From Xanthomonas sp. DAR 35659 (lineage in GTDB: Bacteria > Pseudomonadota > Gammaproteobacteria > Xanthomonadales > Xanthomonadaceae): a stretch of 64,000 bases of DNA. The position numbers were made by a program, and so were the translations under genes. Positions 1 to 64,000 of the stretch are shown here, in pieces. Every line of letters starts with the position of its first letter. Position 1 is the first letter of the stretch. The DNA lies in assembly GCF_041242975.1 (NCBI RefSeq), contig NZ_CP162488.1, positions 3,710,001 to 3,774,000 of the forward strand. The letters are read 5' to 3'. Under the pieces are notes generated by a model. That model ran no database searches and was not told the origin of the DNA. It saw nothing but the letters and a program-made list of their open reading frames with translations.

Positions 1-139
1 CGGCAATGTGCGCGACGCGCGTGGCCGCTATGCGCAGGTGCGCATCGCGTTTCCCGAACGCCTGCGCGGCGAGGCCGATGACCGCGCCTGGAACCAGGCA
101 TTGCAGCAACCCCTGGTCGCGCAATGCGCCACGCCCTGA
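1..139 (+). CDS. C-terminal end of an unidentified protein (cut by window edge)
   Basis: The frame that starts at base 2 is open from the window edge to TGA at 137-139 and encodes about 45 residues ending in VAQCATP. Its composition is protein-like, with charged and aromatic residues mixed, so it is probably the tail of a real gene starting outside the window. I do not recognise the family from this fragment. The next gene begins 88 bases later, so the two are probably not translationally coupled. Confidence 0.5.
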   Translation, partial: GNVRDARGRYAQVRIAFPERLRGEADDRAWNQALQQPLVAQCATP

Positions 140-227
140 ACCACGCAGGCGCCGCATTCACGCCGGACTCCGGCGCGGACGCTACAACCGTGCCGCGGCA
201 TCCATCCACTCCCGACAAGGAATCCCC

Positions 228-599
228 ATGGCCAAGGCCTATCTGTGGTTCAACGCCGCGCTGTACGCGGCCCTGGCGCTGTGGTGCACGCTGCTGCCGG
301 CGCAGACCGCCGCGGCGGTCGGCTACGTCGGCCTGGACCGCTCCGGGCAATCGGAGTACCTGGTCATCTACGGCGGGCTGCAACTGGGCATGGCCTTCCT
401 GTTCGGCTACTTCGCCCGCACCGGACAACTGCGCACCGGCTTGCTGCTGGCCTTGGCGTTCTACGTGCCGATCGTGCTCTACCGCAGCGCCAGCCTGCTG
501 CGGCTGTGGCCGGTCGGGCCGACCACGACCGGCCTGGCCGCCTTCGAAATCGTGCTGCTGCTCGCCGCGCTGGCGCTGTGGCGCGGCCAGCGCCGTTGA
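228..599 (+). CDS. DUF4345-like small membrane protein
   Basis: A 123-residue protein that is almost entirely hydrophobic, with about four membrane segments (roughly residues 5-25, 45-63, 70-90 and 98-118). The order of segments, the YLVIYGGLQLGMAF stretch and the length fit the DUF4345 family of bacterial inner-membrane proteins, whose function is not known to me. The start at ATG 228 is chosen because AAGGA lies about ten bases upstream (216-220); in-frame starts further upstream would add an arginine-rich, non-protein-like extension. It precedes the sigma factor gene by 58 bases and may be co-transcribed with it. Confidence 0.75.
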   Translation: MAKAYLWFNAALYAALALWCTLLPAQTAAAVGYVGLDRSGQSEYLVIYGGLQLGMAFLFGYFARTGQLRTGLLLALAFYVPIVLYRSASLLRLWPVGPTTTGLAAFEIVLLLAALALWRGQRR

Positions 600-657
600 G
601 CGACGCGCGCACCGAAAGCCTGTAGCATCGCCGCGACCTTCGCCACCGCTCCCCGGC

Positions 658-1215
658 ATGACCGAGACGCCCGATCACGACGAAGCAGGACAATTGCTGG
701 TGGCCACCGCGGCCGGCGACAGCGCCGCGTTCGAGCGCCTGTACCGCAGCACCGCCGCGCGCCTGTTCGGCGTCTGCCTGCGCATCGTGCCGCAGCGCGG
801 CGACGCCGAAGACGTGCTGCAGGAGGTGTTCGCCTCGGTCTGGCGCAAGGCCGCGCAGTTCGATCCGCAACGCGCGCGCGGCCTGACCTGGCTGACCATG
901 ATCGCGCGCAACAAGGCCATCGACCATCTGCGCGCACGCGCGCCGGCACGCCAGTCGGTGGCACTGGACGACGCCGGCGAACTGCACGACGAGGGCCGCG
1001 ATCCGCTGGCCGAGACCGAGTGGCGCGTGGCCGGGCGGCGCCTGGACGTGTGCATGGGCGAACTGGAACCGCCGCGCGGCGAGCTGATCCGCACCGCGTT
1101 CTTCGAAGGCATCACCTATGAAGAACTGGCCCAGCGCAGCGGCACCCCGCTGGGCACGGTCAAGAGCTGGATCCGCCGCGGCCTGGCCAAACTGAAGGCG
1201 TGCCTGGAACGATGA
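658..1215 (+). CDS. ECF-family RNA polymerase sigma factor (SigK-like)
   Basis: 185 residues with the two-domain plan of group 4 (ECF) sigma factors. Region 2 lies at about residues 28-90 (FERLYRSTAARLF, DAEDVLQEVFASVW, then LTWLTMIARNKAIDHLR, which contacts the -10 element). Region 4 lies at about 130-180, with the helix-turn-helix YEELAQRSGTPLGTVKSWI. It directs RNA polymerase to a small stress regulon. The stop overlaps the start of the anti-sigma gene (ATGA at 1212-1215), so the two are translationally coupled; pairing with an RskA-type anti-sigma marks it as SigK-like. The lipid-modification operon downstream is a plausible target, because related operons elsewhere are controlled by ECF sigma factors, but no promoter match was established. 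Confidence 0.93.
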   Translation: MTETPDHDEAGQLLVATAAGDSAAFERLYRSTAARLFGVCLRIVPQRGDAEDVLQEVFASVWRKAAQFDPQRARGLTWLTMIARNKAIDHLRARAPARQSVALDDAGELHDEGRDPLAETEWRVAGRRLDVCMGELEPPRGELIRTAFFEGITYEELAQRSGTPLGTVKSWIRRGLAKLKACLER

Positions 1216-2003
1216 ACGCCTCCATGACCGATCCGCAGGACACTCCGCCGCCGCGCGACGTGCTCGCCGGCGAATACGTGCTCGGCGTGCTCGACGCGGA
1301 CGAGCGCCGCGCCGCCGAGCGCCGCATCGACAGCGACCAGGCATTCGCCGCGGCGGTGCAGCAATGGCAGCAGCACCTGATGCCGCTGGCCGACGAAATC
1401 GCCCCGGTCGCCGTGCCCGAACGCGTGTGGCTGCGCATCCGCGCCACGCTCGGGCTGGAGACCCCGGCGCCGCGCGCGTCGGCGGCCGCGCCCGGCTTCT
1501 GGGAAAGCGTACGCACCTGGCGCTGGCTGAGCGCCGGCGGCTTCGCCACCGCCGCGGCGTGCCTGTTCGCGCTGATGATCGCGCGCACGCCGCTGCCCTC
1601 GCAGTTGCCGCCGCCGACGCCGCCCCCGGTGGTCGCGCCGCCGGCCGACACCGGCATCGCGATGACCTCGACGCTGATGCGCGAGGACGGCAAGCCCGGC
1701 TACGTGGCGCTGATGGACGCCGACAAGCAGCGCATCACCCTGACCCCGCTGGGCGGCAGCCGCGACGCCGAACGCGTCCCCGAACTGTGGCTGATCCCGG
1801 CAGATGGCAAGGCGCGCTCGATGGGCGTGTTCGACGACGCGCAGGCGCGGGCGGCGCGCATTCCCGATGCGCTGATGCCCCTGCTCAGCGACGGCGCGGT
1901 GCTGGCGGTGACGATGGAACCGCCGGGCGGCGCGCCGGGCGGCATGGCCACCGGTCCGGTCGTGGCGAAGGGCGGCATCAGCACCTTGCCTCTGGCGCCG
2001 TAG
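1212..2003 (+). CDS. RskA-family transmembrane anti-sigma factor
   Basis: 263 residues. The N-terminal cytoplasmic part (about 1-75, DVLAGEYVLGVLDADERRAAE) is the sigma-binding domain. A single membrane segment lies near 101-120 (GGFATAAACLFALMIA). A proline-rich linker leads to the periplasmic RskA domain (about 150-263), which contains VPELWLIPADGKARSMGVF. Such proteins hold their sigma factor inactive until regulated proteolysis releases it. ATG 1212 is chosen because it overlaps the sigma factor stop; GTG 1200 and ATG 1224 are alternatives. There is no zinc-binding HxxxCxxC motif, which agrees with the RskA rather than the ChrR class. Confidence 0.9.
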   Translation: MNASMTDPQDTPPPRDVLAGEYVLGVLDADERRAAERRIDSDQAFAAAVQQWQQHLMPLADEIAPVAVPERVWLRIRATLGLETPAPRASAAAPGFWESVRTWRWLSAGGFATAAACLFALMIARTPLPSQLPPPTPPPVVAPPADTGIAMTSTLMREDGKPGYVALMDADKQRITLTPLGGSRDAERVPELWLIPADGKARSMGVFDDAQARAARIPDALMPLLSDGAVLAVTMEPPGGAPGGMATGPVVAKGGISTLPLAP

Positions 2004-2025
2004 CGGGCGTCGCGGCGCTGACTGT

Positions 2026-2757
2026 TCCTTCTCCCCTCGGGAGAAGGTGCCCCGTAGGGGCGGATGAGGGTACGGGCGCAGCCGCGTGCACCCCAACTCC
2101 GCGCGTCGCTTTCGCGCCGGACCCTCACCCCAACCCCTCTCCCGATGGGAGAGGGGCTACTGGCTTTCCCTTCTCCCCTCGGGACCACGGCCCCCTTTTC
2201 GGGGGAAGGTGCCCCGAAGGGGCGGATGAGGGTGCGTGCGCAGCCTCGTGCACCCCAACTCCGCGCGTCGCTTTCGCGCCGGACCCTCACCCCAACCCCT
2301 CTCCCGACGGGAGAGGGGCTACTGGCGTTTCCTTCTCCCCTCGGGAGAAGGTGCCCCGCAGGGGCGGATGAGGGTGCGTGCGCAGCCTCGTGCACCCCAA
2401 CTCCGCGAGTCGCTTTCGCGCCGAACCCTCACCCCAACCCCTCTCCCGACGGGAGAGGGGCTACTGGCGTTTCCTTCTCCCCTCGGGAGAAGGTGCCCCG
2501 CAGGGGCGGATGAGGGTGCGTGCGCAGCCTCGTGCACCCCAACTCCGCGAGTCGCTTTCGCGCCGGACCCTCACCCCAACCCCTCTCCCGACGGGAGAGG
2601 GGCTACTGGCGTTTCCTTCTCCCCTCGGGAGAAGGTGCCCCGCAGGGGCGGATGAGGGTACGGGCGCAGCCTCGTGCATCCCAACTCCGCGCGTCGCTTT
2701 CGCGCCGCCCCCTCACCCCAATCCTCTTCCAGGTGGGGAAGAGGCGGATGCAGCTTC
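2026..2757 (+). repeat. Tandem array of five copies of a ~142-bp palindrome-rich repeat
   Basis: Copies begin near 2026, 2168, 2327, 2469 and 2611. Each holds three small palindromes: TTCTCCCCTCGGGAGAAGG, GTGCCCCGCAGGGGCGGAT and CCCTCTCCCGACGGGAGAGG. Copies 3 and 4 differ at very few positions; copy 2 carries an insertion of about 17 bases in its first palindrome; copy 5 is degenerate at its end. Related single units occur widely between genes of xanthomonads, and one half-unit is at 15635-15673. All six frames stay largely open through the array because the period is nearly codon-compatible and GC-rich, but the encoded peptides are repeat artefacts. A length of 142 is not a multiple of 3. 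Confidence 0.93.
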
Positions 2758-3032
2758 TGCGCGCTCTGGATGACGCCGCAGACAGCACGCCTGCGTCCCG
2801 GCACCGCGCGCATTCACCCGCTCACCACCCGCATGCGGTCACCATCGCGCCGCCGTCGCGCATCCGCATGACAGCCCGATCTTCCGACGATTCCGACCGG
2901 TGTGGACGCCGCCGCGCGCGGCGCCCATGCGGCGCTGCACATGCCCAGCGTCGCGCAAGGACGAGGCGCCGCGACTGCATCCGTCTGCCGGCTTTGCCCG
3001 TATCGCCATACGACTCCCCACGAGATGCGCCT

Positions 3033-4028
3033 GTGCCGAGCCCCGTTCCGGACCATTCCCGTGCACCGCCCGCCGCGCCCGCGGCGGCACCTGCGCCCGG
3101 CCGCGGCCGCGTGGCGCGCACGCTGCGCCGCTGGTTCGACACCGGCGCGGAGATGGAACTGGACGAGGCGCGTGCCGACCGCATCGACTGGCTGCGCGCC
3201 GCGCCCTACATCGGTCTGCACCTGGCGTGCCTGGCCGTGTTCTGGGTCGGCGTGTCCTGGTTCGCGGTGGGCATGGCGCTGGCGCTGTACGCGGTGCGCA
3301 TGTTCGCGCTCACCGGCTTCTACCACCGCTACTTCGCCCACCGCGCGTTCAAGACCTCGCGCGTGGTGCAGTTCCTGTTCGCCGCGCTCGGCGCGACCTG
3401 CGTGCAGCGCGGGCCGCTGTGGTGGGCCGCGCACCATCGCAACCACCATCGCCATACCGATACCCCGGCCGATCCGCATTCGCCGCGCCAGCACGGTTTC
3501 TGGTGGAGCCACAGCGGCTGGTTCCTGACCCCGCGCGGCTTCCGCACCGATTGGGACGCGATTCCGGACCTGCGCCGCTTCCCCGAGCTGCGCTTCCTGG
3601 ACCGCTTCGATCTGCTGCTGCCGGTGCTGCTGGCGCTGGCGCTGTTCCTGCTCGGCGGTTGGCTGCAGCGTGCGTATCCGCAACTGGGCACCGATGGGCC
3701 ACAGCTGTTGGTCTGGGGCTTCTGCATCTCCACCGTGGCGCTGTTCCATGCCACCTTCACCATCAACTCGCTGGCGCACCGCTTCGGCAGCCGCCGCTTC
3801 GACACCCGCGACGACAGCCGCAACAACCTGTGGCTGGCGCTGCTGACCTTCGGCGAGGGCTGGCACAACAATCACCACTTCTTCCCGGGTGCCGCGCGCC
3901 AGGGTTTCCGCTGGTGGGAGGTGGACGCGACCTGGTATGGCCTGAAAGCGTTGTCGTGGGCCGGGCTGATCCACGGGCTCAAGCCGGTACCGGCCGGGCT
4001 GCTGCGCGCGCGGGAGCGCGCCCGATGA
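3033..4028 (+). CDS. Membrane fatty acyl desaturase
   Basis: About 331 residues. The three histidine clusters of membrane di-iron acyl-CoA/acyl-lipid desaturases are present in order: HRYFAH (HxxxxH), HHRNHHRH and, near the C-terminus, HNNHH. Hydrophobic segments lie between them. It would introduce a double bond into acyl chains in the inner membrane using oxygen. The start is uncertain: GTG 3033 begins a proline/alanine-rich leader and is preferred, TTG 2994 is possible, and the upstream reading frame is arginine-rich read-through of the repeat array. Its stop overlaps the next gene (ATGA at 4025-4028), making it the first gene of a seven-gene operon. Confidence 0.9.
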   Translation: MPSPVPDHSRAPPAAPAAAPAPGRGRVARTLRRWFDTGAEMELDEARADRIDWLRAAPYIGLHLACLAVFWVGVSWFAVGMALALYAVRMFALTGFYHRYFAHRAFKTSRVVQFLFAALGATCVQRGPLWWAAHHRNHHRHTDTPADPHSPRQHGFWWSHSGWFLTPRGFRTDWDAIPDLRRFPELRFLDRFDLLLPVLLALALFLLGGWLQRAYPQLGTDGPQLLVWGFCISTVALFHATFTINSLAHRFGSRRFDTRDDSRNNLWLALLTFGEGWHNNHHFFPGAARQGFRWWEVDATWYGLKALSWAGLIHGLKPVPAGLLRARERAR

Positions 4029-5287
4029 GCCGGATCGCGGTGGTGGGCTCGGGCATCGCCGGCCTCGGCGCGGCGTGGCTGCTGTCGCAGCGCCACGCGG
4101 TGACGCTGTACGAGGCCGCGGACTATCTCGGCGGCCACACCCACACCCACATGATCGAGCTCGATGGCGCGCACTACGCGGTGGACAGCGGCTTCATCGT
4201 GTTCAATCCGCAGCACTACCCGCTGCTGAGCGCGCTGTTCGCGCAGCTCGGGGTGGACTCGCAGCCGACCACGATGAGCTTCTCGGTGCATGAGCAGCGC
4301 ACCGGACTGGAGTACAACGCCGGCAGCCTCGATGGGCTGTTCTGCCAGCGGCGCAACCTGCTCTCGCCGCGCTTCTGGCGCATGCTGGGCGATCTGCGCC
4401 GTTTCTACCGGCAGGCGCCGCAGGTCCTGGCCGATGCCGCGCAGGCGCAACTGACCCTGGGCGAGTTCCTGCAGCGCCACGGTTATTCGGACGTGTTCCG
4501 CGACGCGCACCTCGTGCCGATGGCCTCGGCGCTGTGGTCCTCGCCCTCGCAGCAGATCCTCGGCTTCCCGATGCGCCAGTTGATCGGCTTCATGGCCAAC
4601 CACCACATGCTGCAACTCAGCGGCCGCCCGCAATGGCGGGTGGTGCGCGGCGGCTCCAACAGCTACGTGCGCGCGCTGCGCAGCCGCTGGCGGGTCGACG
4701 AGCGCATCGGCACGCCGGTGCGCTCGGTGCAGCGGCTGGCGCAAGGCGTGTCGGTGTTGACCGCCGCCGACAGCGACGCCGACGCCCAGCACTACGACCA
4801 CGTGGTGCTGGCCTGCCACGCCGACGACGCGCTGCGCCTGCTCAACGATGCCAGCGCCGCCGAACGCGAGATCCTCGGCGCCATCGCCTACCAGGACAAC
4901 GACACGGTGCTGCACACCGACGCGCGCGTGCTGCCGCGCGACCGCCGCGCCTGGGCGGCGTGGAACGCGCACGTGCCGGCCGATCCGCAGGCGCCGTGCA
5001 CGGTCAGCTACTGGATGAACGCGCTGCAGTCGATCCGCGCGCCGCAGCCGTTCATCGTCAGCCTCAACCGCGACGACGCCATCGACCCGGCCAAGGTGTT
5101 GCGGCGCATGCGCTACCGGCATCCGCTGCAGACCCAGGCCTCGGTGGCGGCGCAGGCGCGCAAGCACGAGATCCAGGGCCAGCGCGGCACCTGGTTCGCC
5201 GGCGCCGGTTGGGGTTTCGGTTTCCACGAGGACGGCCTGCGCAGCGCGGTCGAGGTCGCCGCCGGGCTTGGGGTACCCTGGCCGTGA
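4025..5287 (+). CDS. FAD-dependent oxidoreductase (COG2907 type)
   Basis: 420 residues. The N-terminus is a Rossmann dinucleotide-binding motif, VVGSGIAGLGAAWLL, followed by an acidic residue at the end of the second strand (LYEAADYLGGH), as in amine-oxidase/phytoene-desaturase-like flavoproteins. VDSGFIVFN and WFAGAGWGFGFHEDGL complete the COG2907 pattern. It probably acts on a lipid acyl chain, because the family is nearly always coded beside DUF1365 and a cyclopropane-fatty-acid-synthase-like methyltransferase, as here. It overlaps both neighbours by four bases (ATGA and GTGA). The exact reaction is not assigned; linked gene sets in alphaproteobacteria have been connected with furan fatty acid formation. 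Confidence 0.88.
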   Translation: MSRIAVVGSGIAGLGAAWLLSQRHAVTLYEAADYLGGHTHTHMIELDGAHYAVDSGFIVFNPQHYPLLSALFAQLGVDSQPTTMSFSVHEQRTGLEYNAGSLDGLFCQRRNLLSPRFWRMLGDLRRFYRQAPQVLADAAQAQLTLGEFLQRHGYSDVFRDAHLVPMASALWSSPSQQILGFPMRQLIGFMANHHMLQLSGRPQWRVVRGGSNSYVRALRSRWRVDERIGTPVRSVQRLAQGVSVLTAADSDADAQHYDHVVLACHADDALRLLNDASAAEREILGAIAYQDNDTVLHTDARVLPRDRRAWAAWNAHVPADPQAPCTVSYWMNALQSIRAPQPFIVSLNRDDAIDPAKVLRRMRYRHPLQTQASVAAQARKHEIQGQRGTWFAGAGWGFGFHEDGLRSAVEVAAGLGVPWP

Positions 5288-6144
5288 GCGTGCTGCGCGG
5301 CGCTACCGTGTCCGCCCCGCCGGCTGGCGCCGTCTCGACAACGCCGGCGGCGGCGGGCGCGACCACGCATGGCCTGCACAGCGCGGTGTACACCGGCTGG
5401 GTGCGGCATCGCCGCTATGCACCCAAGCCGCTGGCATTCCGCTATCCGATCTTCCTGATGTACCTGGACCTGGCGGAACTGGAGCAGGTGTTCGCGCGGC
5501 GCTGGCTGTGGTCGGTTGGCCGCCGCAACCTGGCGCAGTTCCGCCGCAGCGACTACCTCGGCGACCCCGCGCAGCCGCTGGACGAGGCGGTGCGCGACCG
5601 CGTGCAGCAGCACACCGGCGAGCGCCCGCTCGGCCCGGTGCGCATGCTCGCCCACCTGCGCTACTTCGGCCATTGCTTCAACCCGGTCACCTTCTACTAC
5701 TGCCACGACGCGCAGCAGCGCCTGCACAGCATCGTCGCCGAGATCACCAATACGCCGTGGCGGCAGCGCCATGCCTACGTGCTGCCGGTCGCCGCCGCGC
5801 GCAGCCACGGCAGCGTGCATGCGTGGCGCTTCGACAAGCGCTTCCACGTGTCCCCGTTCATGGCGATGGCGCACCAGTACGCCTGGCGCCTGAGCGAACC
5901 GGGCGCGCAGTTGCGCGTGCACATGGACGTGCTCGATGCGCAACCGGCGGCCAGGCGCTTCGACGCCACGCTGGTGCTGCGGCGGCGCGAGATGTCCGGC
6001 GCCAGCCTGGCGCAGGCGCTGCTGCGCTACCCGGCGATGACCGTGCAGGTGCTGGCCAAGATCCACTGGCAGGCACTGCGCCTGTGGCTGCGCGGCAATC
6101 CGGTGCACGACCACCCCGACCTTTCCCTTCCGCGAGAACGCTGA
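5284..6144 (+). CDS. DUF1365 family protein
   Basis: 286 residues with GTG start at 5284, overlapping the preceding stop (GTGA). Family hallmarks are the segment TGWVRHRRYAPKPLAFRYPI near residues 40-60, HLRYFGHCFNPVTFYYC with conserved histidine, asparagine and tyrosine, and EITNTPWRQRH. DUF1365 proteins accompany COG2907 flavoproteins and methyltransferases of the cyclopropane fatty acid synthase type. A role in lipid modification is inferred from that context, and no catalytic chemistry is visible from the sequence alone. An alternative start is GTG 5308. The stop shares one base with the ATG of the next gene (TGATG at 6142-6146). Confidence 0.88.
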   Translation: MSVLRGATVSAPPAGAVSTTPAAAGATTHGLHSAVYTGWVRHRRYAPKPLAFRYPIFLMYLDLAELEQVFARRWLWSVGRRNLAQFRRSDYLGDPAQPLDEAVRDRVQQHTGERPLGPVRMLAHLRYFGHCFNPVTFYYCHDAQQRLHSIVAEITNTPWRQRHAYVLPVAAARSHGSVHAWRFDKRFHVSPFMAMAHQYAWRLSEPGAQLRVHMDVLDAQPAARRFDATLVLRRREMSGASLAQALLRYPAMTVQVLAKIHWQALRLWLRGNPVHDHPDLSLPRER

Positions 6145-7454
6145 TGAACGCTCCGCATGCGCCCTCTTCCGCCGCCGCGCTGAGGCCCGCCGCACCGCCG
6201 TTGCGCGGGCTCGATCGCCTGTTGCGGCAGCGCCTGCTCGCCACCCTGGACGGCCTGCGCGAGGGCCAGTTGCGCATCGAGGAAGCCGGCACGCTGACCA
6301 CCCTGGGCGATGCCGCCGGTGCGGACCCGCTGCACGCGCACCTGCGCATCCACGACCCGCGCTTCTACCGCCAGGCCGCGCTCAACGGCAGCGTCGGCGT
6401 CGGCGAGGCGTACATGGACGGCCTGTGGGACTGCGACGACCTGGTCGCGCTGGTGCGCCTGCTGGTGCGCAACCGCGACCGCCTGGACGCGATGGAGACC
6501 GGCCTGGCCCGGCTCGGCGGCCTGGCGATGCGCGGCCTGCACGCGTTCGCGCGCAACACCCGCGCCGGCAGCCGCCGCAACATCGCCGCGCACTACGACC
6601 TGGGCAATCCGCTGTTCGAACTGTTCCTGGACCGCAACCTGATGTACTCCTCGGCGATCTTCCGCGACGCCGACGCCGCCTTGGGCGAGGCCGCGCTGGA
6701 ACGCGCCGCCGAGCGCAAGCTGCAGCGCATCTGCGCCAAGCTCGACCTGCAACCGCACCACCACCTGGTGGAGATCGGCACCGGCTGGGGCGGCTTCGCC
6801 CTGCACGCGGCCAGGCACCACGGCTGCCGCGTCACCACCACCACCATCTCGCGCGAGCAGTACGACCTGGCGCGCCAACGCATCGAGGCGGCCGGACTGT
6901 CCGACCGGGTCGAGGTGCTGCTGCGCGACTACCGCGATCTGGACGGTCGCTACGACCGCCTGGTCTCGATCGAGATGATCGAGGCGATCGGCCACCAGTA
7001 CCTGGACACCTACTTCGGCAAGGTCGGCAGCCTGCTCAAGGACGACGGCCAGGCGCTGATCCAGGCCATCACCATCGAGGACCACCGCTACGCGCAGGCG
7101 CTGAAATCGGTGGACTTCATCAAGCGCCACATCTTCCCCGGCAGCTTCATCCCCTCGGTGGCGGCGATGACCGGCGCGATCGGCCGCGCCAGCGACCTGC
7201 GCCTGTTCAACCTGGAAGACATCGGCCCCAGCTACGCGCTCACCTTGCGCGCCTGGCGCGCGCGCTTCATGGCCAAGCTGCCGCAGGTGCGCGCGCTCGG
7301 CTACGACGAACGCTTCATCCGCATGTGGGAGTTCTACCTGGCCTACTGCGAAGGCGGCTTCCTGGAGCGCTCGATCGGCGACGTGCACCTGTGGCTGAGC
7401 AAGCCGCGCGCGCGGCCGGCGCAGTTCGCCCCGGCGCTGGCGGGCGACGCATGA
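6144..7454 (+). CDS. Cyclopropane-fatty-acyl-phospholipid synthase-like methyltransferase
   Basis: 436 residues. An N-terminal helical and SCP2-like region (to about 130) is followed by NIAAHYDLGNPLFELFLD, which is diagnostic of the CFA synthase family, then MYSSAIF and a SAM-binding Rossmann fold with VEIGTGWGGFALHAA. SIEMIEAIGHQY and FIKRHIFPGSFIPS match the lipid-substrate region. The enzyme would transfer a methyl group from S-adenosylmethionine to a double bond of a membrane phospholipid, giving a cyclopropane or methyl-branched chain. It sits in the middle of the lipid operon, and its stop overlaps the next start (ATGA at 7451-7454). The second methyltransferase of the operon suggests that the two have different substrates. 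Confidence 0.93.
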   Translation: MNAPHAPSSAAALRPAAPPLRGLDRLLRQRLLATLDGLREGQLRIEEAGTLTTLGDAAGADPLHAHLRIHDPRFYRQAALNGSVGVGEAYMDGLWDCDDLVALVRLLVRNRDRLDAMETGLARLGGLAMRGLHAFARNTRAGSRRNIAAHYDLGNPLFELFLDRNLMYSSAIFRDADAALGEAALERAAERKLQRICAKLDLQPHHHLVEIGTGWGGFALHAARHHGCRVTTTTISREQYDLARQRIEAAGLSDRVEVLLRDYRDLDGRYDRLVSIEMIEAIGHQYLDTYFGKVGSLLKDDGQALIQAITIEDHRYAQALKSVDFIKRHIFPGSFIPSVAAMTGAIGRASDLRLFNLEDIGPSYALTLRAWRARFMAKLPQVRALGYDERFIRMWEFYLAYCEGGFLERSIGDVHLWLSKPRARPAQFAPALAGDA

Positions 7455-7999
7455 GCAACCTGATCAATTACCTCGCGCTGCAGGGGCTGTGGCTGGCCGC
7501 GGTGGTCGGCGCCACGCACGGGCAGGCCTGGGCCGGCCCGGCGGCGCTGGCGCTGTTCGCGCTGTACCAGTTGTGGCCGCGCCGCCGCGCCCGCGGCGAC
7601 GCCACGTTGATGGCGCTGGCGCTGCCGCTGGGCGCCGGCGTGGATGCCGCCCTGCGCGCTGGCGACTGGGTGCGCTACGCCGCCGCGCCGCCGTCGCCGT
7701 GGCCGCCGCTGTGGATCCTGGCGCTGTGGGCCGGCTTCGCGCTGACCTTCCAGCACTCGCTGGCCTGGGTGATGCGCCATCCCTGGCGCGCGGCGCTGTT
7801 CGGCGCCACCGCCGGCCCGCTGGGCTATGTGCTGGCCGCGCGCGGCTGGCAGGCGGTGACGCTGACGCAGCCACTGCCGCAGGCGCTGCTGGCGCTGGCG
7901 CTGGACTGGGCCGCGGCGCTGACCCTGCTGAGCCTGGCGACGCGGCGCCTGATGGCGACTGCGACGCCGACCGTGCCCGCAACCGGAGCGGCACGATGA
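7451..7999 (+). CDS. DUF2878 family membrane protein
   Basis: 182 residues with about five hydrophobic segments and very little soluble sequence. Length, the N-terminal NYLALQGLWLAAVVGA, and the position between a CFA-type methyltransferase and a DUF1295 protein fit DUF2878, an inner-membrane family of unknown function that is typical of these lipid operons. It overlaps its upstream and downstream neighbours by four bases each, so its expression is locked to the operon. It may serve as membrane anchor or lipid-handling partner of the adjacent enzymes (inference). Confidence 0.8.
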   Translation: MSNLINYLALQGLWLAAVVGATHGQAWAGPAALALFALYQLWPRRRARGDATLMALALPLGAGVDAALRAGDWVRYAAAPPSPWPPLWILALWAGFALTFQHSLAWVMRHPWRAALFGATAGPLGYVLAARGWQAVTLTQPLPQALLALALDWAAALTLLSLATRRLMATATPTVPATGAAR

Positions 8000-8778
8000 A
8001 CGCCTGGCCGTTGTTGCATGTGGGCGTGTTCACCGTGCTGGTCATGCTCGCCGGCTGGGCCTGGCAGCGGCAGACCCGCAACGCCGGCGTGGTCGACGTG
8101 CTGTGGTCGGCGTGCATGGCGCTGACCGCGGTGTACTGCGCCTGGCGCGCCGACGGCGCGCTGCTGCCGCGCGTGCTGACCGCCGCGATGGGCGGTCTGT
8201 GGGGCGCGCGCCTGGCCTGGCACCTGGGCGTGCGCGTATTCGGCGATGCGCACGAGGACGGCCGCTATCGCGCCCTGCGCGAGCACTGGCACGGCGATCA
8301 GCGCAAGTTTCTGGCGTTCTTCCTCGGCCAGGCGCTGGTGGTGCTGGCATTCGCGGTGCCGCTGTCGGTGGCTGCGCACAACCCGCAGCCGCAGTGGAGC
8401 GTGTGGACCACGCTGGCGGTGGCGACGTGGCTGATCGCGGTGGGTGGGGAAAGCCTGGCCGACCGGCAACTGGCCGCGTTCCGCGCCGCGCCCGGCAACA
8501 AGGGCAGGACCTGCCGCCAGGGCCTGTGGCGCTATTCGCGGCATCCGAACTATTTCTTCGAGTTCGTGCACTGGTTCGCCTACGTGTTCCTGGCGGTGGG
8601 CGGCGGCGCGCTGTGGGTCGGCGTGGCCGCGCTGGGGCCGCTGCTGATGTTCGCGTTCCTGTACCGCGTCACCGGCATCCCCTACACCGAACAGCAGGCG
8701 TTGCGCTCGCGCGGCGAGGACTACGCCGACTACCAGCGCAGCACCAGCGCCTTCTTCCCCATGCCGCCGCGGCACTGA
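7996..8778 (+). CDS. DUF1295 family protein (steroid 5-alpha-reductase-like fold)
   Basis: 260 residues with six or seven membrane segments. The C-terminal half carries the family signature: GLWRYSRHPNYFFEFVHWF followed by GIPYTEQQALRSRGEDYADYQR, which resembles 3-oxo-5-alpha-steroid 4-dehydrogenase and isoprenylcysteine methyltransferase folds. Members are thought to be membrane reductases using NADPH. In this operon it may reduce an unsaturated or oxidised acyl intermediate (inference). The start overlaps the preceding stop (ATGA, 7996-7999); the next gene follows after 22 bases with its own Shine-Dalgarno. Confidence 0.88.
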   Translation: MNAWPLLHVGVFTVLVMLAGWAWQRQTRNAGVVDVLWSACMALTAVYCAWRADGALLPRVLTAAMGGLWGARLAWHLGVRVFGDAHEDGRYRALREHWHGDQRKFLAFFLGQALVVLAFAVPLSVAAHNPQPQWSVWTTLAVATWLIAVGGESLADRQLAAFRAAPGNKGRTCRQGLWRYSRHPNYFFEFVHWFAYVFLAVGGGALWVGVAALGPLLMFAFLYRVTGIPYTEQQALRSRGEDYADYQRSTSAFFPMPPRH

Positions 8779-8800
8779 ACCCGCGCCAGGAGATCCGCCC

Positions 8801-9877
8801 ATGTCCAGTACCTTCGCCAGCTCTTCCCCGCCCGCCGCACCAGCCGAACCGGTGGCCACGCGCCTGGCCGAATCCGGTCTGCTGCCCGACGCCGTGCTGC
8901 GCGCGGCGATGCGCCGGCTGTGCGCGCAACGCCTGCGCGAGGAGCGCGACGGCGGCGCCGACGCGGCCTGGGAGCGCCAGCGCCTGCTGATCGAATCGCT
9001 GCGCGGCAGCGCCATCGCGATCGAGACCGATGCGGCCAACCGCCAGCACTACGAAGTGCCGCCGCGTTTCTTCGAGTTGTGCCTGGGCAAGCGGCTGAAG
9101 TACAGCAGTTGCTACTGGGACGCGACCACGCCCGACCTGGACGCGGCCGAGGAGCGCATGCTGCAGCTGTACGGCGAGCGCGCACAGTTGCGCGACGGCC
9201 AGCGCATCCTGGAACTGGGCTGCGGCTGGGGCTCGCTGACGCTGTGGATGGCCGAGCGGTTCCCCGCCGCGCGCGTCACCGCGGTGTCCAACTCGCGACC
9301 GCAGCGCGAGCACATCGAAGCGCAGTGCCGCGCGCGCGGGCTGAGCAACGTCAAGGTGATCACCCACGACGCCAACACCCTGACCCTGCCGGCGGAGAGC
9401 TACGACCGCGTGGTCTCGATCGAGATGTTCGAGCACATGCGCAACTACCGCGAACTGCTCAAGCGCATCGGCCACTGGCTGGCGCCCGGCGGGCGGCTGT
9501 TCGTGCACATCTTCTGCCACCGCGACCTGGCCTATCCGTTCGAGGTGCAGGGCGAGGACAACTGGATGGGCCGGCACTTCTTCACCGGCGGGCTGATGCC
9601 GGCCGCCGACACGTTGCTGCAGTTCCAGGACGACCTGGCGATCGAACAGCGCTGGCTGCTGTCCGGCGAGCACTACGAGAAGACCGCCAACGCCTGGCTG
9701 CGCAACCAGGACCGGCACCGCGCCGCGCTGATGCCGGTGCTGCAGGCGACCTACGGCGCCGACGCCAGGATCTGGTGGCAGCGCTGGCGCATGTTCTGGA
9801 TGGCCTGCGCGGAACTGTTCGGCTACGAGCAGGGCCAGCAGTGGGGAGTGGCGCACTATCGGTTCGTGCGGCGCTGA
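8801..9877 (+). CDS. Second CFA-synthase-like SAM-dependent methyltransferase
   Basis: 358 residues, preceded by CAGGAG. The core shows NRQHYEVPPRFFELCLGKRLKYSSCYW, the SAM motif ILELGCGWGSLTLWMAERFP, SIEMFEHMRNYRELLKRI and HIFCHRDLAYPF. This is the class 1 SAM fold of the cyclopropane-fatty-acid-synthase superfamily, but the N-terminus is shorter and the active-site region differs from the enzyme at 6144, so it may act on another lipid or step. It is the last gene of the operon; non-coding repeats follow. Confidence 0.9.
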   Translation: MSSTFASSSPPAAPAEPVATRLAESGLLPDAVLRAAMRRLCAQRLREERDGGADAAWERQRLLIESLRGSAIAIETDAANRQHYEVPPRFFELCLGKRLKYSSCYWDATTPDLDAAEERMLQLYGERAQLRDGQRILELGCGWGSLTLWMAERFPAARVTAVSNSRPQREHIEAQCRARGLSNVKVITHDANTLTLPAESYDRVVSIEMFEHMRNYRELLKRIGHWLAPGGRLFVHIFCHRDLAYPFEVQGEDNWMGRHFFTGGLMPAADTLLQFQDDLAIEQRWLLSGEHYEKTANAWLRNQDRHRAALMPVLQATYGADARIWWQRWRMFWMACAELFGYEQGQQWGVAHYRFVRR

Positions 9878-9883
9878 AGGGCC

Positions 9884-10011
9884 GGGATTGGGGAATAGGG
9901 AATGGGGAATGGGAAAGGCGGCGTGCCGCCGTCTGATGGGCCGCGTGTAGGAGCGGCTTCAGCCGCGACGGCGTTACCGATAACGCCTCGTCGCGGCTGA
10001 AGCCTCCTACA
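9884..10011. repeat. GGGGATT-type repeat followed by REP-like palindrome
   Basis: 9884-9913 is a short run of near-identical GGGAATGGGGAAT units of the kind found between many xanthomonad genes (a related cluster is at 15797-15825). 9946-10011 is a long imperfect palindrome that opens with TGTAGGAGCGGCTTCAGCC and closes with its complement, with a central spacer near 9970-9990. It corresponds to the core of the composite repeats at 51524-52902 and 60691-60844, but without their outer arms. It may act as a transcription barrier between the lipid operon and the convergent gene at 10071. Confidence 0.85.
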
Positions 10012-10070
10012 GGCTGGCATCCGCCTGCTCCGCGACCACGCGGCGCGCGATGGCGTCCATCGCGGCGCGA

Positions 10071-11486
10071 TCACAGCGAGAAGGTGTTTCCGCTCTCGGC
10101 CTCGGCACGCAACCACGGGAACAACTGCGCCACGTCGTCCACGATCGGAACGAACACGGCGTATTCCTCGTGCGACCAGAAGTACACCGCGCCGGCATCG
10201 GGGCCGTTGGTGCGCAGCATGAAGCAGTCGCTGGCGTCCTCGTCGCCCACGATCGGCAGCATGTGCAGCGGTTCGATGCCGCTTTCGGCGATGGCGCGAT
10301 GGATGTCCTGCGCGAATTCGGGCGAACTGTCGTCGTGCATGTGCAGCCAGCCGATGAAATCCTCGTGTTTGACCAGCGCCTGGGCCACAGTGAACAGCGC
10401 ATACCGTTGCCGCTGTTCGCCATCGATCACGCTGAGCGCGCGCGGCTGCCCGGACTCGCCGAGCAAGCAGCGATACGCGGCGGACACCTCCAGCGCAGCG
10501 GGAAAGCGCTCGCGCAGCTGCTGCAACTCGGCAGGCGATGCCGGCACGCCCTCCTCGTACGCGAACCGCAGGCCGGCGATGCGCTGGCGCTCGGCCTCCC
10601 GCCGCTGCGCCTGTTCCTGCTCCAGGAACGCGCGATAGGCCGCCTGCTCCATCACCTCGGGCATCTGCAGTCGCCAGTTGCGATGGATGGGGTAAGCCTC
10701 GGCGTGGCGACCGAGCTGCAGCAAGGCGGCGACCTGGAACTCGCGCAGTCGAGTGTTGGCGTAACCCGTGGTCTCGGCGACCTCGATCATCTGCAACGCC
10801 TGCTCGGGCTCGCCCGCGATGCACAACAGGTACTCGGCCACGGTCTGCGCAGCGCCGGCCAACTGCGGCGCCGCGCCGTCGTAGCGGTCGCCAAAACTGT
10901 AGCCGGCGCCGCCGGTGGACATCCGGTACGCAGCCCCGCCCTGCTCGGCCGCACGGGCGAGGATGAACCCCGCATGCTCCAGTGCGGCCGCCCAGACCTC
11001 GTCGGCCTCCGGATCCGCCAGCCCGCGGGCATGGTGGGCATGCAGGCGCCGGGCGACCGTGTGCCAATACCAGGTCTGCGCGCTGTCGCGGCACTGCTGC
11101 AGCGCCGCCAAGGCCTGGACATGGTCGCCGCACTCGGTGTGCAGCATCGCCAGGTCCATCCAGCACTCGTCGTCGGTCTTGGCGCGATAGTCCTCCAGAT
11201 CGCGTGGCGCATAGAGTCGGCTGGACGGCACGATTTCCTGGAAACCGCGCTGCGCCAGGGTCGCGCGTAGTGCAAGCAGACGCTGCAGTAGCGCCCGCGG
11301 CCCTTCTTCGGGCTCCCCCTCGCAGGTGTCGACCGTGGCGAACTGGCGCGCGGAGACCGGCGCCTGTTCATGCCGCCAGTCGCTGCGCCCGGCATGGCCA
11401 TGTGGCGTGAGGCTGAGTCGGACAAGCTGCGGGTCGGCGCCATCGGCGTGGGCCAGTTCCCGCCAATGGCAGGTGTAGGTGGTCAT
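10071..11486 (-). CDS. Tetratricopeptide-like protein with C-terminal SUKH (SMI1/KNR4-like) domain
   Basis: 471 residues, read from ATG 11486. The N-terminal two thirds is helical with repeated alanine/leucine pairs (HTECGDHVQALAALQQC, AEPEQALQMIEVAETTGYANTRLREFQ), suggesting tetratricopeptide-like repeats. The last 150 residues match the SUKH layout: VPASPAELQQLRERFPAALE near the start of the domain and AVYFWSHEEYAVFVPIVDD then LFPWLRAEAE at the end. SUKH domains are common in immunity proteins against polymorphic toxins but are not limited to them. No toxin gene is adjacent. Upstream in-frame residues are a shadow of the RidA gene, so the later ATG is chosen; no strong ribosome site is seen. 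Confidence 0.7.
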   Translation of the reverse strand: MTTYTCHWRELAHADGADPQLVRLSLTPHGHAGRSDWRHEQAPVSARQFATVDTCEGEPEEGPRALLQRLLALRATLAQRGFQEIVPSSRLYAPRDLEDYRAKTDDECWMDLAMLHTECGDHVQALAALQQCRDSAQTWYWHTVARRLHAHHARGLADPEADEVWAAALEHAGFILARAAEQGGAAYRMSTGGAGYSFGDRYDGAAPQLAGAAQTVAEYLLCIAGEPEQALQMIEVAETTGYANTRLREFQVAALLQLGRHAEAYPIHRNWRLQMPEVMEQAAYRAFLEQEQAQRREAERQRIAGLRFAYEEGVPASPAELQQLRERFPAALEVSAAYRCLLGESGQPRALSVIDGEQRQRYALFTVAQALVKHEDFIGWLHMHDDSSPEFAQDIHRAIAESGIEPLHMLPIVGDEDASDCFMLRTNGPDAGAVYFWSHEEYAVFVPIVDDVAQLFPWLRAEAESGNTFSL

Positions 11487-11713
11487 GGGCTGTGGGTCGA
11501 AGTATCGGCAGCCTGGCTTCAGGCGGCCCGACAGAGGGCGCGACGCGGCGCAGCACGCCGATCCGGCAACGTCCAGGACCGCAACGCGCGCGCCGGGGGA
11601 GCGCGCATCTCGCGCCGGAACCCCGGCAGGAACGCCATCGCGACGGCATGGCGGCGGCGACGCATCGCCAAGGTGGCGCGCCGCCGCCTCCAGGCGCAGT
11701 GGCCGGTCCCGGT

Positions 11714-12058
11714 TTACACGGCCGCGGTGACGACGATCTCGATCTTCCAGGCCGGATCGGCCAGCTTGGCCTGCACGGTGGCGCGCGCCGGGGTATGGCC
11801 GGGGCTCACCCATTCCTCCCAGACCTTGTTCATCTCGGCGAACTCGGCCAGGTCGGTCATGAAGATCTCCGCGCGCAGGATCTTGCTCTTGTCGGTGGCC
11901 GCGCGTCCCAGCAGCGCGTCGATCGCCGCCAGCACCTGGCGGGTCTGGCCGGCGATGTCGGCGCTGGTGTCGTCGGCGATCTGTCCGGCCAGGTAGGCCA
12001 CGCCGTTGTGCACGGTCATCTCCGACATGCGCGGGCCGGTATCGAAACGCTGGATCAT
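11714..12058 (-). CDS. RidA family reactive-intermediate deaminase
   Basis: 114 residues, typical of the YjgF/YER057c/UK114 family. GVAYLAGQIADD, then TRQVLAAIDALLGRAATDKSKILRAEIFMTDLAEFAEMNKVWEEW and ARATVQAKLADPAWKIEIVVTA carry the family pattern, including the conserved arginine before ATVQ that anchors the substrate carboxylate and the acidic residue in KIEIV. RidA proteins hydrolyse reactive enamines/imines such as 2-aminoacrylate in the cytosol. The start codon at 12056-12058 overlaps the stop of the upstream DUF998 gene (ATGA), so the two form a coupled pair. Confidence 0.93.
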   Translation of the reverse strand: MIQRFDTGPRMSEMTVHNGVAYLAGQIADDTSADIAGQTRQVLAAIDALLGRAATDKSKILRAEIFMTDLAEFAEMNKVWEEWVSPGHTPARATVQAKLADPAWKIEIVVTAAV

Positions 12059-12741
12059 GATGGGCTGTCCTGAAGAGGGGAAACCCGGCCATTGTCGCGC
12101 GATTGCGCCGCCGCTGCAGGACGCCACAACCGGTACGCGACCGCCAGCAGCCAGGCCAGGATCAGCACGATCGCCAGCTTCTGGGTGAGCCCGCGCGGCG
12201 GCGCGCGCCACAGCACGTGCACCCACAACGCCACGAACGCCGCGGCCGCCAGCGCCGGCAAGGCCACCGCGCCGCCGCGCCAGCCGGGTTGCCGGCGCAG
12301 CCACGCGCTCTGCAACAGCATCGCGGTGGTCGCGCACAGGAACGCGGTCTGCGCGAACAGGCCGTGCAGCAGCGGCGCCAGCAACGGCGCGCGGTGCGGC
12401 AGGTAGCTGTCGCCGATCGCCACGCCGCACAGGCCGATCGCGGCCACCACGAACAGCAACGGCGGCGCGGCGCTGCGCGCCTGCGGCGCGGCCTGCGCGT
12501 ACAGGCCGAACGCCATGCCGACGATGCCCGCGGCCAGCAGCACGTACACCGTCCGCAGCAGCAGTCCGCCGGGACCGTGCAGGTACAGGCTCAGCGTCGC
12601 CTGCTGCCAGTGCAGGTCGGCGCGCAGCAAGTGCAAGGCCAGGGCCACGCCGAGGAACAGCAGGCAGGCCAGCGTGGCCAGCGCGCCGGCGACACGCGGC
12701 CAGCGCGGCGGCGCGGCGATGGCGTCCAGGGATGGCGGCAT
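12055..12741 (-). CDS. DUF998-like membrane protein
   Basis: 228 residues with six hydrophobic segments (approximately 18-36, 55-75, 85-105, 118-140, 150-170 and 182-202). The repeating hydrophobic pattern and GIVGMAFGLY, LFVVAAIGLCGVAIGDSYLP are compatible with DUF998, an integral membrane family of unknown function. It is coupled to ridA by a four-base overlap and is divergently oriented to mprF across 259 bases. That spacer holds a possible -10 element TATCAT at about 12822-12827 but no convincing -35. Confidence 0.7.
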   Translation of the reverse strand: MPPSLDAIAAPPRWPRVAGALATLACLLFLGVALALHLLRADLHWQQATLSLYLHGPGGLLLRTVYVLLAAGIVGMAFGLYAQAAPQARSAAPPLLFVVAAIGLCGVAIGDSYLPHRAPLLAPLLHGLFAQTAFLCATTAMLLQSAWLRRQPGWRGGAVALPALAAAAFVALWVHVLWRAPPRGLTQKLAIVLILAWLLAVAYRLWRPAAAAQSRDNGRVSPLQDSPS

Positions 12742-13000
12742 GGCAACGGGCTCCGGTGGCGGCGGGGCGCGCGGCGGCCGCGCAGACGCACGCCGACGCG
12801 GTACCGACCTGCGATTCCACTATCATGCGCGACGCCGGCGCCGCCGGTACAGTCCTGGGCCCGGCGCGTGCGCTGGCCCAGTCCCCTTCCCCCCCGCAGG
12901 CGCGCACCGCGATGACCCGCACCGCCCATGCCGCCTCCCTGCGCGCCGCTGCCGGCGTCCGCGCATGGCCCTTCTCCCTCTTCGCCGACGCTCTCCCGCA

Positions 13001-15568
13001 ATGACCGACGCCGCACCTACCGCTTCCCCTTCCTCGGCCGCCGGCTGGCGCCGTGCGCTGCCGGTGGTGTTCAGCCTGGTGATCCTGGCGCTGGCGCTGC
13101 GCGCCCTGGCCACCGAATTCAGCACCCACGGTTATGCCGCGATCCGCCATGCCTTCAACCAGCTCGGCGCCGGCCAGATCGCGCTGACCCTGCTGCTGGG
13201 CCTGAGCAGCTACGCCTGCCTGATCGGGTTCGATGCGGTCGGCCTGCACCGCAGCGGGCGCAAGCTGCACCCGATGCGGATCGGCATCACCGCGTTCCTG
13301 GCGCATGCGGTCGGGCAGACCCTGGGCTTCGCCGCGCTGACCGGCGGCGCGGTGCGCCTGCGCGGCTATGGCCGGGTCGGGCTGAGCCTGGCCGAGATCG
13401 GCCAGGTGGTGCTGATGAGCACCCTCGGTTTCGTGTTCGGCGCCTGGCTGCTGCTGGCGCTGGCGCTGGCGCTGGAACCGGCGTCGGCGGCGCTGGCATT
13501 GCCGCTGGCCGCGCCGGCGGTGCGCGCGATCGGCATCGCGCTGCTGGCCGCCTTCGCCCTGATGCTGCTGCTGGCCGGGCGCCACGGTCGCACGCTGCGC
13601 TGGCGCAGCCACGAACTGTGGCTGCCGGACCGGCTCACCACGCTCGGCGTCACCGCGCTGAGCGTGGTCGAACTGGGCCTGGCCAGCGCCGCGTTCTATG
13701 TGCTGTTGCCGAACGAATCGGGCATCGAGTTCGTCGGTTTCGTCGGCCTGTACCTGGTCGCGGTGGTGGCCGGCCTGATGTCGACCGTGCCGGCCGGGCT
13801 GGGCGTGTTCGAGTGGAGCCTGCTCAAGCTGCTGCCCGGGGTGGCGCCGGCGGCGGTGCTGGCCGCGGCGCTGATCTACCGGGTCACCTACTACGTGGTG
13901 CCGCTGTTGCTGTCGGTGCTGATGGCCGCCGCCTCCGGCCTGCGCCGGCCGCTGGCCGCCGGCGCCGGCGGGGTGCGCGTGGCCTGGGGCACGCTGCGCC
14001 CGTGGCTGCCGCAGATCATCGCACTGGCGGTGTTCGCGGTCGGCGCGGCGCTGGTCATCGACGGCACCCTGCCCACGCCCAAGCGCCGCCAGGGCATGGC
14101 GCCGCTGTCGATCATGGAGACCTCGCACCTGCTGGCCAGCCTCGGCGGCGTGGTGCTGCTGCTGATCGGCCAGGGGCTGCAACGGCGCAGCCACGCGGCC
14201 TGGGTGCTGGCGATCGGCATCTGCGTGCTGCTGCCGCTGCCGGCCTGGCTGCGCGGCGGCCACGCCTCGGTGGCGCTGTCCTCGCTGGTGGTGGCCGCCG
14301 GGCTGTGGGGCGCGCGCCGCGAGTTCTACCGCCAGGGCGCGCTGCTCGACGAAGCCTGGTCGTGGCCATGGCTGCGCAACCTCGGCCTGGTGCTGATCGC
14401 CACGGTGTGGCTGCTGTTCTTCGTCTACAGCCACGTCGAATACCAGAACGAGCTGTGGTGGCAGTTCGCCACCTCGGCCAACGCGCCGCGGGCGCTGCGC
14501 GCGGTGCTGCTGGTCAGCGTGGCGGTGGTGATCTTCGGCATGGCGCGGCTGCTGCACAGCACCCGCTCGCCGCTGCCGCCGGCCGATGCGGCGCAACTGG
14601 ACGCGCTGGCGCCGGTGCTGGCCACCGCCACCGACACCCAGGCCTGCCTGGTGCTGACCGGCGACAAGGCGCTGCTGCATGCCGAGGACGGCCAGGGCTT
14701 CGTGATGATGCAACGCTACGGCGGCTCGCTGGTGGCGATGGGCGACCCGGTGGGGCCGCCGGAGGTCGCGCGGGCGCTGATCTGGCGCTTCCGCGAGGAG
14801 GCCGACCGCCTCGGCCTGCGCCCGGTGTTCTACCAGGTCGGCGAACAGCACTGGCAGACCTATCTGGACCTGGGCCTGACCCTGGTCAAGCTCGGCGAGG
14901 AAGCGATGGTGTCGCTGGAGGGCTTCCACCTGGAGGGCCGCGACCGCGCCGACCTGCGCCAGGCCTGGAACCGCGGCAAGCGCAGCGGCCTGAGCTTCCG
15001 CATCGTGCCGGTGGACGAGATCGACGCGCTGATGCCGGCGCTGGCCGAGGTCTCGCAGCAGTGGCTGGAGGAAAAGGCCGGCGAGGAAAAGGGCTTCTCG
15101 CTGGGCAGCTTCGATCCGGCCTATCTGCGCCGCTTCCCGATCGCGGTGGTCGAGGCCGAAGGCAGGATCGTCGCCTTCGCCAACCTGTGGCAGGCGCCGG
15201 CGGGACACGAGCTGTCGGTGGACCTGATGCGGCACATCGCCGATGCGCCGAAGGGCACGATGGATTTCCTGTTCATCGAACTGTTCCTGTGGGGCCGCGA
15301 CCAGGGCTACCAGCGCTTCTCGCTGGGCATGGCGCCGCTGTCGGGCCTGGCCCAGCATCGCCTGGCCGGGCGCTGGAACCGCTTCGGCAACCTGATCGTG
15401 CGCCATGGCGAGCGCTTCTACGGTTTCACCGGCCTGCGCCGCTTCAAGTCCAAGTTCGCGCCGGCCTGGCGCACCCGCTACCTGGCCGCGCCGGGCGGCA
15501 TGCATCTGCCGGCCGCGCTGCTGGACGTGACCCGGTTGATCTCGCTGGATCCGCGCAAGCCGGAGTAG
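13001..15568 (+). CDS. mprF: Bifunctional lysylphosphatidylglycerol flippase/synthetase MprF
   Basis: 855 residues, the usual MprF length. The N-terminal part has about 14 membrane segments, including the flippase domain (GLYLVAVVAGLMSTVPAGLGVFEW is the UPF0104 signature). The C-terminal cytosolic catalytic domain (about 540-855) shows YGGSLVAMGDPVG, FYQVGEQHWQTYLDLGLTLVKLGEEAMVSL, RQAWNRGKRSGLSF and EKGFSLGSFDPAYLRRFPIAVV. It transfers an aminoacyl group (lysyl in the best known members) from tRNA to phosphatidylglycerol and flips the product outward, lowering surface charge and raising resistance to cationic peptides. The start could also be ATG 12965. It converges with an AcvB/VirJ-like gene. 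Confidence 0.93.
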   Translation: MTDAAPTASPSSAAGWRRALPVVFSLVILALALRALATEFSTHGYAAIRHAFNQLGAGQIALTLLLGLSSYACLIGFDAVGLHRSGRKLHPMRIGITAFLAHAVGQTLGFAALTGGAVRLRGYGRVGLSLAEIGQVVLMSTLGFVFGAWLLLALALALEPASAALALPLAAPAVRAIGIALLAAFALMLLLAGRHGRTLRWRSHELWLPDRLTTLGVTALSVVELGLASAAFYVLLPNESGIEFVGFVGLYLVAVVAGLMSTVPAGLGVFEWSLLKLLPGVAPAAVLAAALIYRVTYYVVPLLLSVLMAAASGLRRPLAAGAGGVRVAWGTLRPWLPQIIALAVFAVGAALVIDGTLPTPKRRQGMAPLSIMETSHLLASLGGVVLLLIGQGLQRRSHAAWVLAIGICVLLPLPAWLRGGHASVALSSLVVAAGLWGARREFYRQGALLDEAWSWPWLRNLGLVLIATVWLLFFVYSHVEYQNELWWQFATSANAPRALRAVLLVSVAVVIFGMARLLHSTRSPLPPADAAQLDALAPVLATATDTQACLVLTGDKALLHAEDGQGFVMMQRYGGSLVAMGDPVGPPEVARALIWRFREEADRLGLRPVFYQVGEQHWQTYLDLGLTLVKLGEEAMVSLEGFHLEGRDRADLRQAWNRGKRSGLSFRIVPVDEIDALMPALAEVSQQWLEEKAGEEKGFSLGSFDPAYLRRFPIAVVEAEGRIVAFANLWQAPAGHELSVDLMRHIADAPKGTMDFLFIELFLWGRDQGYQRFSLGMAPLSGLAQHRLAGRWNRFGNLIVRHGERFYGFTGLRRFKSKFAPAWRTRYLAAPGGMHLPAALLDVTRLISLDPRKPE

Positions 15569-15571
15569 CGG

Positions 15572-15828
15572 GGACTGGGGGCAGGATTGGGGAGTCGCCC
15601 GGTCACCGACATCTACCGCGACTCCGAGGCAGCCTTAGCCCCTCTCCCATCGGGAGAGGGGTTGGGGTGAGGGTCCGGTCGCCATGGAGCGTCCGGTGAT
15701 AGCGACCGCGCTTATCGCGACGTTTCAGCGGTCAGCCTCGCGCCCAAGCCGCCCCGCCGGCGGCGCGAACTGGCCCGCACGCGCGACCAGCCCACCACTC
15801 CCCAATCCCGACTCCCCAATCCCGGCCT
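15572..15828. repeat. Intergenic repeat cluster between mprF and the convergent acvB-like gene
   Basis: The 260-base gap holds three repeat remnants: a GGGGATT-type stretch at 15572-15593, the palindrome CCCCTCTCCCATCGGGAGAG with its GGGGTTGGGGTGAGGG tail (15635-15673, inverted relative to the array at 2026-2757), and ACTCCCCAATCCCGACTCC repeats at 15797-15825. The palindrome may work as a bidirectional terminator for the two convergent genes, although it lacks a U tract. Confidence 0.75.
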
Positions 15829-17241
15829 CTACTGAATGTGCTGCAGGATCTGCTTGGCCAGCGTCGCGTAGTCGCCTTCGAAGTGATGGTCGCCGGGCAG
15901 CTTGACCAGTTGCGCCCCACCCTTGGGCAGGTCCGGGCACAGCGCGTCGTCGTCGTCCTCGCCGTAGATGCACAGGGTCTGCGCGCTCGGCATCTTCGCC
16001 ACTTCCGGTGCGATCGGCAGGCCGTCGTCGTCGGAGCTGATCCAGTTGGAGACGTGGAATTCGTAGTCGGCGGTCTTGCCCAGCGACAGCAGCGCGGTGG
16101 TCTGCACCTGCGCGCGCGTGGCCGCCGGCAACTGGTTGTACGCGGCCGGCAGCACGTCGGCGCCCTGCGAGAAGCCGATCAACACCACCCGGTCGCGCTG
16201 CCACAGGCGGCTGTAGTGGCGATAGATCCGGTCCAGGTCGGTGGCGAAGCCCTGCGGGGTGCGCTCGCTCCAGAAGTAGCGCAGCGAATCCACGCCGACC
16301 ACCGGGATGCCGGCCTGGGCCAGCGCGCCGGCCACTTCCTGGTCGAGCCCGGCCCAGCCACCGTCGCCGGACACGAAGATCGCGAACACCGCGCCGTCGC
16401 CGGGCGCGGCGGCGCCGGCCGCGGCCGGCACTTCCACCACCGGCAGACCGGCCAGATCGGCCGGCGTCGGCGGCAGGCTGACCCCGGGTTGCGCGCCCAG
16501 CGAGCGCACTGCCGCGCGCAGCCCGGGCAGCGCATCGCCGCTGGCGCTGCGGCGGAACTGCCGCGCCTGCGGCACCTTCTGCACGAACGCGGCGCTCTGC
16601 TGGCTGCAGCGCGTGGCCGGCGTGGCCGGCGCCGCCACCAGCCACGGCAACGGCAACGCGGTGGGTTGCAGCGCGCGGGCCGGCGCGGTGATGCCGGCGC
16701 CGCAGATCTGGTCGTCCAGTACCTCCACCGGGCAGAACGCCTCGGTGACCATGCCGGCGAGCAGATGCTTGGGCGCCTGTGCCGCCATCGCATACGCCAG
16801 TGCCGCGCCATCGCCATCGCCGACCAGCAGCGGCAGATGGTAGGTGGGCACGTGGTAGTAGGCCTGCACGTAGCGCGAGAAATTCTCCACGTCGCCGGAG
16901 GAGAAGCCGCAGGTGCCGTCGATCTTGGCCAGCACCGCCTGCAGGTGCGCGCCGTCGATCACCGCCACCATCGCGCCGTCGCGGCGCAAGGCCTCGATCT
17001 GGCGCGCACGCTCGGCCTCGCCGTGCTTGCCGCCGGCGAACCACAGCACCACCCGTTGTGCATCGCCCTGCGGCAGCAGCACCGGCACCTGCTCGAAGCG
17101 GCCGTGGCTGAGCTTCTCCGGGGCGGCGGCGGGCGCCGCTGGCGCAGCGGGCGGCGTGGCGGCAGGCGCCGCCGAGGCGGTCGCCGCGAACAATCCGGCC
17201 AACGCACATCCCCACATCGATCCGCCACGCATTCGCATCAT
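15829..17241 (-). CDS. AcvB/VirJ-like periplasmic hydrolase
   Basis: 470 residues. A signal peptide (CALAGLFAATASA) and an alanine/proline-rich linker precede a duplicated alpha/beta-hydrolase arrangement. The C-terminal half has the nucleophile elbow GFSQGADVL, IFVSGDGGWAGLDQEVA, and near the end PGDHHFEGDY with the likely catalytic histidine. This is the VirJ/AcvB family. In Agrobacterium AcvB hydrolyses lysyl-phosphatidylglycerol made by the MprF homologue LpiA; here the gene faces mprF directly, which supports the same job. Several in-frame ATGs occur at the start (17241, 17238, 17232), and the first is given. Confidence 0.85.
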   Translation of the reverse strand: MMRMRGGSMWGCALAGLFAATASAAPAATPPAAPAAPAAAPEKLSHGRFEQVPVLLPQGDAQRVVLWFAGGKHGEAERARQIEALRRDGAMVAVIDGAHLQAVLAKIDGTCGFSSGDVENFSRYVQAYYHVPTYHLPLLVGDGDGAALAYAMAAQAPKHLLAGMVTEAFCPVEVLDDQICGAGITAPARALQPTALPLPWLVAAPATPATRCSQQSAAFVQKVPQARQFRRSASGDALPGLRAAVRSLGAQPGVSLPPTPADLAGLPVVEVPAAAGAAAPGDGAVFAIFVSGDGGWAGLDQEVAGALAQAGIPVVGVDSLRYFWSERTPQGFATDLDRIYRHYSRLWQRDRVVLIGFSQGADVLPAAYNQLPAATRAQVQTTALLSLGKTADYEFHVSNWISSDDDGLPIAPEVAKMPSAQTLCIYGEDDDDALCPDLPKGGAQLVKLPGDHHFEGDYATLAKQILQHIQ

Positions 17242-17348
17242 CCGGCAATCCTGAAAAGGCGTGTAAAGATAATCCCGAACGGCGGCAGCGCGAAGCGCGG
17301 CGCGGCGGACGGTTCATGCCAGGTACGTGCGCGCGGTGGTGCCGGCAC

Positions 17349-17540
17349 TCAACCGCCCGCCGGCGCGTCAGGATGGCGCAGCCGCCAGGCCGCCAGTGCC
17401 TGCCGATAGCGCGCCAGTTCCTCGGCGTACAGATCGTGGACGCACAGCGGGCAGCCGCTGTCGCAGCAGTCGCTCGGTGCCGGCGGCTCGGGCGGCTGCG
17501 GGCACGGGTCGGTGGGGTCGGTAGCGCGATCGGACATCAT
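17349..17540 (-). CDS. Oxidoreductase-like domain (OXLD1-type) small protein
   Basis: 63 residues. The signature CCDSGCPLCVHDLYAEEL near residues 25-42 contains four cysteines in CCxxGCxxC spacing followed by an acidic, aromatic segment, as in the oxidoreductase-like N-terminal domain found in short bacterial proteins and in mitochondrial OXLD1. The cysteines suggest metal or redox binding; the function is unknown. ATG 17540 or 17537 can start it. It lies 66 bases downstream of the HD phosphohydrolase gene on the same strand. Confidence 0.8.
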   Translation of the reverse strand: MMSDRATDPTDPCPQPPEPPAPSDCCDSGCPLCVHDLYAEELARYRQALAAWRLRHPDAPAGG

Positions 17541-17606
17541 GCGGCGTGATGGGCGGCACGCCGGCGCGTGCGCGAAGACGCCAGTGTAGACCGCATCGCC
17601 GCGACC

Positions 17607-18209
17607 TCAGCCGATCGCCTGGCGCAGGTTGGCGCGGGCGGCCGCGTCGTAGCGCGCATGGAACCAGTCGCTGAGGAAGATGCGCGGCTGCGCCAGCACC
17701 GTGCGCAGGAACGCGCGGCGCTTGCGCCGGTACAGCCAGCGCGGCACCACCGCGCGGTACTCCTCGGCGATGGCGGCGTCGTAGGCGGCGAACGTGGCGG
17801 GATCGGCGCCGAGAATGGCCATGTCGCAATCCAGGAACAGCGCCGTCTCCGCATCCACCGCGCCGACGCTCAGTTGCCCGTGGCGCGCGGTCAGTGCGAT
17901 CAGCGCGACCACGCGCGCCGTGTCCACGCCGGCATCGGGCAGCCACTGCGCGATCGCCGCCTGCGCCAGGCGCGCCGACTGCGTCTCGTTGTCGCCGCGC
18001 CCGGCCTGGTACACCGCGTCGTGGTACAGCACCGCCAGGTAGACCTCGCGCGGCTGCCGCCAGCCCACCGCATCGGCGACCTCGGCGTAGTGACCCAGCA
18101 CCGCCTGCACATGGCCGAAGTGGTGGTAGGCGCGCGGCGGCGTGGCGTACGCGGCACGCAACTGCGCCCACTGCGCCTCGGGCAGTTCGAGCGGCGCCGA
18201 TGCGCTCAT
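17607..18209 (-). CDS. HD-domain predicted metal-dependent phosphohydrolase
   Basis: 200 residues. The order of metal-binding motifs fits COG4339: YHHFGHV (early histidines), VLYHDAVYQAGRGDNETQSA (the HD pair) and FLDCDMAILG (the later aspartate). The enzyme should hydrolyse a phosphate ester in the cytosol; the substrate is unknown. Its start codon overlaps the stop of the ThpR-like gene (ATGA at 18206-18209), so the two are translated together. Confidence 0.87.
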   Translation of the reverse strand: MSASAPLELPEAQWAQLRAAYATPPRAYHHFGHVQAVLGHYAEVADAVGWRQPREVYLAVLYHDAVYQAGRGDNETQSARLAQAAIAQWLPDAGVDTARVVALIALTARHGQLSVGAVDAETALFLDCDMAILGADPATFAAYDAAIAEEYRAVVPRWLYRRKRRAFLRTVLAQPRIFLSDWFHARYDAAARANLRQAIG

Positions 18210-18844
18210 CGCACCGCCTCGCCGTTGTCCGCGGCAAGCACAGGGTCCGCGCGCAACGGCCAGTCCGCTTCGTGCAGATAGTGTCCCTGCCCTTGCACGC
18301 TGCGGATCAGGCTCAGCCTGGTCGCCGTCCAGCGCAGTTCCGGAACCGCCTGCGGCGGCAACGCGCGCGGGTCGTAGGCCAGGGTGAGGTGCGGGACGTA
18401 GGCCGGATCGAGGCGCGTGGCCAGGCCTTGGCGGCCGAGTTGGCGCTGCAGCGCCTCGCGCAACTGGCGCAATCCAGTCGGTTCGGCGTCGCCCAGCAGG
18501 ACCAGCGGCCGCGGACCGGCGCGGTTGCCGAAACTGACGATGCGATCGAAGCACAGCGCGAACGGCCCGGCCGCCAGCGCCTGCCCGGCGGCATGCGCCT
18601 GCTGCAGCAGCCGCGGCGGGATGCCCGCGTAGTCGCCCAGATAATGCACGGTGACGTGCAACCGTTCGGGTGGCAGCGCACGTGCGTGCAGGCCATGCGC
18701 CGCGCGCAGGCGCTCGCCGACGGCGAAGGCGTGCTGCGCCGTGGCCGGATCCGGCAACAGCGCGAAGAACAGCCGCTCGCGCGGTGCCGGCGCGGCGAAG
18801 CCCAGCGAGAACTGCGCGTCTGGAGAGGAAACGTCGTGGGCCAT
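18206..18844 (-). CDS. thpR: RNA 2',3'-cyclic phosphodiesterase (LigT/ThpR-like)
   Basis: 212 residues of the 2H phosphoesterase fold. The two catalytic HxT/S motifs are HVTVHYLG (about residue 63) and HLTLAYDP (about 151). RLFFALLPDP at the N-terminus is the usual opening of the family. Such enzymes open 2',3'-cyclic phosphates at RNA ends and can join tRNA halves in vitro. ATG 18850 (adds two residues) is an alternative start. It is the first gene of a coupled pair with the HD hydrolase. Confidence 0.9.
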   Translation of the reverse strand: MAHDVSSPDAQFSLGFAAPAPRERLFFALLPDPATAQHAFAVGERLRAAHGLHARALPPERLHVTVHYLGDYAGIPPRLLQQAHAAGQALAAGPFALCFDRIVSFGNRAGPRPLVLLGDAEPTGLRQLREALQRQLGRQGLATRLDPAYVPHLTLAYDPRALPPQAVPELRWTATRLSLIRSVQGQGHYLHEADWPLRADPVLAADNGEAVR

Positions 18845-18953
18845 CGGCATGAGGCGGGCGAACCCGCGGCGGACCTGCAAGCGAACGGAGCGCCATGGTA
18901 GCAAGCGCGCCGCGCCGCATGCCGCGCAGATGGCGCCTGCCGTCGCCTCGACA

Positions 18954-18985
18954 AAAGGCCGACCGGACACATCCGGTCGGCCTTT
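18954..18985. terminator. Bidirectional rho-independent terminator-like hairpin
   Basis: AAAGGCCGACCGGA (18954-18967) and TCCGGTCGGCCTTT (18972-18985) are perfect inverted complements of 14 bp around a four-base loop CACA. The A and T runs at the stem base make it work in either direction. It lies downstream of the DUF2383 gene read on the minus strand and upstream of the thpR start. Confidence 0.85.
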
Positions 18986-19073
18986 GCCAGGCGGCACCAA
19001 GCCGAGCGCGCGCGATGCGCAGCGGCACGGTGCCGTCGAGGGTCCGGGCCGGCAGCGGCCCGGGCTGCGGCAC

Positions 19074-19529
19074 TTACGCCGCGTTCTTCATCGCCAGCTT
19101 GCGATTGCGCATCACGTCGTGACACGCGCGCACTTCCGGCAGCAGGCGGGTGGCGGCATCGCGCGCGGCGACCGGGGTGTCGCTGTCGGCGATGGTCTCG
19201 TTGAACGCCTTCATCAGGCGATCCTCGGACTCCTCCAACTCGGCCACGTAGCCGTACTTGGTGTCGCCCAGCGCGGCGCGCACCTTGCCGTACATCTGCT
19301 GCATGCTGCCGACCATCGTGCCGTGCTCCTCCGGCTTGCCGCCGACCGACTGCACCACCGCGCTGAGGCTGCTGACGATGTCCGACTTGACCCCGGCGAT
19401 GCGCAGGAACAGCGCCGACAGTTCCGCGTCGCCGACCTTCTGTGCGGCTTCCTCGTAGAACTGCTTGCCGTCGCGGGAAATGGCGATGAGATCGTTGAGG
19501 CTGTGGGTGGTCTTGCTCTGGATGCTCAT
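19074..19529 (-). CDS. PA2169-family (DUF2383) four-helix-bundle protein
   Basis: 151 residues, entirely helical, with LNDLIAISRDGKQFYEEAAQKVGD at the start and charged residues regularly placed (glutamates in YEEAA, ELEESEDRL), as in the ferritin-like DUF2383/PA2169 family. The function is not established; members are often stress-induced. The start has a strong ribosome site (AGGAG seven bases before ATG 19529). It is monocistronic and is followed by the terminator at 18954. Confidence 0.88.
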   Translation of the reverse strand: MSIQSKTTHSLNDLIAISRDGKQFYEEAAQKVGDAELSALFLRIAGVKSDIVSSLSAVVQSVGGKPEEHGTMVGSMQQMYGKVRAALGDTKYGYVAELEESEDRLMKAFNETIADSDTPVAARDAATRLLPEVRACHDVMRNRKLAMKNAA

Positions 19530-19975
19530 GGTGGAACTCCTGTCTGGAAGGGCCGGCGAAGTCGCGCAACGGGCACGTCGGGTCGTGTGTTCCCTGGACT
19601 GCGTTCGGCCGCGGATGGAGAGTCTTGCCGCGTTGCGTCAGTGGCGACGATGCTGGCGACGGCGGCATAAAGCGCACGTGAGCCATCGCGGCATCGTCCT
19701 CACGCACCGTTGCCGGCGATGAACATGCGTTCATGGCGCTGGCGACAGCGTGGCGATCGTTTCGCCAGGGCGAAGCGCCGCCGCGCAGACCTGGGGCCGG
19801 AGGACTTATCCCCCTGTTTGCCCGTGCATCGTCCACAGCGGCTGTGGATGAATGCGCGCGGGATCTGGGCATCCGCGCCGGAGGGCGAGAGAGGCACACC
19901 GCTCCCACCCAAAACCGGCGGTGCAGGCCTATAGTGCCGGGAGGACCCGCCGCCCGGGCCGTCGCGAGGTGCGCC
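19530..19975. other. Divergent intergenic region with a small palindrome
   Basis: 446 bases between the divergent DUF2383 and TPR genes. No protein-like reading frame is seen. The one notable element is the inverted repeat TCCACAGC-G-GCTGTGGA at 19832-19848, which could be an operator. TTATCC at 19807 and TGTGGATGA at 19844 resemble DnaA-box fragments but are too few to suggest an origin. Confidence 0.5.
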
Positions 19976-21076
19976 ATGTTCGGTTGGACTGCAGTCGTCC
20001 TGCTCGCCGCGACAGCGATCGCACCGCCGCCGTCTTCGCCGCCGTCGCTGCCGCCGCCCCCACCTCCGCCGGAGCAACTGCTGCAGATTCCGCCAGAGCT
20101 GCACGCGCTGGTGCAACAGCGTGTGAATCTGCACGCCTCGCGCGAACAGCGCTTGGAGCAGTTGGTGCAACTGGCGTTCGATGCCGATGGCCTGAACCTG
20201 CAGTACGACACCAAGGCCACCCACAGCGTCGCCGAAAGCTACGCCACCCGCCGCGTCAACTGCCTGTCCTTCACCCTGTTGTTCGTGGCGCTGGCGCGCG
20301 ACGCCGGGGTCGAGGCGCAGGTGCAGGAAGTGGGCCGCGTGCTGAGCTGGTACGAGGATGGCGATGCGCTGTACAACGCCGGCCACGTCAACGTCGGCGT
20401 GCGCATCGACGGACGCCAGGTCAGCATCGACCTGGACCGCAGCGTGCTGATGGAGCGGCGCGGACCACGGCTGATCTCCGACCGCCGCGCGCTCGCGCAC
20501 TACTACAACAACCGCGGCGCCGAACTGATGGCCGACGGCGCGCTGCCGGCCGCGCAGCAGTACCTGGCTATGGCGCTGCAGATGGACCGCGGCTTCGTCG
20601 CGGCCTGGAACAACCTGGGCGTGCTGGCGTTGCGCGAGGGCGACACGCAGGGCGCCAAGGAGGACTACGCCAACGCGCTGGCGATCGAGCCCGGCCACGT
20701 CGCCACGCTCTCCAACGCCGCCGCCCTGTACCGGCGCCTGGGCGACCGCCGCCAGGAAGCCGCGATGCTGGACCGGCTGCAGCGCGCGCAGCTGACCGAC
20801 CCGTTCCACCAGTATCTGCTCGGCAACGAGGCCGAGCGCCGTCAGGACTACCCTGCCGCGATCGGCTACTACCGGCATGCGCTGCGCCTGTACGACAGCG
20901 CGCATCTGCTGTACTTCGCGCTGGCCCGCGCCTACCTGCTCAACGGCGATCGGCGCCGCGCCAACTGGGCGCTGCAGCAGGCGCTGGCGCATGCCGACAG
21001 CAGCGCCCAGCCGCGCTACCAGGCCAAGCTCGACGCGTTGCGCAGGCTGTCGCACAACCCGCAGGCGCGGCGCTGA
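19976..21076 (+). CDS. Secreted transglutaminase-like / tetratricopeptide repeat protein
   Basis: 366 residues. A hydrophobic N-terminus (VVLLAATAIA) and a proline run suggest a signal peptide or anchor. Residues about 70-160 contain RRVNCLSFTLLFVALARDAG and a later histidine in NAGHVNVGV, which look like a transglutaminase-type Cys-His-Asp core. From about 175, tetratricopeptide repeats follow (YNNRGAELMADGALPAAQQYLAMALQ, AWNNLGVLALREGDTQGAKEDYANALAIEP). Probably periplasmic, and it may assemble or modify partner proteins (inference). Confidence 0.8.
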   Translation: MFGWTAVVLLAATAIAPPPSSPPSLPPPPPPPEQLLQIPPELHALVQQRVNLHASREQRLEQLVQLAFDADGLNLQYDTKATHSVAESYATRRVNCLSFTLLFVALARDAGVEAQVQEVGRVLSWYEDGDALYNAGHVNVGVRIDGRQVSIDLDRSVLMERRGPRLISDRRALAHYYNNRGAELMADGALPAAQQYLAMALQMDRGFVAAWNNLGVLALREGDTQGAKEDYANALAIEPGHVATLSNAAALYRRLGDRRQEAAMLDRLQRAQLTDPFHQYLLGNEAERRQDYPAAIGYYRHALRLYDSAHLLYFALARAYLLNGDRRRANWALQQALAHADSSAQPRYQAKLDALRRLSHNPQARR

Positions 21077-21163
21077 GGCGACGCGCAGGTATCGGCCGAC
21101 GCCGCTGCGCCTGCACGGCGCAGCCGGCTGGTACCGCGCGCAGCGTCGGGAAGGCGCTGCGCG

Positions 21164-22372
21164 CTAGCCGGCGGCGGCCACGCGCTGCGTGCGGCGCGCA
21201 TCCCGGCGCGCCCACAGGTACACCAGCAGCCCACCGAGCGCGGTCGCCGCGCCGACGTAGCCGGTCGCGGTCCAGCCCAGCCCGGCGCTGATCGCGATCC
21301 CGCCCATCCACGGCCCCAGCGCGTTGGCCAGGTTGAAGGCGGCGTGGTTGGAGGCCGCGGCCAGGGTCTGCGCGTCGCTGGCCACGTCCATCAGGCGGGT
21401 CTGCAGCACCGGTGCCAGCGCGCCCATGGTGCCGACCGCGACCACCGCCGGCAGCACCGCCCACGGCGATTGCGCGGCCAGCGGCCACGCCAGCAGCACC
21501 GCCATCGACCACAGCAGCACCAGCGGCACCGCGCGGAACTGCAAACGGTCGAACAGCCAGCCGCCGGCCAGATTGCCGACCAGGCCACCCAGGCCGAACG
21601 CGCCCATCGCGAACGGGATCCAGCGCTCGGAGACGCCGGTGACGTGGGTCAGGGTCGGCGCCAGATAGCTGAACACGCAGAACATGCCGGCGAAGCCGAT
21701 CGAGCCGATGCCCAACGCCAGCCACACCTGCGGACGGTTGAACGCGCGCAGCTCGCGCAGCGGCCGCTGCCGCGGCTCGTGCGGATCGGCCGGCAGCAGC
21801 CGCAGCACCAGCACCACGGTCAGCACCGCGATCGCCGCGACCAGCGCATAGGCGTAGCGCCATTGCGCCACCTGCCCCAGCCAGGTCGCCAGCGGATTGC
21901 CGACCAGCACCGCCAGGTTCAGTCCGAGCAGCACCCGGCTCACCGCCGCGCCGCGCTGGTCGGCGGGACTGATCGAGGCGGCGACCAGCGTGGCCACGCC
22001 GAAATAGGCGCCATGCGGCAGCCCGGCGATGAAGCGCACCAGCAGCATGCTGTGATAATCCGGGGCCAGCGCGCTGGCCAGGTTGCCGGCCGCGTAGAAC
22101 GCCATCAGCGCCAGCAGCAGCGTGCGCCGCGGCCAGCGCGCGCCGACGATCGCCAGCAACGGCGCGCCGACCACCACGCCCAGCGCGTAGGCGCTGATCA
22201 GGTGCCCGACCTGCGGCTCGTCGATCGCCAGGCCCTTGGCGATGTACGGCATCAGGCCCATCGTGGAGAACTCGCTGGTGCCGATCGCGAAACCGCCCAT
22301 CGCCAGCGCGAACAGGATCAGCACATAGCCGCGGCGCGACAGCGGCGTCGGGGAAGTGGCGGGAGTGGACAT
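21164..22372 (-). CDS. MFS transporter, DHA1-type exporter (AraJ/YdhP-like)
   Basis: 402 residues and 12 membrane segments. The opening ILFALAMGGFAIGTSEFSTMGLMPYIA and the loop ARWPRRTLL after the second segment are typical of drug:H+ antiporter family 1 exporters similar to AraJ and YdhP. Substrates of this group range from sugars to antibiotics, so the cargo cannot be named. It is divergent from the flavin reductase gene across 329 bases, which carry a candidate operator near the exporter start. Confidence 0.88.
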   Translation of the reverse strand: MSTPATSPTPLSRRGYVLILFALAMGGFAIGTSEFSTMGLMPYIAKGLAIDEPQVGHLISAYALGVVVGAPLLAIVGARWPRRTLLLALMAFYAAGNLASALAPDYHSMLLVRFIAGLPHGAYFGVATLVAASISPADQRGAAVSRVLLGLNLAVLVGNPLATWLGQVAQWRYAYALVAAIAVLTVVLVLRLLPADPHEPRQRPLRELRAFNRPQVWLALGIGSIGFAGMFCVFSYLAPTLTHVTGVSERWIPFAMGAFGLGGLVGNLAGGWLFDRLQFRAVPLVLLWSMAVLLAWPLAAQSPWAVLPAVVAVGTMGALAPVLQTRLMDVASDAQTLAAASNHAAFNLANALGPWMGGIAISAGLGWTATGYVGAATALGGLLVYLWARRDARRTQRVAAAG

Positions 22373-22405
22373 GCCCGGGGCCTGTTCGAGGAGGGCCGCC
22401 CATTA

Positions 22406-22429
22406 TTGTGCATCGCAGCAAATGCGCAA
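22406..22429. promoter_or_regulatory. Possible operator (imperfect palindrome TTGTGCA-N10-TGCGCAA)
   Basis: TTGTGCA (22406-22412) and TGCGCAA (22423-22429) form an inverted repeat with one mismatch around ten bases, ending just over 30 bases upstream of the MFS exporter start. It would suit a TetR- or MarR-like repressor, but no such gene is adjacent, so this is tentative. The rest of 22373-22701 shows nothing else. Confidence 0.35.
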
Positions 22430-22701
22430 ACCCTCGACGCTGCAACGGCGCGTTGCGCGAGCTTCGGCCGCGCGCGCGGGCATTGGCGGGCGCATCCATC
22501 GATCCACAGTGAGGCGCTTTCCGAGCGCCGCTGGACCACGCGGTCTCTCAGGCCATGCTGGGCCGGCGCGGCTCGCAGCGGCAACGCAGTGTCCCAGCAG
22601 TCGCACGCGCAATCGCCCAATGCCGTCCCAATCTGCTGGAAAGCGATGTCCTGCGCCGCCGGCGCTGCGTCGCCCCCCTTCCTTCATGAGACCCCTTGCC
22701 G

Positions 22702-23790
22702 ATGACCGCTAACGCTTCCCCGCTGTTCACGCCGCTGCGCCTGGGCGCGATCGCACTGGCCAACCGCATCGTGATGGCGCCGCTGACCCGCAACCGCGCC
22801 GAAGGCGAAGGCCGCATCCCCTCGCCGCTGGCCGCCGAATACTACGGCCAGCGCGCCAGCGCCGGCCTGCTCATCGCCGAGGCGACCCAGATCAGCCCGA
22901 TGGGCCAGGGCTACAAGGACACGCCGGGCATCTACAGCGACGCGCAGGTCGCCGCGTGGAAGACGGTCACCGACGAAGTGCACCGCCGCGGCGGCAAGAT
23001 CGTGCTGCAGCTGTGGCACGTCGGCCGCATCTCCCACGTCAGCCTGCTGCCGGACGGCGCCGCGCCGGTCGCGCCGAGCGCGCTGCGCGCCGACGCCAAG
23101 ACCTTCACCGCCGAGGGCTTCACCGATGTCTCCGCGCCGCGCGCGCTGCGCCTGGACGAAATCCCCGGGTTGGTCGAAGACTTCCGCCGCGCCGCCCGCA
23201 ACGCCATCGCCGCCGGCTTCGATGGCGTGGAAGTGCATGCCGCCAACGGCTACCTGATCGACCAGTTCCTGCGCGACGGCAGCAACCACCGCGACGACGC
23301 CTACGGCGGCAGCATCGAGAACCGCACCCGCCTGCTGTTCGAGGTGGTGCAGGCGGTGGCCCAGGAGATCGGCGCCGACCGTACCGGCGTGCGCCTGTCG
23401 CCGGTGACCCCGGCCAACGATGCGCGCGACAGCGATCCGCAGCCGCTGTTCGAGCGGGCGGTGGAACGCCTGGATCCGCTGGGCCTGGCCTTCGTGCACG
23501 TGATCGAGGGCGCCACCGGCGGCCCGCGCGACAACATCGCCTTCGACTACGCCGCGCTACGCGCCAAGTTCCATGGCCCGTGGCTGGTCAACAACGGCTA
23601 CGACAAGGCGCTGGCCGAGGACGCCGTGGCCTCCGGCCGCGCCGACGCGGTGGCGTTCGGCCGCCCGTTCATCGCCAACCCGGACCTGGTGGAACGGCTG
23701 CGCCGCGACGCCCCGTTGAACCAGGTGGACGCCGACACGCTGTATGGCGGCGGCGCCAAGGGCTACACCGACTACCCGACCCTGGACTGA
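22702..23790 (+). CDS. NADH:flavin oxidoreductase of the old yellow enzyme family
   Basis: 362 residues, a full-length TIM-barrel FMN enzyme. Landmarks: RIVMAPLTRNRA with the conserved Thr near the flavin, LLIAEATQISP, LQLWHVGRISH, the substrate-binding HAANGYLIDQFLRDGSNHRDDAYGG, and RLSPVTPANDARD. It is close to NemA/xenobiotic reductases, which reduce activated C=C bonds or nitrate esters with NAD(P)H. ATG 22702 is chosen over TTG 22696. Divergent orientation to an exporter suggests joint electrophile detoxification. Confidence 0.93.
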   Translation: MTANASPLFTPLRLGAIALANRIVMAPLTRNRAEGEGRIPSPLAAEYYGQRASAGLLIAEATQISPMGQGYKDTPGIYSDAQVAAWKTVTDEVHRRGGKIVLQLWHVGRISHVSLLPDGAAPVAPSALRADAKTFTAEGFTDVSAPRALRLDEIPGLVEDFRRAARNAIAAGFDGVEVHAANGYLIDQFLRDGSNHRDDAYGGSIENRTRLLFEVVQAVAQEIGADRTGVRLSPVTPANDARDSDPQPLFERAVERLDPLGLAFVHVIEGATGGPRDNIAFDYAALRAKFHGPWLVNNGYDKALAEDAVASGRADAVAFGRPFIANPDLVERLRRDAPLNQVDADTLYGGGAKGYTDYPTLD

Positions 23791-23843
23791 GCCGGGGCGA
23801 CGACGCGGCTGGCGGTCCGCGCCGCCGGCCGCGCGTCAGGGCG

Positions 23844-26329
23844 TCACGGCGGCGGCGCGTCGGCGGCCAGATGCGCCTGCAGGAAGCCGGCGACGCCGCT
23901 CCACAGCGCGGCGCGGTGCTCGACCTCGGCGAAGCCGTGGCCTTCGCCCTCGAAGCGCAGCCCCACCGGCGGATTGCCGCCCAGCTCCAGCATCCGCGCC
24001 ATGCGCCGGGTGTGTTCGTAGTCCACGCGACGGTCCTCCACGCCGTGCGCCAGCATCACCGGCACCTTGATCGCGTCGTAGTGGTACAGCGGCGAGGTGG
24101 CGGTCATCTGCTCCTGTTGCGTGTTCGGATCGCCGAGCAGGCGTTCCAGTTCGGCGCGGGACTTGGCGCGGCTGCCCGAATCGCTGGCGGTATAGAACAG
24201 GATCCGGTCGGCGACGCCGGCGATCGACACCGCGCAGCGGAAGCGCTGCGGCCAGCGCACCGCCATCACCAGCGCCGAGTAGCCGCCGTAGCTGGCGCCG
24301 AGCACGCACATGCGCTGCGCATCCAGCGGATAGCGCGCCAACGCCTGCTCGATCGCCGCGTCGATGTCGTCCTCGATCAGGGTGCCGAAACTGCCGCGTC
24401 CGGCCTCGCGGAACGCGCGCCCGTAGCCGCCGGAACCGCGGAAGTTGACCCGCAGCACCGCATAGCCGAGCGAGGCCAGGAACTGCGTGTCCGGATCGAA
24501 GCCCAGCGAGTCGGCCACGCCGATCGGCCCGCCATGCGGGAACACCACCAGCGGCCGCCGTCCGCCGCCGGGCGGCAGGGTCAGGAACGCCTCCAACGGC
24601 AGCCCGTCGCGGCCCTTGAACGCGATCACTTCGCTGGGGGCGAAGCGCATGCCCTGCAGCCACGGCCGGTCCTCGCCGATCGACACCGCGGTGCGCTTGC
24701 GCAGATCCAGGTGGAACAGCTGCGGCGGGCGGTCGCTGGCATCGGCCCACAGGATCACCTGCTGCCCGTCCGCGCTGCTCGCCGTCACCTGCAGGTCGCG
24801 CCCGGGCAGCGCCGCGTTCAGCGCGCGGCCCCAACGCGCGTCCTCGCTGGCGAAGTAATGGCTGACCAGGCGCCCGCCCTCGTAGTAGGTGACGCCGATC
24901 GGCGTGCGCCGCGGCCCCTGGATCAGGTCGACCACGTCGACCCCGGGCCGGCTGAACAAGGTCGCACCACCTTGCGCGTGGCCATGTCGTAGGCGACCAG
25001 GTCGCGCTGGGCGCGGTCCTGGTCGGTCGCCGCGTAGAGCTCGTCGGCGCCGAAGGACAGGCCCAGCGGCTGGAAATCGCGCAGGTCGTTGAGCTTCATC
25101 ACGTCGCGATAGGTCGCGCCGAGGCCGTCGCGGTACACCAGCACATAGTCGTCGTCGCGGCGTACCACCGCCAGGCGCAATCGCCCATCGCCGTCGGTCA
25201 GCCAACCGACATCGCGTTCCAGGCCGACGTTCAACCGGTCCTGGAAGCGCGGCCGCCAGCCGTCGATCGCCGCCTGGCTGGACACGTCCAGCAACTGCAC
25301 CGCGATGGCGCCGTTGTGCGCGGTGTTCGCGTACAGCACCTGATTGGGCGCGCTCGGCAGCATGCCGACGATGTAGCCGCCGTTGGGCAATGTCAGCGGC
25401 GTCCAGCGGCGCTTGCCGTCGGCGCCGACCGCCACGCGCATGCCGCGCACCACGTCCGGGCCGTTCGGCACGCGCACGCTGAACAGCAGCGTGTCGTCGC
25501 CGGCCCACTGCAATTGCTTGATCGGCTCGACGCTGGTGGCCAGCAGGCGCTGTTCGTTGCCTGGCAGGTCCAGCAGTTCGATGCGCCATTCGTCCTTACG
25601 CTCGTGCAACTGCAACGCCAGCAGGTCGCCACGCGGGTTCAACTGCAGCGTGCGGATCAGGCTGTCGCGGAACAAGGTCGCCGGCGCGATCGGCAACGCG
25701 CCCGCCGCGGGCGGCGCAGGCATGGCCGGCCTGGCCGCCGGCGTGGCATCGGGATGCTGCGCCAGCGCCTTGCGGTAGAACGGCGGGAACGGATCCGGAT
25801 AGTGCCCCGAATACGTCAGTTCGTAGCGCGACCACAGCGCCGGATGGGTCCGCTGCAGCCAGTCCAGCGCCGCCAGCGCGCGGTTGACCATGCTCATGTC
25901 GGCATGGAACATCGCGCTCGGGCGGAACAGCAGGTCGCCCGGATAGGTGATGCGCCCGGCCTGGATGCGGAAACGGAACTCGTCGCTGTCGCGCAGGTTG
26001 TAGCCCAGTTGCGGCACCAGTTGCACCTTGCGCCAGGCATAGTCCCCGACCGGGGCGATGTAGAGCCGGTAGCTGATGCCCGGCTTGAGCTTGGACATGG
26101 TGCCGGCACCGAAGGTCTTGCCGTCCTTGTTCAACTCCACGCCCTGCAGTGCGACGCTGGTGTCCACCGCGACCAGCACCAAGCCCTCGTCGGGCGCCAA
26201 CTGCGGCGTCTGTCCGGGTTTGACTTCCTGCATCCGCGCCCACGCCGGCAGCGCCAGCAGGCACAGCAGCCACACCCACGCCAGCCGGCGTCCGGCGTGG
26301 CCGGCGGCCGCGACAACGTGCTTTTCCAT
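23844..26329 (-). pseudogene. S9 family peptidase with a single-base frameshift
   Basis: The reading frame starts at ATG 26329 (AGGGG ten bases upstream) with a signal peptide (WVWLLCLLALPAWA). It encodes the beta-propeller half to VAYDMATRKVV and then goes out of frame; the expected continuation TLFSRPGVDVVDLIQGPRR is in the next frame. Only two bases (24963-24964) separate the codons for VV and TLF, so one base is missing. The peptidase half is otherwise complete: GASYGGYSAL (nucleophile serine), VEDRRVDYEH (aspartate) and GEGHGFAEVEH (histidine). With the base restored the product would be 828 residues, normal for the prolyl oligopeptidase family. Either a recent inactivation or a sequencing error; the absence of any other damage favours recency. 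Confidence 0.88.
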
Positions 26330-26545
26330 TGCATCCCCTGTGCCCATCCCGGGCGGCGCCCCCCGGCGCCCAGCGCGCATCATAGCCGTGCGCCGACCGG
26401 TCACGGCAAGCGCCGGCAAGGTCGGCGCATGCGGCCCGCATGGTGGTTCGCACGCCGCATTGCCGAGGGCGGCGTCCCGGAGCATCCTCGTTGCGCCATC
26501 GCCCCGCATCGCCGCACCGCTCCCGCCAGCCGCGCCCACGCCCCC

Positions 26546-27739
26546 ATGCCCGCTCCCCCATCCGCATCCGCCGCAACGACGCTTCCGCCGCAGCAGGCGG
26601 CGCCGCTGGATGCCGCGATCGACGCCGCGCTGCGCCAGCAACGGTTGGTCGGCGTGGTTGTGCTGGTCGCGCACCGCGGCCGCTGCGTCTATCGCCGCGC
26701 CGCCGGCTGGGCCGACCGCGAGGCGCAACGGCCGATGCGCGAGGACACGCCGTTCCGCCTGGCTTCGGTCAGCAAGCCGATCGTCGCGACCGCCGCGCTG
26801 GCGCTGGTCGCGCAGGGCCGCCTGCACCTGGATGCGCCGATCGCGCGTTGGCTGCCGTGGTTCCGCCCGGCACTGGCCGATGGACGCGTGCCTGACATCA
26901 GCCTGCGTCAGTTGCTCAGCCACAGCGCCGGGCTCGGCTATCGCTTCCTGGAACCGGCCGATGGCGCGCATGCGCGGGCCGGCGTGTCCGACGGCCTGGA
27001 CCGCAGCGGCCTGAGCCTGGAGGACAACCTGCGCCGTCTCGCCCAGGTGCCGCTGCAGTACGCGCCGGGCAGCGGCTGGGGCTACTCGCTGTCGATCGAC
27101 GTCGCCGGCGCGGTGCTGCAGGCCGCCAGCGGCCAGCCGCTGCCGCAGCTGGTGCACGAGCTGGTCACCGCCCCGCTGGGAATGCGCGCCACCGCCTTCC
27201 ACGCCGAGGACGCCGCCGAGCTGGCGGTGCCCTACGTCAGCGACGTGCCGATGCCGCACCGCCTGGGCGAAGGCGACGTGGTCGCGCCGGAGCCCGGCGT
27301 CGCCGGCCTCGTGTTCCATCCCTCGCGCGCGCTGGACCGCGATGCGTTCGCCTCCGGCGGCGCCGGCATGGTCGGCAGCGCCGGCGACGTGCTGCGTCTG
27401 CTGGAGACGCTGCGCGGTGGCGGCGCGCCGCTGTTGCCGGCGGATCTGGTCGCCGAGATGGGACGCGCGCAGACCGGCGAGTTCGGTCCGCCTGACGGGC
27501 CGGGCTGGGGCTACGGCCTGGGCTTTGCGGTGCTGCGCGACCCCGCGCCGACCGCGACCCCGGAAGCGCCGGGCACCTGGCGCTGGGGCGGCGCCTACGG
27601 CCACAGCTGGTTCGTCGATCCGGCGCGGCAACTGAGCGTGGTGGCGCTGACCAACACGCTGTACGAAGGCATGTCCGGCGCGTTCGTGGTCGAGCTGCGC
27701 GACGCGGTCTACGCCAGCCTGCGCGGCATGGCGCAATGA
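26546..27739 (+). CDS. Serine hydrolase, class C beta-lactamase/DD-peptidase fold
   Basis: 397 residues. The nucleophile motif is SVSK (residues about 76-79, FRLASVSKPIVATAAL), the second motif is YSL in GSGWGYSLSID, where most relatives have YxN, and the third region is WGGAYGHSWFVDP. LRQLLSHSAGLGYRF is the usual family block. It probably hydrolyses an ester or peptide rather than beta-lactams. No clear signal peptide is present, only an alanine/proline-rich N-terminus. It is divergent from the S9 peptidase. ATG 26546 is preferred because upstream residues are not protein-like. Confidence 0.87.
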   Translation: MPAPPSASAATTLPPQQAAPLDAAIDAALRQQRLVGVVVLVAHRGRCVYRRAAGWADREAQRPMREDTPFRLASVSKPIVATAALALVAQGRLHLDAPIARWLPWFRPALADGRVPDISLRQLLSHSAGLGYRFLEPADGAHARAGVSDGLDRSGLSLEDNLRRLAQVPLQYAPGSGWGYSLSIDVAGAVLQAASGQPLPQLVHELVTAPLGMRATAFHAEDAAELAVPYVSDVPMPHRLGEGDVVAPEPGVAGLVFHPSRALDRDAFASGGAGMVGSAGDVLRLLETLRGGGAPLLPADLVAEMGRAQTGEFGPPDGPGWGYGLGFAVLRDPAPTATPEAPGTWRWGGAYGHSWFVDPARQLSVVALTNTLYEGMSGAFVVELRDAVYASLRGMAQ

Positions 27740-27794
27740 ACGGTGCGCGCGCCACGCGCCGCCCGGCTGCGGTGCGCCTGGCCCGCGCGCAGGC

Positions 27795-28133
27795 TCAGGC
27801 CTTGCGCAGGAAGCAGGTCTTCAGCACCAGGCCCTTGATCTTGTCAGAGTTGCCCTCGATGTGCTCGGCATCGTCCTCGACCAGGCGGATGCCGCGGATC
27901 ACCGTGCCCTGCTTGAGCGGGATCGACGATCCCTTGACCTTCAGGTCCTTGATCACCACCACCGTGTCGCCCGCCTGCAGCACGTTGCCGTTGCTGTCGC
28001 GCACCACCGTCGCCGCCACCGCGGCGTCCGCCGCCTGCGGCCACTCGTAGCCGCAATCGGCGCAGATCCACATCCCTCCGTCGGCATAGGTGTTCTGCAG
28101 CGTGCATTGCGGACAGGCGAGTGCGGCGGACAT
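27795..28133 (-). CDS. YjdM/PhnA-like zinc ribbon protein
   Basis: 112 residues. The N-terminal zinc ribbon has CPQC and CADC pairs (LACPQCTLQNTYADGGMWICADCGYEW), followed by the PhnA domain with DSNGNVLQAGDTVVVIKDLKVKGSS and KQGTVIRGIRLVEDDAEHIEG. Once linked to alkylphosphonate use, the family is now mostly of unknown function. It is monocistronic, with its tail converging on the serine hydrolase gene. Confidence 0.92.
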   Translation of the reverse strand: MSAALACPQCTLQNTYADGGMWICADCGYEWPQAADAAVAATVVRDSNGNVLQAGDTVVVIKDLKVKGSSIPLKQGTVIRGIRLVEDDAEHIEGNSDKIKGLVLKTCFLRKA

Positions 28134-28235
28134 GGCGTTCCTTGATACGGCGACGACGGGAGGGCGCCTATTGTAGCCGCCCGCTCCGCAGCGCCGCCGC
28201 GCCCCGGCGCGCGCCGTTCCCGCACAGGAATTCCC

Positions 28236-29192
28236 ATGTCCGCCGCTTCCGGCTCCCGCCTTGCGATCTACGCCGCGCTCGCCGGCAACCTGGCCATCGC
28301 CATCGCCAAGTTCGTCGCCGCCGCGCTGTCCGGCAGTTCGGCGATGCTCAGCGAAGGCGTGCACTCGCTGGTGGATACGGTCAACGAACTGTTGCTGCTG
28401 TACGGCCTGCGCCGCGCCGCGCGGCCCGCCGACGCGCGCCATCCGTTCGGCTACGGGCGCGAGCTGTACTTCTGGAGTTTCATCGTCGCCCTGCTGGTGC
28501 TCGCGCTCGGCGCGGGCGTCTCGCTGTACCAGGGCATCGCCCATCTGCGCCATCCGCAACCGGCCACCAGCCATACGCTCAACTACGTGGTGCTGGGCCT
28601 GTCGATGCTGTTCGAAGGCGGCTCGTGGTGGGTATCGCTGCGCGAGTTCCGCGCGCGCAAGGGCGCCATGGGCTACGTGCAGGCGTTTCGCGAAAGCAAG
28701 GATCCGAGCCTGTTCACCGTGCTGCTGGAGGACAGCGCCGCGCTGATCGGTCTGGTCATCGCCCTGCTCGGCCTGCTCGCCGCGCAATGGCTGCAGATGC
28801 CGGAACTGGACGGCGTGGCGTCGATCGGCATCGCCGCGGTGCTGGCCTGCTCGGCCTTCCTGCTGGCGCGCGAGACCAAGGGCCTGCTGATCGGCGAGCC
28901 GGCGGCGCGCGCCTTGAGCGAGGCGCTGCGTCGCATCGCCGCCGCCGATCCGGACGTGCGCGCGGTCAACGGCGTGCTCAGCGTGCAGATGGGCGCGGAG
29001 CAGGTGGTCGCCGCGCTCAGCGCCGAATTCGAGGACCAGCGCAGCACCGCGCAGATCGAGGCCTGCATCGAGCGCATCGAACGCGCCGCGCGCGCGCAAC
29101 ATCCACAACTGCAAGCGCTGTTCGTCAAACCGCAGACGCCCGCCGCCTGGCAGGCGCGGCGCAACGCGCTGCACGCGCCGCGGCGAGCCTGA
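28236..29192 (+). CDS. Cation diffusion facilitator transporter (ZnT9-like subgroup)
   Basis: 318 residues with six membrane segments. Segment 2 carries the metal motif HSLVDT (HxxxD). Segment 5 has LLEDSAALIGL instead of the canonical H/DxxxD, a feature of the ZnT9-like branch. The C-terminal cytosolic domain (about 230-318) has the ferredoxin-like fold typical of CDF proteins. It likely moves a divalent cation out of the cytosol by proton antiport, but the altered site makes the ion uncertain. Confidence 0.88.
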   Translation: MSAASGSRLAIYAALAGNLAIAIAKFVAAALSGSSAMLSEGVHSLVDTVNELLLLYGLRRAARPADARHPFGYGRELYFWSFIVALLVLALGAGVSLYQGIAHLRHPQPATSHTLNYVVLGLSMLFEGGSWWVSLREFRARKGAMGYVQAFRESKDPSLFTVLLEDSAALIGLVIALLGLLAAQWLQMPELDGVASIGIAAVLACSAFLLARETKGLLIGEPAARALSEALRRIAAADPDVRAVNGVLSVQMGAEQVVAALSAEFEDQRSTAQIEACIERIERAARAQHPQLQALFVKPQTPAAWQARRNALHAPRRA

Positions 29193-29317
29193 ATGCGAGC
29201 GCGGCGCGGCGACTTGCGATCCGCCGCCGCTTTTCGTTAGGGTAGCCGGGTAGCACCTCCCATCGCGCTGTGACTGTGCCGGCGTATCCCCCCTTCCTTC
29301 CTTGCATGAGGTTTCCC

Positions 29318-29788
29318 ATGGAGATCGCCAACGGTCTTGTCGCCACCATCCATTACACCCTAACCGACGATGCCGGCGAGGTCATCGACCAGTCCGCGCC
29401 GGACAACCCGCTGAGCTACCTGCACGGCGCCGGCAACATCGTGCCCGGCCTGGAAAACGCGCTGACCGGCAAGCGTCCGGGCGAGCGCGTGCAGGTCGAC
29501 GTGATTCCCGCCGAAGGCTACGGCCCGCGCCACGAGCAGTTGCAGCAGCAGGTGCCGCGCAGTTCGTTCCCGGATGCCGATGGACTCGCCGCCGGCATGC
29601 AGTTCCAGGCGCAGACCGACCAGGGCCCGCTGCTGGTCACGGTGGTCGAGGTCGGCCCCGAGCTGGTGACCATCGACGGCAACCATCCGCTGGCCGGCCA
29701 GGTGCTGCATTTCGCGGTGGAAGTGGCCGGCGTGCGCGAGGCCACCGAGCAGGAGAAGAACCAGGGCCACGCCGGCGCGGCGCTGTAG
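29318..29788 (+). CDS. FKBP-type peptidyl-prolyl isomerase, SlyD-like
   Basis: 156 residues. VATIHYTLTDDAGEVIDQS, PLSYLHGAGNIVPGLENALTG and VIPAEGYGPRHEQL give the FKBP core split by an inserted flap (IF domain, about residues 72-125), as in SlyD. The histidine/cysteine-rich metal-binding tail of E. coli SlyD is missing; the protein ends NQGHAGAAL. It acts as a folding catalyst and chaperone in the cytosol. ATG 29318 is preferred; ATG 29306 adds four residues. Confidence 0.92.
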   Translation: MEIANGLVATIHYTLTDDAGEVIDQSAPDNPLSYLHGAGNIVPGLENALTGKRPGERVQVDVIPAEGYGPRHEQLQQQVPRSSFPDADGLAAGMQFQAQTDQGPLLVTVVEVGPELVTIDGNHPLAGQVLHFAVEVAGVREATEQEKNQGHAGAAL

Positions 29789-29969
29789 CCGCCGCGGCAA
29801 CGCTGGAGAACACGGGGCCCGCGCCATGCGGGCCTCGTGCGTTTCGGGCGAGGTGCGCTGCGACGACGCGCGCCGCCGCAGCGCCTCGCGCGTGCCTGGT
29901 TTGCGGCAGCTTGCGCCGCGCAGCCGCTTGCCGCACAGTGCGCGGCCCCCTGCCCGGCCCCGCAGCGCC

Positions 29970-31328
29970 ATGAGACTCGGCATCGATTTCGGCACCAGCA
30001 ACTCCGCCGCCGCCGCGGCGATCGACGGCCGCGTGGTGCCGATCGACTTCGGCGACCAGCAGCAGTTCCGCACCACGGTGTATTTCCCCGAGGTGATGCG
30101 CGACCCGTCCGATTTCGAACTGACGCCGGCGCTGGAACGGCAGGTCGAGGACCTGATCGACGCCGGGCGGCGCGATGCGGCCGCCGCCGGACGCGAGCGC
30201 AGCCGCGAAGACCTGCGCCGCGACGCGATCCGCGTGGTGCGCCGGCAATGGATGGAAGCGCAGATGCGCGAGCCGCGCAGTTCCGCGGCGCTGCTGCAGA
30301 ACGCGGTCTACGGCGACGCGGCGCTGGACGCGTATTTCCTGGAAGGCGAAGGCAGCCTGGTGCAGAGCCCGAAGTCGATGCTCGGCTACAACCTGCATCC
30401 GCGCGCCAAACAGACCATCACCGGCATCGCCACGCACATCCTCGAGCACATCCGCCTGACCGCCTCGCAGCAGCTCGGCGTGCAGGTGCGCAGCGCCCTG
30501 CTCGGGCGGCCGGTGCAGTTCCGCAGTTCGATCGGCGAGGCAGGCAACGCGCAAGCGCTGGAGATCCTGCACAGCGCCGCGCTCGCCGCCGGCTTCGACG
30601 ATGTCGCATTCCTGGAAGAGCCCGCCGCCGCGGCGATGCACTATCACGCCAGCAGCCGCAAGCGCCACGACGCGGTGGTGGTGGACATCGGCGGCGGCAC
30701 CACCGACATCGCCCATGCCAGCGTCGGCGGCGACGGCGCGCCCGACGTGCACCGCGCCTGGGGCATCGCCCGTGGCGGTACCGACATCGACCTGGCGCTG
30801 AGCCTGGCCAGCTACATGCCGCTGTTCGGCCGCGGCAGCACGCGCGTCCCGGCGCATCACTACGTCGAGGCGGCGATGGTGCAGGACACCACCCGCCAGC
30901 GCGATTTCCGCCAGCACCGCTACGACGCGGTGCCGGCCCCGTACGACGCCCGCCTGCGGGCGTTGCAGGACACCGGCAACACCGCGCGCCTGTACCGCGC
31001 GGTGGAACGCAGCAAGATCGGCCTCAGCGACAACGCGCAGCACGCGGAGACGCTGGACTACATCGAGGCCGGGCTGCACGTGCGGATCCGCGCCGACGAG
31101 CTGACCCAGGCCGCGCGCAGCTACCTGGAGGCGCTCGGCGAACTGCTCGCACAGGTCCGCGGCGACATCGGCCGCGATCCGGCGGCGGTGTTCCTGACCG
31201 GCGGCATGTCGCGCGCCGGCTACCTCCGGCAGGTGGTCGCCGCCGCCTTCCCGCAGGCGCGCCTGGTGCACGGCGATCCCTCGTTCGGCGTGGTCCAGGG
31301 CCTGGCGCTGGCGGCCGCGCAACGCTGA
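29970..31328 (+). CDS. Hsp70 family protein (YegD-like)
   Basis: 452 residues. The actin-like ATPase motifs are IDFGTSNSA (phosphate 1), VVVDIGGGTTDIAHA (phosphate 2) and VFLTGGMSRAGYLRQVVAAAFP (adenosine). FLEEPAAAAMHYH matches the connecting region. The substrate-binding domain of DnaK is absent, as in the YegD group. It probably has a chaperone-related role in the cytosol. ATG 29970 lies 181 bases after the SlyD-like gene. Confidence 0.9.
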   Translation: MRLGIDFGTSNSAAAAAIDGRVVPIDFGDQQQFRTTVYFPEVMRDPSDFELTPALERQVEDLIDAGRRDAAAAGRERSREDLRRDAIRVVRRQWMEAQMREPRSSAALLQNAVYGDAALDAYFLEGEGSLVQSPKSMLGYNLHPRAKQTITGIATHILEHIRLTASQQLGVQVRSALLGRPVQFRSSIGEAGNAQALEILHSAALAAGFDDVAFLEEPAAAAMHYHASSRKRHDAVVVDIGGGTTDIAHASVGGDGAPDVHRAWGIARGGTDIDLALSLASYMPLFGRGSTRVPAHHYVEAAMVQDTTRQRDFRQHRYDAVPAPYDARLRALQDTGNTARLYRAVERSKIGLSDNAQHAETLDYIEAGLHVRIRADELTQAARSYLEALGELLAQVRGDIGRDPAAVFLTGGMSRAGYLRQVVAAAFPQARLVHGDPSFGVVQGLALAAAQR

Positions 31329-31782
31329 GCCAGGGCCGTTCGCACGCGGCCCTGCGCATCGCGCGCCGCCGCGGGGGCCCAACGATCGGGTAGCGACGGC
31401 CACCGGGAACGCGGCCCCAGCGCCATCGCGATGCCTCCCTGGCGCACTGCGCGATCGCTAGCGCAGGATTCGTTCATGCGCAAGAGGCGCGATTGGCGTA
31501 ACATCCCGGCTCACGCTTCAGCGTCACGTTCCTACCCGCGTCTCGTCCGGCCGTTTCCGTCGCCCGACTCGCCCCTCTTCTCGCGCCAGCCTCCTTCCCG
31601 CCCGGGTCGGATCCACCGGGAGCGCCCGTGTCCGGCTACCGCTTCAGCTTCACATGTTCGCCCTGCGCGGCCAGGACGATCGCCTGCATTCGCCGCCCAC
31701 GCTCCAGCACTCCGCGTCGACCGAGCTTCCGGACCGCGGCCGCAGGCGGCATGCTGCGCCTCGCGCGCGCCGGTGACGCCGC
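31329..31782. other. Intergenic region without a recognised gene
   Basis: 454 bases. A weak hairpin AGGGCCG/CGGCCCT (31332-31338 with 31347-31353) just after the Hsp70-like gene may aid termination, but it has no U tract. No credible coding frame, promoter or repeat was identified in the rest. Confidence 0.5.
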
Positions 31783-32118
31783 TTGAGCGCACGACCGGCA
31801 ACGCCCTGCGCCAAGGCCGACACGACCGCCACCTGCGATCGCTGCGATGCGATCTGCTGCCGGCTGACCGTGCTGCTGATGCCCGAGGACCAGGTACCCG
31901 ACCACTACACCGAGTACACCGCCAACGGCCTGCACGTGATGGCGCGCGACGAGGACGGCTGGTGCGTGGCCGTGGACAGCAGCCGCATGTGCTGCTCGAT
32001 CTACGCACAGCGCCCGGCGGTGTGCCGCGCGTTCGCGATGGACGGCCCGTATTGCCGCGACATCCGCCGCATCCACCACGACCAGTTGGCGCGTGGCATT
32101 CCGCTGACGATGTACTGA
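31783..32118 (+). CDS. YkgJ family cysteine-cluster protein
   Basis: 111 residues. The cysteines are grouped as CDRCDAICC near the start, MCCSIYAQRPAVCRAF in the middle and YCRDI near the end, the pattern of the YkgJ/UPF0153 putative zinc- or iron-chelating domain. TTG 31783 is the first possible start after an in-frame TGA at 31774, and no ATG precedes the first cysteine cluster. The next gene begins 17 bases after its stop with AGGAG, so they are probably one operon. Confidence 0.85.
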   Translation: MSARPATPCAKADTTATCDRCDAICCRLTVLLMPEDQVPDHYTEYTANGLHVMARDEDGWCVAVDSSRMCCSIYAQRPAVCRAFAMDGPYCRDIRRIHHDQLARGIPLTMY

Positions 32119-32135
32119 CTTCCCAGGAGACCCGC

Positions 32136-32336
32136 ATGGCACGTCCCACCAGCAAGACCCCGCCACCGACCGCCAAGGCCGCCCGCAGCGGCGCCGGCGC
32201 CGACAAGGCGCAGAAAGGCCTGAGCCGAGAGCGCATCGAGGCCGACATGGCCGCGTTCCGCAAGGCCGGCGGCCGCGTCGAAGTGCTCGGCACCACCCGC
32301 GTGCTGAAGAAAGTGGACGAAGCCGAAGCCGGCTGA
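32136..32336 (+). CDS. Small conserved basic protein, function unknown
   Basis: 66 residues. A lysine/alanine-rich N-terminal tail is followed by LSRERIEADMAAFRKAGGRVEVLGTTRVLKKV, which looks like one helix and a short beta hairpin. It has a good ribosome site (CAGGAGA before ATG 32136), which together with the protein-like second half makes it likely real. It is downstream of the ykgJ-like gene. I do not recognise a family. Confidence 0.75.
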   Translation: MARPTSKTPPPTAKAARSGAGADKAQKGLSRERIEADMAAFRKAGGRVEVLGTTRVLKKVDEAEAG

Positions 32337-32350
32337 GCCCGCGTCCCAGC

Positions 32351-32384
32351 CGCCATCGGCGCCGTCTTCACGGCGCCGATGGCG
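32351..32384. terminator. Perfect 15-bp hairpin, terminator-like
   Basis: CGCCATCGGCGCCGT (32351-32365) pairs perfectly with ACGGCGCCGATGGCG (32370-32384) around the loop CTTC. It lies 14 bases beyond the small protein gene and 43 bases before the EAL gene. There is no U run, so it may act with Rho or as an RNA stabilising end. Confidence 0.65.
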
Positions 32385-32427
32385 TGCTGGCCGATACTCC
32401 CTTCCTCCTCCGCGGTCGACGCACGGC

Positions 32428-33222
32428 ATGCTCCTGCGCTCCCTCTCCGCCGAACTCGGCCAGCCGGCTTGCGGCAACTGCCGCGGCGGCGAGCCGCTCG
32501 ACTTCGGCATCCGCATGGCGTTCCAGCCGATCGTCGACGCCGACGCGCGCGCGATCTACGCCTATGAGGCGCTGGTGCGCGGCGAGGACGGCAGCGACGC
32601 GGCCACGGTGCTGGCACGGGTACGCCCGCAGCAGCTGTACCGCTTCGACCAGACCTGCAGGGTGCAGGCGATCGCCACCGCCGCGCGGCTGGGCCTGCGC
32701 ACCCGGCTGTCGATCAACTTCATTCCCAATGCGGTCTATGACCCGGCCACCTGCATTCGCCTGACCCTGGCCGCGGCCGAGCACTACGGCGTGCCGACCG
32801 GCGAGCTGATCTTCGAAATGAGCGAATCCGAGCGCATCCACGACCTGCCCAAGGTGGTGCGGATCCTGCGCGACTACGCACAGCGCGGTTTCCTGACCGC
32901 GATCGACGATTTCGGCGCCGGCCACTCCGGGCTGAATCTGCTCGCCGATTTCCAGCCGCACCTGCTCAAGCTGGACATGGCGCTGATCCGCGGCATCGAC
33001 GCCGACGCGCCCCGGCGACACATCGTCGCCGGCGTCGTCGGCATGGCCGCGGCGCTGGGCTGCCGGGTGCTCGCCGAAGGCGTGGAGACGGCCGCCGAGT
33101 ACCGCACGCTGCGCGCACTGGGCATCGGCCTGTTCCAGGGCTTCCTGTTCGCCAGGCCGGCGCTGGAGGCGTTGCCGGCGATCGCCGCGGAACGTTGGGA
33201 CAGCCTGGAACGCGACGCATAG
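32428..33222 (+). CDS. Stand-alone EAL-domain cyclic-di-GMP phosphodiesterase
   Basis: 264 residues made up almost only of an EAL domain. Motifs expected for an active enzyme are present in order: YEALVRG (the EAL glutamate), INFIPNA (asparagine), FEMSES (glutamate), AIDDFGAGHSG (two aspartates), LLKLDMALI (lysine), LAEGVET (glutamate) and FQGFLFARP (glutamine). It should cleave cyclic di-GMP to pGpG in the cytosol. No sensor, GGDEF or membrane part is present, only a short cysteine-containing N-terminus (CGNC). Confidence 0.92.
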   Translation: MLLRSLSAELGQPACGNCRGGEPLDFGIRMAFQPIVDADARAIYAYEALVRGEDGSDAATVLARVRPQQLYRFDQTCRVQAIATAARLGLRTRLSINFIPNAVYDPATCIRLTLAAAEHYGVPTGELIFEMSESERIHDLPKVVRILRDYAQRGFLTAIDDFGAGHSGLNLLADFQPHLLKLDMALIRGIDADAPRRHIVAGVVGMAAALGCRVLAEGVETAAEYRTLRALGIGLFQGFLFARPALEALPAIAAERWDSLERDA

Positions 33223-33328
33223 ACGCGGGCGCGAGCGCGCGACGTTGCCGCCGACCGGGGGCCGGCCGCACTTGCCCCACGCGGCCACGATTGCGACCAT
33301 CGCCTCCCCCCGCCCTACGACCACGCCG

Positions 33329-33907
33329 ATGTCCTCGTTCCACGCCATGCTGCCGCCCTGGGTCCACCGCTGGCTGGACCTGATCGTGCCGGGGGCGCAG
33401 ATCGCGCTGATCGTGCTCGCCGCGTGGCTGCTGCGCACCGTGCTGCGGCGGTTGGTGCGGCGCCTCGGCGAACGCTACGCGTTGCCGCCGGAACTGGTGA
33501 TGATGGCGCGCCGCGGCAGCGGCTTCGTGATCTACACGGCGGCGGCGCTGATGATCCTCGACCGGCTCGGCGTGTCCGGCACCGTGCTGTGGACCGCGTT
33601 CACCGGCTTCGCCGCCGTCGGCGCGGTGGCGTTCTTCGCCGCCTGGAGCGTGCTGTCCAACATCTTCTGCACGCTGCTGATCTTCACCACGCGGCCGTTT
33701 CGCCTGTACGACCACATCGAACTGCTCGAGAACGGCGAAAAGCCCGGACTCAAGGGCCAGGTAGTGGACATCAACCTGATCTACACCACGCTGCGCGAAC
33801 CCGGCGACGCGGATGGCGGCAGCGTGCTGCAGATTCCCAACAGCCTGTTCTTCCAGCGCAGCACGCGGCGCTGGCGCGGGCATCCGGTGCCGCCCGGACT
33901 CGGGTGA
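33329..33907 (+). CDS. Small MscS-family mechanosensitive channel protein
   Basis: 192 residues. Three hydrophobic segments are followed by the pore-lining, glycine/alanine-rich helix GFAAVGAVAFFAAWSVLSNIFC and then TRPFRLYDHIELL, the start of the beta domain of MscS. The C-terminal cytosolic vestibule is very short compared with MscS (about 286 residues), so it is a minimal family member. It would release solutes on hypo-osmotic shock. ATG 33329 opens the frame and no good ribosome site is seen. Confidence 0.85.
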   Translation: MSSFHAMLPPWVHRWLDLIVPGAQIALIVLAAWLLRTVLRRLVRRLGERYALPPELVMMARRGSGFVIYTAAALMILDRLGVSGTVLWTAFTGFAAVGAVAFFAAWSVLSNIFCTLLIFTTRPFRLYDHIELLENGEKPGLKGQVVDINLIYTTLREPGDADGGSVLQIPNSLFFQRSTRRWRGHPVPPGLG

Positions 33908-34106
33908 GGCCGCGCGACCCGCGGCGCGTCCATCGGGTCCATCGTTGCGCGTCCGGAAACCGCGCGAACACCACCGCATGATCTCATCGGCGCACGTCGC
34001 CGAACGCATCCGCACGTCCTAACAAGACACTGATCGGGGGGACGTTATGGTGTCCGGTCACGCGCCGCGGCGCGATGCGTGCCTCCCCCTCCTTCAAGGT
34101 GCCTCC

Positions 34107-34379
34107 ATGGAACAACCCGTCCATCCGTTCGCCGAACTGTTCGCCCAGTTGGGCCTGCCCCAAGGCGAAGCCGAGATCCGCCAGTTCATCGCGCGCCACT
34201 CGCCGCTGCCGGACACGATGCGGCTGGAGGAGGCGCCGTTCTGGACGCCGGCGCAGGCGCAACTGCTGCGCGAGGAACGCCTCGACGACGCCGACTGGGC
34301 GATGGTGGTCGATCAGCTCAACATCGCCCTGCACTCGCGGCCGGTGCCGCCGGTCAGCGACGCCGCCAACGACGACTGA
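34107..34379 (+). CDS. DUF2789 family protein
   Basis: 90 residues. FAELFAQLGLPQGEAEIRQFIARHSPLPDTMRLEEAPFWTPAQAQLLREE and the closing DADWAMVVDQLNIAL match DUF2789, a small helical cytosolic family without assigned function. AAGG lies about nine bases before ATG 34107. Confidence 0.88.
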   Translation: MEQPVHPFAELFAQLGLPQGEAEIRQFIARHSPLPDTMRLEEAPFWTPAQAQLLREERLDDADWAMVVDQLNIALHSRPVPPVSDAANDD

Positions 34380-34441
34380 GCGCGCGCCGGCAGCGCGACG
34401 CGCCCTGCACAGGCGGCACGATACGGCGTGCGCACGCGGCG

Positions 34442-34708
34442 CTAGCGCAGCTGACTGTCCTTGCTGCCGCGGCGGTTGTAGCCGCTGTGCTCGTGCTGCG
34501 CGCGATCGTGCGCTTCCTGACAGGATACGCACAGACGCACGCCCGGCACGGCCTTGCGCCGCGCGGCGGGAATCGGCGCATCGCAGTCCTCGCACTGGCT
34601 CAGGCCCGGTCCCTGCGGCAATTGGCTGCGTGCGCGCTTGATCGCATCCTCGACGGTGGCGTCGATCTGGTCCTGCACCGCACCGTCGTTCGCCCATCCG
34701 GTCGCCAT
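34442..34708 (-). CDS. DksA/TraR-type C4 zinc-finger protein
   Basis: 88 residues. The zinc finger is CEDC followed after 17 residues by CVSC, within CEDCDAPIPAARRKA and LCVSCQEAHD. The short length and the basic C-terminus (GYNRRGSKDSQLR) resemble YbiI-like members, which are shorter than DksA and lack its coiled-coil tip. It may bind the RNA polymerase secondary channel (inference). GGAG precedes ATG 34708 on this strand. Confidence 0.88.
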   Translation of the reverse strand: MATGWANDGAVQDQIDATVEDAIKRARSQLPQGPGLSQCEDCDAPIPAARRKAVPGVRLCVSCQEAHDRAQHEHSGYNRRGSKDSQLR

Positions 34709-34900
34709 GGCTTTCTCCACTGTGTTGCCTCCCCCGCATGATGCGGCCGCGGCGGGCCGATGCAATGAAGGGCGGCTTCACATTGCCGATGCGTTCATCG
34801 GCATCGGGATTGCGACTCGGCAACGTCCGCGCGGCGCATCCGTGTGGGATCCATGCGATGTGTCCGCGCCGGCATGCGCGCGCTCCTGCTAACCCGCCTG

Positions 34901-35806
34901 CTAACCCGCCGCGAGAAACGCCTGCAGGCGCGGCACCACGAAATCCAGGAACAGGCGCACGCGTTGCGGCAAGCGCGGGCCACCGCGGTACAGCGCGTGG
35001 ATCTCCTCGCTGTCGCCCTCCACCGCCTCGCGCAGCACTTCCACCAGCCGCCCCGCGGCCAGATCGGCGCGCACGTGATAGTCGCCCAGCCGCGCCAGGC
35101 CGAGCCCGGCGACCGCCATGCGCCGCACCGTTTCGCCATTGTTGGCGAGCAGCGCGCCGCGCACCGTGCGGTCGACGATGCGGCCGCTGTGCGCGAGCGG
35201 CCACACCGGCGCGGCGCGGCGGAAGTTGAAGCCCAGGCAGCTGTGCCGGGACAGATCGTCGATGCCGCGCGGGGTGCCGTGGCGGGCCAGATACGCCGGC
35301 GCGGCGACGATCTTGCGCCGCGCCACGCCGACCGTGCGCGCCATCATGCTCGAATCCCGCAGCGCGCCGACGCGGAATGCGACATCGGTGCGGTCCAGGT
35401 ACAGATCGACCATCTCGTCGGACAGCGACAGATCGACCACGATCTGCGGATGCGCCTGCCAGAACGCGGGCAGTAGCGGCTCCAGGCCGAGTGCGCCGAA
35501 CGCCACCGACGCATTGACCCGCACGCTACCGCCGGCGCTGGCCGCGCCATGGCCGAGTTCGCGCTCCACGTCGTCGAGTTCGGCCAGCAACGCCAGGCTG
35601 CGCGCGTAGTAGACCTGGCCCTCGGCGGTCAGCGCCAGGCGCCGCGTGGAGCGTTCGAGCAGGCGCACGCCCAGCCGCGCCTCGACGCGGCCGATCAGCT
35701 TGCTGACCGTGGACGGGGTCATGCGCAGCAAGCGCGCCGCGGCCGAGAAGCTGCCGGCCTCCACCACGCGCAGGAACACCTGCATTTCGCCGATGCGATT
35801 GTCCAT
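34901..35806 (-). CDS. LysR-type transcriptional regulator
   Basis: 301 residues. The N-terminal helix-turn-helix (EMQVFLRVVEAGSFSAAARLLRMTPSTVSKLIGRVEARLG) is followed by a two-lobed effector domain. ATG 35806 (MDNRIGEMQVF) is preferred over ATG 35815, because the latter lies inside a perfect palindrome that is probably the operator. It is divergent from a short-chain dehydrogenase gene, the usual arrangement for a LysR regulator and its target. The co-inducer is unknown. Confidence 0.92.
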   Translation of the reverse strand: MDNRIGEMQVFLRVVEAGSFSAAARLLRMTPSTVSKLIGRVEARLGVRLLERSTRRLALTAEGQVYYARSLALLAELDDVERELGHGAASAGGSVRVNASVAFGALGLEPLLPAFWQAHPQIVVDLSLSDEMVDLYLDRTDVAFRVGALRDSSMMARTVGVARRKIVAAPAYLARHGTPRGIDDLSRHSCLGFNFRRAAPVWPLAHSGRIVDRTVRGALLANNGETVRRMAVAGLGLARLGDYHVRADLAAGRLVEVLREAVEGDSEEIHALYRGGPRLPQRVRLFLDFVVPRLQAFLAAG

Positions 35807-35812
35807 TGCGCC

Positions 35813-35837
35813 CATTCGTGAATCCGTTTCACGAATG
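35813..35837. promoter_or_regulatory. Perfect 10-bp palindrome between lysR and SDR genes (candidate operator)
   Basis: CATTCGTGAA (35813-35822) and TTCACGAATG (35828-35837) are exact inverted complements around TCCGT. The core contains the T-N11-A arrangement of LysR boxes. It lies seven bases upstream of the preferred lysR start and about 190 bases upstream of the dehydrogenase start, well placed for autoregulation and for control of the divergent gene. Confidence 0.75.
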
Positions 35838-36023
35838 ATAGGCGGGCACGGCCGGTTATCAACCGCCGGGCGAGCGCCTATCTTGCCTCTGCCGCGCCGC
35901 GCGCCGCGCCCTGCCACCCACGACCTTCGGACGCCCCGCGCTCCTGGCGCCCGCGCGATGCCACGCGCTCGCCGCACGGCCGCAGCGTGTCGCGCTGCCC
36001 CCTTCTACCCACGGAGAAACACC

Positions 36024-36803
36024 ATGGATCTGCAACTCGACGGCAAGACCGTCCTCGTCACCGGCGCCACCGCCGGGATCGGCCTGGCCATCGCCCGCAC
36101 CCTCGCCGCCGAAGGCACCGACGTCGTCATCTGCGGCCGCAGCCAGGACACCCTGGACACCGCTGTCGCCGCGATCGGCGGCAGAGTGCGCGGCGTGCTG
36201 GCCGATCCGGCCACCGCGCAAGGCGCCCAGGCGCTCATCGCCGCGGTGCCGCAGGTCGATGTCCTGGTCAACAACCTGGGCATCTACGAATCCAAGGACT
36301 TCGGCGCGATCAGCGACGACGACTGGATGCGCTTCTTCGAGATCAACGTGCTCAGCGGCGCGCGCCTGGCCCGTCACTACCTGCCCGGCATGCTGGCGCG
36401 CGATTGGGGGCGGATCATCTTCATCTCCAGCGAAAGCGCGGTGCTGGTGCCGCCCAACATGATCCACTACGGCATGACCAAGACCGCGCAACTGGCGATC
36501 TCGCGCGGCCTGGCGGCCACCACCAAGGGCACCCGCGTCACCGTCAATGCGGTGCTGCCGGGCACCACGCGTTCGGCCGGCATCGAGGCCTTCATGCGCA
36601 GCGTCGCCAGCGATCCGCGGATGCCGCCGCAGGAGATGGAGCGCGAATACTTCGCCAAGGAACGCGCCAGTTCGCTGATCCAGCGCATGATCGAACCCGA
36701 GGAAGTGGCCAGCCTGGTCGCCTACGTGGCCAGCCCGCTGTCGGCGGCGACCAACGGTGCGGCATTGCGGGTGGATGGCGGCATCACCCCGACCATCGTC
36801 TGA
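36024..36803 (+). CDS. Short-chain dehydrogenase/reductase
   Basis: 259 residues, classical SDR. The cofactor motif is TGATAGIGLAIA (TGxxxGxG), followed by NNLGIYE (NNxG), catalytic serine in FISSESAV, and YGMTK (YxxxK). An acidic residue is not evident after the second strand and an arginine is present in CGRSQ, so NADP(H) is likely. GGAG precedes ATG 36024. Probably controlled by the divergent LysR regulator; the substrate is unknown. Confidence 0.93.
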   Translation: MDLQLDGKTVLVTGATAGIGLAIARTLAAEGTDVVICGRSQDTLDTAVAAIGGRVRGVLADPATAQGAQALIAAVPQVDVLVNNLGIYESKDFGAISDDDWMRFFEINVLSGARLARHYLPGMLARDWGRIIFISSESAVLVPPNMIHYGMTKTAQLAISRGLAATTKGTRVTVNAVLPGTTRSAGIEAFMRSVASDPRMPPQEMEREYFAKERASSLIQRMIEPEEVASLVAYVASPLSAATNGAALRVDGGITPTIV

Positions 36804-36982
36804 CGCATCGTGGGCGGGCGATGCGGCCTGGGGCGCGCATCGCTGCGCGGCACCGGGACCACGTCGGCGCATCCATCGCCTGCGGTGCGCTCGACCGCTA
36901 CGTGGCGCCGTTCGGTGCCGCGCCAGAGCCACGCATCGGCCCGTCCACGGACGCGGGGTCACAGGCACCGTCCGTCGTGGCG

Positions 36983-38008
36983 TCAGTCGTGCGGCGCGGC
37001 CGGCACCTGCCCGTCGTAGCCGCTGTCGCGCAGGATTCGCTCCGGATCGCGCAATTCCAGCAGCGTGCGCAGCGCCGCACGTTTGTCCGTCTGCCGCTGG
37101 TAGTAGGCCAGCAGCACGCGCTGGCCGATCCAGTAGCCCAGTTCCGACGGCCAGCCCGGCGGCGCGCTGCCGTTGTTCCAGAACCAGCGCAAGGCGGCCT
37201 GCTGGCCTTGCGCATCGGGATCGGCACCGACCGGCCAATGCGCAAGCAAGGTCTGCCGGTCGGCGCGGAACCGCCGCCACAGCTGCGCTTCCTGCGGCAT
37301 CGCCCAGGCGTTGTCGGCACCGCCCGGATCGCCGCCGGTGACCAGCGCGGCGACGAAATTGGCCGCGCCTTCGCGCAACGCCCACACCAGCAGGTCGCGG
37401 CGGGCCGGATCGTCGTCGGCCAGCGCCGGCTGCAGCGTGTGCAGGGTTTCGTGCGCGAACAGGTGGCGCAGCCGCGCGCGGAAGGCCTCGGGTCGGTCGA
37501 TGCCGACGCACGCGGACTCCAGGCCGATCACCTGCGCGCGCGCATCGGCGCTGCCGGCGGAATTGCCGGCGCCGAACAGCGCCATCACCGGCGGCAACCG
37601 CGCCTGCGGCCACAACCCGGCGTAGGCCAGATAGATCGCGCGCAACTCGGCGTCGGCTTGGCGCGCCTGCGGCAGGCACACCGCGATCGCGTGGCGGTAC
37701 TTGTCCGGGTCGGCGGCGATGGCCCGCGCCAGATGCGCGGCATCGACGATGCGGTCGGGCGTGAACACCCGCACGCCGATGCCGCCGGGCGTCAGGTAAC
37801 CGTCCTGCAACTGCGCCGCGCTGGGGCGGCCGTGCGCCACCTCGAAGACCTGCACGAAGCGGTCGGCATCCTCGAGTTCGACGCGCGCGCTGAGCGGGTC
37901 GATCACTGTCGCGGGCGGCGCCGCGAGCGCCGCAGCGGCCGTACTCGCCCACGACACAGCCACGGCGAGACGCAGGGCACTCGGCAAGACGCGAGATCGA
38001 CGCTGCAT
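36983..38008 (-). CDS. Secreted DUF2268-like putative zinc metalloprotease
   Basis: 341 residues with a signal peptide (ALRLAVAVSWASTAAAALA). The centre contains HETLHTLQPAL, an HExxH-like zinc site written HETLH, and a downstream glutamate in ALREGAANFVAALVTGG that could be the third ligand, as in gluzincins of the DUF2268 type. It is probably periplasmic. It is preceded by the DUF2058 gene on the same strand 110 bases away, and the two may be independent. Confidence 0.78.
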   Translation of the reverse strand: MQRRSRVLPSALRLAVAVSWASTAAAALAAPPATVIDPLSARVELEDADRFVQVFEVAHGRPSAAQLQDGYLTPGGIGVRVFTPDRIVDAAHLARAIAADPDKYRHAIAVCLPQARQADAELRAIYLAYAGLWPQARLPPVMALFGAGNSAGSADARAQVIGLESACVGIDRPEAFRARLRHLFAHETLHTLQPALADDDPARRDLLVWALREGAANFVAALVTGGDPGGADNAWAMPQEAQLWRRFRADRQTLLAHWPVGADPDAQGQQAALRWFWNNGSAPPGWPSELGYWIGQRVLLAYYQRQTDKRAALRTLLELRDPERILRDSGYDGQVPAAPHD

Positions 38009-38118
38009 CGGCAGGCACTCCCTTACGCGTTAACGACGGCACCGCAGCAACGCCGCCGCGGCGCATGCCCGCACTGGCAGCGCCGCGGCGGTGCGGCCGC
38101 AGCGCGATGCGCAGGGGG

Positions 38119-38655
38119 CTACCAGATCAGGTCGTCGGGCACCTGGAAACGGCTGTAGTACGGATCGTCCTCGCCACTGGCGGACGCGGCGGGCAGGGTC
38201 GCGTCGAACGCGATCGCGTCCGGGTCGCGGGCGGCCACCTTCTCCACCACCGCACGCGGAATCGCCGCATAGCCTGCGTCCAGGCGCGCGATCGCCACCG
38301 CGCCGCCGATCAACTGCGTGCGCAGCGCCGCATCCACCCGCAGCCGCTGGATCTTGCCGGCATCGGTGAAGTGGAAGTCGATCTCGCCGTCGGCCTTGAG
38401 CTTGTGGCCGTCGATGAGTTGTCGGGCCTGCGCGCGCTGCTCCTGCGCCCGCGCCTGCGCGTTGCGCTCGGCCGCCAGCGCGCGGTCGCGCTCGATCCGC
38501 TCCTGCCGCAACCGCTCGCCCTGCACCTGTTCGGCGCTGGGCGGCGGCGGGGTCTTGCCGTGGCGCGCCTTGGCCTGCTCGCGCGCGACCTGCGCGACCT
38601 GGTTCTTCTTCACCAGGCCGGCCTTGAGCAGTTGTTCCTGCAGGGGGTTGCGCAT
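38119..38655 (-). CDS. DUF2058 family protein (YaiL-like)
   Basis: 178 residues. MRNPLQEQLLKAGLVKKNQVAQVAREQAKARHGK is the conserved start of DUF2058, followed by a charged coiled-coil rich in R, E and A (about 40-80) and the C-terminal domain DGEIDFHFTDAGKIQRLRVDAALRTQLIGGAVAIARLD. Cytosolic and nucleoid- or ribosome-associated in some bacteria; function unproven. Confidence 0.9.
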   Translation of the reverse strand: MRNPLQEQLLKAGLVKKNQVAQVAREQAKARHGKTPPPPSAEQVQGERLRQERIERDRALAAERNAQARAQEQRAQARQLIDGHKLKADGEIDFHFTDAGKIQRLRVDAALRTQLIGGAVAIARLDAGYAAIPRAVVEKVAARDPDAIAFDATLPAASASGEDDPYYSRFQVPDDLIW

Positions 38656-38764
38656 CGGGAAAATCCGCTAGATCCAGGACGTCGACCGGCATCATACCCC
38701 GCTGCCGCCGCAAGCCATGCCCAGCGATGCGCCACCTGCGCACCTTCGACTCACACATTGCCCT

Positions 38765-39262
38765 CTACACTATTTCAGCAAACAGCGCTTCAAATATGGT
38801 TGCGGGCAAACCGTCCATCTGGGTCAGGCAGCCAGCAGCTTCTTTGTCGTAAAGCTCATAAGGCACCTCTCGATAGGACTTTTCAACAAGAAAACGCCTT
38901 ACCTTGGAAATGACACGCTGCGCCACCTCCGGCAGGGCGCCAGCCGGAAGCGGATGACTATTCCCATGATGATTTCTCACCCTGCCCGTTTCATCATTTA
39001 CATGTACGAAAAACAAATCCGCCTTGGATGAAATGTAAAATCTCGCCTCGAACCGCATCCTTGGCGAATGGCCGGCAGGGCTCACCAGTCGGATTCGCAG
39101 GTACTGCCCAGGGCAGTAATCCATGCTATCGCCCTGAACAACCTCGAGACCGGTCAATTCCTCGACACCTCGAGCGAGCGCCGCGACCTTCTTGGAGAAG
39201 CCCGCCGAATAGTCGGGCGCATTCCTGACGGCTCGATCAATCATCTCTCGTATGTTTTCCAT
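38765..39262 (-). CDS. Hypothetical protein with atypically low GC
   Basis: 165 residues, starting MENIREMIDRAVRNAPDYSAG. Its codon third positions and the flanking DNA are visibly richer in A and T than all neighbours, which suggests recent transfer. The middle (GQYLRIRLVSPAGHSPRMRFEARFYISSKADLFFVHVN) looks like a mixed beta sheet and the end (EVAQRVISKVRRFLVEKSYREVPYELYDKE) like helices. I do not recognise the family; an immunity-type or other accessory function would fit the size and isolation but is speculation. Confidence 0.7.
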   Translation of the reverse strand: MENIREMIDRAVRNAPDYSAGFSKKVAALARGVEELTGLEVVQGDSMDYCPGQYLRIRLVSPAGHSPRMRFEARFYISSKADLFFVHVNDETGRVRNHHGNSHPLPAGALPEVAQRVISKVRRFLVEKSYREVPYELYDKEAAGCLTQMDGLPATIFEALFAEIV

Positions 39263-39391
39263 CTCGGGAACCGTACTACCACGTCATCGCCTTGATATAC
39301 ACCAGCGTCCAGCAAAAATTTCGCCTCGACGCTGGCGCTTCCACCCCGAACCGCCACACCCCTTCCGGTCCCGCCACGTTATCCTCATCGC

Positions 39392-39898
39392 ATGCAACCG
39401 TTGAAGTACCTCGTCGGCTACCCGCCCCATGTGCAGGATCAGGTCCGCGAGCTGATCGCGCGCGACCGCCTCGGCGACTGGCTGCGTGAGCGCTACGCCA
39501 CGCCCAACCCGGTGCGCACCGACCGCCAACTGTACGACTACACGCTGGCGTTGAAGGAGCGCCACATGCGCAGCGCCGAGCCGCTGCACAAGGTGCTCTA
39601 CGACAACCGGCTGCAGGCGGTGAAGCACGCGCTCGGCACCCACACCAGCGTTTCGCGCGTCCAGGGCAGCCGGCTCAAGGCCAGCCGCGAGATCCGCATC
39701 GCCGGCGTGTTCCGCGACGCGCCGGCGCCTTTCCTGCAGATGATCGTGGCGCACGAACTGGCGCACCTGAGGGAGAGCGCGCACAACAAGGCCTTCTACC
39801 AGTTGTGCACGCATCTCGCGCCGGACTACCACCAACTGGAATTCGACCTGCGCCTGTACCTGACCCAGCTCGACCTGACCGGCGCGACCGACGGCTGA
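39392..39898 (+). CDS. YgjP-like metallopeptidase domain protein
   Basis: 168 residues. The zinc motif HELAH (in IVAHELAHLRES) is followed nine residues later by HNKAFYQLC with the third histidine ligand, as in YgjP/DUF45 and SprT-like proteins. The N-terminal half is helical (VQDQVRELIARDRLGDWLRERY). Likely a soluble minigluzincin whose substrate is unknown. Confidence 0.85.
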   Translation: MQPLKYLVGYPPHVQDQVRELIARDRLGDWLRERYATPNPVRTDRQLYDYTLALKERHMRSAEPLHKVLYDNRLQAVKHALGTHTSVSRVQGSRLKASREIRIAGVFRDAPAPFLQMIVAHELAHLRESAHNKAFYQLCTHLAPDYHQLEFDLRLYLTQLDLTGATDG

Positions 39899-39978
39899 GC
39901 GTCGCCGCGCCCGGCACCGATGGCCGCGCGGCGACCGCTGCCCGTACACTGCCCGGCCCGATCGCCGAAACCGTTCCG

Positions 39979-40689
39979 ATGTCCGCACCCACCCGACTCG
40001 ACAAATACCTGGCGGCGATGCTGCCCTGCTCGCGCGGCGAAGCGCAGCAGTACATCGAGGGCGGCTGGGTACGCGTGGACGGCGTGCCGGTCGAGGAACC
40101 GCAGGCCGCGATCACCACGCAACAGGTGACCCTGGACCCCGCCGCGCAACTGGGCGCGCCGGAACCGGCCACCTTGCTGCTGCACAAGCCGGCCGGCATG
40201 GACCTGGACGCGGCCCTGGCCCTGGCCAGGCCGGCTACGCACAGCGCGCTGGATACGACCGAGCTGCGCGTGCTGAAGCGCCACTTCCTGCGCCTGCAGG
40301 CGCCGCTGCCGCTGGAACCGGCGGCCAGCGGCCTGCTGGTGCTGAGCCAGGACGGCCGCGTGCTGCGCCGGTTGAACGAGGACGCGAGTGCGATCGAACA
40401 GGAGTTCGTGGTCGAGGTGCGCGGCGAACTGCGGCCCTACGGCATGCTGCGGCTGGCGCACGGCCTGACCTATCGGCAGCGCAGCCTGCCGCCGTGCAAG
40501 GTCAGCTGGCAGAACGAGGACCGCCTGCGCTTCGCGATCAAGCACGTGCAGCCCGGGCAGCTGCAGCACATGTGCGCCGAGGTCGGGCTGGAGGCGCTGA
40601 GCCTGCGGCGCCTGCGCGTGGGCCGCATCCCGTTGGGCAAGCTGGCACCGGGCGAATGGCGCTATCTGCCGGCCGGCGAGCGTTTCTGA
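39979..40689 (+). CDS. RsuA/RluF-like pseudouridine synthase homologue with altered active site
   Basis: 236 residues. The N-terminal S4 RNA-binding domain (LDKYLAAMLPCSRGEAQQYIEGGWVRVDG) and the block LLHKPAGM are as in RsuA/RluF enzymes. The catalytic motif, normally GRLDxxTSGLLLL, reads LPLEPAASGLLVLS: the universally required aspartate is replaced by glutamate and the preceding arginine by proline. C-terminal blocks (HVQPGQLQHMCAEVGLEALSLRRLRVGRIPLG) are intact. It may bind rRNA without isomerising uridine, or use glutamate (inference). Confidence 0.85.
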   Translation: MSAPTRLDKYLAAMLPCSRGEAQQYIEGGWVRVDGVPVEEPQAAITTQQVTLDPAAQLGAPEPATLLLHKPAGMDLDAALALARPATHSALDTTELRVLKRHFLRLQAPLPLEPAASGLLVLSQDGRVLRRLNEDASAIEQEFVVEVRGELRPYGMLRLAHGLTYRQRSLPPCKVSWQNEDRLRFAIKHVQPGQLQHMCAEVGLEALSLRRLRVGRIPLGKLAPGEWRYLPAGERF

Positions 40690-40829
40690 GCCGCGGCGCG
40701 CCTATGCGAAACGCCCGCGTCGCGACCGCCTAGCGCGGCATCCGGCGGCACGAAGACCCCCTGCCTTGCGGCCTATTGCACGCCTGGATGCGCGCGGCGG
40801 ACACTCGCCGCGGGCACAGGGAGACGCAC

Positions 40830-41930
40830 ATGATCGCAACGCTGCTGGCAGCCACCCTGGCCATGGCGCCGACCGATGCCGCCGTGGCGCACGCCGACCT
40901 GCAGTTCGCCGCCGCGCGCATCGCCGCCGATCATCCGGGCCTGGCCCCCGGCGTGGACCCGGCACTGGCCGCGCAGGCGCGGCAGGCGGCGCGCGCGGCG
41001 CAGGCCCAGGCGCGGCGTATCGTCGATCGTGCCGGCTATGCCCAGGTCATGCAGGCCTATGTCGCCGCGTTCGGCGACCCGCATGTTGCGATCGAGCTGG
41101 CCTCGCCCGATACCACGCCCGCAAGCGCGCCGCTGCCCGCAGCCGACACCGCCGCGCAAGGCGCATTCGAACGCCTCACGCCGGCGGCCTGGAAACTGAC
41201 CCTGCCGACCTTCTATGCCGGCGACCCCGGCTTCGACACGACCCAGGCCGCGATCGCCACGGCGACGGATGCGCTGCGGCACCACACGCCCGCGCTGCTG
41301 GTGCTGGATTTGCGCGGCAACGGTGGCGGCGCCGCCGCCCCCGGCGATGCGGTGCTGGCCGCGATCTGGGGCGAACAGGCGCTGCCGGCGCTGGATGGCC
41401 GCCGCGCCAGCGCCTCGCTGTGGCGGGTCTCCGACGGCGTGATCGACAATCTGCAGACCCGCCGCGCGCGCATCGCCGCGCGCTACCCGCAGGAACTGTC
41501 CGGCTTCGATCACTTGCTGGAGGGCCTGCGCGCGGCGCGGCAGCGGGGCGAGGCGCTGTATCGCGACCCGCTGCCGCACGCGGCCATCGGCACCCCGCCA
41601 CGCGGCGGCCCGGCACGCATCGCCGTCATCACCGATGGCGCCTGCATCAGCGCCTGCCTGGATTTCATGGACCGCCTGCTGGAAGGTCCCGGCGTGGAGC
41701 AGGTCGGCCAACCCACCGGCGCCGACACGCTCTACACCGAAGTGGAAAGCGTGCCGCTGCCGAGCGGCCGCGCGACGTTGCTGCTGCCGATGCAGCGCCT
41801 GGAGGGGCGCCGGCGCGGCGCGATGCACGCCTATGCGCCGCGCATTCGCCTCGACGACGACGCAGCGGTGAACGACTGGCTGCGCCGCGAAGTGGCTGCG
41901 GTCTCGCCCCCCACCAGCACCGCGCCGTAG
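40830..41930 (+). CDS. Secreted S41 family (tail-specific protease-like) peptidase
   Basis: 366 residues. A signal peptide (MIATLLAATLAMAPTDAAVA) follows a GGGAG-type ribosome site before ATG 40830. LLVLDLRGNGGGAAAPGDAVLAAIWG is the S41 core strand and turn, and IAVITDGACISACLDFMDRL carries the nucleophile serine in the position of the family's SAS/A motif. VGQPTGADTLY matches the oxyanion region. No PDZ domain is seen. Periplasmic or outer-membrane facing; the substrate is unknown. Confidence 0.85.
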   Translation: MIATLLAATLAMAPTDAAVAHADLQFAAARIAADHPGLAPGVDPALAAQARQAARAAQAQARRIVDRAGYAQVMQAYVAAFGDPHVAIELASPDTTPASAPLPAADTAAQGAFERLTPAAWKLTLPTFYAGDPGFDTTQAAIATATDALRHHTPALLVLDLRGNGGGAAAPGDAVLAAIWGEQALPALDGRRASASLWRVSDGVIDNLQTRRARIAARYPQELSGFDHLLEGLRAARQRGEALYRDPLPHAAIGTPPRGGPARIAVITDGACISACLDFMDRLLEGPGVEQVGQPTGADTLYTEVESVPLPSGRATLLLPMQRLEGRRRGAMHAYAPRIRLDDDAAVNDWLRREVAAVSPPTSTAP

Positions 41931-41996
41931 CGCGGCACCGGGGCGATCTGCGGATCGCTCGACCCGCACGCGTCGAGCGCCCTGTACCGCACCCCG

Positions 41997-42800
41997 TTAC
42001 GGCTGCGCCAGCGCGCGGTCCAGTGCCTGCTGCGCCAGCGGCGCCATCACCTCGTAGCCGGCGACGGTAGGATGCACGCCGTCGTAGGCCAGCGTCTTGT
42101 CCATGCCGCCCTGCCGGTTGCTGAGCTTGCCGTGGTAATCCAGATACACCGCGCCATGGTCCTGCGCGTACTGCTGGATCCAGGCATTGAGCGCGCGCAC
42201 CTTCGGCGCCGGCTGCAGGCCCGGCCGCCACGGGTAGTCGCTGACCGGCAGCACCGAGGCCAGCACCACCTTGATGTGGTTGGCCTGCGCCAGTTCGGTC
42301 ATCGACCGCAGGTTGTCCTCGATCATGCGCTGCGTGGTCACACCGGTGTTGCCGGCAAGATCGTTGGTGCCGGCCAGGATCACCACCGCGGCCGGCTTGA
42401 GGTCGATCACGTCCTGGCGGAAGCGCACCAGCATCTGCGCGGTGGTCTGCCCGGAAATGCCGCGGTTGACGTAGGGCTTGCCCGGAAAGAACGTGGTGCC
42501 CTGCATGCGGCCCCAGGCGTCGGTGATCGAATCGCCGTAGAACACCACGCGCCGCTCGCCCGCCGCCGGCGGCGCCAGCGCGGCATTGTCGGCGCGATAG
42601 CGTCCCAACTGCGCCCAGTCCAGCAGGCGCTTCTGCAGCTCCGCCACCTCCTTGGGCTGCAGCGAGTCGGGCGCGCGCGTGTACAGCGCATCCACCTGCT
42701 TCTGCGCGGCATCGGCGGCAGGCGCGGCGCTCTGCGCGAATGCGGGTTGCACGACACCCAGGCACAACGACACCAGCGCAACCAGCGACGACTGCTTCAC
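41997..42800 (-). CDS. Secreted SGNH/GDSL hydrolase
   Basis: 267 residues. GTG 42800 is chosen because GGAGG lies seven bases upstream and starts a clear signal peptide (SSLVALVSLCLGVVQPAFA). The four SGNH blocks are present: VVFYGDSITDAWG (serine), GISGQTTAQMLV (glycine), LAGTNDLAGN (asparagine) and YDGVHPTVAGY (aspartate and histidine). Similar proteins de-acetylate sugars or polysaccharides or cleave lipid esters. It converges with the S41 peptidase. Confidence 0.9.
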   Translation of the reverse strand: MKQSSLVALVSLCLGVVQPAFAQSAAPAADAAQKQVDALYTRAPDSLQPKEVAELQKRLLDWAQLGRYRADNAALAPPAAGERRVVFYGDSITDAWGRMQGTTFFPGKPYVNRGISGQTTAQMLVRFRQDVIDLKPAAVVILAGTNDLAGNTGVTTQRMIEDNLRSMTELAQANHIKVVLASVLPVSDYPWRPGLQPAPKVRALNAWIQQYAQDHGAVYLDYHGKLSNRQGGMDKTLAYDGVHPTVAGYEVMAPLAQQALDRALAQP

Positions 42801-43353
42801 GATCCACCTCCAGGTCAGGGAACGGGCCACCCTACCAAATCGCGACGGCGCGCGCGCCTCGTTTGCGCATGACGTGCGACAGCGAGAGCGCCGCGAAAGC
42901 TGGAGCAAATGCCCGCTTGCGTGCGCCACGCGCTCGCCGGTGCGCAGGCATCGCCGACGCTGCGTCATCGAGCGGTAACCGACCACGCAGCCGATCATGC
43001 ACACGACAACGCGCGTCGCAGAGCAGCGTTCAGCCTTCGCTCATGCAGCCGGAATCGCATTGCATCGATTGCATGCCCGGCCAGCGCCATGCGCGACGCT
43101 CGCGCCTGGACAAGGAAACCGTTGGCCGGCAAGGCGATGCGCCGACGCCTGGGAGATGGATGCGCAAGCACGACTGCGACACGCGCCACGCCGGGCCGGA
43201 CGCGATGGCGGGCATACGATTGGCTTTGGCTATGCATGCAACCTTTTCGCCGTCCCTAACCTTTTCGTGCGTACATGACATGCGCGGTTTTTCCTTCCTA
43301 CCATGCGCCGGCAGTCAGGGGGGGTCCCCACTCCGAACCCCGAAGGACACCGC
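42801..43353. other. Divergent intergenic region without a recognised gene
   Basis: 553 bases between the SGNH hydrolase and the PQQ-propeller gene. Frames in it are short or arginine-rich and not protein-like. The last 100 bases are less GC-rich (TTTTCGCCGTCCC, GGTTTTTCC) and probably contain the promoter of the downstream gene. No repeat or RNA gene was recognised. Confidence 0.5.
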
Positions 43354-45096
43354 ATGAACAGGCATTACGCGCATCAGAAACGCTCGTTGCTGTGGTTGGC
43401 GCTGGTCTCCGGATTGACGATCGGCGCAGCGGCGTCGGCACAGTCCTCCACGTCCGCGCCGGACGCGACCGGCGGCGCAGGCAATCGCGACAGCGCCGCA
43501 TCCAGCGACACCCCGGCCATCGCTTCCGCACCCGCCGGCGTCGGCAACGCCACCGGCGCGTGGTTCGGCGGCAACGACGGCGCGCCGTTCGCCACCCGCA
43601 ACCGTTGGGAGAGCGCCGGCGGCGGTTTTCTCAACACGCGCTATGCGCCGACCGAGTGGCAGATCACCGCGCGCAACGCGGCGCGGCTCAAGCTCGCCTG
43701 GACCTTCACCACGCAAGGCGACGTCTCCGCCACCCCGACCGTGGAAGGCACCGCGCTGTACGTGCCGGACTGGGGCGGCCAGCTGTACCGCATCGACACC
43801 ATGCTGGGCAAGGCGGCGTGGCAGGTGAAACTGTCCGACTACACCGGCAACGCCAACTCGCTGTCGCGCAACAGCCCTGCGATCGCGCGCGATCGCCTGT
43901 TGGTCGGCGACCAGGCCAGCGGCACCGTCGTGGCGATCGACAAGACCACCGGCAAGCTGCTGTGGAAGACCCTGGTCGAGTCCAATCCACAGGCGCGCAT
44001 CACCGCCTCGCCGGTGGTGTACGGCGACCGCGTCTACGTCGGCGTGTCCTCCGGCGACTGGGGCGGGCTGACGCCCGGCTATCAATTCTCGTTCCGCGGC
44101 AGCGTGGCCGCGCTCGACCTGAAGACCGGCAAGCTGCTGTGGAGTTTCCGCACCACGCCGGAAGGCTACACCGGCGCCTCGGTGTGGGGCACGCTGGCGA
44201 TCGACCCGCAACGGCAGCGCGTGTACGCCACCACCGGCAACAACTACTCGGTGCCGCTGGACGTGGCCAACTGCGTCAAGAACGCCAACGGCGACAAGAG
44301 TGCGCAACTGGCCTGCATGGCGCCGGACAATTACGTCGACTCGGTGCTGGCGCTGGACATGCGCAGCGGCAAGCCGGTGTGGACGCGGCGCCTGCAGGGC
44401 GCCGATGCCTGGTCGCTGTCGTGCCTGGTCGCGCCGACCGTCGGCGTCTGCCAGGATCCGCAGGGACCGGACTACGACTTCAGCGGCGGCGGCGCCAACC
44501 TGTTCACCGCGATGCGCAACGGCAAGCCGCAGGCGTTGGTCGGCGCCGGGCAGAAGAGCGGCGTGTACTGGGCCCTCGACGCCGACAGCGGACAGACCGT
44601 GTGGTCGACCCAGGTCGGTCCGGGCGGCACCGCCGGCGGCATCGAATGGGGCTCGGCAGTGGATCCGTTCGCCGCGCGCGTGTACGTGGCCATCAACAAC
44701 AACGAGCACACGCCGTACACGCTGGCACCGAGCAACACCGAGACCTGGAACGCCGGCTCGTGGGCGGCGCTGGACGCGGCCACCGGCCGCATCGTCTGGC
44801 AGGTCAAGGTGCCGGGCACCGATCCGGTGCAGACCAGCTTCGGCGCCGGCGGACGCGGTCCCCTCGCCGCCTCTCCCGGGCTGGTGTACGCCGGCTCGAT
44901 GTCCGGGGCGATGACCGTGCTCGACGCCAAGACCGGCGCCACGTTGTGGAGCTTCGATGCCGGCGGTTCGGTGTCCAGCGCGCCGGCGATCGTGGACGGT
45001 GCGGTGTACTGGGGCGCCGGCTACAGCCGCTTCAACTTCGGCACCGGCGTGCACAAGCTCTACAAGTTCGTCCCGGCGACCCGCCGCGCGCCCTGA
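43354..45096 (+). CDS. Periplasmic PQQ-binding beta-propeller dehydrogenase-like protein
   Basis: 580 residues. A signal peptide (WLALVSGLTIGAAASA) is followed by repeated propeller blades marked by tryptophan-docking motifs such as LYRIDTMLGKAAWQ, VVAIDKTTGKLLWKT, VAALDLKTGKLLWSF, VLALDMRSGKPVWTR and MTVLDAKTGATLWSF. The layout resembles polyvinyl-alcohol-dehydrogenase-like quinoproteins, but no CxxCH haem motif is present. It may oxidise an alcohol or sugar with PQQ in the periplasm. AAGGA precedes ATG 43354, and a strong terminator follows. Confidence 0.87.
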   Translation: MNRHYAHQKRSLLWLALVSGLTIGAAASAQSSTSAPDATGGAGNRDSAASSDTPAIASAPAGVGNATGAWFGGNDGAPFATRNRWESAGGGFLNTRYAPTEWQITARNAARLKLAWTFTTQGDVSATPTVEGTALYVPDWGGQLYRIDTMLGKAAWQVKLSDYTGNANSLSRNSPAIARDRLLVGDQASGTVVAIDKTTGKLLWKTLVESNPQARITASPVVYGDRVYVGVSSGDWGGLTPGYQFSFRGSVAALDLKTGKLLWSFRTTPEGYTGASVWGTLAIDPQRQRVYATTGNNYSVPLDVANCVKNANGDKSAQLACMAPDNYVDSVLALDMRSGKPVWTRRLQGADAWSLSCLVAPTVGVCQDPQGPDYDFSGGGANLFTAMRNGKPQALVGAGQKSGVYWALDADSGQTVWSTQVGPGGTAGGIEWGSAVDPFAARVYVAINNNEHTPYTLAPSNTETWNAGSWAALDAATGRIVWQVKVPGTDPVQTSFGAGGRGPLAASPGLVYAGSMSGAMTVLDAKTGATLWSFDAGGSVSSAPAIVDGAVYWGAGYSRFNFGTGVHKLYKFVPATRRAP

Positions 45097-45125
45097 TCGC
45101 GGCGCCACGCCGCACGGCGCTCCTC

Positions 45126-45163
45126 ACGCCCCTCCCGCATCCGTGGGAGGGGCGTTCTTTTTT
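45126..45163 (+). terminator. Rho-independent terminator
   Basis: ACGCCCCTCCC (45126-45136) pairs with GGGAGGGGCGT (45145-45155) around an eight-base loop and runs directly into TTCTTTTTT (45155-45163). It lies 30 bases after the PQQ-propeller gene and is the clearest intrinsic terminator of the window. Confidence 0.93.
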
Positions 45164-45238
45164 GCGCGCGCGCTGGCGTGGCGCCCTGGATTTCGCTGCA
45201 TGGCGGTGGCGGAAGGACGCCGGCAAACGGGTGCGACA

Positions 45239-45256
45239 TGTCACGGCGAAGTGACA
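45239..45256. promoter_or_regulatory. Candidate operator TGTCAC-N6-GTGACA
   Basis: TGTCAC (45239-45244) and GTGACA (45251-45256) form a perfect inverted repeat about 150 bases upstream of the protease start. The half-site order is the reverse of a Crp/Clp site (TGTGA-N6-TCACA), so a different dimeric regulator is expected, if any. The surrounding bases are relatively AT-rich, as in promoters. Confidence 0.45.
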
Positions 45257-45407
45257 AACGTCTACAAAATCGGCCCCCTCGACGTGACGACGCGCACGTA
45301 ATCGGCCGCCCGCCGCCCGTAGCCTCGACACGCACCTCGGACGTCGGTGCATCGGCATCCGGTCCCCTGCCGGATGGTCCAGTCGTCTTCTAGCAGAAGG
45401 AAGATCC

Positions 45408-46808
45408 ATGAATCGCAAGTCCGCATTGTCCCTGGCCCTGCTCGCCGGCATCGCCGGCCTGTCCTCCGCCGCCATCGCCGCCACTCCCCCAGCGGCCGAA
45501 ATGGACTCCGCACCGGTCCAGGCGCGTCCCGACGCGGCCGCGCTCGGCGGCGCCGAGCTGCGCAGCCTCGCCACCGGCAGCGCGCATGCGCCGCGCCTGA
45601 TCCAACTGGGCGCGCCCGACAGCGCCCAGGCCGCGACGATGAAGCAACTGCGCGGCCAGCAGGTCAAGCAGGGCCAGCCGCTGCAGATCGGCTTTTCGCG
45701 CAGCATCGCCAAGCCGGCGATCAACCTGCGCCGGCTGACGTGGCAGAACCTGCCCAGCGGCGCGCAGGTGACCAGCTTCGAGATCGTCTCCACCGATGCG
45801 GCCGCGCTGCGCGCGGCGCTGCAACTCAGCGCCAGCGGCGCCCAGCCGGGCGACCCGAGCAAGGCCATCTTCCGCTTCGCCGGCGACGACGGCCGCGTGT
45901 TCGAACAGAGCGGCGCCGATTTCGCCGGCAGCGAACCGGGCTGGTCGGCGGCGGTGGCCGGCGAGCGCCTGCTGGTGGAGATCGAACTGCCGGCCGGCCA
46001 GTATCCGCAGGGCTTCGCGCTGAAGATCCCGCAGGTCTCGCACATGGACATCAACCCCGTCGCCAGCGCGGACATGATGCGGCCGATGATCGGCGAGAGC
46101 GATTCGTGCGAGCGCGACATCGTCTGCCGCGCCAATCCCAGCAGCGGCTTCACCTCGGCCGCCAAGTCGGTGGCGCGCATGGTGTTCAGCACCAGCAGCG
46201 GCTCCTACCTGTGCACCGGCACCCTGCTCAACAACAGCAACTCGCCGAAGAAGTACCTGTTCTGGACCGCCGCGCACTGCATCAGCACCCAGACCGTGGC
46301 CAACACCCTGCAGACCTACTGGTTCTACGACGCAACCACCTGCAACGGCTCCACCGTCAACTCGGCCTACACCACCCTCAGCGGCGGCGCCTACCTGCGC
46401 CATGCCAACACCACCCGCGACACCTCCCTGCTTGAGCTGAAGACCGCTCCGCCCAGCGGCGCGTTCTACGCCGGCTGGAGCAGTTCGGCGATCGGCGCCA
46501 CCGGCACCGCGATCGAAGGCATCCACCACCCCGCCGGCGACGTGAAGAAGTATTCGCTGGGCAAGGTCACCGCGCTGTCCAGCTCGATCGACGGCAAGTC
46601 GCCGCTGTACCGCGTGCAGTGGAGCACCGGCGTCACCGAAGGCGGTTCCTCCGGCTCCGGCCTGTTCACCGTCAACAGCAGCGGCGCCTACCAGCTGCGC
46701 GGTGGCCTGTACGGCGGCACGTCGTACTGCAGCGCGCCGAGCGATCCGGACTACTACTCGCGCTTCTCCGACGTGTATTCGAGCATCCAGCCCTACCTGA
46801 GTCCGTAA
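45408..46808 (+). CDS. Secreted lysyl-endopeptidase-like trypsin-fold protease
   Basis: 466 residues. Signal peptide (LSLALLAGIAGLSSAAIA), a propeptide region to about 215, then a chymotrypsin-fold domain with TAAHC (histidine), DTSLLEL (aspartate) and TEGGSSGSGLF (serine). The catalytic domain layout, the disulfide-forming cysteines (SCERDIVC, YLCTGT, CISTQ, CNGS, YCSAP) and the absence of a C-terminal domain resemble Achromobacter/Lysobacter protease I (Lys-C). Extracellular protein degradation is likely. GAAGGAAG before ATG 45408 is a good ribosome site. Confidence 0.92.
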   Translation: MNRKSALSLALLAGIAGLSSAAIAATPPAAEMDSAPVQARPDAAALGGAELRSLATGSAHAPRLIQLGAPDSAQAATMKQLRGQQVKQGQPLQIGFSRSIAKPAINLRRLTWQNLPSGAQVTSFEIVSTDAAALRAALQLSASGAQPGDPSKAIFRFAGDDGRVFEQSGADFAGSEPGWSAAVAGERLLVEIELPAGQYPQGFALKIPQVSHMDINPVASADMMRPMIGESDSCERDIVCRANPSSGFTSAAKSVARMVFSTSSGSYLCTGTLLNNSNSPKKYLFWTAAHCISTQTVANTLQTYWFYDATTCNGSTVNSAYTTLSGGAYLRHANTTRDTSLLELKTAPPSGAFYAGWSSSAIGATGTAIEGIHHPAGDVKKYSLGKVTALSSSIDGKSPLYRVQWSTGVTEGGSSGSGLFTVNSSGAYQLRGGLYGGTSYCSAPSDPDYYSRFSDVYSSIQPYLSP

Positions 46809-46830
46809 ACGGCGCCTGGCGGGGCGCAGG

Positions 46831-46884
46831 CCTCGCAGCCGGTCCAGGCCACGCGGCAAGCGTGGCCTGGACCGGCTGCCGAGG
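46831..46884 (+). terminator. Very strong 20-bp hairpin downstream of the protease gene
   Basis: The arms 46835-46854 (starting GCAGCCGGTCC) and 46860-46879 are perfectly complementary over 20 bp around GGCAA, and CCTC/GAGG extends the stem beyond a one-base bulge. There is no U tract. The position, 22 bases after the protease stop, suggests a terminator or 3' end stabiliser. Confidence 0.75.
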
Positions 46885-46943
46885 TGGCGCCGGCGCACAG
46901 CGGTTACACTGGGGGGACATCCCTCACCACGGTAGGCATCCAC

Positions 46944-47096
46944 TTGGCAAAGCCCAACTACTCCTTCGAAAAACGCCAGCGCGAAATCGCCAAGAAGAAG
47001 CAGCAGGACGAGAAGGAAGCGCGCAAGCGCGAAGCCCGCGAGGCGTCCAAGGCCGCGAACACCCCCGAAACGAAGACGCCCGACAGCGGCGCCTGA
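46944..47096 (+). CDS. Small highly charged conserved protein (KPNYSFEKRQRE type)
   Basis: 50 residues from TTG 46944: MAKPNYSFEKRQREIAKK followed by a lysine/glutamate-rich helix. The opening KPNYSFEKRQRE is shared by a family of tiny proteins common in gammaproteobacteria and xanthomonads. An upstream ATG at 46884 would add an unlikely extension that overlaps the hairpin at 46831-46884. Function unknown; the composition suggests nucleic-acid or ribosome contact. Confidence 0.8.
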   Translation: MAKPNYSFEKRQREIAKKKQQDEKEARKREAREASKAANTPETKTPDSGA

Positions 47097-47481
47097 GTCC
47101 GGCAAGGCGGCGCGCGCTGACGTTTGCCAGCGCATGTCGACGTCCGCGCACAGCGGCGCCACCCGCGGCATGCATCGAACGGGCATCGCCAGGTGGCTAC
47201 GCCCGCCCGCTTTCGCCCGCCTGCTGAATCGGGCAGTGACGCCAATGGCTGGCGATCGGCCTTGCGGGCGCATGTCCAACGCCGGATCTCCGTTCTCCCG
47301 GCAGATCCCGCATCGACCAGTGGGGCTCGCTACGGACGAGCCGCCACCGCAGGTCCAGGTCGCGGCCCGGCGACCGACCTCGCACATCCAGTCGTCCAGA
47401 CGGACTGCACACGGCCTGCGCCAGATCACGCCGGCGGCGACGGCATGCGACCGCGCGATGCGGCCAATCGGATCGCGTCGC
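47097..47481. other. Intergenic region without a recognised gene
   Basis: 385 bases between convergent genes. Several long frames cross it, but their residues are arginine-, proline- and alanine-rich with no motif, as expected for GC-rich non-coding DNA. No hairpin with a U tract and no repeat of the types seen elsewhere in the window was found. Confidence 0.5.
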
Positions 47482-47655
47482 TCAGCCGACCTTCTTGGCC
47501 AGCATGGTGCCGAGCAGGAACAACACCAGCGCGATGGCGATGCCGGCCCAGAACAGGAACTTGGCGACCCCCATCGCCGCGCCCGCGGCGCCGGTGAAGC
47601 CGAGCGCGCCGGCGATGAGTCCGATGATGGCGATGATGATGGCCCACTTGATCAT
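47482..47655 (-). CDS. DUF1328 small membrane protein (YtjA-like)
   Basis: 57 residues with two membrane helices: IIIAIIGLIAGALGFTGAAGAAMGVAKFLFW and IAIALVLFLLGTMLAKKVG. This matches DUF1328, a widespread tiny inner-membrane family often induced by stress. GGGAGC precedes ATG 47655 on the minus strand. Confidence 0.92.
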   Translation of the reverse strand: MIKWAIIIAIIGLIAGALGFTGAAGAAMGVAKFLFWAGIAIALVLFLLGTMLAKKVG

Positions 47656-47801
47656 GTTGCGATGCTCCCGAATCCGATGAGGGAGCGCTGCGCCGGTCGG
47701 CGCAACGCCACGGTCGCCACGTGCGACCGCATCGCAGGCAATGCTAGTCAGCCGCTGATGCGCCGCATGTGAAGCGGCGCATGCGGCGCGGTGTGCCGAA
47801 T

Positions 47802-48380
47802 TCAGGCGGCACCAGTGGCCGGCGTAGCGGCGGTCGACGCGGACGGCAGCGTCGCGGGGAACCACTCCGCGCGCGCCAGCCAGCCTTGCAGGAACTTGTC
47901 GTCGACCGGACGCTCCTGCGCCAGCCGTCGGTAGTAGGCGATGCGGCCCTGGCGATACAGCGCATAGACCTGCGCCTGGTCGGCCGCCTGCAACGCCGCC
48001 AGCGTGACCGGCCCCATCTCCCCATCCACGCCCACGTCCGTCGCGCCCGACTGCTGCAGCACCCGCTGCAACAGCAGCACCGCTTCGGTCCCGGCGTTGA
48101 CGTAGAAATCGAACAGGATCTCGGCCAGCGCCTGCGTGGCGATCTGGTCGCCATCGAGCGGGGCCCAGTAGACCTGCTTGTAGAGGACGGCGGCCTGCTC
48201 CACCGTCAGCGCGCGCAAGGCGTCCAGCGTCGGCGCTTCGCCGAGCACGGGCTGCGCATAGCGCTGGAACGTCGCCAGGGTGATGCCGCGATTGGTGGCA
48301 CCGCCCGGATCGGCCGGATCGTCCACATAGCCCCCCTCGAACTTCAGCAATTGCGGCAGATACAGATCGAACGAGGCCAT
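47802..48380 (-). CDS. GH108-type muramidase (phage-like endolysin fold)
   Basis: 192 residues. FEGGYVDDPADPGGATNRGITLATFQRY is the catalytic signature of glycoside hydrolase family 108, with the glutamate in FEGG. The C-terminal part, VDGEMGPVTLAALQAAD, FLQGWLARA, is the predicted peptidoglycan-binding domain. No signal peptide is present, as in phage endolysins and some secreted effectors. It lies 117 bases downstream of a lipase gene on the same strand, with no phage structural genes around. Confidence 0.9.
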   Translation of the reverse strand: MASFDLYLPQLLKFEGGYVDDPADPGGATNRGITLATFQRYAQPVLGEAPTLDALRALTVEQAAVLYKQVYWAPLDGDQIATQALAEILFDFYVNAGTEAVLLLQRVLQQSGATDVGVDGEMGPVTLAALQAADQAQVYALYRQGRIAYYRRLAQERPVDDKFLQGWLARAEWFPATLPSASTAATPATGAA

Positions 48381-48497
48381 CGCGCTGCTCCTGGAAACCG
48401 TGAAGGGGCCGCGCCTGCCGCGGCATCGGCCGCGGCGCTGCGCCGCGAGGAACATCGCCACGCCGCACGCGCCTGCGCGCACGAGGCGGCCCGGCAC

Positions 48498-49469
48498 TCA
48501 TCCGGGCGCGCTCGCCGGCGACGGCGGGTCCATCGCCGCCCCCAACAGCCGCTCCGACGCGCGCGCGGCCAGTTCGATGTCGGCCCATGCCGGCCGCGGC
48601 GGCGCCGGCGGCACCGTGCTGAGCATCAACCGTCGCGGATCCTCGAAGTCCGGAAAGGTCCCGGTCCACACCTGCGGCGACAGCAGCAAGGCGTGCCGCA
48701 ACACCGTCTGCATGTTGACGATGGAATGCCGCGACAGCAGATGCACGAACAGCGCGCCGCGCACGTCATGCGCGGTGCGGAACTCCTGCCCCACCGGCAC
48801 GTAGCCGAAGGTGGACGGCGGCAGGGTCGGCACGTAGTCCCAATAGTTGAAGCAGCGGGTGCTGTCGGTGACCGCGATCGCCTGCGCGTAGGCCTGGCCC
48901 CAACTCGCCTCGCCGACCATCGGACTGCAGAAATTGATGTTGCAGGCGCGCAGATCAGGTTGCGAGAGCGCCAGATCCAGCGAAAACAGCTGACTCAGCG
49001 CGCCGCCCAGGCTGTGCCCGGTGACGTACACCTGGCGCGGCGCGAAGTGCGCCAGCAGCGCGAACAACTGTTCGCGCATCGACGCGCGCATGTTCCCGCC
49101 CTTGCCGTCGTAGATGCCGTAGAAGCCCGCCGACACCCGCGGCGTCGGCGCGACCGTGCCCGCGCTGGGAACGAAATCGGTGGTGGTGAAGTCCAGATCC
49201 TCGTACACGTCCAGGTCCGAGTCGGTGCCACGGAACGCGAACAGGCAGGTGCCGGCGTCCCCGGTGGACTGGAACAGCAAGCCGAACACTTCCTCGCTGC
49301 CGCCGAACGGATCGCCGTCCCAACCGGACCAGCGCGCGACCAACCGGTAGTCGGACGGCGCCAGCACCGGCTTGCCCTCGAACGCGGCATAGGCGGCGAT
49401 GCTGGCCTGGACCATCGCCAGGGTCAGCATCGGATCCAGCGGGGCTTGTTGCGGGGGTATCGCACTCAT
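48498..49469 (-). CDS. Class 3 lipase family protein
   Basis: 323 residues. The nucleophile elbow is VTGHSLGGALSQLFSLDL, followed by FCSPMVGEASWGQAY and WDYVPTLPPSTFGYVPVG, with a later histidine in HLLSRHSIVN. This is the alpha/beta-hydrolase lipase_3 fold. No signal peptide is found, which fits cytosolic storage or export through a contact-dependent system. It is followed by the GH108 gene, and a lipase plus a muramidase resembles an antibacterial effector pair, but no secretion genes are in the window. Confidence 0.87.
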   Translation of the reverse strand: MSAIPPQQAPLDPMLTLAMVQASIAAYAAFEGKPVLAPSDYRLVARWSGWDGDPFGGSEEVFGLLFQSTGDAGTCLFAFRGTDSDLDVYEDLDFTTTDFVPSAGTVAPTPRVSAGFYGIYDGKGGNMRASMREQLFALLAHFAPRQVYVTGHSLGGALSQLFSLDLALSQPDLRACNINFCSPMVGEASWGQAYAQAIAVTDSTRCFNYWDYVPTLPPSTFGYVPVGQEFRTAHDVRGALFVHLLSRHSIVNMQTVLRHALLLSPQVWTGTFPDFEDPRRLMLSTVPPAPPRPAWADIELAARASERLLGAAMDPPSPASAPG

Positions 49470-49764
49470 CGTCGATCGTCCTTTGCGAAAGAGCCGGTAG
49501 GGGGCGCACGCCATGGCGGCGGAGCAAGCAGCCAGACGCGGCGGCACCCAGTGTCCACCGCGGCGCGTCGTGCGTTTTCGATTCCGATCCCAGCGCCGCG
49601 GAGCGACCGCGCTTGTCTACGCGCGGTACCAGGCGCCCCGCTCGTCCCCGCACAGCGATGGCGCATGGCGTGACCTACACGCTCCGTCGACGCTTCCGTC
49701 ACGGCCTGCGCGCGCGGGCCGCCGCACAGTGCACCTACGCATTCACCCACGATCGGAGACCCGC

Positions 49765-50253
49765 ATGGCGAACCCGCAGGAACTGGAAGAGAAATTCTGG
49801 AAGGCACTGAAATCCGACCGCACGGTCATGCTCGGCCTGGACGGCGTCGAGGACGGTCACGCGCGGCCGATGACGGCGCAGTTCGAGGGCGACCGCGGCG
49901 GCCCGATCTGGTTCTTCACCTCCAAGGACAACGCCCTGGTGCAGAAACTGACCCAGAGCCGGCGCGTGATCGCCGCGTTCAGCGCCAAGGACCACGATCT
50001 GTTCGCCAGCATCAGCGGCACCCTTAGCGTGGACAACGACCAGGCGGTGATCGAGCGCCTGTGGAACGGCTTCATCGACGCCTGGTACGAAGAAGGCAAG
50101 GACGACCCGAAGCTGGCGCTGTTGCGCCTGGATCCCGACCACGCGCAGATCTGGCTCAACGGGTCCAGCCTCATGGCCGGCATCAAGGTGCTGCTGGGCA
50201 TCGACCCCAAGCGCGACTACCAGGACAAGGTGGCGGACGTGCCGCTGCGCTGA
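49765..50253 (+). CDS. FMN-binding general stress protein (pyridoxamine 5'-phosphate oxidase fold)
   Basis: 162 residues. ELEEKFWKALKSDRTVMLGLDG, PIWFFTSKDNALVQKL, VIAAFSAKDHDLFASISGTLSVDND and WYEEGKDDPKLALLRLDPDHAQIWL are the split-barrel fold of the general stress protein 26 family, of which a Xanthomonas citri FMN-bound member has been characterised structurally. The role is probably in redox or stress protection. GGAG precedes ATG 49765. Confidence 0.93.
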   Translation: MANPQELEEKFWKALKSDRTVMLGLDGVEDGHARPMTAQFEGDRGGPIWFFTSKDNALVQKLTQSRRVIAAFSAKDHDLFASISGTLSVDNDQAVIERLWNGFIDAWYEEGKDDPKLALLRLDPDHAQIWLNGSSLMAGIKVLLGIDPKRDYQDKVADVPLR

Positions 50254-50508
50254 GGCGCGCACCTCGCCGCGGTACGTCATCGCGACGTACCAGGCACGCG
50301 AATGGCCTTCTTCGCCGCCGCCGCGGCGCAGAAGGCGGAAAGCAGGCGCTGGGCGACGGCTCGCGCCACCCGTGCGTTCCGGCGGTATGGCCCGGACCTG
50401 CCGCCGTCACAGGCCGTCATCCCGCCGATCGCCACCCCTGCGCTGATGCGCGCAGCTGCGCCTTGACGCCATAATTGGCATCCACGCCAAACGCGCCAGG
50501 TCGTCCCG

Positions 50509-51495
50509 ATGCCACGCCGATTGTCCGAAGAGCAGCTCCAGGATGTGCACGAGCGCGCCTACGAGTGTTTCGAGACAGGGCAATTGGAGCAGGCGGCACG
50601 CCACTTCGCGACCCTGCTGACCTACGCGCCGGACGCGCGCTATTACCACTACATGCAGGGGCTGGTGCACAAGTACCTGCTGGACTGGCCGGTCTCGCTG
50701 CAGCACAACCTGCGCGCCCTGGCGCTGGTCGACGAACCCTACGAATCCGCACACTGGAACGCCGGCATCGCGGCGACCGCGCTCGGCGACTGGGTGCAGG
50801 CACGGGCGCAATGGGCCGCCTGCGGCATCGCCATTCCCGAAGGCGACGGACCGATCGAGACGGACTTCGGCGTGGTCAGCGTACGCCTGAACCCGTGGCG
50901 CGGCGGCGAGACCTTGTATGCCCGCCGCATCGACGTGGTCCGTGCGCGCCTGCTCAATGTGCCGTTGCCGGAAAGCGGCCACCGCTATGGCGACATCGTC
51001 GTGCATGACGGCGCCTCGACCGGGGAACGCATGTTCCGGGGCCGCGCGGTGCCGGTGTTCAACGCCCTGGCGCGCACCCAGCCGTCCCCCTTCCAGACCT
51101 TCACGGTGTTCGCGCACTGCCCGGCTCCCGCTGACCGCGACGCGCTGCGGTCGACGCCCGAGGACGGCGCGATCGGCCTGGTCGAGGACTGGACCAGCAA
51201 CCTGGCCAACTACTGCCTGCGCTGCAGCTACGGCGCCGTCGCGCACTCGCACCGCGAGGCGTCCGACACCGACTGGATGCCCGACCGCGACGTCGGCATC
51301 GCCGCCACCGACCGCGACGCGGTGGATGCCTGGTTGCGCGACTGGCAGGCCGGGGCACCGGGACGCCGCGTCGATGCGGTGGAAATGCGCCAGGTCGATC
51401 CGCCCGCGCGCGAGGATGGCACGGTGTGGTGGACATCGCCCGAGGATGCGGACGGCGAAGAAGAAGACGAGGACGAGGACGACGGGAAGTCCTAG
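50509..51495 (+). CDS. Tetratricopeptide-repeat protein, function unknown
   Basis: 328 residues. The N-terminal 110 residues are tetratricopeptide-like (ERAYECFETGQLEQAARHFATLLTYAP and HWNAGIAATALGDWVQARAQWAACG). The rest (FGVVSVRLNPWRGGETLYARRI, YGDIVVHDGASTG, TFTVFAHCPAP) is beta-rich and of a type I cannot name. The C-terminus is extremely acidic (DGEEEDEDEDDGKS). Similar architecture occurs in accessory and immunity loci, but no partner is adjacent. A repeat and an IS element follow directly. Confidence 0.75.
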   Translation: MPRRLSEEQLQDVHERAYECFETGQLEQAARHFATLLTYAPDARYYHYMQGLVHKYLLDWPVSLQHNLRALALVDEPYESAHWNAGIAATALGDWVQARAQWAACGIAIPEGDGPIETDFGVVSVRLNPWRGGETLYARRIDVVRARLLNVPLPESGHRYGDIVVHDGASTGERMFRGRAVPVFNALARTQPSPFQTFTVFAHCPAPADRDALRSTPEDGAIGLVEDWTSNLANYCLRCSYGAVAHSHREASDTDWMPDRDVGIAATDRDAVDAWLRDWQAGAPGRRVDAVEMRQVDPPAREDGTVWWTSPEDADGEEEDEDEDDGKS

Positions 51496-51523
51496 CGCAT
51501 CGGCGAGCGACCGGCGCCGTAGC

Positions 51524-51641
51524 GGAACCTCTAACAACCTGCTTTCGCCACAATCAAGCCAGATGCAGTTTTCCCTGTAGGAGCGGCTTTAGCCGCGACG
51601 AGGCGTTCCCGGGAAAGCCCGTCGCGGCTAAAGCCGCTCCT
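51524..51641. repeat. Left 118 bp of a composite palindromic repeat interrupted by IS110
   Basis: Begins GGAACCTCTAACAACC and runs through the REP-like palindrome (TGTAGGAGCGGCTTTAGCC at 51571 onward) to AGCCGCTCCT (51632-51641). It matches, in inverse orientation, the intact copy at 60693-60842. The missing 32 bases of this copy are found after the insertion element at 52871-52902; 118 plus 32 equals the 150 bp of the intact copy. Confidence 0.9.
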
Positions 51642-51644
51642 TGT

Positions 51645-51845
51645 ATCTGGACATGAGGCCCACGTGGCCTTATGTCTTCCGACTGATCATCGGAGCAGTG
51701 CGGGAAGCCCAGTCGCTCCTAAAGCCACGAGCTTGCATTGTAGATTGGCTCCCGCATTGCATATGCTGGCCCATCGGTGTCCGTACGGTATCCAGAGTCC
51801 GCCGCAGGCGTGAACTCGCATCCACAAGGCAGGACCGGGCGCAGC
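51645..51845 (+). ncRNA. Candidate IS110 bridge RNA (target- and donor-binding loops)
   Basis: Three structures follow one another. (1) A 5' hairpin 51651-51675 (10 bp, one G-U). (2) A target loop closed by 51695-51709 with 51747-51760. Inside it, AGTCGCTCCT (51711-51720) equals the left target AGCCGCTCCT except for one change that gives a U-G pair, and TTGTAG (51738-51743) pairs with CTACAG across the right junction; AAGC/GCTT (51722-51734) forms a hairpin between them. (3) A donor loop in which ACGGTATC (51785-51792) equals the element's right end and ACAAG (51824-51828) pairs with CTTGT at its left end, with the hairpin GAGT..ACTC between. Exact RNA ends are not visible. Confidence 0.75.
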
Positions 51846-51881
51846 GGTGATCGTGTTCACCCTACGATGGAGGAATTCCCC

Positions 51882-52853
51882 ATGTCCCCAGTCGTCGGTA
51901 TCGACGTCGCCAAACACCGTTTCGACCTGGCCATCGACCTGGCCAACGGCAAGTACCGCACCAAGGCCAAGCTTTCCAACGATCCGAAGGGGTTCCAGGC
52001 CCTACGGACGTGGCTGCAGAGCCATGCGCAGGCGGACAGCTGGATCGTGATGGAAGCCACCGGCACCTACCACGAGGCCCTGGCTGAGTTCGTGCACGCC
52101 TTGGGCTACCGCGTATGCGTCCTCAACCCGGCGCAGACGGCGCTGTATGCCCGCAGCCAGCTGACTCGGGTCAAGACCGATCGCAGCGATGCCAAGCTGA
52201 TCGCCAGCTACGGCCTGCGCCATGCGTCGCAATTGCGGCCGTGGCAGCCCGATCCGCCGGCGCTCAAGCACCTCAAGGCGCTGGTGCGTCGGCGCGAGGA
52301 CCTGCTGCAGATGCTGCAGATGGAGCGCAACCGCCTGGACGTCGCCGCGCCGGTGGTGCGCGCCTCGCTGCTAGAGACTATCGGCCAGCTGCAAGCGAAC
52401 ATCGCCCAGATCGAACGGGCCATCGACGACCAGATCGACCAGGATCCTACCCTGCGCGGGCAGCGCGAGCTGCTGGTCAGCATCGACGACATCGCCGAGA
52501 GGAGCGCGGCGCTGTTGCTGGCCGAGCTCGGCGACGTGGAGCGCTTCTCCCAGGCCTCGGCGGTGACCGCCTTCGCCGGGTTGAATCCACGGCTGCAGGA
52601 GTCCGGCAAGCGCAAGGGGCAGGCCTGCATCTCCCGTACCGGCTCCCCACGCCTGCGCGCCGGCCTGTTCCTGCCGGCCTTGGTCGCCATGACCCACAAC
52701 CCGGTCGTGCGTGCGCTGAAACAACGCCTGCGCGAACGCGGCAAGGCCAACAAGCAGATCATCTGCGCCGCCATGCGCAAGCTGCTGCATATCGCCTACG
52801 GCGTGCTCAAATCGCGCACGCCCTTCGACCCTCAAAAGGCCCTTGCCTGTTAG
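51882..52853 (+). CDS. IS110-family transposase (DEDD recombinase)
   Basis: 323 residues, full length. The N-terminal RuvC-like domain has VVGIDVAKHRFDLA (aspartate), WIVMEATGTYHE (glutamate) and VKTDRSDAKLIASYG (aspartates). The C-terminal Tnp domain has VTAFAGLNPRLQESGKRKGQACISRTGSPRLRAGLF with the serine typical of this family. GGAGG precedes ATG 51882 and ATG 51867 is a less likely start. No frameshift or stop is seen, so the element may be active. It would use the upstream RNA to choose donor and target sites. Confidence 0.95.
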   Translation: MSPVVGIDVAKHRFDLAIDLANGKYRTKAKLSNDPKGFQALRTWLQSHAQADSWIVMEATGTYHEALAEFVHALGYRVCVLNPAQTALYARSQLTRVKTDRSDAKLIASYGLRHASQLRPWQPDPPALKHLKALVRRREDLLQMLQMERNRLDVAAPVVRASLLETIGQLQANIAQIERAIDDQIDQDPTLRGQRELLVSIDDIAERSAALLLAELGDVERFSQASAVTAFAGLNPRLQESGKRKGQACISRTGSPRLRAGLFLPALVAMTHNPVVRALKQRLRERGKANKQIICAAMRKLLHIAYGVLKSRTPFDPQKALAC

Positions 52854-52870
52854 GGGGGAAGACGGTATCT

Positions 52871-52902
52871 ACAGGACACTTTCCGAAGTTACTAGAGGTG
52901 CC
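52871..52902. repeat. Right 32 bp of the interrupted composite repeat
   Basis: ACAGGACACTTTCCGAAG followed by TTACTAGAGGTGCC resumes the composite repeat that stops at 51641. Its end AGAGGTGCC is the inverted complement of the repeat's outer arm (51524-51532 with one substitution), as at 60691-60701/60834-60844. The remaining bases to the next gene (52903-53046) show no feature. Confidence 0.88.
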
Positions 52903-53046
52903 CATCGGCCGTCGTCGCGACCGCAAGGTTCCCCGCACGCCACCCTCGCCTCCAGCCGCGGACGCGTCTTGGTGGTCAGACGCCCCGATGTGCTCCACAG
53001 CCCATCTGCATGGGAACCTCGGCGGCAGCGCGCGGCTGCCGATGCA

Positions 53047-53529
53047 CTACCGCGTGGGCGCCGCCGCCGCGCGGTGCCCGTAGCTGAGCACGCGAGTCAG
53101 CCTCCAGCCGTCCGAATCCTGCCGCCACACCATCACGAACTTGGCGATCCCCTCGCAACGCCCGCTGGCTAGTTCGCAGAAGCGGTGTTCGCCCTCCTCG
53201 ATCGCGCCGAAGTCCTTGACCGGATAGACCCGCAGCGTCCCTTGCAACAGTTCGCGGCGGACCTTGCCGCAGATCCACTTGCGGGTGTTGTCGACCACGG
53301 TCTGGCGATCCCGGCTCACCCCGCCGGTATCGTGATAGAACTCCACGTCGGGCACGAACAGCGCCTCGAACGCCGCCATGTCGCAGCGGTTGTAGGCGTC
53401 GAACAGGCGCTGGTCCAGCGCCGCGACCGTGTCGAACAGCGGCCCCGCCGTGCTCTCGTCCTTCGGCTCGGCCGCGCGCGCCGTCGCCGCGCAGGCCAGC
53501 AACAGCAACCACGTCATGCAGGTCTTCAT
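53047..53529 (-). CDS. Secreted SnoaL/DUF4440-like protein (NTF2 fold)
   Basis: 160 residues. Signal peptide (MTWLLLLACAATARA), then LDQRLFDAYNRCDMAAFEALFVPDVEFYHDTGG, typical for the cone-shaped NTF2/SnoaL fold, and a closing WRQDSDGWRLTRVLSYGH. Such proteins bind small hydrophobic ligands or act as isomerases/hydrolases; here periplasmic and unassigned. It sits between the IS110 element and icmF. Confidence 0.85.
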   Translation of the reverse strand: MKTCMTWLLLLACAATARAAEPKDESTAGPLFDTVAALDQRLFDAYNRCDMAAFEALFVPDVEFYHDTGGVSRDRQTVVDNTRKWICGKVRRELLQGTLRVYPVKDFGAIEEGEHRFCELASGRCEGIAKFVMVWRQDSDGWRLTRVLSYGHRAAAAPTR

Positions 53530-53699
53530 CGTCGTGCCCCCGGCCACCGATGCGCCACTATGGGCCTCCGCGAGCGGTCGCGACAAGAGCGGACGACACG
53601 CGCGAAACCATGCGCGAAGCAGCCGGCGGCACGCGATGCGCTGGACACGCGCGCGACGGGCACACCGCTCCCGATCCCGCGACAACGGCCGCCGCCGCA

Positions 53700-56600
53700 C
53701 TACATATTGCGCCGATATTCCCCGCCCACTTCGTACAGGGCATGGCTGATCTGGCCGAGGCTATGGGTCTTGACCGCCTCCATCAGCGCGGCGAACACAT
53801 TGCGCCGATCGCGCGCGGTGCGCTGCAGGCCGCCCAGTCCGGCGCCGTCGGGCTGCAGCGCCAGCGCATTGCGGCGCTGTTGCCAATCGCGCACGTTGCC
53901 GATCTGCTGGTCCTTTTCCGCGTCGGTGGAGCGGATCAGTTCGATCACGGTCCCGGTCTCGCCGGCATGCTCCTTGGGCAGGAAGGTGTTCACGCCCACC
54001 AGCGGCAGGCTGCCATCGTGCTTCTTGTGCTCGTAGTACAGGCTCTCCTCCTGGATCTTGCCGCGCTGGTACATGGTGTCCATCGCGCCGAGCACGCCGC
54101 CGCGCTCGCTGATCGCCTCGAACTCCTTGTACACCGCCTCCTCCACCAGGTCGGTGAGCTGCTCGACGATGAAGCTGCCCTGCCAGGGGTTCTCGCAGAA
54201 GTTCAGCCCCAACTCCTTGTTGATGATCATCTGGATCGCCACCGCGCGGCGCACGCTCTCCTCGGTCGGCGTGGTGATCGCCTCGTCGTAGGCGTTGGTG
54301 TGCAGGCTGTTGCAGTTGTCGAACAGCGCGTACAGCGCCTGCAGCGTGGTGCGGATGTCGTTGAACTGGATCTCCTGCGCGTGCAGCGAACGGCCCGAGG
54401 TCTGGATGTGGTACTTCATCATCTGGCTGCGTTCGTTGCCGCCGTAGCGCTCGCGCATCGCCCGCGCCCAGATGCGCCGCGCCACCCGACCGATGACGGT
54501 GTATTCCGGGTCCATGCCGTTGCTGAAGAAGAAGCTCAGGTTCGGCGCGAAATCGTCGATGCGCATGCCGCGCGCCAGGTAGTACTCGACGATGGTGAAG
54601 CCGTTGCTCAGGGTGAAGGCGAGCTGGCTGATCGGGTTCGCCCCGGCCTCGGCGATGTGATAGCCGGAGATCGACACCGAGTAGAAGTTGCGCACCTTGT
54701 GTTCGACGAAGTACTGCTGGATGTCGCCCATCATGCGCAGCGCGAACTCGGTGCTGAAGATGCAGGTGTTCTGCGCCTGGTCCTCCTTGAGGATGTCGGC
54801 CTGCACCGTGCCGCGCACGCTTGACAAGGTCTGCGCCTTGATCTGCGCATAGGTCTGCGCATCCACCAGTTGGTCGCCGCTGACCCCGAGCAGGCCCAGG
54901 CCGAGGCCGTCGTTGGTCGGCGGCAGGCTACCGTGATAGCGCGGGCGTTCGCGGCCCTCGAACAGCCGCGCCAGATCCTGCTCGGCCTGCGCCCAGCGCT
55001 GCGCGTCGGCCTTGAGGTACTTCTCCACCTGCTGGTCGATGGCGGTGTTCATGAACATCGCCAGGATCATCGGCGCCGGGCCGTTGATGGTCATCGACAC
55101 GCTGGTGGTCGGCGCGCACAGGTCGAAGCCGGAGTACAGCTTCTTCATGTCGTCCAGGGTCGGGATGTTGACCCCGGAATTGCCGACCTTGCCGTAGATG
55201 TCCGGGCGCGGCGCCGGGTCCTCGCCGTACAAGGTGACGCTGTCGAAGGCGGTGGACAGGCGCGCGGCCGGCTGGCCCACGCTGAGGTAATGGAAGCGGC
55301 GGTTGGTGCGCTCGGGCGTGCCCTCGCCGGCGAACATGCGGATCGGGTCCTCGCCGGCGCGTCGGTACGGATACACGCCGCCGGTGTACGGATAGCTGCC
55401 GGGCAGGTTCTCCTTGCCGAGGAAGGTCAGCAGTTCGCCCCAGCTCTTGTAGCGCGGCGCGGCGATCTTGGGGATCGGCTGCTGGCTCAGCGACTGCCGG
55501 TAGTTCTCCACGCGGATCGCCTTGCCGCGCACTTCGTACTCGGTGACCGGATCGGTGATCGACTTGAGCCGCTGCGGCCAGTCGCGCAGCAATTTCAACG
55601 ATTCGCTGGACAGCGACTGCACCGCATCGTTGTAGCGCTGGCGCAGCAGCACCAAGGTCGCATCGGCCGCGTCGGCGGCCGGGCCGGCCGACGCCAGCAG
55701 GTCCTGCGCGGCGTACAGTTCGAGCTGGGCGGGCAACTGCGGATCCTGCAACGCATGCAGCGATTGCCAGAACGCCTGCGCGCGATCGGCGGCCTCGGCC
55801 TGGCGCACGATGCCGGCGTTGAGCGCGCGGCCCTGTTCGGCGATCTCGGCCAGGTAGCGCACGCGCGCGCCCGGGATCAGCACAGTGGCGCGCGGCTCCT
55901 TGAGGCTGGTGTCCAGGTCCGGCTGGAAGTCGCAACGCGGCGCGTCGCCGGCCGTGGGGGCGGCCAACTCCAGCTTCTCGCGCACCAGCCGGCACAGGTT
56001 GACGAACATCCAGCTGATGCCGGGATCGTTGAACTGGCTGGCGATGGTCGGATACACCGGCACTGCCTCGTCCTCGAGCTGGAACGCAGCGCGGTTGCGC
56101 CGCCATTGCTTGCGCACGTCGCGCAGCGCGTCCTCGGCGCCGCGGCGGTCGTACTTGTTCAGCACCACCAGTTCGGCGAAGTCGAGCATGTCGATCTTCT
56201 CCAACTGGCTGGGCGCGCCGTAGTCGCTGGTCATCACGTACACCGGGAAATCGACCAGATCGACGATCTCCGAATCGCTCTGGCCGATGCCGGCGGTCTC
56301 CACGATCACCAGGTCGTAGCCGACGCATTTCAGCAGCGCGATGCAATCCTTGAGCACGCGATTGGTGGCCGCGTGCTGGCGCCGCGTGGCCATCGAGCGC
56401 ATGTACACGCGCGGGCTGCGCAGGGCGTTCATGCGGATGCGGTCGCCGAGCAGCGCACCGCCGGTGCGGCGCCGGCTCGGGTCCACCGACACCACCGCGA
56501 TGCGCATCTGCGGGAAGGCGGCCAGGAAGCGGTTGAGCAGTTCGTCGGTGACCGAGGACTTGCCGGCGCCGCCGGTGCCGGTGAGGCCGAGCACGGGCGC

Positions 56601-57263
56601 CAGGCGCGTGCCGCGCGGCCCCTGCCCCCGCGACTCGGACACGCCCGGCGCGCCGGCCTGCCACTGCTTGCGCAGCAGGGCCAGTTCGGCCTCGGAGAAC
56701 GCGCCGTCCTCGATCGCCGACAGCATCCGGCCGATGCCGATGTCGTCGTCGATGTCCGGCAACGGGCTGCCGGCCGGCGCCGCGCCATCCGTGTCCGCCG
56801 CGACAGCGCGCGCCCGTCCGGCGCGCGCGACCACGTCCTCGATCATTTCTACCAGGCCCATCTTCATGCCGTCGTTGGGGTGGTAGATGCGCTCCACGCC
56901 GTAGGCCTGCAGCTCGGCGATCTCTTCCGGGGTGATGGTGCCGCCGCCGCCGCCGAACACCCGCACATGGCCGGCGCCGCGCTCGCGCAGCATGTCCACC
57001 ATGTACTTGAAGTATTCGACATGGCCGCCCTGGTAGGACGACAGCGCGATGGCGTCGGCGTCCTCCTGCAGCGCCGCGCGCACCACGTCCTCGACGCTGC
57101 GGTTGTGGCCGAGATGGATCACCTCGGCGCCCTGCGCCTGGATCAGCCGGCGCATGATGTTGATCGCCGCGTCGTGGCCGTCGAACAGGCTGGCGGCGGT
57201 GACGAAACGCAATGGGCTGCTGTCCGCTTGCGGCAGCGGAACGCGGGACGCGGGAATGCTCAT
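53700..57263 (-). CDS. icmF: Fused isobutyryl-CoA mutase IcmF
   Basis: 1,187 residues with the three-part plan of IcmF. Residues about 15-150 form the B12-binding domain ([52 protein letters not shown]). About 200-500 is the MeaB-like G-protein chaperone with the P-loop [16 protein letters not shown] and switch regions. About 560-1187 is the mutase barrel ([53 protein letters not shown]). It interconverts isobutyryl-CoA and n-butyryl-CoA (some homologues pivalyl-CoA/isovaleryl-CoA) using adenosylcobalamin, linking valine-derived and straight-chain acyl-CoA pools. Start ATG 57263; no strong ribosome site is visible. Confidence 0.95.
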
Positions 57264-57657
57264 CGAGAGGACATCGGCAAGAGAATGCCGCAATTCTAGG
57301 CGTGCCGCGCAGGTCGGGCAGGTTGCGCTGCAACATGCGACGACGGCGGACCCGCCGCGACCGCTGCGGAGCGCCGCGGTGTCGCTGGTCTCCGGTTCGC
57401 CCCGCGCGTGCGCCTGCGCGGCGACGCGAGCGTGTTCGCGATCGCGCGTGCGCCCTTCGCCCGCGCGGCATCGCGGTGGCCACGCCACGCGAGCCGTCGC
57501 TCGCTTGGCGCGGCGGCACGCGGCCCGCACTACCAGACGCGCCGGATGGTCGCTGGCTATCCAGGCGCTGAATGCGGCCGTGCGCCGCGTCAACAGCGCG
57601 GGCGCCCGCGACGTTTGCATCGGGGTCGGCGCATTGCCGATGTCGCTGGAGAATCGC
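57264..57657. other. Divergent intergenic region without a recognised gene
   Basis: 394 bases between icmF and the YXWGXW protein gene. No protein-like frame or strong palindrome was seen. Promoters of the two divergent genes should lie here, but the GC-rich sequence shows no convincing -35/-10 pairs. Confidence 0.45.
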
Positions 57658-57975
57658 ATGTCGCTTCGCCCTTTCTTGCTGGCCTCGCTGCTCGGCGTCA
57701 CGCTCGCCGCGGGCATGGTGGCCGCACCCGCGCAGGCGCGGTCGGTCGTGGAACTGTCGGTGCGGACCGCTCCGCCGCCGCCGCGCTTCGAACGCGTGGT
57801 AGTGCGACCGGGCTATGTGTGGGCGCCCGGCTACTGGCATTGGAACGGCCACCGCCACGTCTGGGTCGGCGGCCACTACGTGCGCGAACGCCCGGGCTAC
57901 GTCTACGTCGGCCCGCGCTGGGAGCCCTACGGCCCCGCCTATCGCTTCCATGGCGGCTACTGGGTGCATCGCTAG
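57658..57975 (+). CDS. Secreted YXWGXW-repeat-like small protein
   Basis: 105 residues. Signal peptide ([22 protein letters not shown]) and a mature part rich in tryptophan, tyrosine, histidine and glycine: [41 protein letters not shown]. This is the YXWGXW/PXPX-type repeat of periplasmic or surface proteins of unknown function. GGAGA precedes ATG 57658. The stop codon TAG at 57973-57975 lies within the CTAG at the edge of a MITE-like element. Confidence 0.82.
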
Positions 57976-58242
57976 GGCGTGTCACCACTCCCCGAGCATG
58001 CCGCGTTGGGTCTGGCAGGCGCCACGCCGGCGTTGCACGGCGCAGCGCCTGACTGGCGGTCAGGTCAAGCCGCGCGGCGTCGGTGTGGCGCCTGCCAGGC
58101 CCAACCCGAAGGGCCGCGGTTGCGCGCGCCCGTGGCCGCGTCATCACTCGGGCGTGGACGGACGTCCACTTCCTCGTTCTTCCTTGCCACAGGCGCGCGC
58201 AACCGCGGCGCGGCATGCTCGGGGAGTGGTGACACGCCCTAG
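57972..58242. mobile_element. MITE-like fold-back element with 34-bp perfect terminal inverted repeats
   Basis: 57972-58005 and 58209-58242 are exact inverted complements, opening CTAGGGCGTGTCACCACTCC. Inside are further inverted pairs: GGCAGGCGCCAC-like arms (58014-58026 with 58086-58099) and CCGCGGTTGCGCGCGC (58112-58127 with 58192-58207), so most of the 271 bp can fold back. The outermost CTAG may be a duplicated target of the YTAR type used by IS5-family transposases, leaving a 263-bp element without a gene. It abuts the coding end of the YXWGXW gene. Confidence 0.8.
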
Positions 58243-58487
58243 GCGGCGGCGATGCTGCGCGGCGACGTGACCGACGCCGCCGCGCTTTGCGATAGTGCGC
58301 GGACCACGGCAATGCGCCGGTCCCAGGGGGAACGCATGTCCAGGCATCCGCTGTCGCATGCGCCCCGACTGGCGCCACGGCCAGCCGCACATGGCGCGGC
58401 GGCTGACGCCGCGTCCACCCCGCCGCCGGCCCTCGGGCGTGGGCGTGCAGCCCCTGCCCCGTATTCGTCTCACGGCCGCTCCTAGCG

Positions 58488-59036
58488 ATGCCATCGCGAC
58501 TGCCGCCGGGAACCTACGCGATCGCCATCACCGTGGTGGCGGTGGCGATCGCCAGCGTCGCCGCCTGGCGCGACCGCCCCACCGATGCCGCGTCGCGCCG
58601 AAGCCTGGGCGAGGCCATCGGCGCCACCGCGACCGCGGTGCGCCGCCCCGTCGCGGCCACGCCCGCCTCCCCTGGCACGCCGCCGGACACGGCCGCCGAC
58701 GCTCCGGCGGGCGACGAGCCCGCGTTCGATCGGCAGGGCCAGGTCATCCCGGACCTGGCATTGCGCCACTACCTGGACCGCTACCTGACCGCCCGGGACG
58801 CGCCATCGCCGCTGGAGCGGCGCCAGCGCCTGCAACGCGACCTGGCCACCGCCCGCATGCCCGCCGCGCGATCGCGGCAGATCCTCGACTGGTTCGACCG
58901 CTACGCCGCGTATCGGCAGGCCGAGGCCGCCGCCCCGGCGCCGATGGCCGCTGCGCAGCGGCACGCACTGCGCGAGCGCCTGCTCGGTCCTGCCGCAGCC
59001 GCCGCGTTCTTCGCCGACGAGGCCGCCGCGCCCTGA
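58488..59036 (+). CDS. Half-length lipase-chaperone-like (LifO/LipB) membrane-anchored protein
   Basis: 182 residues. An N-terminal membrane anchor (YAIAITVVAVAIASVAA) and an alanine/proline-rich linker precede FDRQGQVIPDLALRHYLDRYLTARDAPS, then LERRQRLQRDLATARMPAARSRQILDWFDRYAAYRQ and a terminal AAFFADEAAAP. This matches the start of lipase-specific foldases (variable linker, first mini-domain and the conserved FFADE-type block), which are normally about 340 residues. The second half is missing and no lipase of the partner class is adjacent. Either a truncated remnant or a short specialised form. Confidence 0.6.
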   Translation: MPSRLPPGTYAIAITVVAVAIASVAAWRDRPTDAASRRSLGEAIGATATAVRRPVAATPASPGTPPDTAADAPAGDEPAFDRQGQVIPDLALRHYLDRYLTARDAPSPLERRQRLQRDLATARMPAARSRQILDWFDRYAAYRQAEAAAPAPMAAAQRHALRERLLGPAAAAAFFADEAAAP

Positions 59037-59339
59037 GCGTCTAGGCGACCGGCGTGCCACGCGCTGGTGTCGCGTCCGCCGCTCCCGTGCGCGCCGACAT
59101 GGGCAGTCCGAGGTATCCATATAGCCCCGTGCTTCGCAACGCAGGCCAGGCGCGAGGCGCGGTGCGCCGCGGGAGCGGGCCACCGATGCAACCGATGCGC
59201 ATGCCGCCGGCACCCAGGCCAAGAGGACGCCTGCTGACGCGCGAGCGCCCCTCCCGCGTCGCACGCCGCACCGAGATGCCCGTATCGCCTGGGCCGGGGC
59301 CAACCCGGCAACGGCCGCGCGGCGCCCGGGCAATTGCTT

Positions 59340-59393
59340 TAAAATGCGCCCATCGCGACGATCAGGACCCGTTCCCGAACCCGTCGCGTTTTT
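59340..59393 (+). promoter_or_regulatory. Possible promoter -10 and leader hairpin with U tract before leucine dehydrogenase
   Basis: TAAAAT (59340-59345) is a good -10 element in otherwise GC-rich DNA. Ten bases on, CGCGACG (59354-59360) pairs with CGTCGCG (59382-59388) and is followed by TTTTT (59389-59393). This could be a leader attenuator or a terminator for upstream transcripts; no leader peptide rich in leucine is seen. The rest of 59037-59467 is featureless. Confidence 0.5.
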
Positions 59394-59467
59394 CGTTTTA
59401 CGCCCCTCAACTAGGCAAGTTCCTGGAATCCAGGTGTCCTGCACCTGCACCGCCAGCGGAGCCCCCC

Positions 59468-60568
59468 ATGCTTTTCGAAACGCTAGCCACCACCGGACAC
59501 GAACAGGTCGTCTTCTGCCACAACCGCGACGTGGGCCTGCAGGCGATCATCGCCATCCACAACACCGTCCTCGGCCCGGCCCTGGGCGGCGTGCGCATGC
59601 GCCCGTACCCCAGTACCGAGGCCGCGCTGCACGACGCGCTGCGGCTCAGCCGCACCATGACCTACAAGAACGCGCTGGCCGGGCTCAACATCGGCGGCGG
59701 CAAGGCGGTGATCATCGGCGACCCCAAAGCCGACAAGTCCGAAGCGCTGTTCCGCGCCTTCGGCCGCTATGTCGATTCGCTGGGCGGCCGCTACATCACC
59801 GCCGAGGACGTGGGCACCGACGTCAACGACATGGAGCAGATCTACCTGGAGACCGAGTACGTCACCGGCGTGCACCAGGTGCATGGCGGCTCCGGCGACC
59901 CGGCGCCCTTCACCGCCTACGGCGCGCTGCAGGCGCTGATGGCCTCGCTGCAACGCAAGCTCGGCCACGAGGAGATCGGCAAGACCAGCATCGCCGTGCA
60001 GGGCCTGGGTCACATCGGCATGGAGCTGGTGAAGCTACTGAAGGAACGCGGCGCCAAGCTGTACGTGACCGACCTGGACCCGGCGCTGGCCGAGCGCGCG
60101 GTCGCCGACTACGGCGCCGAGGCGGTCAAGCCGGACGAGATCTACGACGTGGCCGCCGACGTGCTGGCGCCGTGCGCGCTGGAAAGCGCGATCGACGAAA
60201 CCACCCTGCCACGGCTGAAGGCGAAGATCATCTGCGGTACCGCCAACAACCAGCTGGCCAACGCCGCGGTCGGCGAGGAACTGCATCGGCGCGGCATCCT
60301 GTATGCCCCGGACTACGCGGTCAACGCCGGCGGCGTGATGAACGTGTCGCTGGAGATCGACGGCTACAACCGCGAACGCGCGATGCGCCTGATCCGCAGC
60401 CTGTACCACAACCTGGGCAAGATCTTCGACCTGTCCGAACGCGACAACATCCCGCCGCAGCAGGCCGCCGACCGCATCGCCGAGGCGCGCATGCAGGCGA
60501 TCGGCAAGCTCAAGCTGCCGCTGGGCCGCACCGCGCCGCGCTCGATGGGGCATCTGCGCGGGGAGTGA
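59468..60568 (+). CDS. Leucine (Glu/Leu/Phe/Val family) dehydrogenase
   Basis: 366 residues, the length of leucine dehydrogenases. GPALGGVRMRPYPS, YKNALAGLNIGGGKAVIIGD (with the catalytic lysine), TAEDVGTDVNDMEQI and the NAD-binding QGLGHIGMELVKLLKERG are in the expected order, and ICGTANNQLA and NAGGVMNVS close the active site. It reversibly converts branched-chain amino acids to 2-oxo acids, feeding branched fatty acid synthesis, which is prominent in xanthomonads. ATG 59468 follows a weak ribosome site. icmF 2 kb away may use downstream acyl-CoA products. Confidence 0.93.
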   Translation: MLFETLATTGHEQVVFCHNRDVGLQAIIAIHNTVLGPALGGVRMRPYPSTEAALHDALRLSRTMTYKNALAGLNIGGGKAVIIGDPKADKSEALFRAFGRYVDSLGGRYITAEDVGTDVNDMEQIYLETEYVTGVHQVHGGSGDPAPFTAYGALQALMASLQRKLGHEEIGKTSIAVQGLGHIGMELVKLLKERGAKLYVTDLDPALAERAVADYGAEAVKPDEIYDVAADVLAPCALESAIDETTLPRLKAKIICGTANNQLANAAVGEELHRRGILYAPDYAVNAGGVMNVSLEIDGYNRERAMRLIRSLYHNLGKIFDLSERDNIPPQQAADRIAEARMQAIGKLKLPLGRTAPRSMGHLRGE

Positions 60569-60690
60569 GCCGCGCGTCGCGGCGCCCAGGCGCAAGACAC
60601 ATCGGCACCGACGTGACCATGCGTGGGGACGAAAAGCCCCTCCCACACGAGGATCGGCGTCGCCGCATTCTGTCGCCGCTGCGGAGCGAC

Positions 60691-60844
60691 AGGGCACCTC
60701 TAACACCATGGGGAAGTGTCCTGTAGGAGCGGCTTCAGCCGCGATAGGCGTTAGCGGGAAAGCCTCGTCGCGGCTGAAGCCGCTCCTACAGCGCAAACTG
60801 CAAGTGGCTGGTTGTGGCGAAAGCAGGTTATCGAGAGGTGCCCT
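60691..60844. repeat. Intact composite palindromic repeat (REP-like core with inverted outer arms)
   Basis: The outer arms AGGGCACCTCT (60691-60701) and AGAGGTGCCCT (60834-60844) are perfect inverted complements. The core palindrome (60722-60791) begins CTGTAGGAGCGGCTTCAGCC. Between core and right arm lies CAAACTGCAAGTGGCTGG and GTTGTGGCGAAAGCAGG. The copy at 51524-52902, minus the IS element, has the same organisation and length in inverse orientation. A half-site CTGTGGGAGCGACGTCAG follows at 60850. No gene was found in the rest of 60569-60969. Confidence 0.9.
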
Positions 60845-60969
60845 TCAGCCCTGTGGGAGCGACGTCAGTCGCGACGAGCGAAGAGGACATCCGACGCCGA
60901 CGCGGCACGTCGGGACCACATCATCCTCCGCGGAACAACCCGACGCATCTGCGCCGGCTTGCCCCCAGC

Positions 60970-63807
60970 TCAGAACCCCAACCGATACCGCAGCGACAGC
61001 GCATGCGCATCGCCGCGCGGGCCGAAGCGCTGGTCGTAGCCCAGGCCCAGCGCGCTGGCGTTCCAGCGCCGGTCCAGGCTCAGCCCGAACAGCCCGCCCG
61101 AGCGCGCCGGCTGCAGATCGAGCAGCGGCGCCCACGCATCCACGCCGACGAAACTGGCTTGGCGCTGCAAGCCTTGCGCGGCCAGGGTCTGCTGCCATTC
61201 GCCATACCCCTGCAGCGCCCAACCCTGCCAGCGATAGCCGGCGCGCAAACCGGCCAGCGCCTGGCTGCGCGACGAGGACGCGGCGCCGGCCATCAGGCCG
61301 AAACCGTCGCCGCCCTGTTCGCGAAAACCATCGCTGTCGATACGGCTGTAGTCGGCGCCGGCGTACGGCGTCAGCCACGCCTTGCCGTGCCCGAAGCGGT
61401 AGCCGACCTCGACGCTGCCCGACAGGAAGCGCCCGGCATAACGGCTGGACGCATCGGCCACGGCATCGCCGAGCAACAGGCCGCGGTCGAGCTGGCGCCG
61501 GTACTGCCCGGTGCCCAGTTGCGCCAGCGCATAGGCGTCGCCGCCGACCGCGCCGAGATAGGCCTGGCCCTGCACCTGGCGATCGCGGCTGCGGTCCAGG
61601 CCGCCGTCGCTGCCGCCGCTGACGCGGGTTTCGCCGAAGGCGAAGCCGGCCACGGCGTGCTCGCCCAGGCGCAGGTCCTGGCCCATCATCCAGCCATCGA
61701 GCTGATCCTGGCCGCCGGCGAAACTGCCCTGCCCGCTGTCGCCCAGGCGCTGGCTCCACGCGCCGACCGCGCGCGGTCGCGCGAGCAGGCTGTCGAAGCG
61801 GCCGGACAGCGCGCGGCGCTGCAGGTCGATGCTGTCGAAGGTCATCGCGGTGGCCGCCGCGTGCGCTTCGCCGGACAGGCTGCGCAGGGTCGCCGAGGCC
61901 GCCGCCGCGGTCGGCGCTTGCTGCACCGCGCCGGCCGCCTTCAGCAAGGACGCATCGACCGACGTCGGATCGCGGCGCAGCTGCGTGTTCAGTTGCGAAA
62001 ACGCCGCATCCACGCGCGTGGCCGAGGCCAGCGTGGCGGCGGTCGCGGTGCCGAACGTCGCCGCGGCGGCGGTGACGCTGAGCGCCTGCACGGTGATCGA
62101 GGCGCTGGTGCCGTCGTAACTGAGCGAGGAGGTCAGGAACACGTTGGACGGCGTGGTGACCGAGCCGAACGTGCCGCTCAGCCCGCCGCTGGTGTCCAGC
62201 ACCTTGTAGGCGGTGTTGTTGGCCACGTAATCGCGTTTGCCGAGCACGTACAGCGAGCCGCCCTGCAGGGTCGCGGTGCCGGTCACCGAGAGCTTGTCGC
62301 CGACCAGCAGGGCCAGCCGGCCGGTGCTGGCCTGCACGTAGTTGCCGGTCAGGCTCAGCGTCGCGGCGCCGACCTGGAACGTGCCGGCATTGGCGACATT
62401 GCCGCGCAGCGGCCCGGTGCCGATGAAGGTGGCGCCATTGCCGACGGTGACGTCGGAGCCGCCGAGGCTGGCCGCGCTGAGCGTGCCGGCCTGGACCTGG
62501 GTCGCGCCGCTGTAGCTGTTCTGGGTGCCGCTCAGGGTCAAGGTCCCGCTGCCCTGCTTGATCAGGCCGCCGCTGCCGGCGATGTCGTTGGCCCAGGTCG
62601 AGGTGCCGGCGAAGGACACGCTGACGTCGCCCCAGTCGAACCGCGCCGGCCCCCACACCGCCTTGCCCACGTTGAGCAAGCCGTAGCCGAAGGTGGCATC
62701 CACGCCTGGCGCGCCCAGGTCGGTGGCGGTGCCGAGCAGGGTCTGCCGCACCAGGTCGTTGCTGAAATAGGGAAACGCCTGCCACACCAGCGTGGCCGCG
62801 CCCGAGACCAGCGGCGCCGCGAACGAGGTGCCGCTGCCGTAGTAGTAGCCGGGATTGGCGGTGGCGGTGGTCGCCTTGGGATCGACGAACACCTCCGTGC
62901 CCGGCGCGACCAGGCAATAGCGCATGGCCGCGCCGCACGCGTTGGAATAGGACTCCAGCGTGCTGCCGGTACTGGCGTCCACCGCCGCCGCCACCAGCCA
63001 GCCGCGCTCCAGGTCCGCCGCCGGGCGGGTGCCGCCGGGACCCGGCTGGCTGGGCAGCGAGGCCACGTCCGACGGCGTCGACTTGGATTCGTTGCCCGCC
63101 GCGAACACCACCAGCCCGCCGTTGCCCACCACGAACGGGCGGTACTCGTCGGCGATCGCGCTGGTCGCGCTGGGATCGGTCCAGTAGATGCCGCCCCAGG
63201 AATTGTTCATCACCTTGACCCCGGCATTGATCAGGTCCTGGTGGATCGAGGCCAGGCCCAGCGCGCCGCTGGTCTGGTTGCCCTTGCCGCTGCCATCGTC
63301 GTCGGGCGAGGTGTCGTTGATGATTCGCGCCGACACGATCTGCGCGCCCGGCGCGATGCCGCCCGGCCAGGCGCCCACCGCCTTGCCCGCGGCCAGTTGC
63401 GCGACCGTGGTGCCATGGCCATCGACGTCGTCGACCTTGACGTTGTTCTGGGCCGGATCGACGTAGATCAGGTTGGACACCACGCGTCCGGACAGCGCCG
63501 GGTGATTGCGGTTCACGCCGGTGTCCACCACGCCGATGCGATAGCCGCTGCCGTCGTAGCCGGCGTTGTGCGCGGCCAGGGTGTTGGTCAGCGCCAGATG
63601 CGCGTCGAACGCCGGCTGCGGCGGCGGCGGCGAGGTCGGCGGCGAAACCGGGGGAGACGACGGCGGCGGGGGCGGCGGCGAACTCGGGGGTGGCGAGGTC
63701 GGCGGCGGCTCGCTGCGGGTCAGCCCGCCACCGCCGCCACCGCCGCACGCGCCCAACGCCATCGCCAGTGCCGTCGCCAACAGCGACCGGGCCATCAACT
63801 TCCGCAT
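60970..63807 (-). CDS. Lipoprotein-type subtilisin-like autotransporter protease
   Basis: 945 residues. The signal ends in a lipobox (ALGAC) followed by a poly-glycine and a long proline/serine linker. The S8 domain has VVDTGVN (aspartate), DGHGTTVAQ (histidine), NNSWGG, and GTSFAAPLVSG (serine). GSGTLTLSGTQNSYSGATQVQAG is a passenger-associated autotransporter repeat. The last 280 residues form the outer-membrane beta barrel, ending in phenylalanine. It should be anchored by lipid and displayed or released at the surface, where it may process other exported proteins, as NalP and SphB1 do in other genera. GGAGAG precedes ATG 63807. Confidence 0.93.
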   Translation of the reverse strand: MRKLMARSLLATALAMALGACGGGGGGGLTRSEPPPTSPPPSSPPPPPPSSPPVSPPTSPPPPQPAFDAHLALTNTLAAHNAGYDGSGYRIGVVDTGVNRNHPALSGRVVSNLIYVDPAQNNVKVDDVDGHGTTVAQLAAGKAVGAWPGGIAPGAQIVSARIINDTSPDDDGSGKGNQTSGALGLASIHQDLINAGVKVMNNSWGGIYWTDPSATSAIADEYRPFVVGNGGLVVFAAGNESKSTPSDVASLPSQPGPGGTRPAADLERGWLVAAAVDASTGSTLESYSNACGAAMRYCLVAPGTEVFVDPKATTATANPGYYYGSGTSFAAPLVSGAATLVWQAFPYFSNDLVRQTLLGTATDLGAPGVDATFGYGLLNVGKAVWGPARFDWGDVSVSFAGTSTWANDIAGSGGLIKQGSGTLTLSGTQNSYSGATQVQAGTLSAASLGGSDVTVGNGATFIGTGPLRGNVANAGTFQVGAATLSLTGNYVQASTGRLALLVGDKLSVTGTATLQGGSLYVLGKRDYVANNTAYKVLDTSGGLSGTFGSVTTPSNVFLTSSLSYDGTSASITVQALSVTAAAATFGTATAATLASATRVDAAFSQLNTQLRRDPTSVDASLLKAAGAVQQAPTAAAASATLRSLSGEAHAAATAMTFDSIDLQRRALSGRFDSLLARPRAVGAWSQRLGDSGQGSFAGGQDQLDGWMMGQDLRLGEHAVAGFAFGETRVSGGSDGGLDRSRDRQVQGQAYLGAVGGDAYALAQLGTGQYRRQLDRGLLLGDAVADASSRYAGRFLSGSVEVGYRFGHGKAWLTPYAGADYSRIDSDGFREQGGDGFGLMAGAASSSRSQALAGLRAGYRWQGWALQGYGEWQQTLAAQGLQRQASFVGVDAWAPLLDLQPARSGGLFGLSLDRRWNASALGLGYDQRFGPRGDAHALSLRYRLGF

Positions 63808-64000
63808 GTGCTCTCTCCAGATCGGCACGCCGGCCACGACGGCCGGCCATCTTCCGTTAGCGACCGCGAACGGACAGCCCTGAACCTGGCCGAATCTACA
63901 CCGGAAATCGGCGCCCGCAACGACCGTCGGGCGTGGCGCGATTGGCAGACGCCGCGCCGAGGCAGATAATCGGCGGCTCATCTTCGTAAGGGTTTGCCAT
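63808..64000. other. Upstream region of the autotransporter, window edge
   Basis: 193 bases. An ATG on the minus strand at 63998-64000 opens a 34-codon frame (start MANPYEDEPPIICLG) that ends at 63896; it may be a small gene or chance. The promoter of the autotransporter should lie here. No repeat or hairpin was noticed. Confidence 0.35.

What the first reader, a model, noticed from the sequence alone, without database searches (positions are those of the whole stretch)
51645..51845. Bridge-RNA candidate whose guides match the actual insertion site and both ends of the IS110 element
The non-coding left end folds into a 5' hairpin and two internal loops. Four short segments sit where a bridge RNA needs guides: AGTCGCTCCT matches the left target (9 of 10, the change giving a U-G pair), TTGTAG pairs with CTACAG over the right junction, ACGGTATC copies the right end of the element, and ACAAG pairs with CTTGT at the left end. 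Each pair of guides is separated by a small hairpin. Bridge RNAs are established for IS621 and relatives; this one in a xanthomonad, aimed at its REP-like palindrome, appears to be readable directly from sequence.
Basis: partly seen in the sequence, partly recalled or inferred. Interest (0 to 1): 0.93.

Follow-up and report, generated by a model that had tools for sequence, protein, structure and literature searches.

The report
REP-targeting IS110 element with bridge RNA
A small jumping gene in a Xanthomonas chromosome carries a predicted RNA whose four short guide stretches match the place it jumped into and its own two ends, so it is a convincing new example of the recently described bridge-RNA-guided elements rather than a new kind of system.

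Summary
Window 51640-52870 is an IS110-group element (1,229 bp, one core counted) with a CT core, inserted in one arm of a REP palindrome. Its left end (about 51649-51844) folds into two 5' hairpins, a target-binding loop and a donor-binding loop; the four guides sit where IS621's do, within 1 nt. All four matches in order occurred in 0 of 20,000 shuffles of the left end. In 46 of 47 distinct left-end/target pairs the 9-nt left target matched best at the proposed guide slot; over 19 distinct targets agreement is 8.5 of 9 against 5.7 when re-paired (0 of 20,000). The other three guides also change with their partners in some divergent relatives. A covariance model from 23 left ends finds 7 of 7 held-out relatives with a left end, and 14 of 14 copies of a second IS110 lineage (26-30% identical) in this genome, which uses the same REP 3 bp away. 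So: a new member of a known kind (IS621-type bridge RNA). Additions: a U at guide position 2, found in every undamaged copy of the genus examined, that can read two REP subfamilies; a copy whose left target is guide-coding DNA; guides that follow host palindromes. Transcript and activity were not tested.

The parts
51577..51599 (.). other arm of the REP palindrome GTAGGAGCGGCTTTAGCCGCGAC
   Evidence: sequence; the same arrangement was measured on another copy, L001,
51621..51641 (+). interrupted REP arm GTCGCGGCTAAAGCCGCTCCT; left target LT = 51633-51641 including core CT 51640-51641
   Evidence: the same site in 5 of 5 full copies in this genome
51640..51646 (+). core CT plus right donor RD (CTTGTAT)
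51649..51844 (+). predicted bridge RNA, about 196 nt (5' end inferred from promoter spacing, 3' end from the end of the donor-loop stem)
   Evidence: model R1 match 51647-51844, 179.5 bits (the window's sequence is in the model); folds
51650..51676 (+). 5' hairpin 1
   Evidence: 52.0% of cells paired on the MAFFT alignment, but seen in 20 of 23 single folds (by eye; not in L034, L039, L060)
51678..51694 (+). 5' hairpin 2, highly conserved (TCCGA..TCGGA)
   Evidence: 98.3% of cells paired
51695..51760 (+). target-binding loop (stem, LTG, small hairpin, RTG)
   Evidence: stem paired in 57.0-70.5% of cells
51711..51720 (+). left target guide AGUCGCUCCU (9-nt core of the guide 51712-51720)
51722..51734 (+). 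small hairpin between LTG and RTG
   Evidence: 97.8% of cells paired; one pair GC:12 / AU:11 among 23 sequences
51738..51743 (+). right target guide UUGUAG (pairs with CTACAG 52869-52874)
51766..51844 (+). donor-binding loop
   Evidence: outer stem 72.7%, inner stem 95.7% of cells paired
51785..51792 (+). left donor guide ACGGUAUC
51795..51817 (+). small hairpin between LDG and RDG
   Evidence: 100% and 97.3% of cells paired in its two helices
51820..51828 (+). right donor guide AU-(CC)-ACAAG, pairs discontiguously with CTTGTAT 51640-51646
   Evidence: sequence; same layout as the IS621 RDG (passages of PMC11208158)
51882..52853 (+). IS110-group recombinase, 323 aa; GxxPxxxxSG serine motif (GLNPRLQESG)
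52843..52848 (+). -35-like TTGCCT; in the circle it lies 17 nt from TATCTT formed across the RE-LE junction
   Evidence: 8 of 12 consensus positions; no shuffled control was run
52862..52870 (+). left donor LD ACGGTATCT with core CT 52869-52870
52869..52874 (+). core plus right target RT (CTACAG)

Best explanation
It is an IS621-type (IS110 group) insertion sequence. Excision as a circle joins the right end to the left end and builds a promoter (TTGCCT-17-TATCTT) that drives a roughly 196-nt RNA from the left end. The RNA binds the recombinase. Its first loop pairs with both strands of the REP arm GCCGCTC-CT-ACAG, its second loop with both strands of the circle junction ACGGTAT-CT-TGTAT. The recombinase exchanges strands at the shared CT, inserting the circle in the REP. 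Shown here by sequence: element, core, guides, conserved fold, guide-target and guide-donor covariation, repeated insertion at the same site. Inferred: circle, transcript, RNA binding, strand exchange.
For: Recombinase: Pfam DEDD_Tnp_IS110 113 bits and Transposase_20 67.9 bits; NCBIfam 'IS110 family RNA-guided transposase' 229.9 bits against cut-off 140; solved IS621 (E 1.8e-62) and ISCro4 (E 1.3e-63) transposases. Five of 5 full copies in the genome sit at GCCGCTC-CT-ACAG; in 20 genomes of the genus 63 left junctions ending CGCTCCT lie in 8 genomes (the pattern itself requires CGCTCCT), 58 GCCGCTCCT and 5 GTCGCTCCT. LTG: best match at one slot in 46 of 47; permutation 0 of 20,000. RTG: the four core-proximal bases pair by Watson-Crick rules in 44 of 46 (read by eye) and change with the site in L118 (CTCTC/GAGAG), L119 (CTGAC/GTCAG) and L060 (CTAT/ATAG). 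LDG: 8 of 8 in 45 of 46, including partners ACAGTATC (L114, L115, L122) and ATGGTATC (L123). RDG: CTTAT/ATAAG (L114, L115) and CTCGT/ACGAG (L119) (by eye). Structure: 128 double-change cells against 58.1 shuffled, 0 of 500 reaching; slid versions at most 72. Model R1 finds 7 of 7 relatives that it was not built on and that have a left end (L116-L120, L122, L123) at E 8.7e-22 to 2.8e-13.
Against: No RNA or activity data. One site (L037) matches its guide 6 of 9. The fifth RT position does not pair strictly: the 5-nt RT match at the RTG slot is present in 29 of 46 (counted by eye). Hairpin 1 and the target-loop stem pair in only 52.0-70.5% of cells on the sequence-based alignment and the outer donor stem in 72.7%, perhaps through misalignment of variable stems; one of the five covariation measures (further pair types, 77 against 72.1) is reached by 48 of 500 shuffles. 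Single minimum-energy folds do not all show the plan: L034 lacks it, L039 and L060 show part of it, and the donor loop is rearranged in L042, L053 and L054 (by eye). The structure was drawn from the window's own sequence, which favours it on the paired-cell count.
Confidence: 0.96

Rival explanations
1. The recombinase alone recognises the REP palindrome; the left-end structure is a regulatory leader or small RNA that controls recombinase expression (as proposed for ISPpu9), and the matches are remnants of targets copied in passing.
For: REP palindromes are favoured by several transposase families (passages of PMC1525189); small RNAs were thought to regulate ISPpu9 (cited in PMC11208160).
Against: One slot in the RNA tracks 19 distinct targets and the other three guides track their partners in several relatives; similar recombinases (L030 to L035, 62-65% identical to the query) use different targets, each matching its own guide 9 of 9.
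Confidence: 0.03
2. The segments are chance matches in a GC-rich, hairpin-rich left end.
For: ACAAG alone matches in 19,864 of 20,000 shuffles.
Against: Four ordered matches in 0 of 20,000 shuffles; conservation and covariation across relatives.
Confidence: 0.005
3. It is a seekRNA-type IS1111 element in which the guide RNA lies downstream of the gene.
For: Same superfamily; ISPa11 of that group also targets REPs (passages of PMC11187229).
Against: The long non-coding end is upstream (242 nt with the core) and only 15 nt separate the stop codon from the right core; the bottom-strand guide precedes the top-strand guide, the IS110 order given in PMC11187229.
Confidence: 0.005

Closest known systems
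IS621 of E. coli and its 177-nt bridge RNA (PMC11208160, PMC11208158)
   Same: Upstream RNA, two internal loops, order LTG-RTG-LDG-RDG; offsets from LTG start: RTG +28 to +31 against +27 to +30, LDG +73 to +80 in both, RDG AU +108/109 against +107/108; RDG with two unpaired bases; CT core; promoter across RE-LE; REP target.
   Different: Different REP and LTG; two 5' hairpins and a longer predicted RNA (about 196 against 177 nt); recombinase a clear but not close homologue (214.7 bits).
ISPpu9 and ISPpu10 of Pseudomonas putida KT2440 (PMC1525189)
   Same: Two IS110 elements of one genome, not highly similar, both in the host's REPs; ISPpu10 is among the elements with a drawn bridge RNA in PMC11208160 (legend passage).
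   Different: Those two insert at exactly the same position; here the two lineages use CT cores 3 bp apart. Their sequences were not compared with the window's.
ISCro4 recombinase (PDB 9t56)
   Same: Best solved relative by sequence (E 1.3e-63).
   Different: Guides and target not compared here.
seekRNA elements (IS1111 and ISEc21; PMC11187229)
   Same: RNA-guided DEDD transposases; ISPa11 also hits REPs.
   Different: In IS1111 members the RNA is downstream and the guide order reversed.

Membership tests
IS110 group, IS621-type | DEDD RuvC N-terminal domain plus serine C-terminal domain | tested here: met
   GxxPxxxxSG motif read in the sequence.
IS110 group, IS621-type | Long non-coding left end upstream of the gene, short right end | tested here: met
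   242 nt from core (included) to ATG; 15 nt from stop to core.
IS110 group, IS621-type | CT core shared by target and donor | tested here: met
   GCTC-CT-TGTA and GTAT-CT-ACAG.
IS110 group, IS621-type | Left-end RNA with two internal loops holding LTG, RTG, LDG, RDG that covary with target and donor | tested here: met
IS110 group, IS621-type | Promoter reconstituted across the circular RE-LE junction | tested here: inconclusive
   TTGCNN-17 nt-TATCTT is the best site in 26 of 30 distinct junctions (another register in L039, L041, L049, L060); a consensus match without a shuffled control, activity not tested.
IS110 group, IS621-type | RNA is transcribed and binds the recombinase | not testable with these tools
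   Needs small RNA sequencing and a binding assay.
IS110 group, IS621-type | Circular intermediate and RNA-directed recombination | not testable with these tools
   Needs a recombination assay.
IS1111 / seekRNA type | Long non-coding region downstream of the gene | tested here: not met
   15 nt from stop to right core.
IS1111 / seekRNA type | Sub-terminal inverted repeats of 7-17 bp | not tested
   No dedicated search was made.

The most novel reading that the evidence does not exclude
The U at LTG position 2, present in all 43 junctions of the genus with a readable guide (of 46 examined) although it wobbles against most targets, works as a degenerate letter: one guide reads both REP subfamilies (AGCCGCTCCT through U.G, AGTCGCTCCT through U-A). 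Because guide DNA equals left target plus core, the RNA gene is itself a near-target, spared only by the bases after the core; copy L062, whose left target is another LTG-coding stretch, is such an event.
Probability: 0.2. Interest if true: 0.55.

Novelty: new member of a known kind. Interest (0 to 1): 0.4.

Why it matters
It shows that an IS621-type bridge RNA can be read from one genome and checked against relatives, and it gives a clade (40-100% recombinase identity) in which the target guide has been rewritten many times to follow host palindromes while the donor guides stay nearly fixed: a natural series for learning targeting rules. Two distantly related IS110 lineages aimed at one REP 3 bp apart give a natural test of competition for a target.

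Tried and rejected
Rfam: no family. RTG position 12 as evidence of selective targeting: rejected, because its base follows what the host's REPs offer (CTACA:CTACG after GCCGCTC: G000 433:13, G271 357:2, G238 155:151, G006 131:237); the insertions show no clear excess over supply (compared by eye, no test run). Preference for the T-type REP (AGTCGCTCCT): 4 of 62 junctions (L062 left out) against 48 T-type and 2,730 C-type empty sites in the 8 carrier genomes. Unstratified Fisher P 0.026, or 0.095 with the shared relic L080/L081 counted once; stratified by genome 0.019, 0.082, and 0.22 with that relic left out: not established. No junction has A or G at that place (63 less 58 less 5), but only 8 such empty sites exist in the carriers, so this says little. 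L062 as proof of RNA-guided self-insertion: not established; the 83-bp left-end duplication could equally come from slippage, since LTG DNA and left target share CGCTCCT. Avoidance of a matching RT after the LTG: position 11 is not C in any of the 19 segments printed, but the small hairpin explains that as well. Handshake guides (by eye): the TBL pair AU fits the donor, the DBL pair GC fits the target at position 7 only, and L050 breaks it; not counted as evidence. Self-targeting of bridge RNAs in print: one search, listing only.

Rows dropped: L006 and L059 (no left end) and L121 (contig begins at the gene) from the guide counts; L116 was left out by hand because I saw no left junction, though the model later found its RNA; L120 has no right end; L062 left out of the permutation. 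Identical left-end/target pairs were collapsed from 69 to 47 and to 19 distinct targets; the slide began at base 31 of each left end. For L118 and L119 the slot was placed by their own RT match. For the alignment I used 23 of 27 prepared left ends; the 4 most divergent were kept out for the held-out test. The inverted-repeat count covers 18 of the 19 targets (L122's flank is too short); its control is a single-base shuffle. No structure prediction was run.

Full report
What is there. Window 51640-52870 is one IS110-group insertion sequence of 1,229 bp (counting one core). Its left junction reads GCCGCTC-CT-TGTATC and its right junction ACGGTAT-CT-ACAG, so target and donor share a CT core. The gene (51882-52853, 323 aa) has both IS110 Pfam domains, passes NCBIfam's IS110 RNA-guided transposase cut-off and matches the solved IS621 and ISCro4 proteins. 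It interrupts one arm of a REP palindrome whose other arm is at 51577-51599. The genome is 5.4 Mb in one contig; five full copies and one 5'-truncated copy are present, the five full ones in the same REP position.

The RNA. The stretch 51645-51845 folds at -87 kcal/mol, z -3.34, into two 5' hairpins, a target-binding loop and a donor-binding loop. The guides lie at the same offsets as in IS621 within one nucleotide (IS621 positions from passages of PMC11208158). The right donor guide repeats IS621's peculiarity: AU, two unpaired bases, then the core-reading bases (AU-CC-ACAAG against CTTGTAT). In 20,000 dinucleotide shuffles of the left end the four matches in order never occurred; singly they are not rare (273, 3,537, 1,204 and 19,864).

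Covariation with target and donor. Relatives came from 32 loci of named genomes, from 297 genomes of the family (9 with a match at E 1e-60, the own genome included) and from 369 genomes of the class (11 with a match, the own included). Element ends were set by conserved end motifs, not by guide matches. Sliding the 9-nt left target over each left end, the best match fell at the LTG slot in 46 of 47 distinct pairs; the miss is L037. With one row per distinct target (19), mean agreement is 8.47 of 9 against 5.65 for re-paired rows, 0 of 20,000 permutations reaching it. The right target guide pairs by Watson-Crick rules at the four core-proximal positions in 44 of 46 (L056 has a U.G there, L036 a mismatch) and changes with the site in L118, L119 and L060; the 5-nt match holds in 29 of 46 (read). 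The left donor guide equals the right end 8 of 8 in 45 of 46 (L117 7 of 8), through three right-end variants. The right donor guide follows two variants of the left end in L114, L115 and L119. In L030, L032, L034, L048, L049 and L052 it reads GCAAG instead of ACAAG against CTTGT, a G.T at the place where passages of PMC11208158 report a non-canonical G-T pair in IS621.

Structure. On 23 left ends (A1) a hand-placed structure of 52 pairs is paired in 76.0% of cells, with 128 double-change cells against 58.1 in shuffles (0 of 500 as high) and at most 72 when slid; one measure, further pair types, is reached by 48 of 500 shuffles. The two small hairpins, hairpin 2 and the inner donor stem pair in 95.7-100%; hairpin 1 and the target stem in 52.0-70.5%, the outer donor stem in 72.7%. 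Single folds disagree with the plan in L034 and partly in L039, L060, L042, L053 and L054 (by eye). A covariance model (R1) finds L116-L120, L122 and L123, not used to build it, at E 8.7e-22 to 2.8e-13, and 14 of 14 copies of a second IS110 lineage in the same genome at E 3.7e-7 to 4.1e-5 (E-values of this model are rough). It found nothing in L006 and L121, which have no left end.

Expression. Joining right end to left end gives TTGCNN, 17 nt, TATCTT as the best site in 26 of 30 distinct junctions (L039, L041, L049 and L060 were given another register), with the -35 inside the last codons of the recombinase gene. No shuffled control was run. This fits the published promoter across the circle junction (PMC11208160 section 5). 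Whether it works was not tested.

Second lineage at the same REP. The 14 IS110 copies of 26-30% protein identity (L007-L020) insert at AAGCCG-CT-CCTACA: the right junction CTCCTACA is in 14 of 14, the left flank AAGCCGCT in 13 and AAACCGCT in 1. That is the same REP, core 3 bp upstream. All 14 left ends contain GTAGGAG, complementary to CTCCTAC; at the place of the left guide 8 have TAAGCCGC and 6 TTAGCCGC, so the left guide match is poorer in the 6. Two IS110 elements in one host's REPs have precedent in ISPpu9 and ISPpu10, which share one exact position (passages of PMC1525189).

Palindromes as targets. Of 18 distinct targets tested, 14 have an inverted copy (8 or 9 of 9) of the 9 nt before the core within 120 nt upstream, against 0.4 expected from single-base shuffles; L032, L118, L119 and L120 do not. 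So this clade re-aims mainly at palindromic repeats of whatever host it is in, by rewriting the LTG and leaving CTAC and the donor guides almost constant.

The wobble base. Of 63 left junctions found in 20 genomes of the genus I held 46; the guide slot was read in 41 by script and in 2 more by eye (L110, the outer piece of L062), and all 43 have AGTCGCTCCT; the other 3 (L080, L081, L095) are damaged and have no slot. Among the 63, 58 are GCCGCTCCT and 5 GTCGCTCCT; some are relics or pieces rather than full elements. Of the 5, one is L062, two (L080, L081) are the same damaged relic in two genomes, and two (L078, L082) have both element ends and lie in REPs of the AGTCGCTCCT kind (their genes were not checked). 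U can pair with both. Enrichment over site supply is not established (stratified P 0.019 to 0.22 depending on the relic).

A guide used as target. In L062/L079/L083, one place in G006, an 83-bp piece of left end ending exactly at the LTG precedes an element with both ends. Insertion into another copy's LTG followed by homologous loss, or slippage between the matching stretches, would both give this.

Literature. I read sections 5, 6, 7, 8 and 12 and passages of PMC11208160, and passages only of PMC11208158, PMC1525189 and PMC11187229. Searches 'bridge RNA + IS110 + REP', 'bridge RNA, IS110, self-targeting', 'Xanthomonas + IS110 + repetitive extragenic palindromic', 'seekRNA, IS1111, target site' and 'bridge recombinase, ISCro4' listed no paper that I recognised from title or abstract start as describing this element; I saw only listings of the other papers, so that is not proof that none exists.

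Verdict. The mechanism is established elsewhere, so this is a new, well-supported member of a known kind; the open points worth following are the degenerate guide letter and the guide DNA as its own target.

Noticed in passing
L007-L020 (own genome; flanks): A second IS110 lineage, 26-30% identical, 14 copies, inserted in the same REP with its CT core 3 bp upstream; left ends match the bridge RNA model and contain guide-like stretches (right guide in 14 of 14, better left guide in 8 of 14).
   Followed up: partly
L062 / L079 / L083 (G006:C1:3586600-3590200): Copy preceded by an 83-bp duplicate of its own left end ending at the LTG, so that its left target is LTG-coding DNA.
   Followed up: partly
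L080, L081 (G281, G291): Damaged left-end relic at the same REP (AGTCGCTCCT type) in two genomes, without guides and with no right end found.
   Followed up: partly
L095 (G281): Another damaged left end: intact junction GCCGCTCCT-TGTATCTGGAC but no guide slot behind it.
   Followed up: no
L006 (G000:C1:1442918-1443184): 5'-truncated copy of the element with an intact right end and CTACAAGG behind it.
   Followed up: no
G111: This genome of the genus has 109 AAGTCGCTCCTAC sites against 294 AAGCCGCTCCTAC, the most T-type sites of the 20 genomes searched (next 27), and no left junction of the element by the pattern.
   Followed up: no
L119: Distant relative whose target and donor ends differ from the usual pattern (RT CTGAC, RD CTCGT) with right target and right donor guides changed to match; left target guide 8 of 9.
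   Followed up: partly
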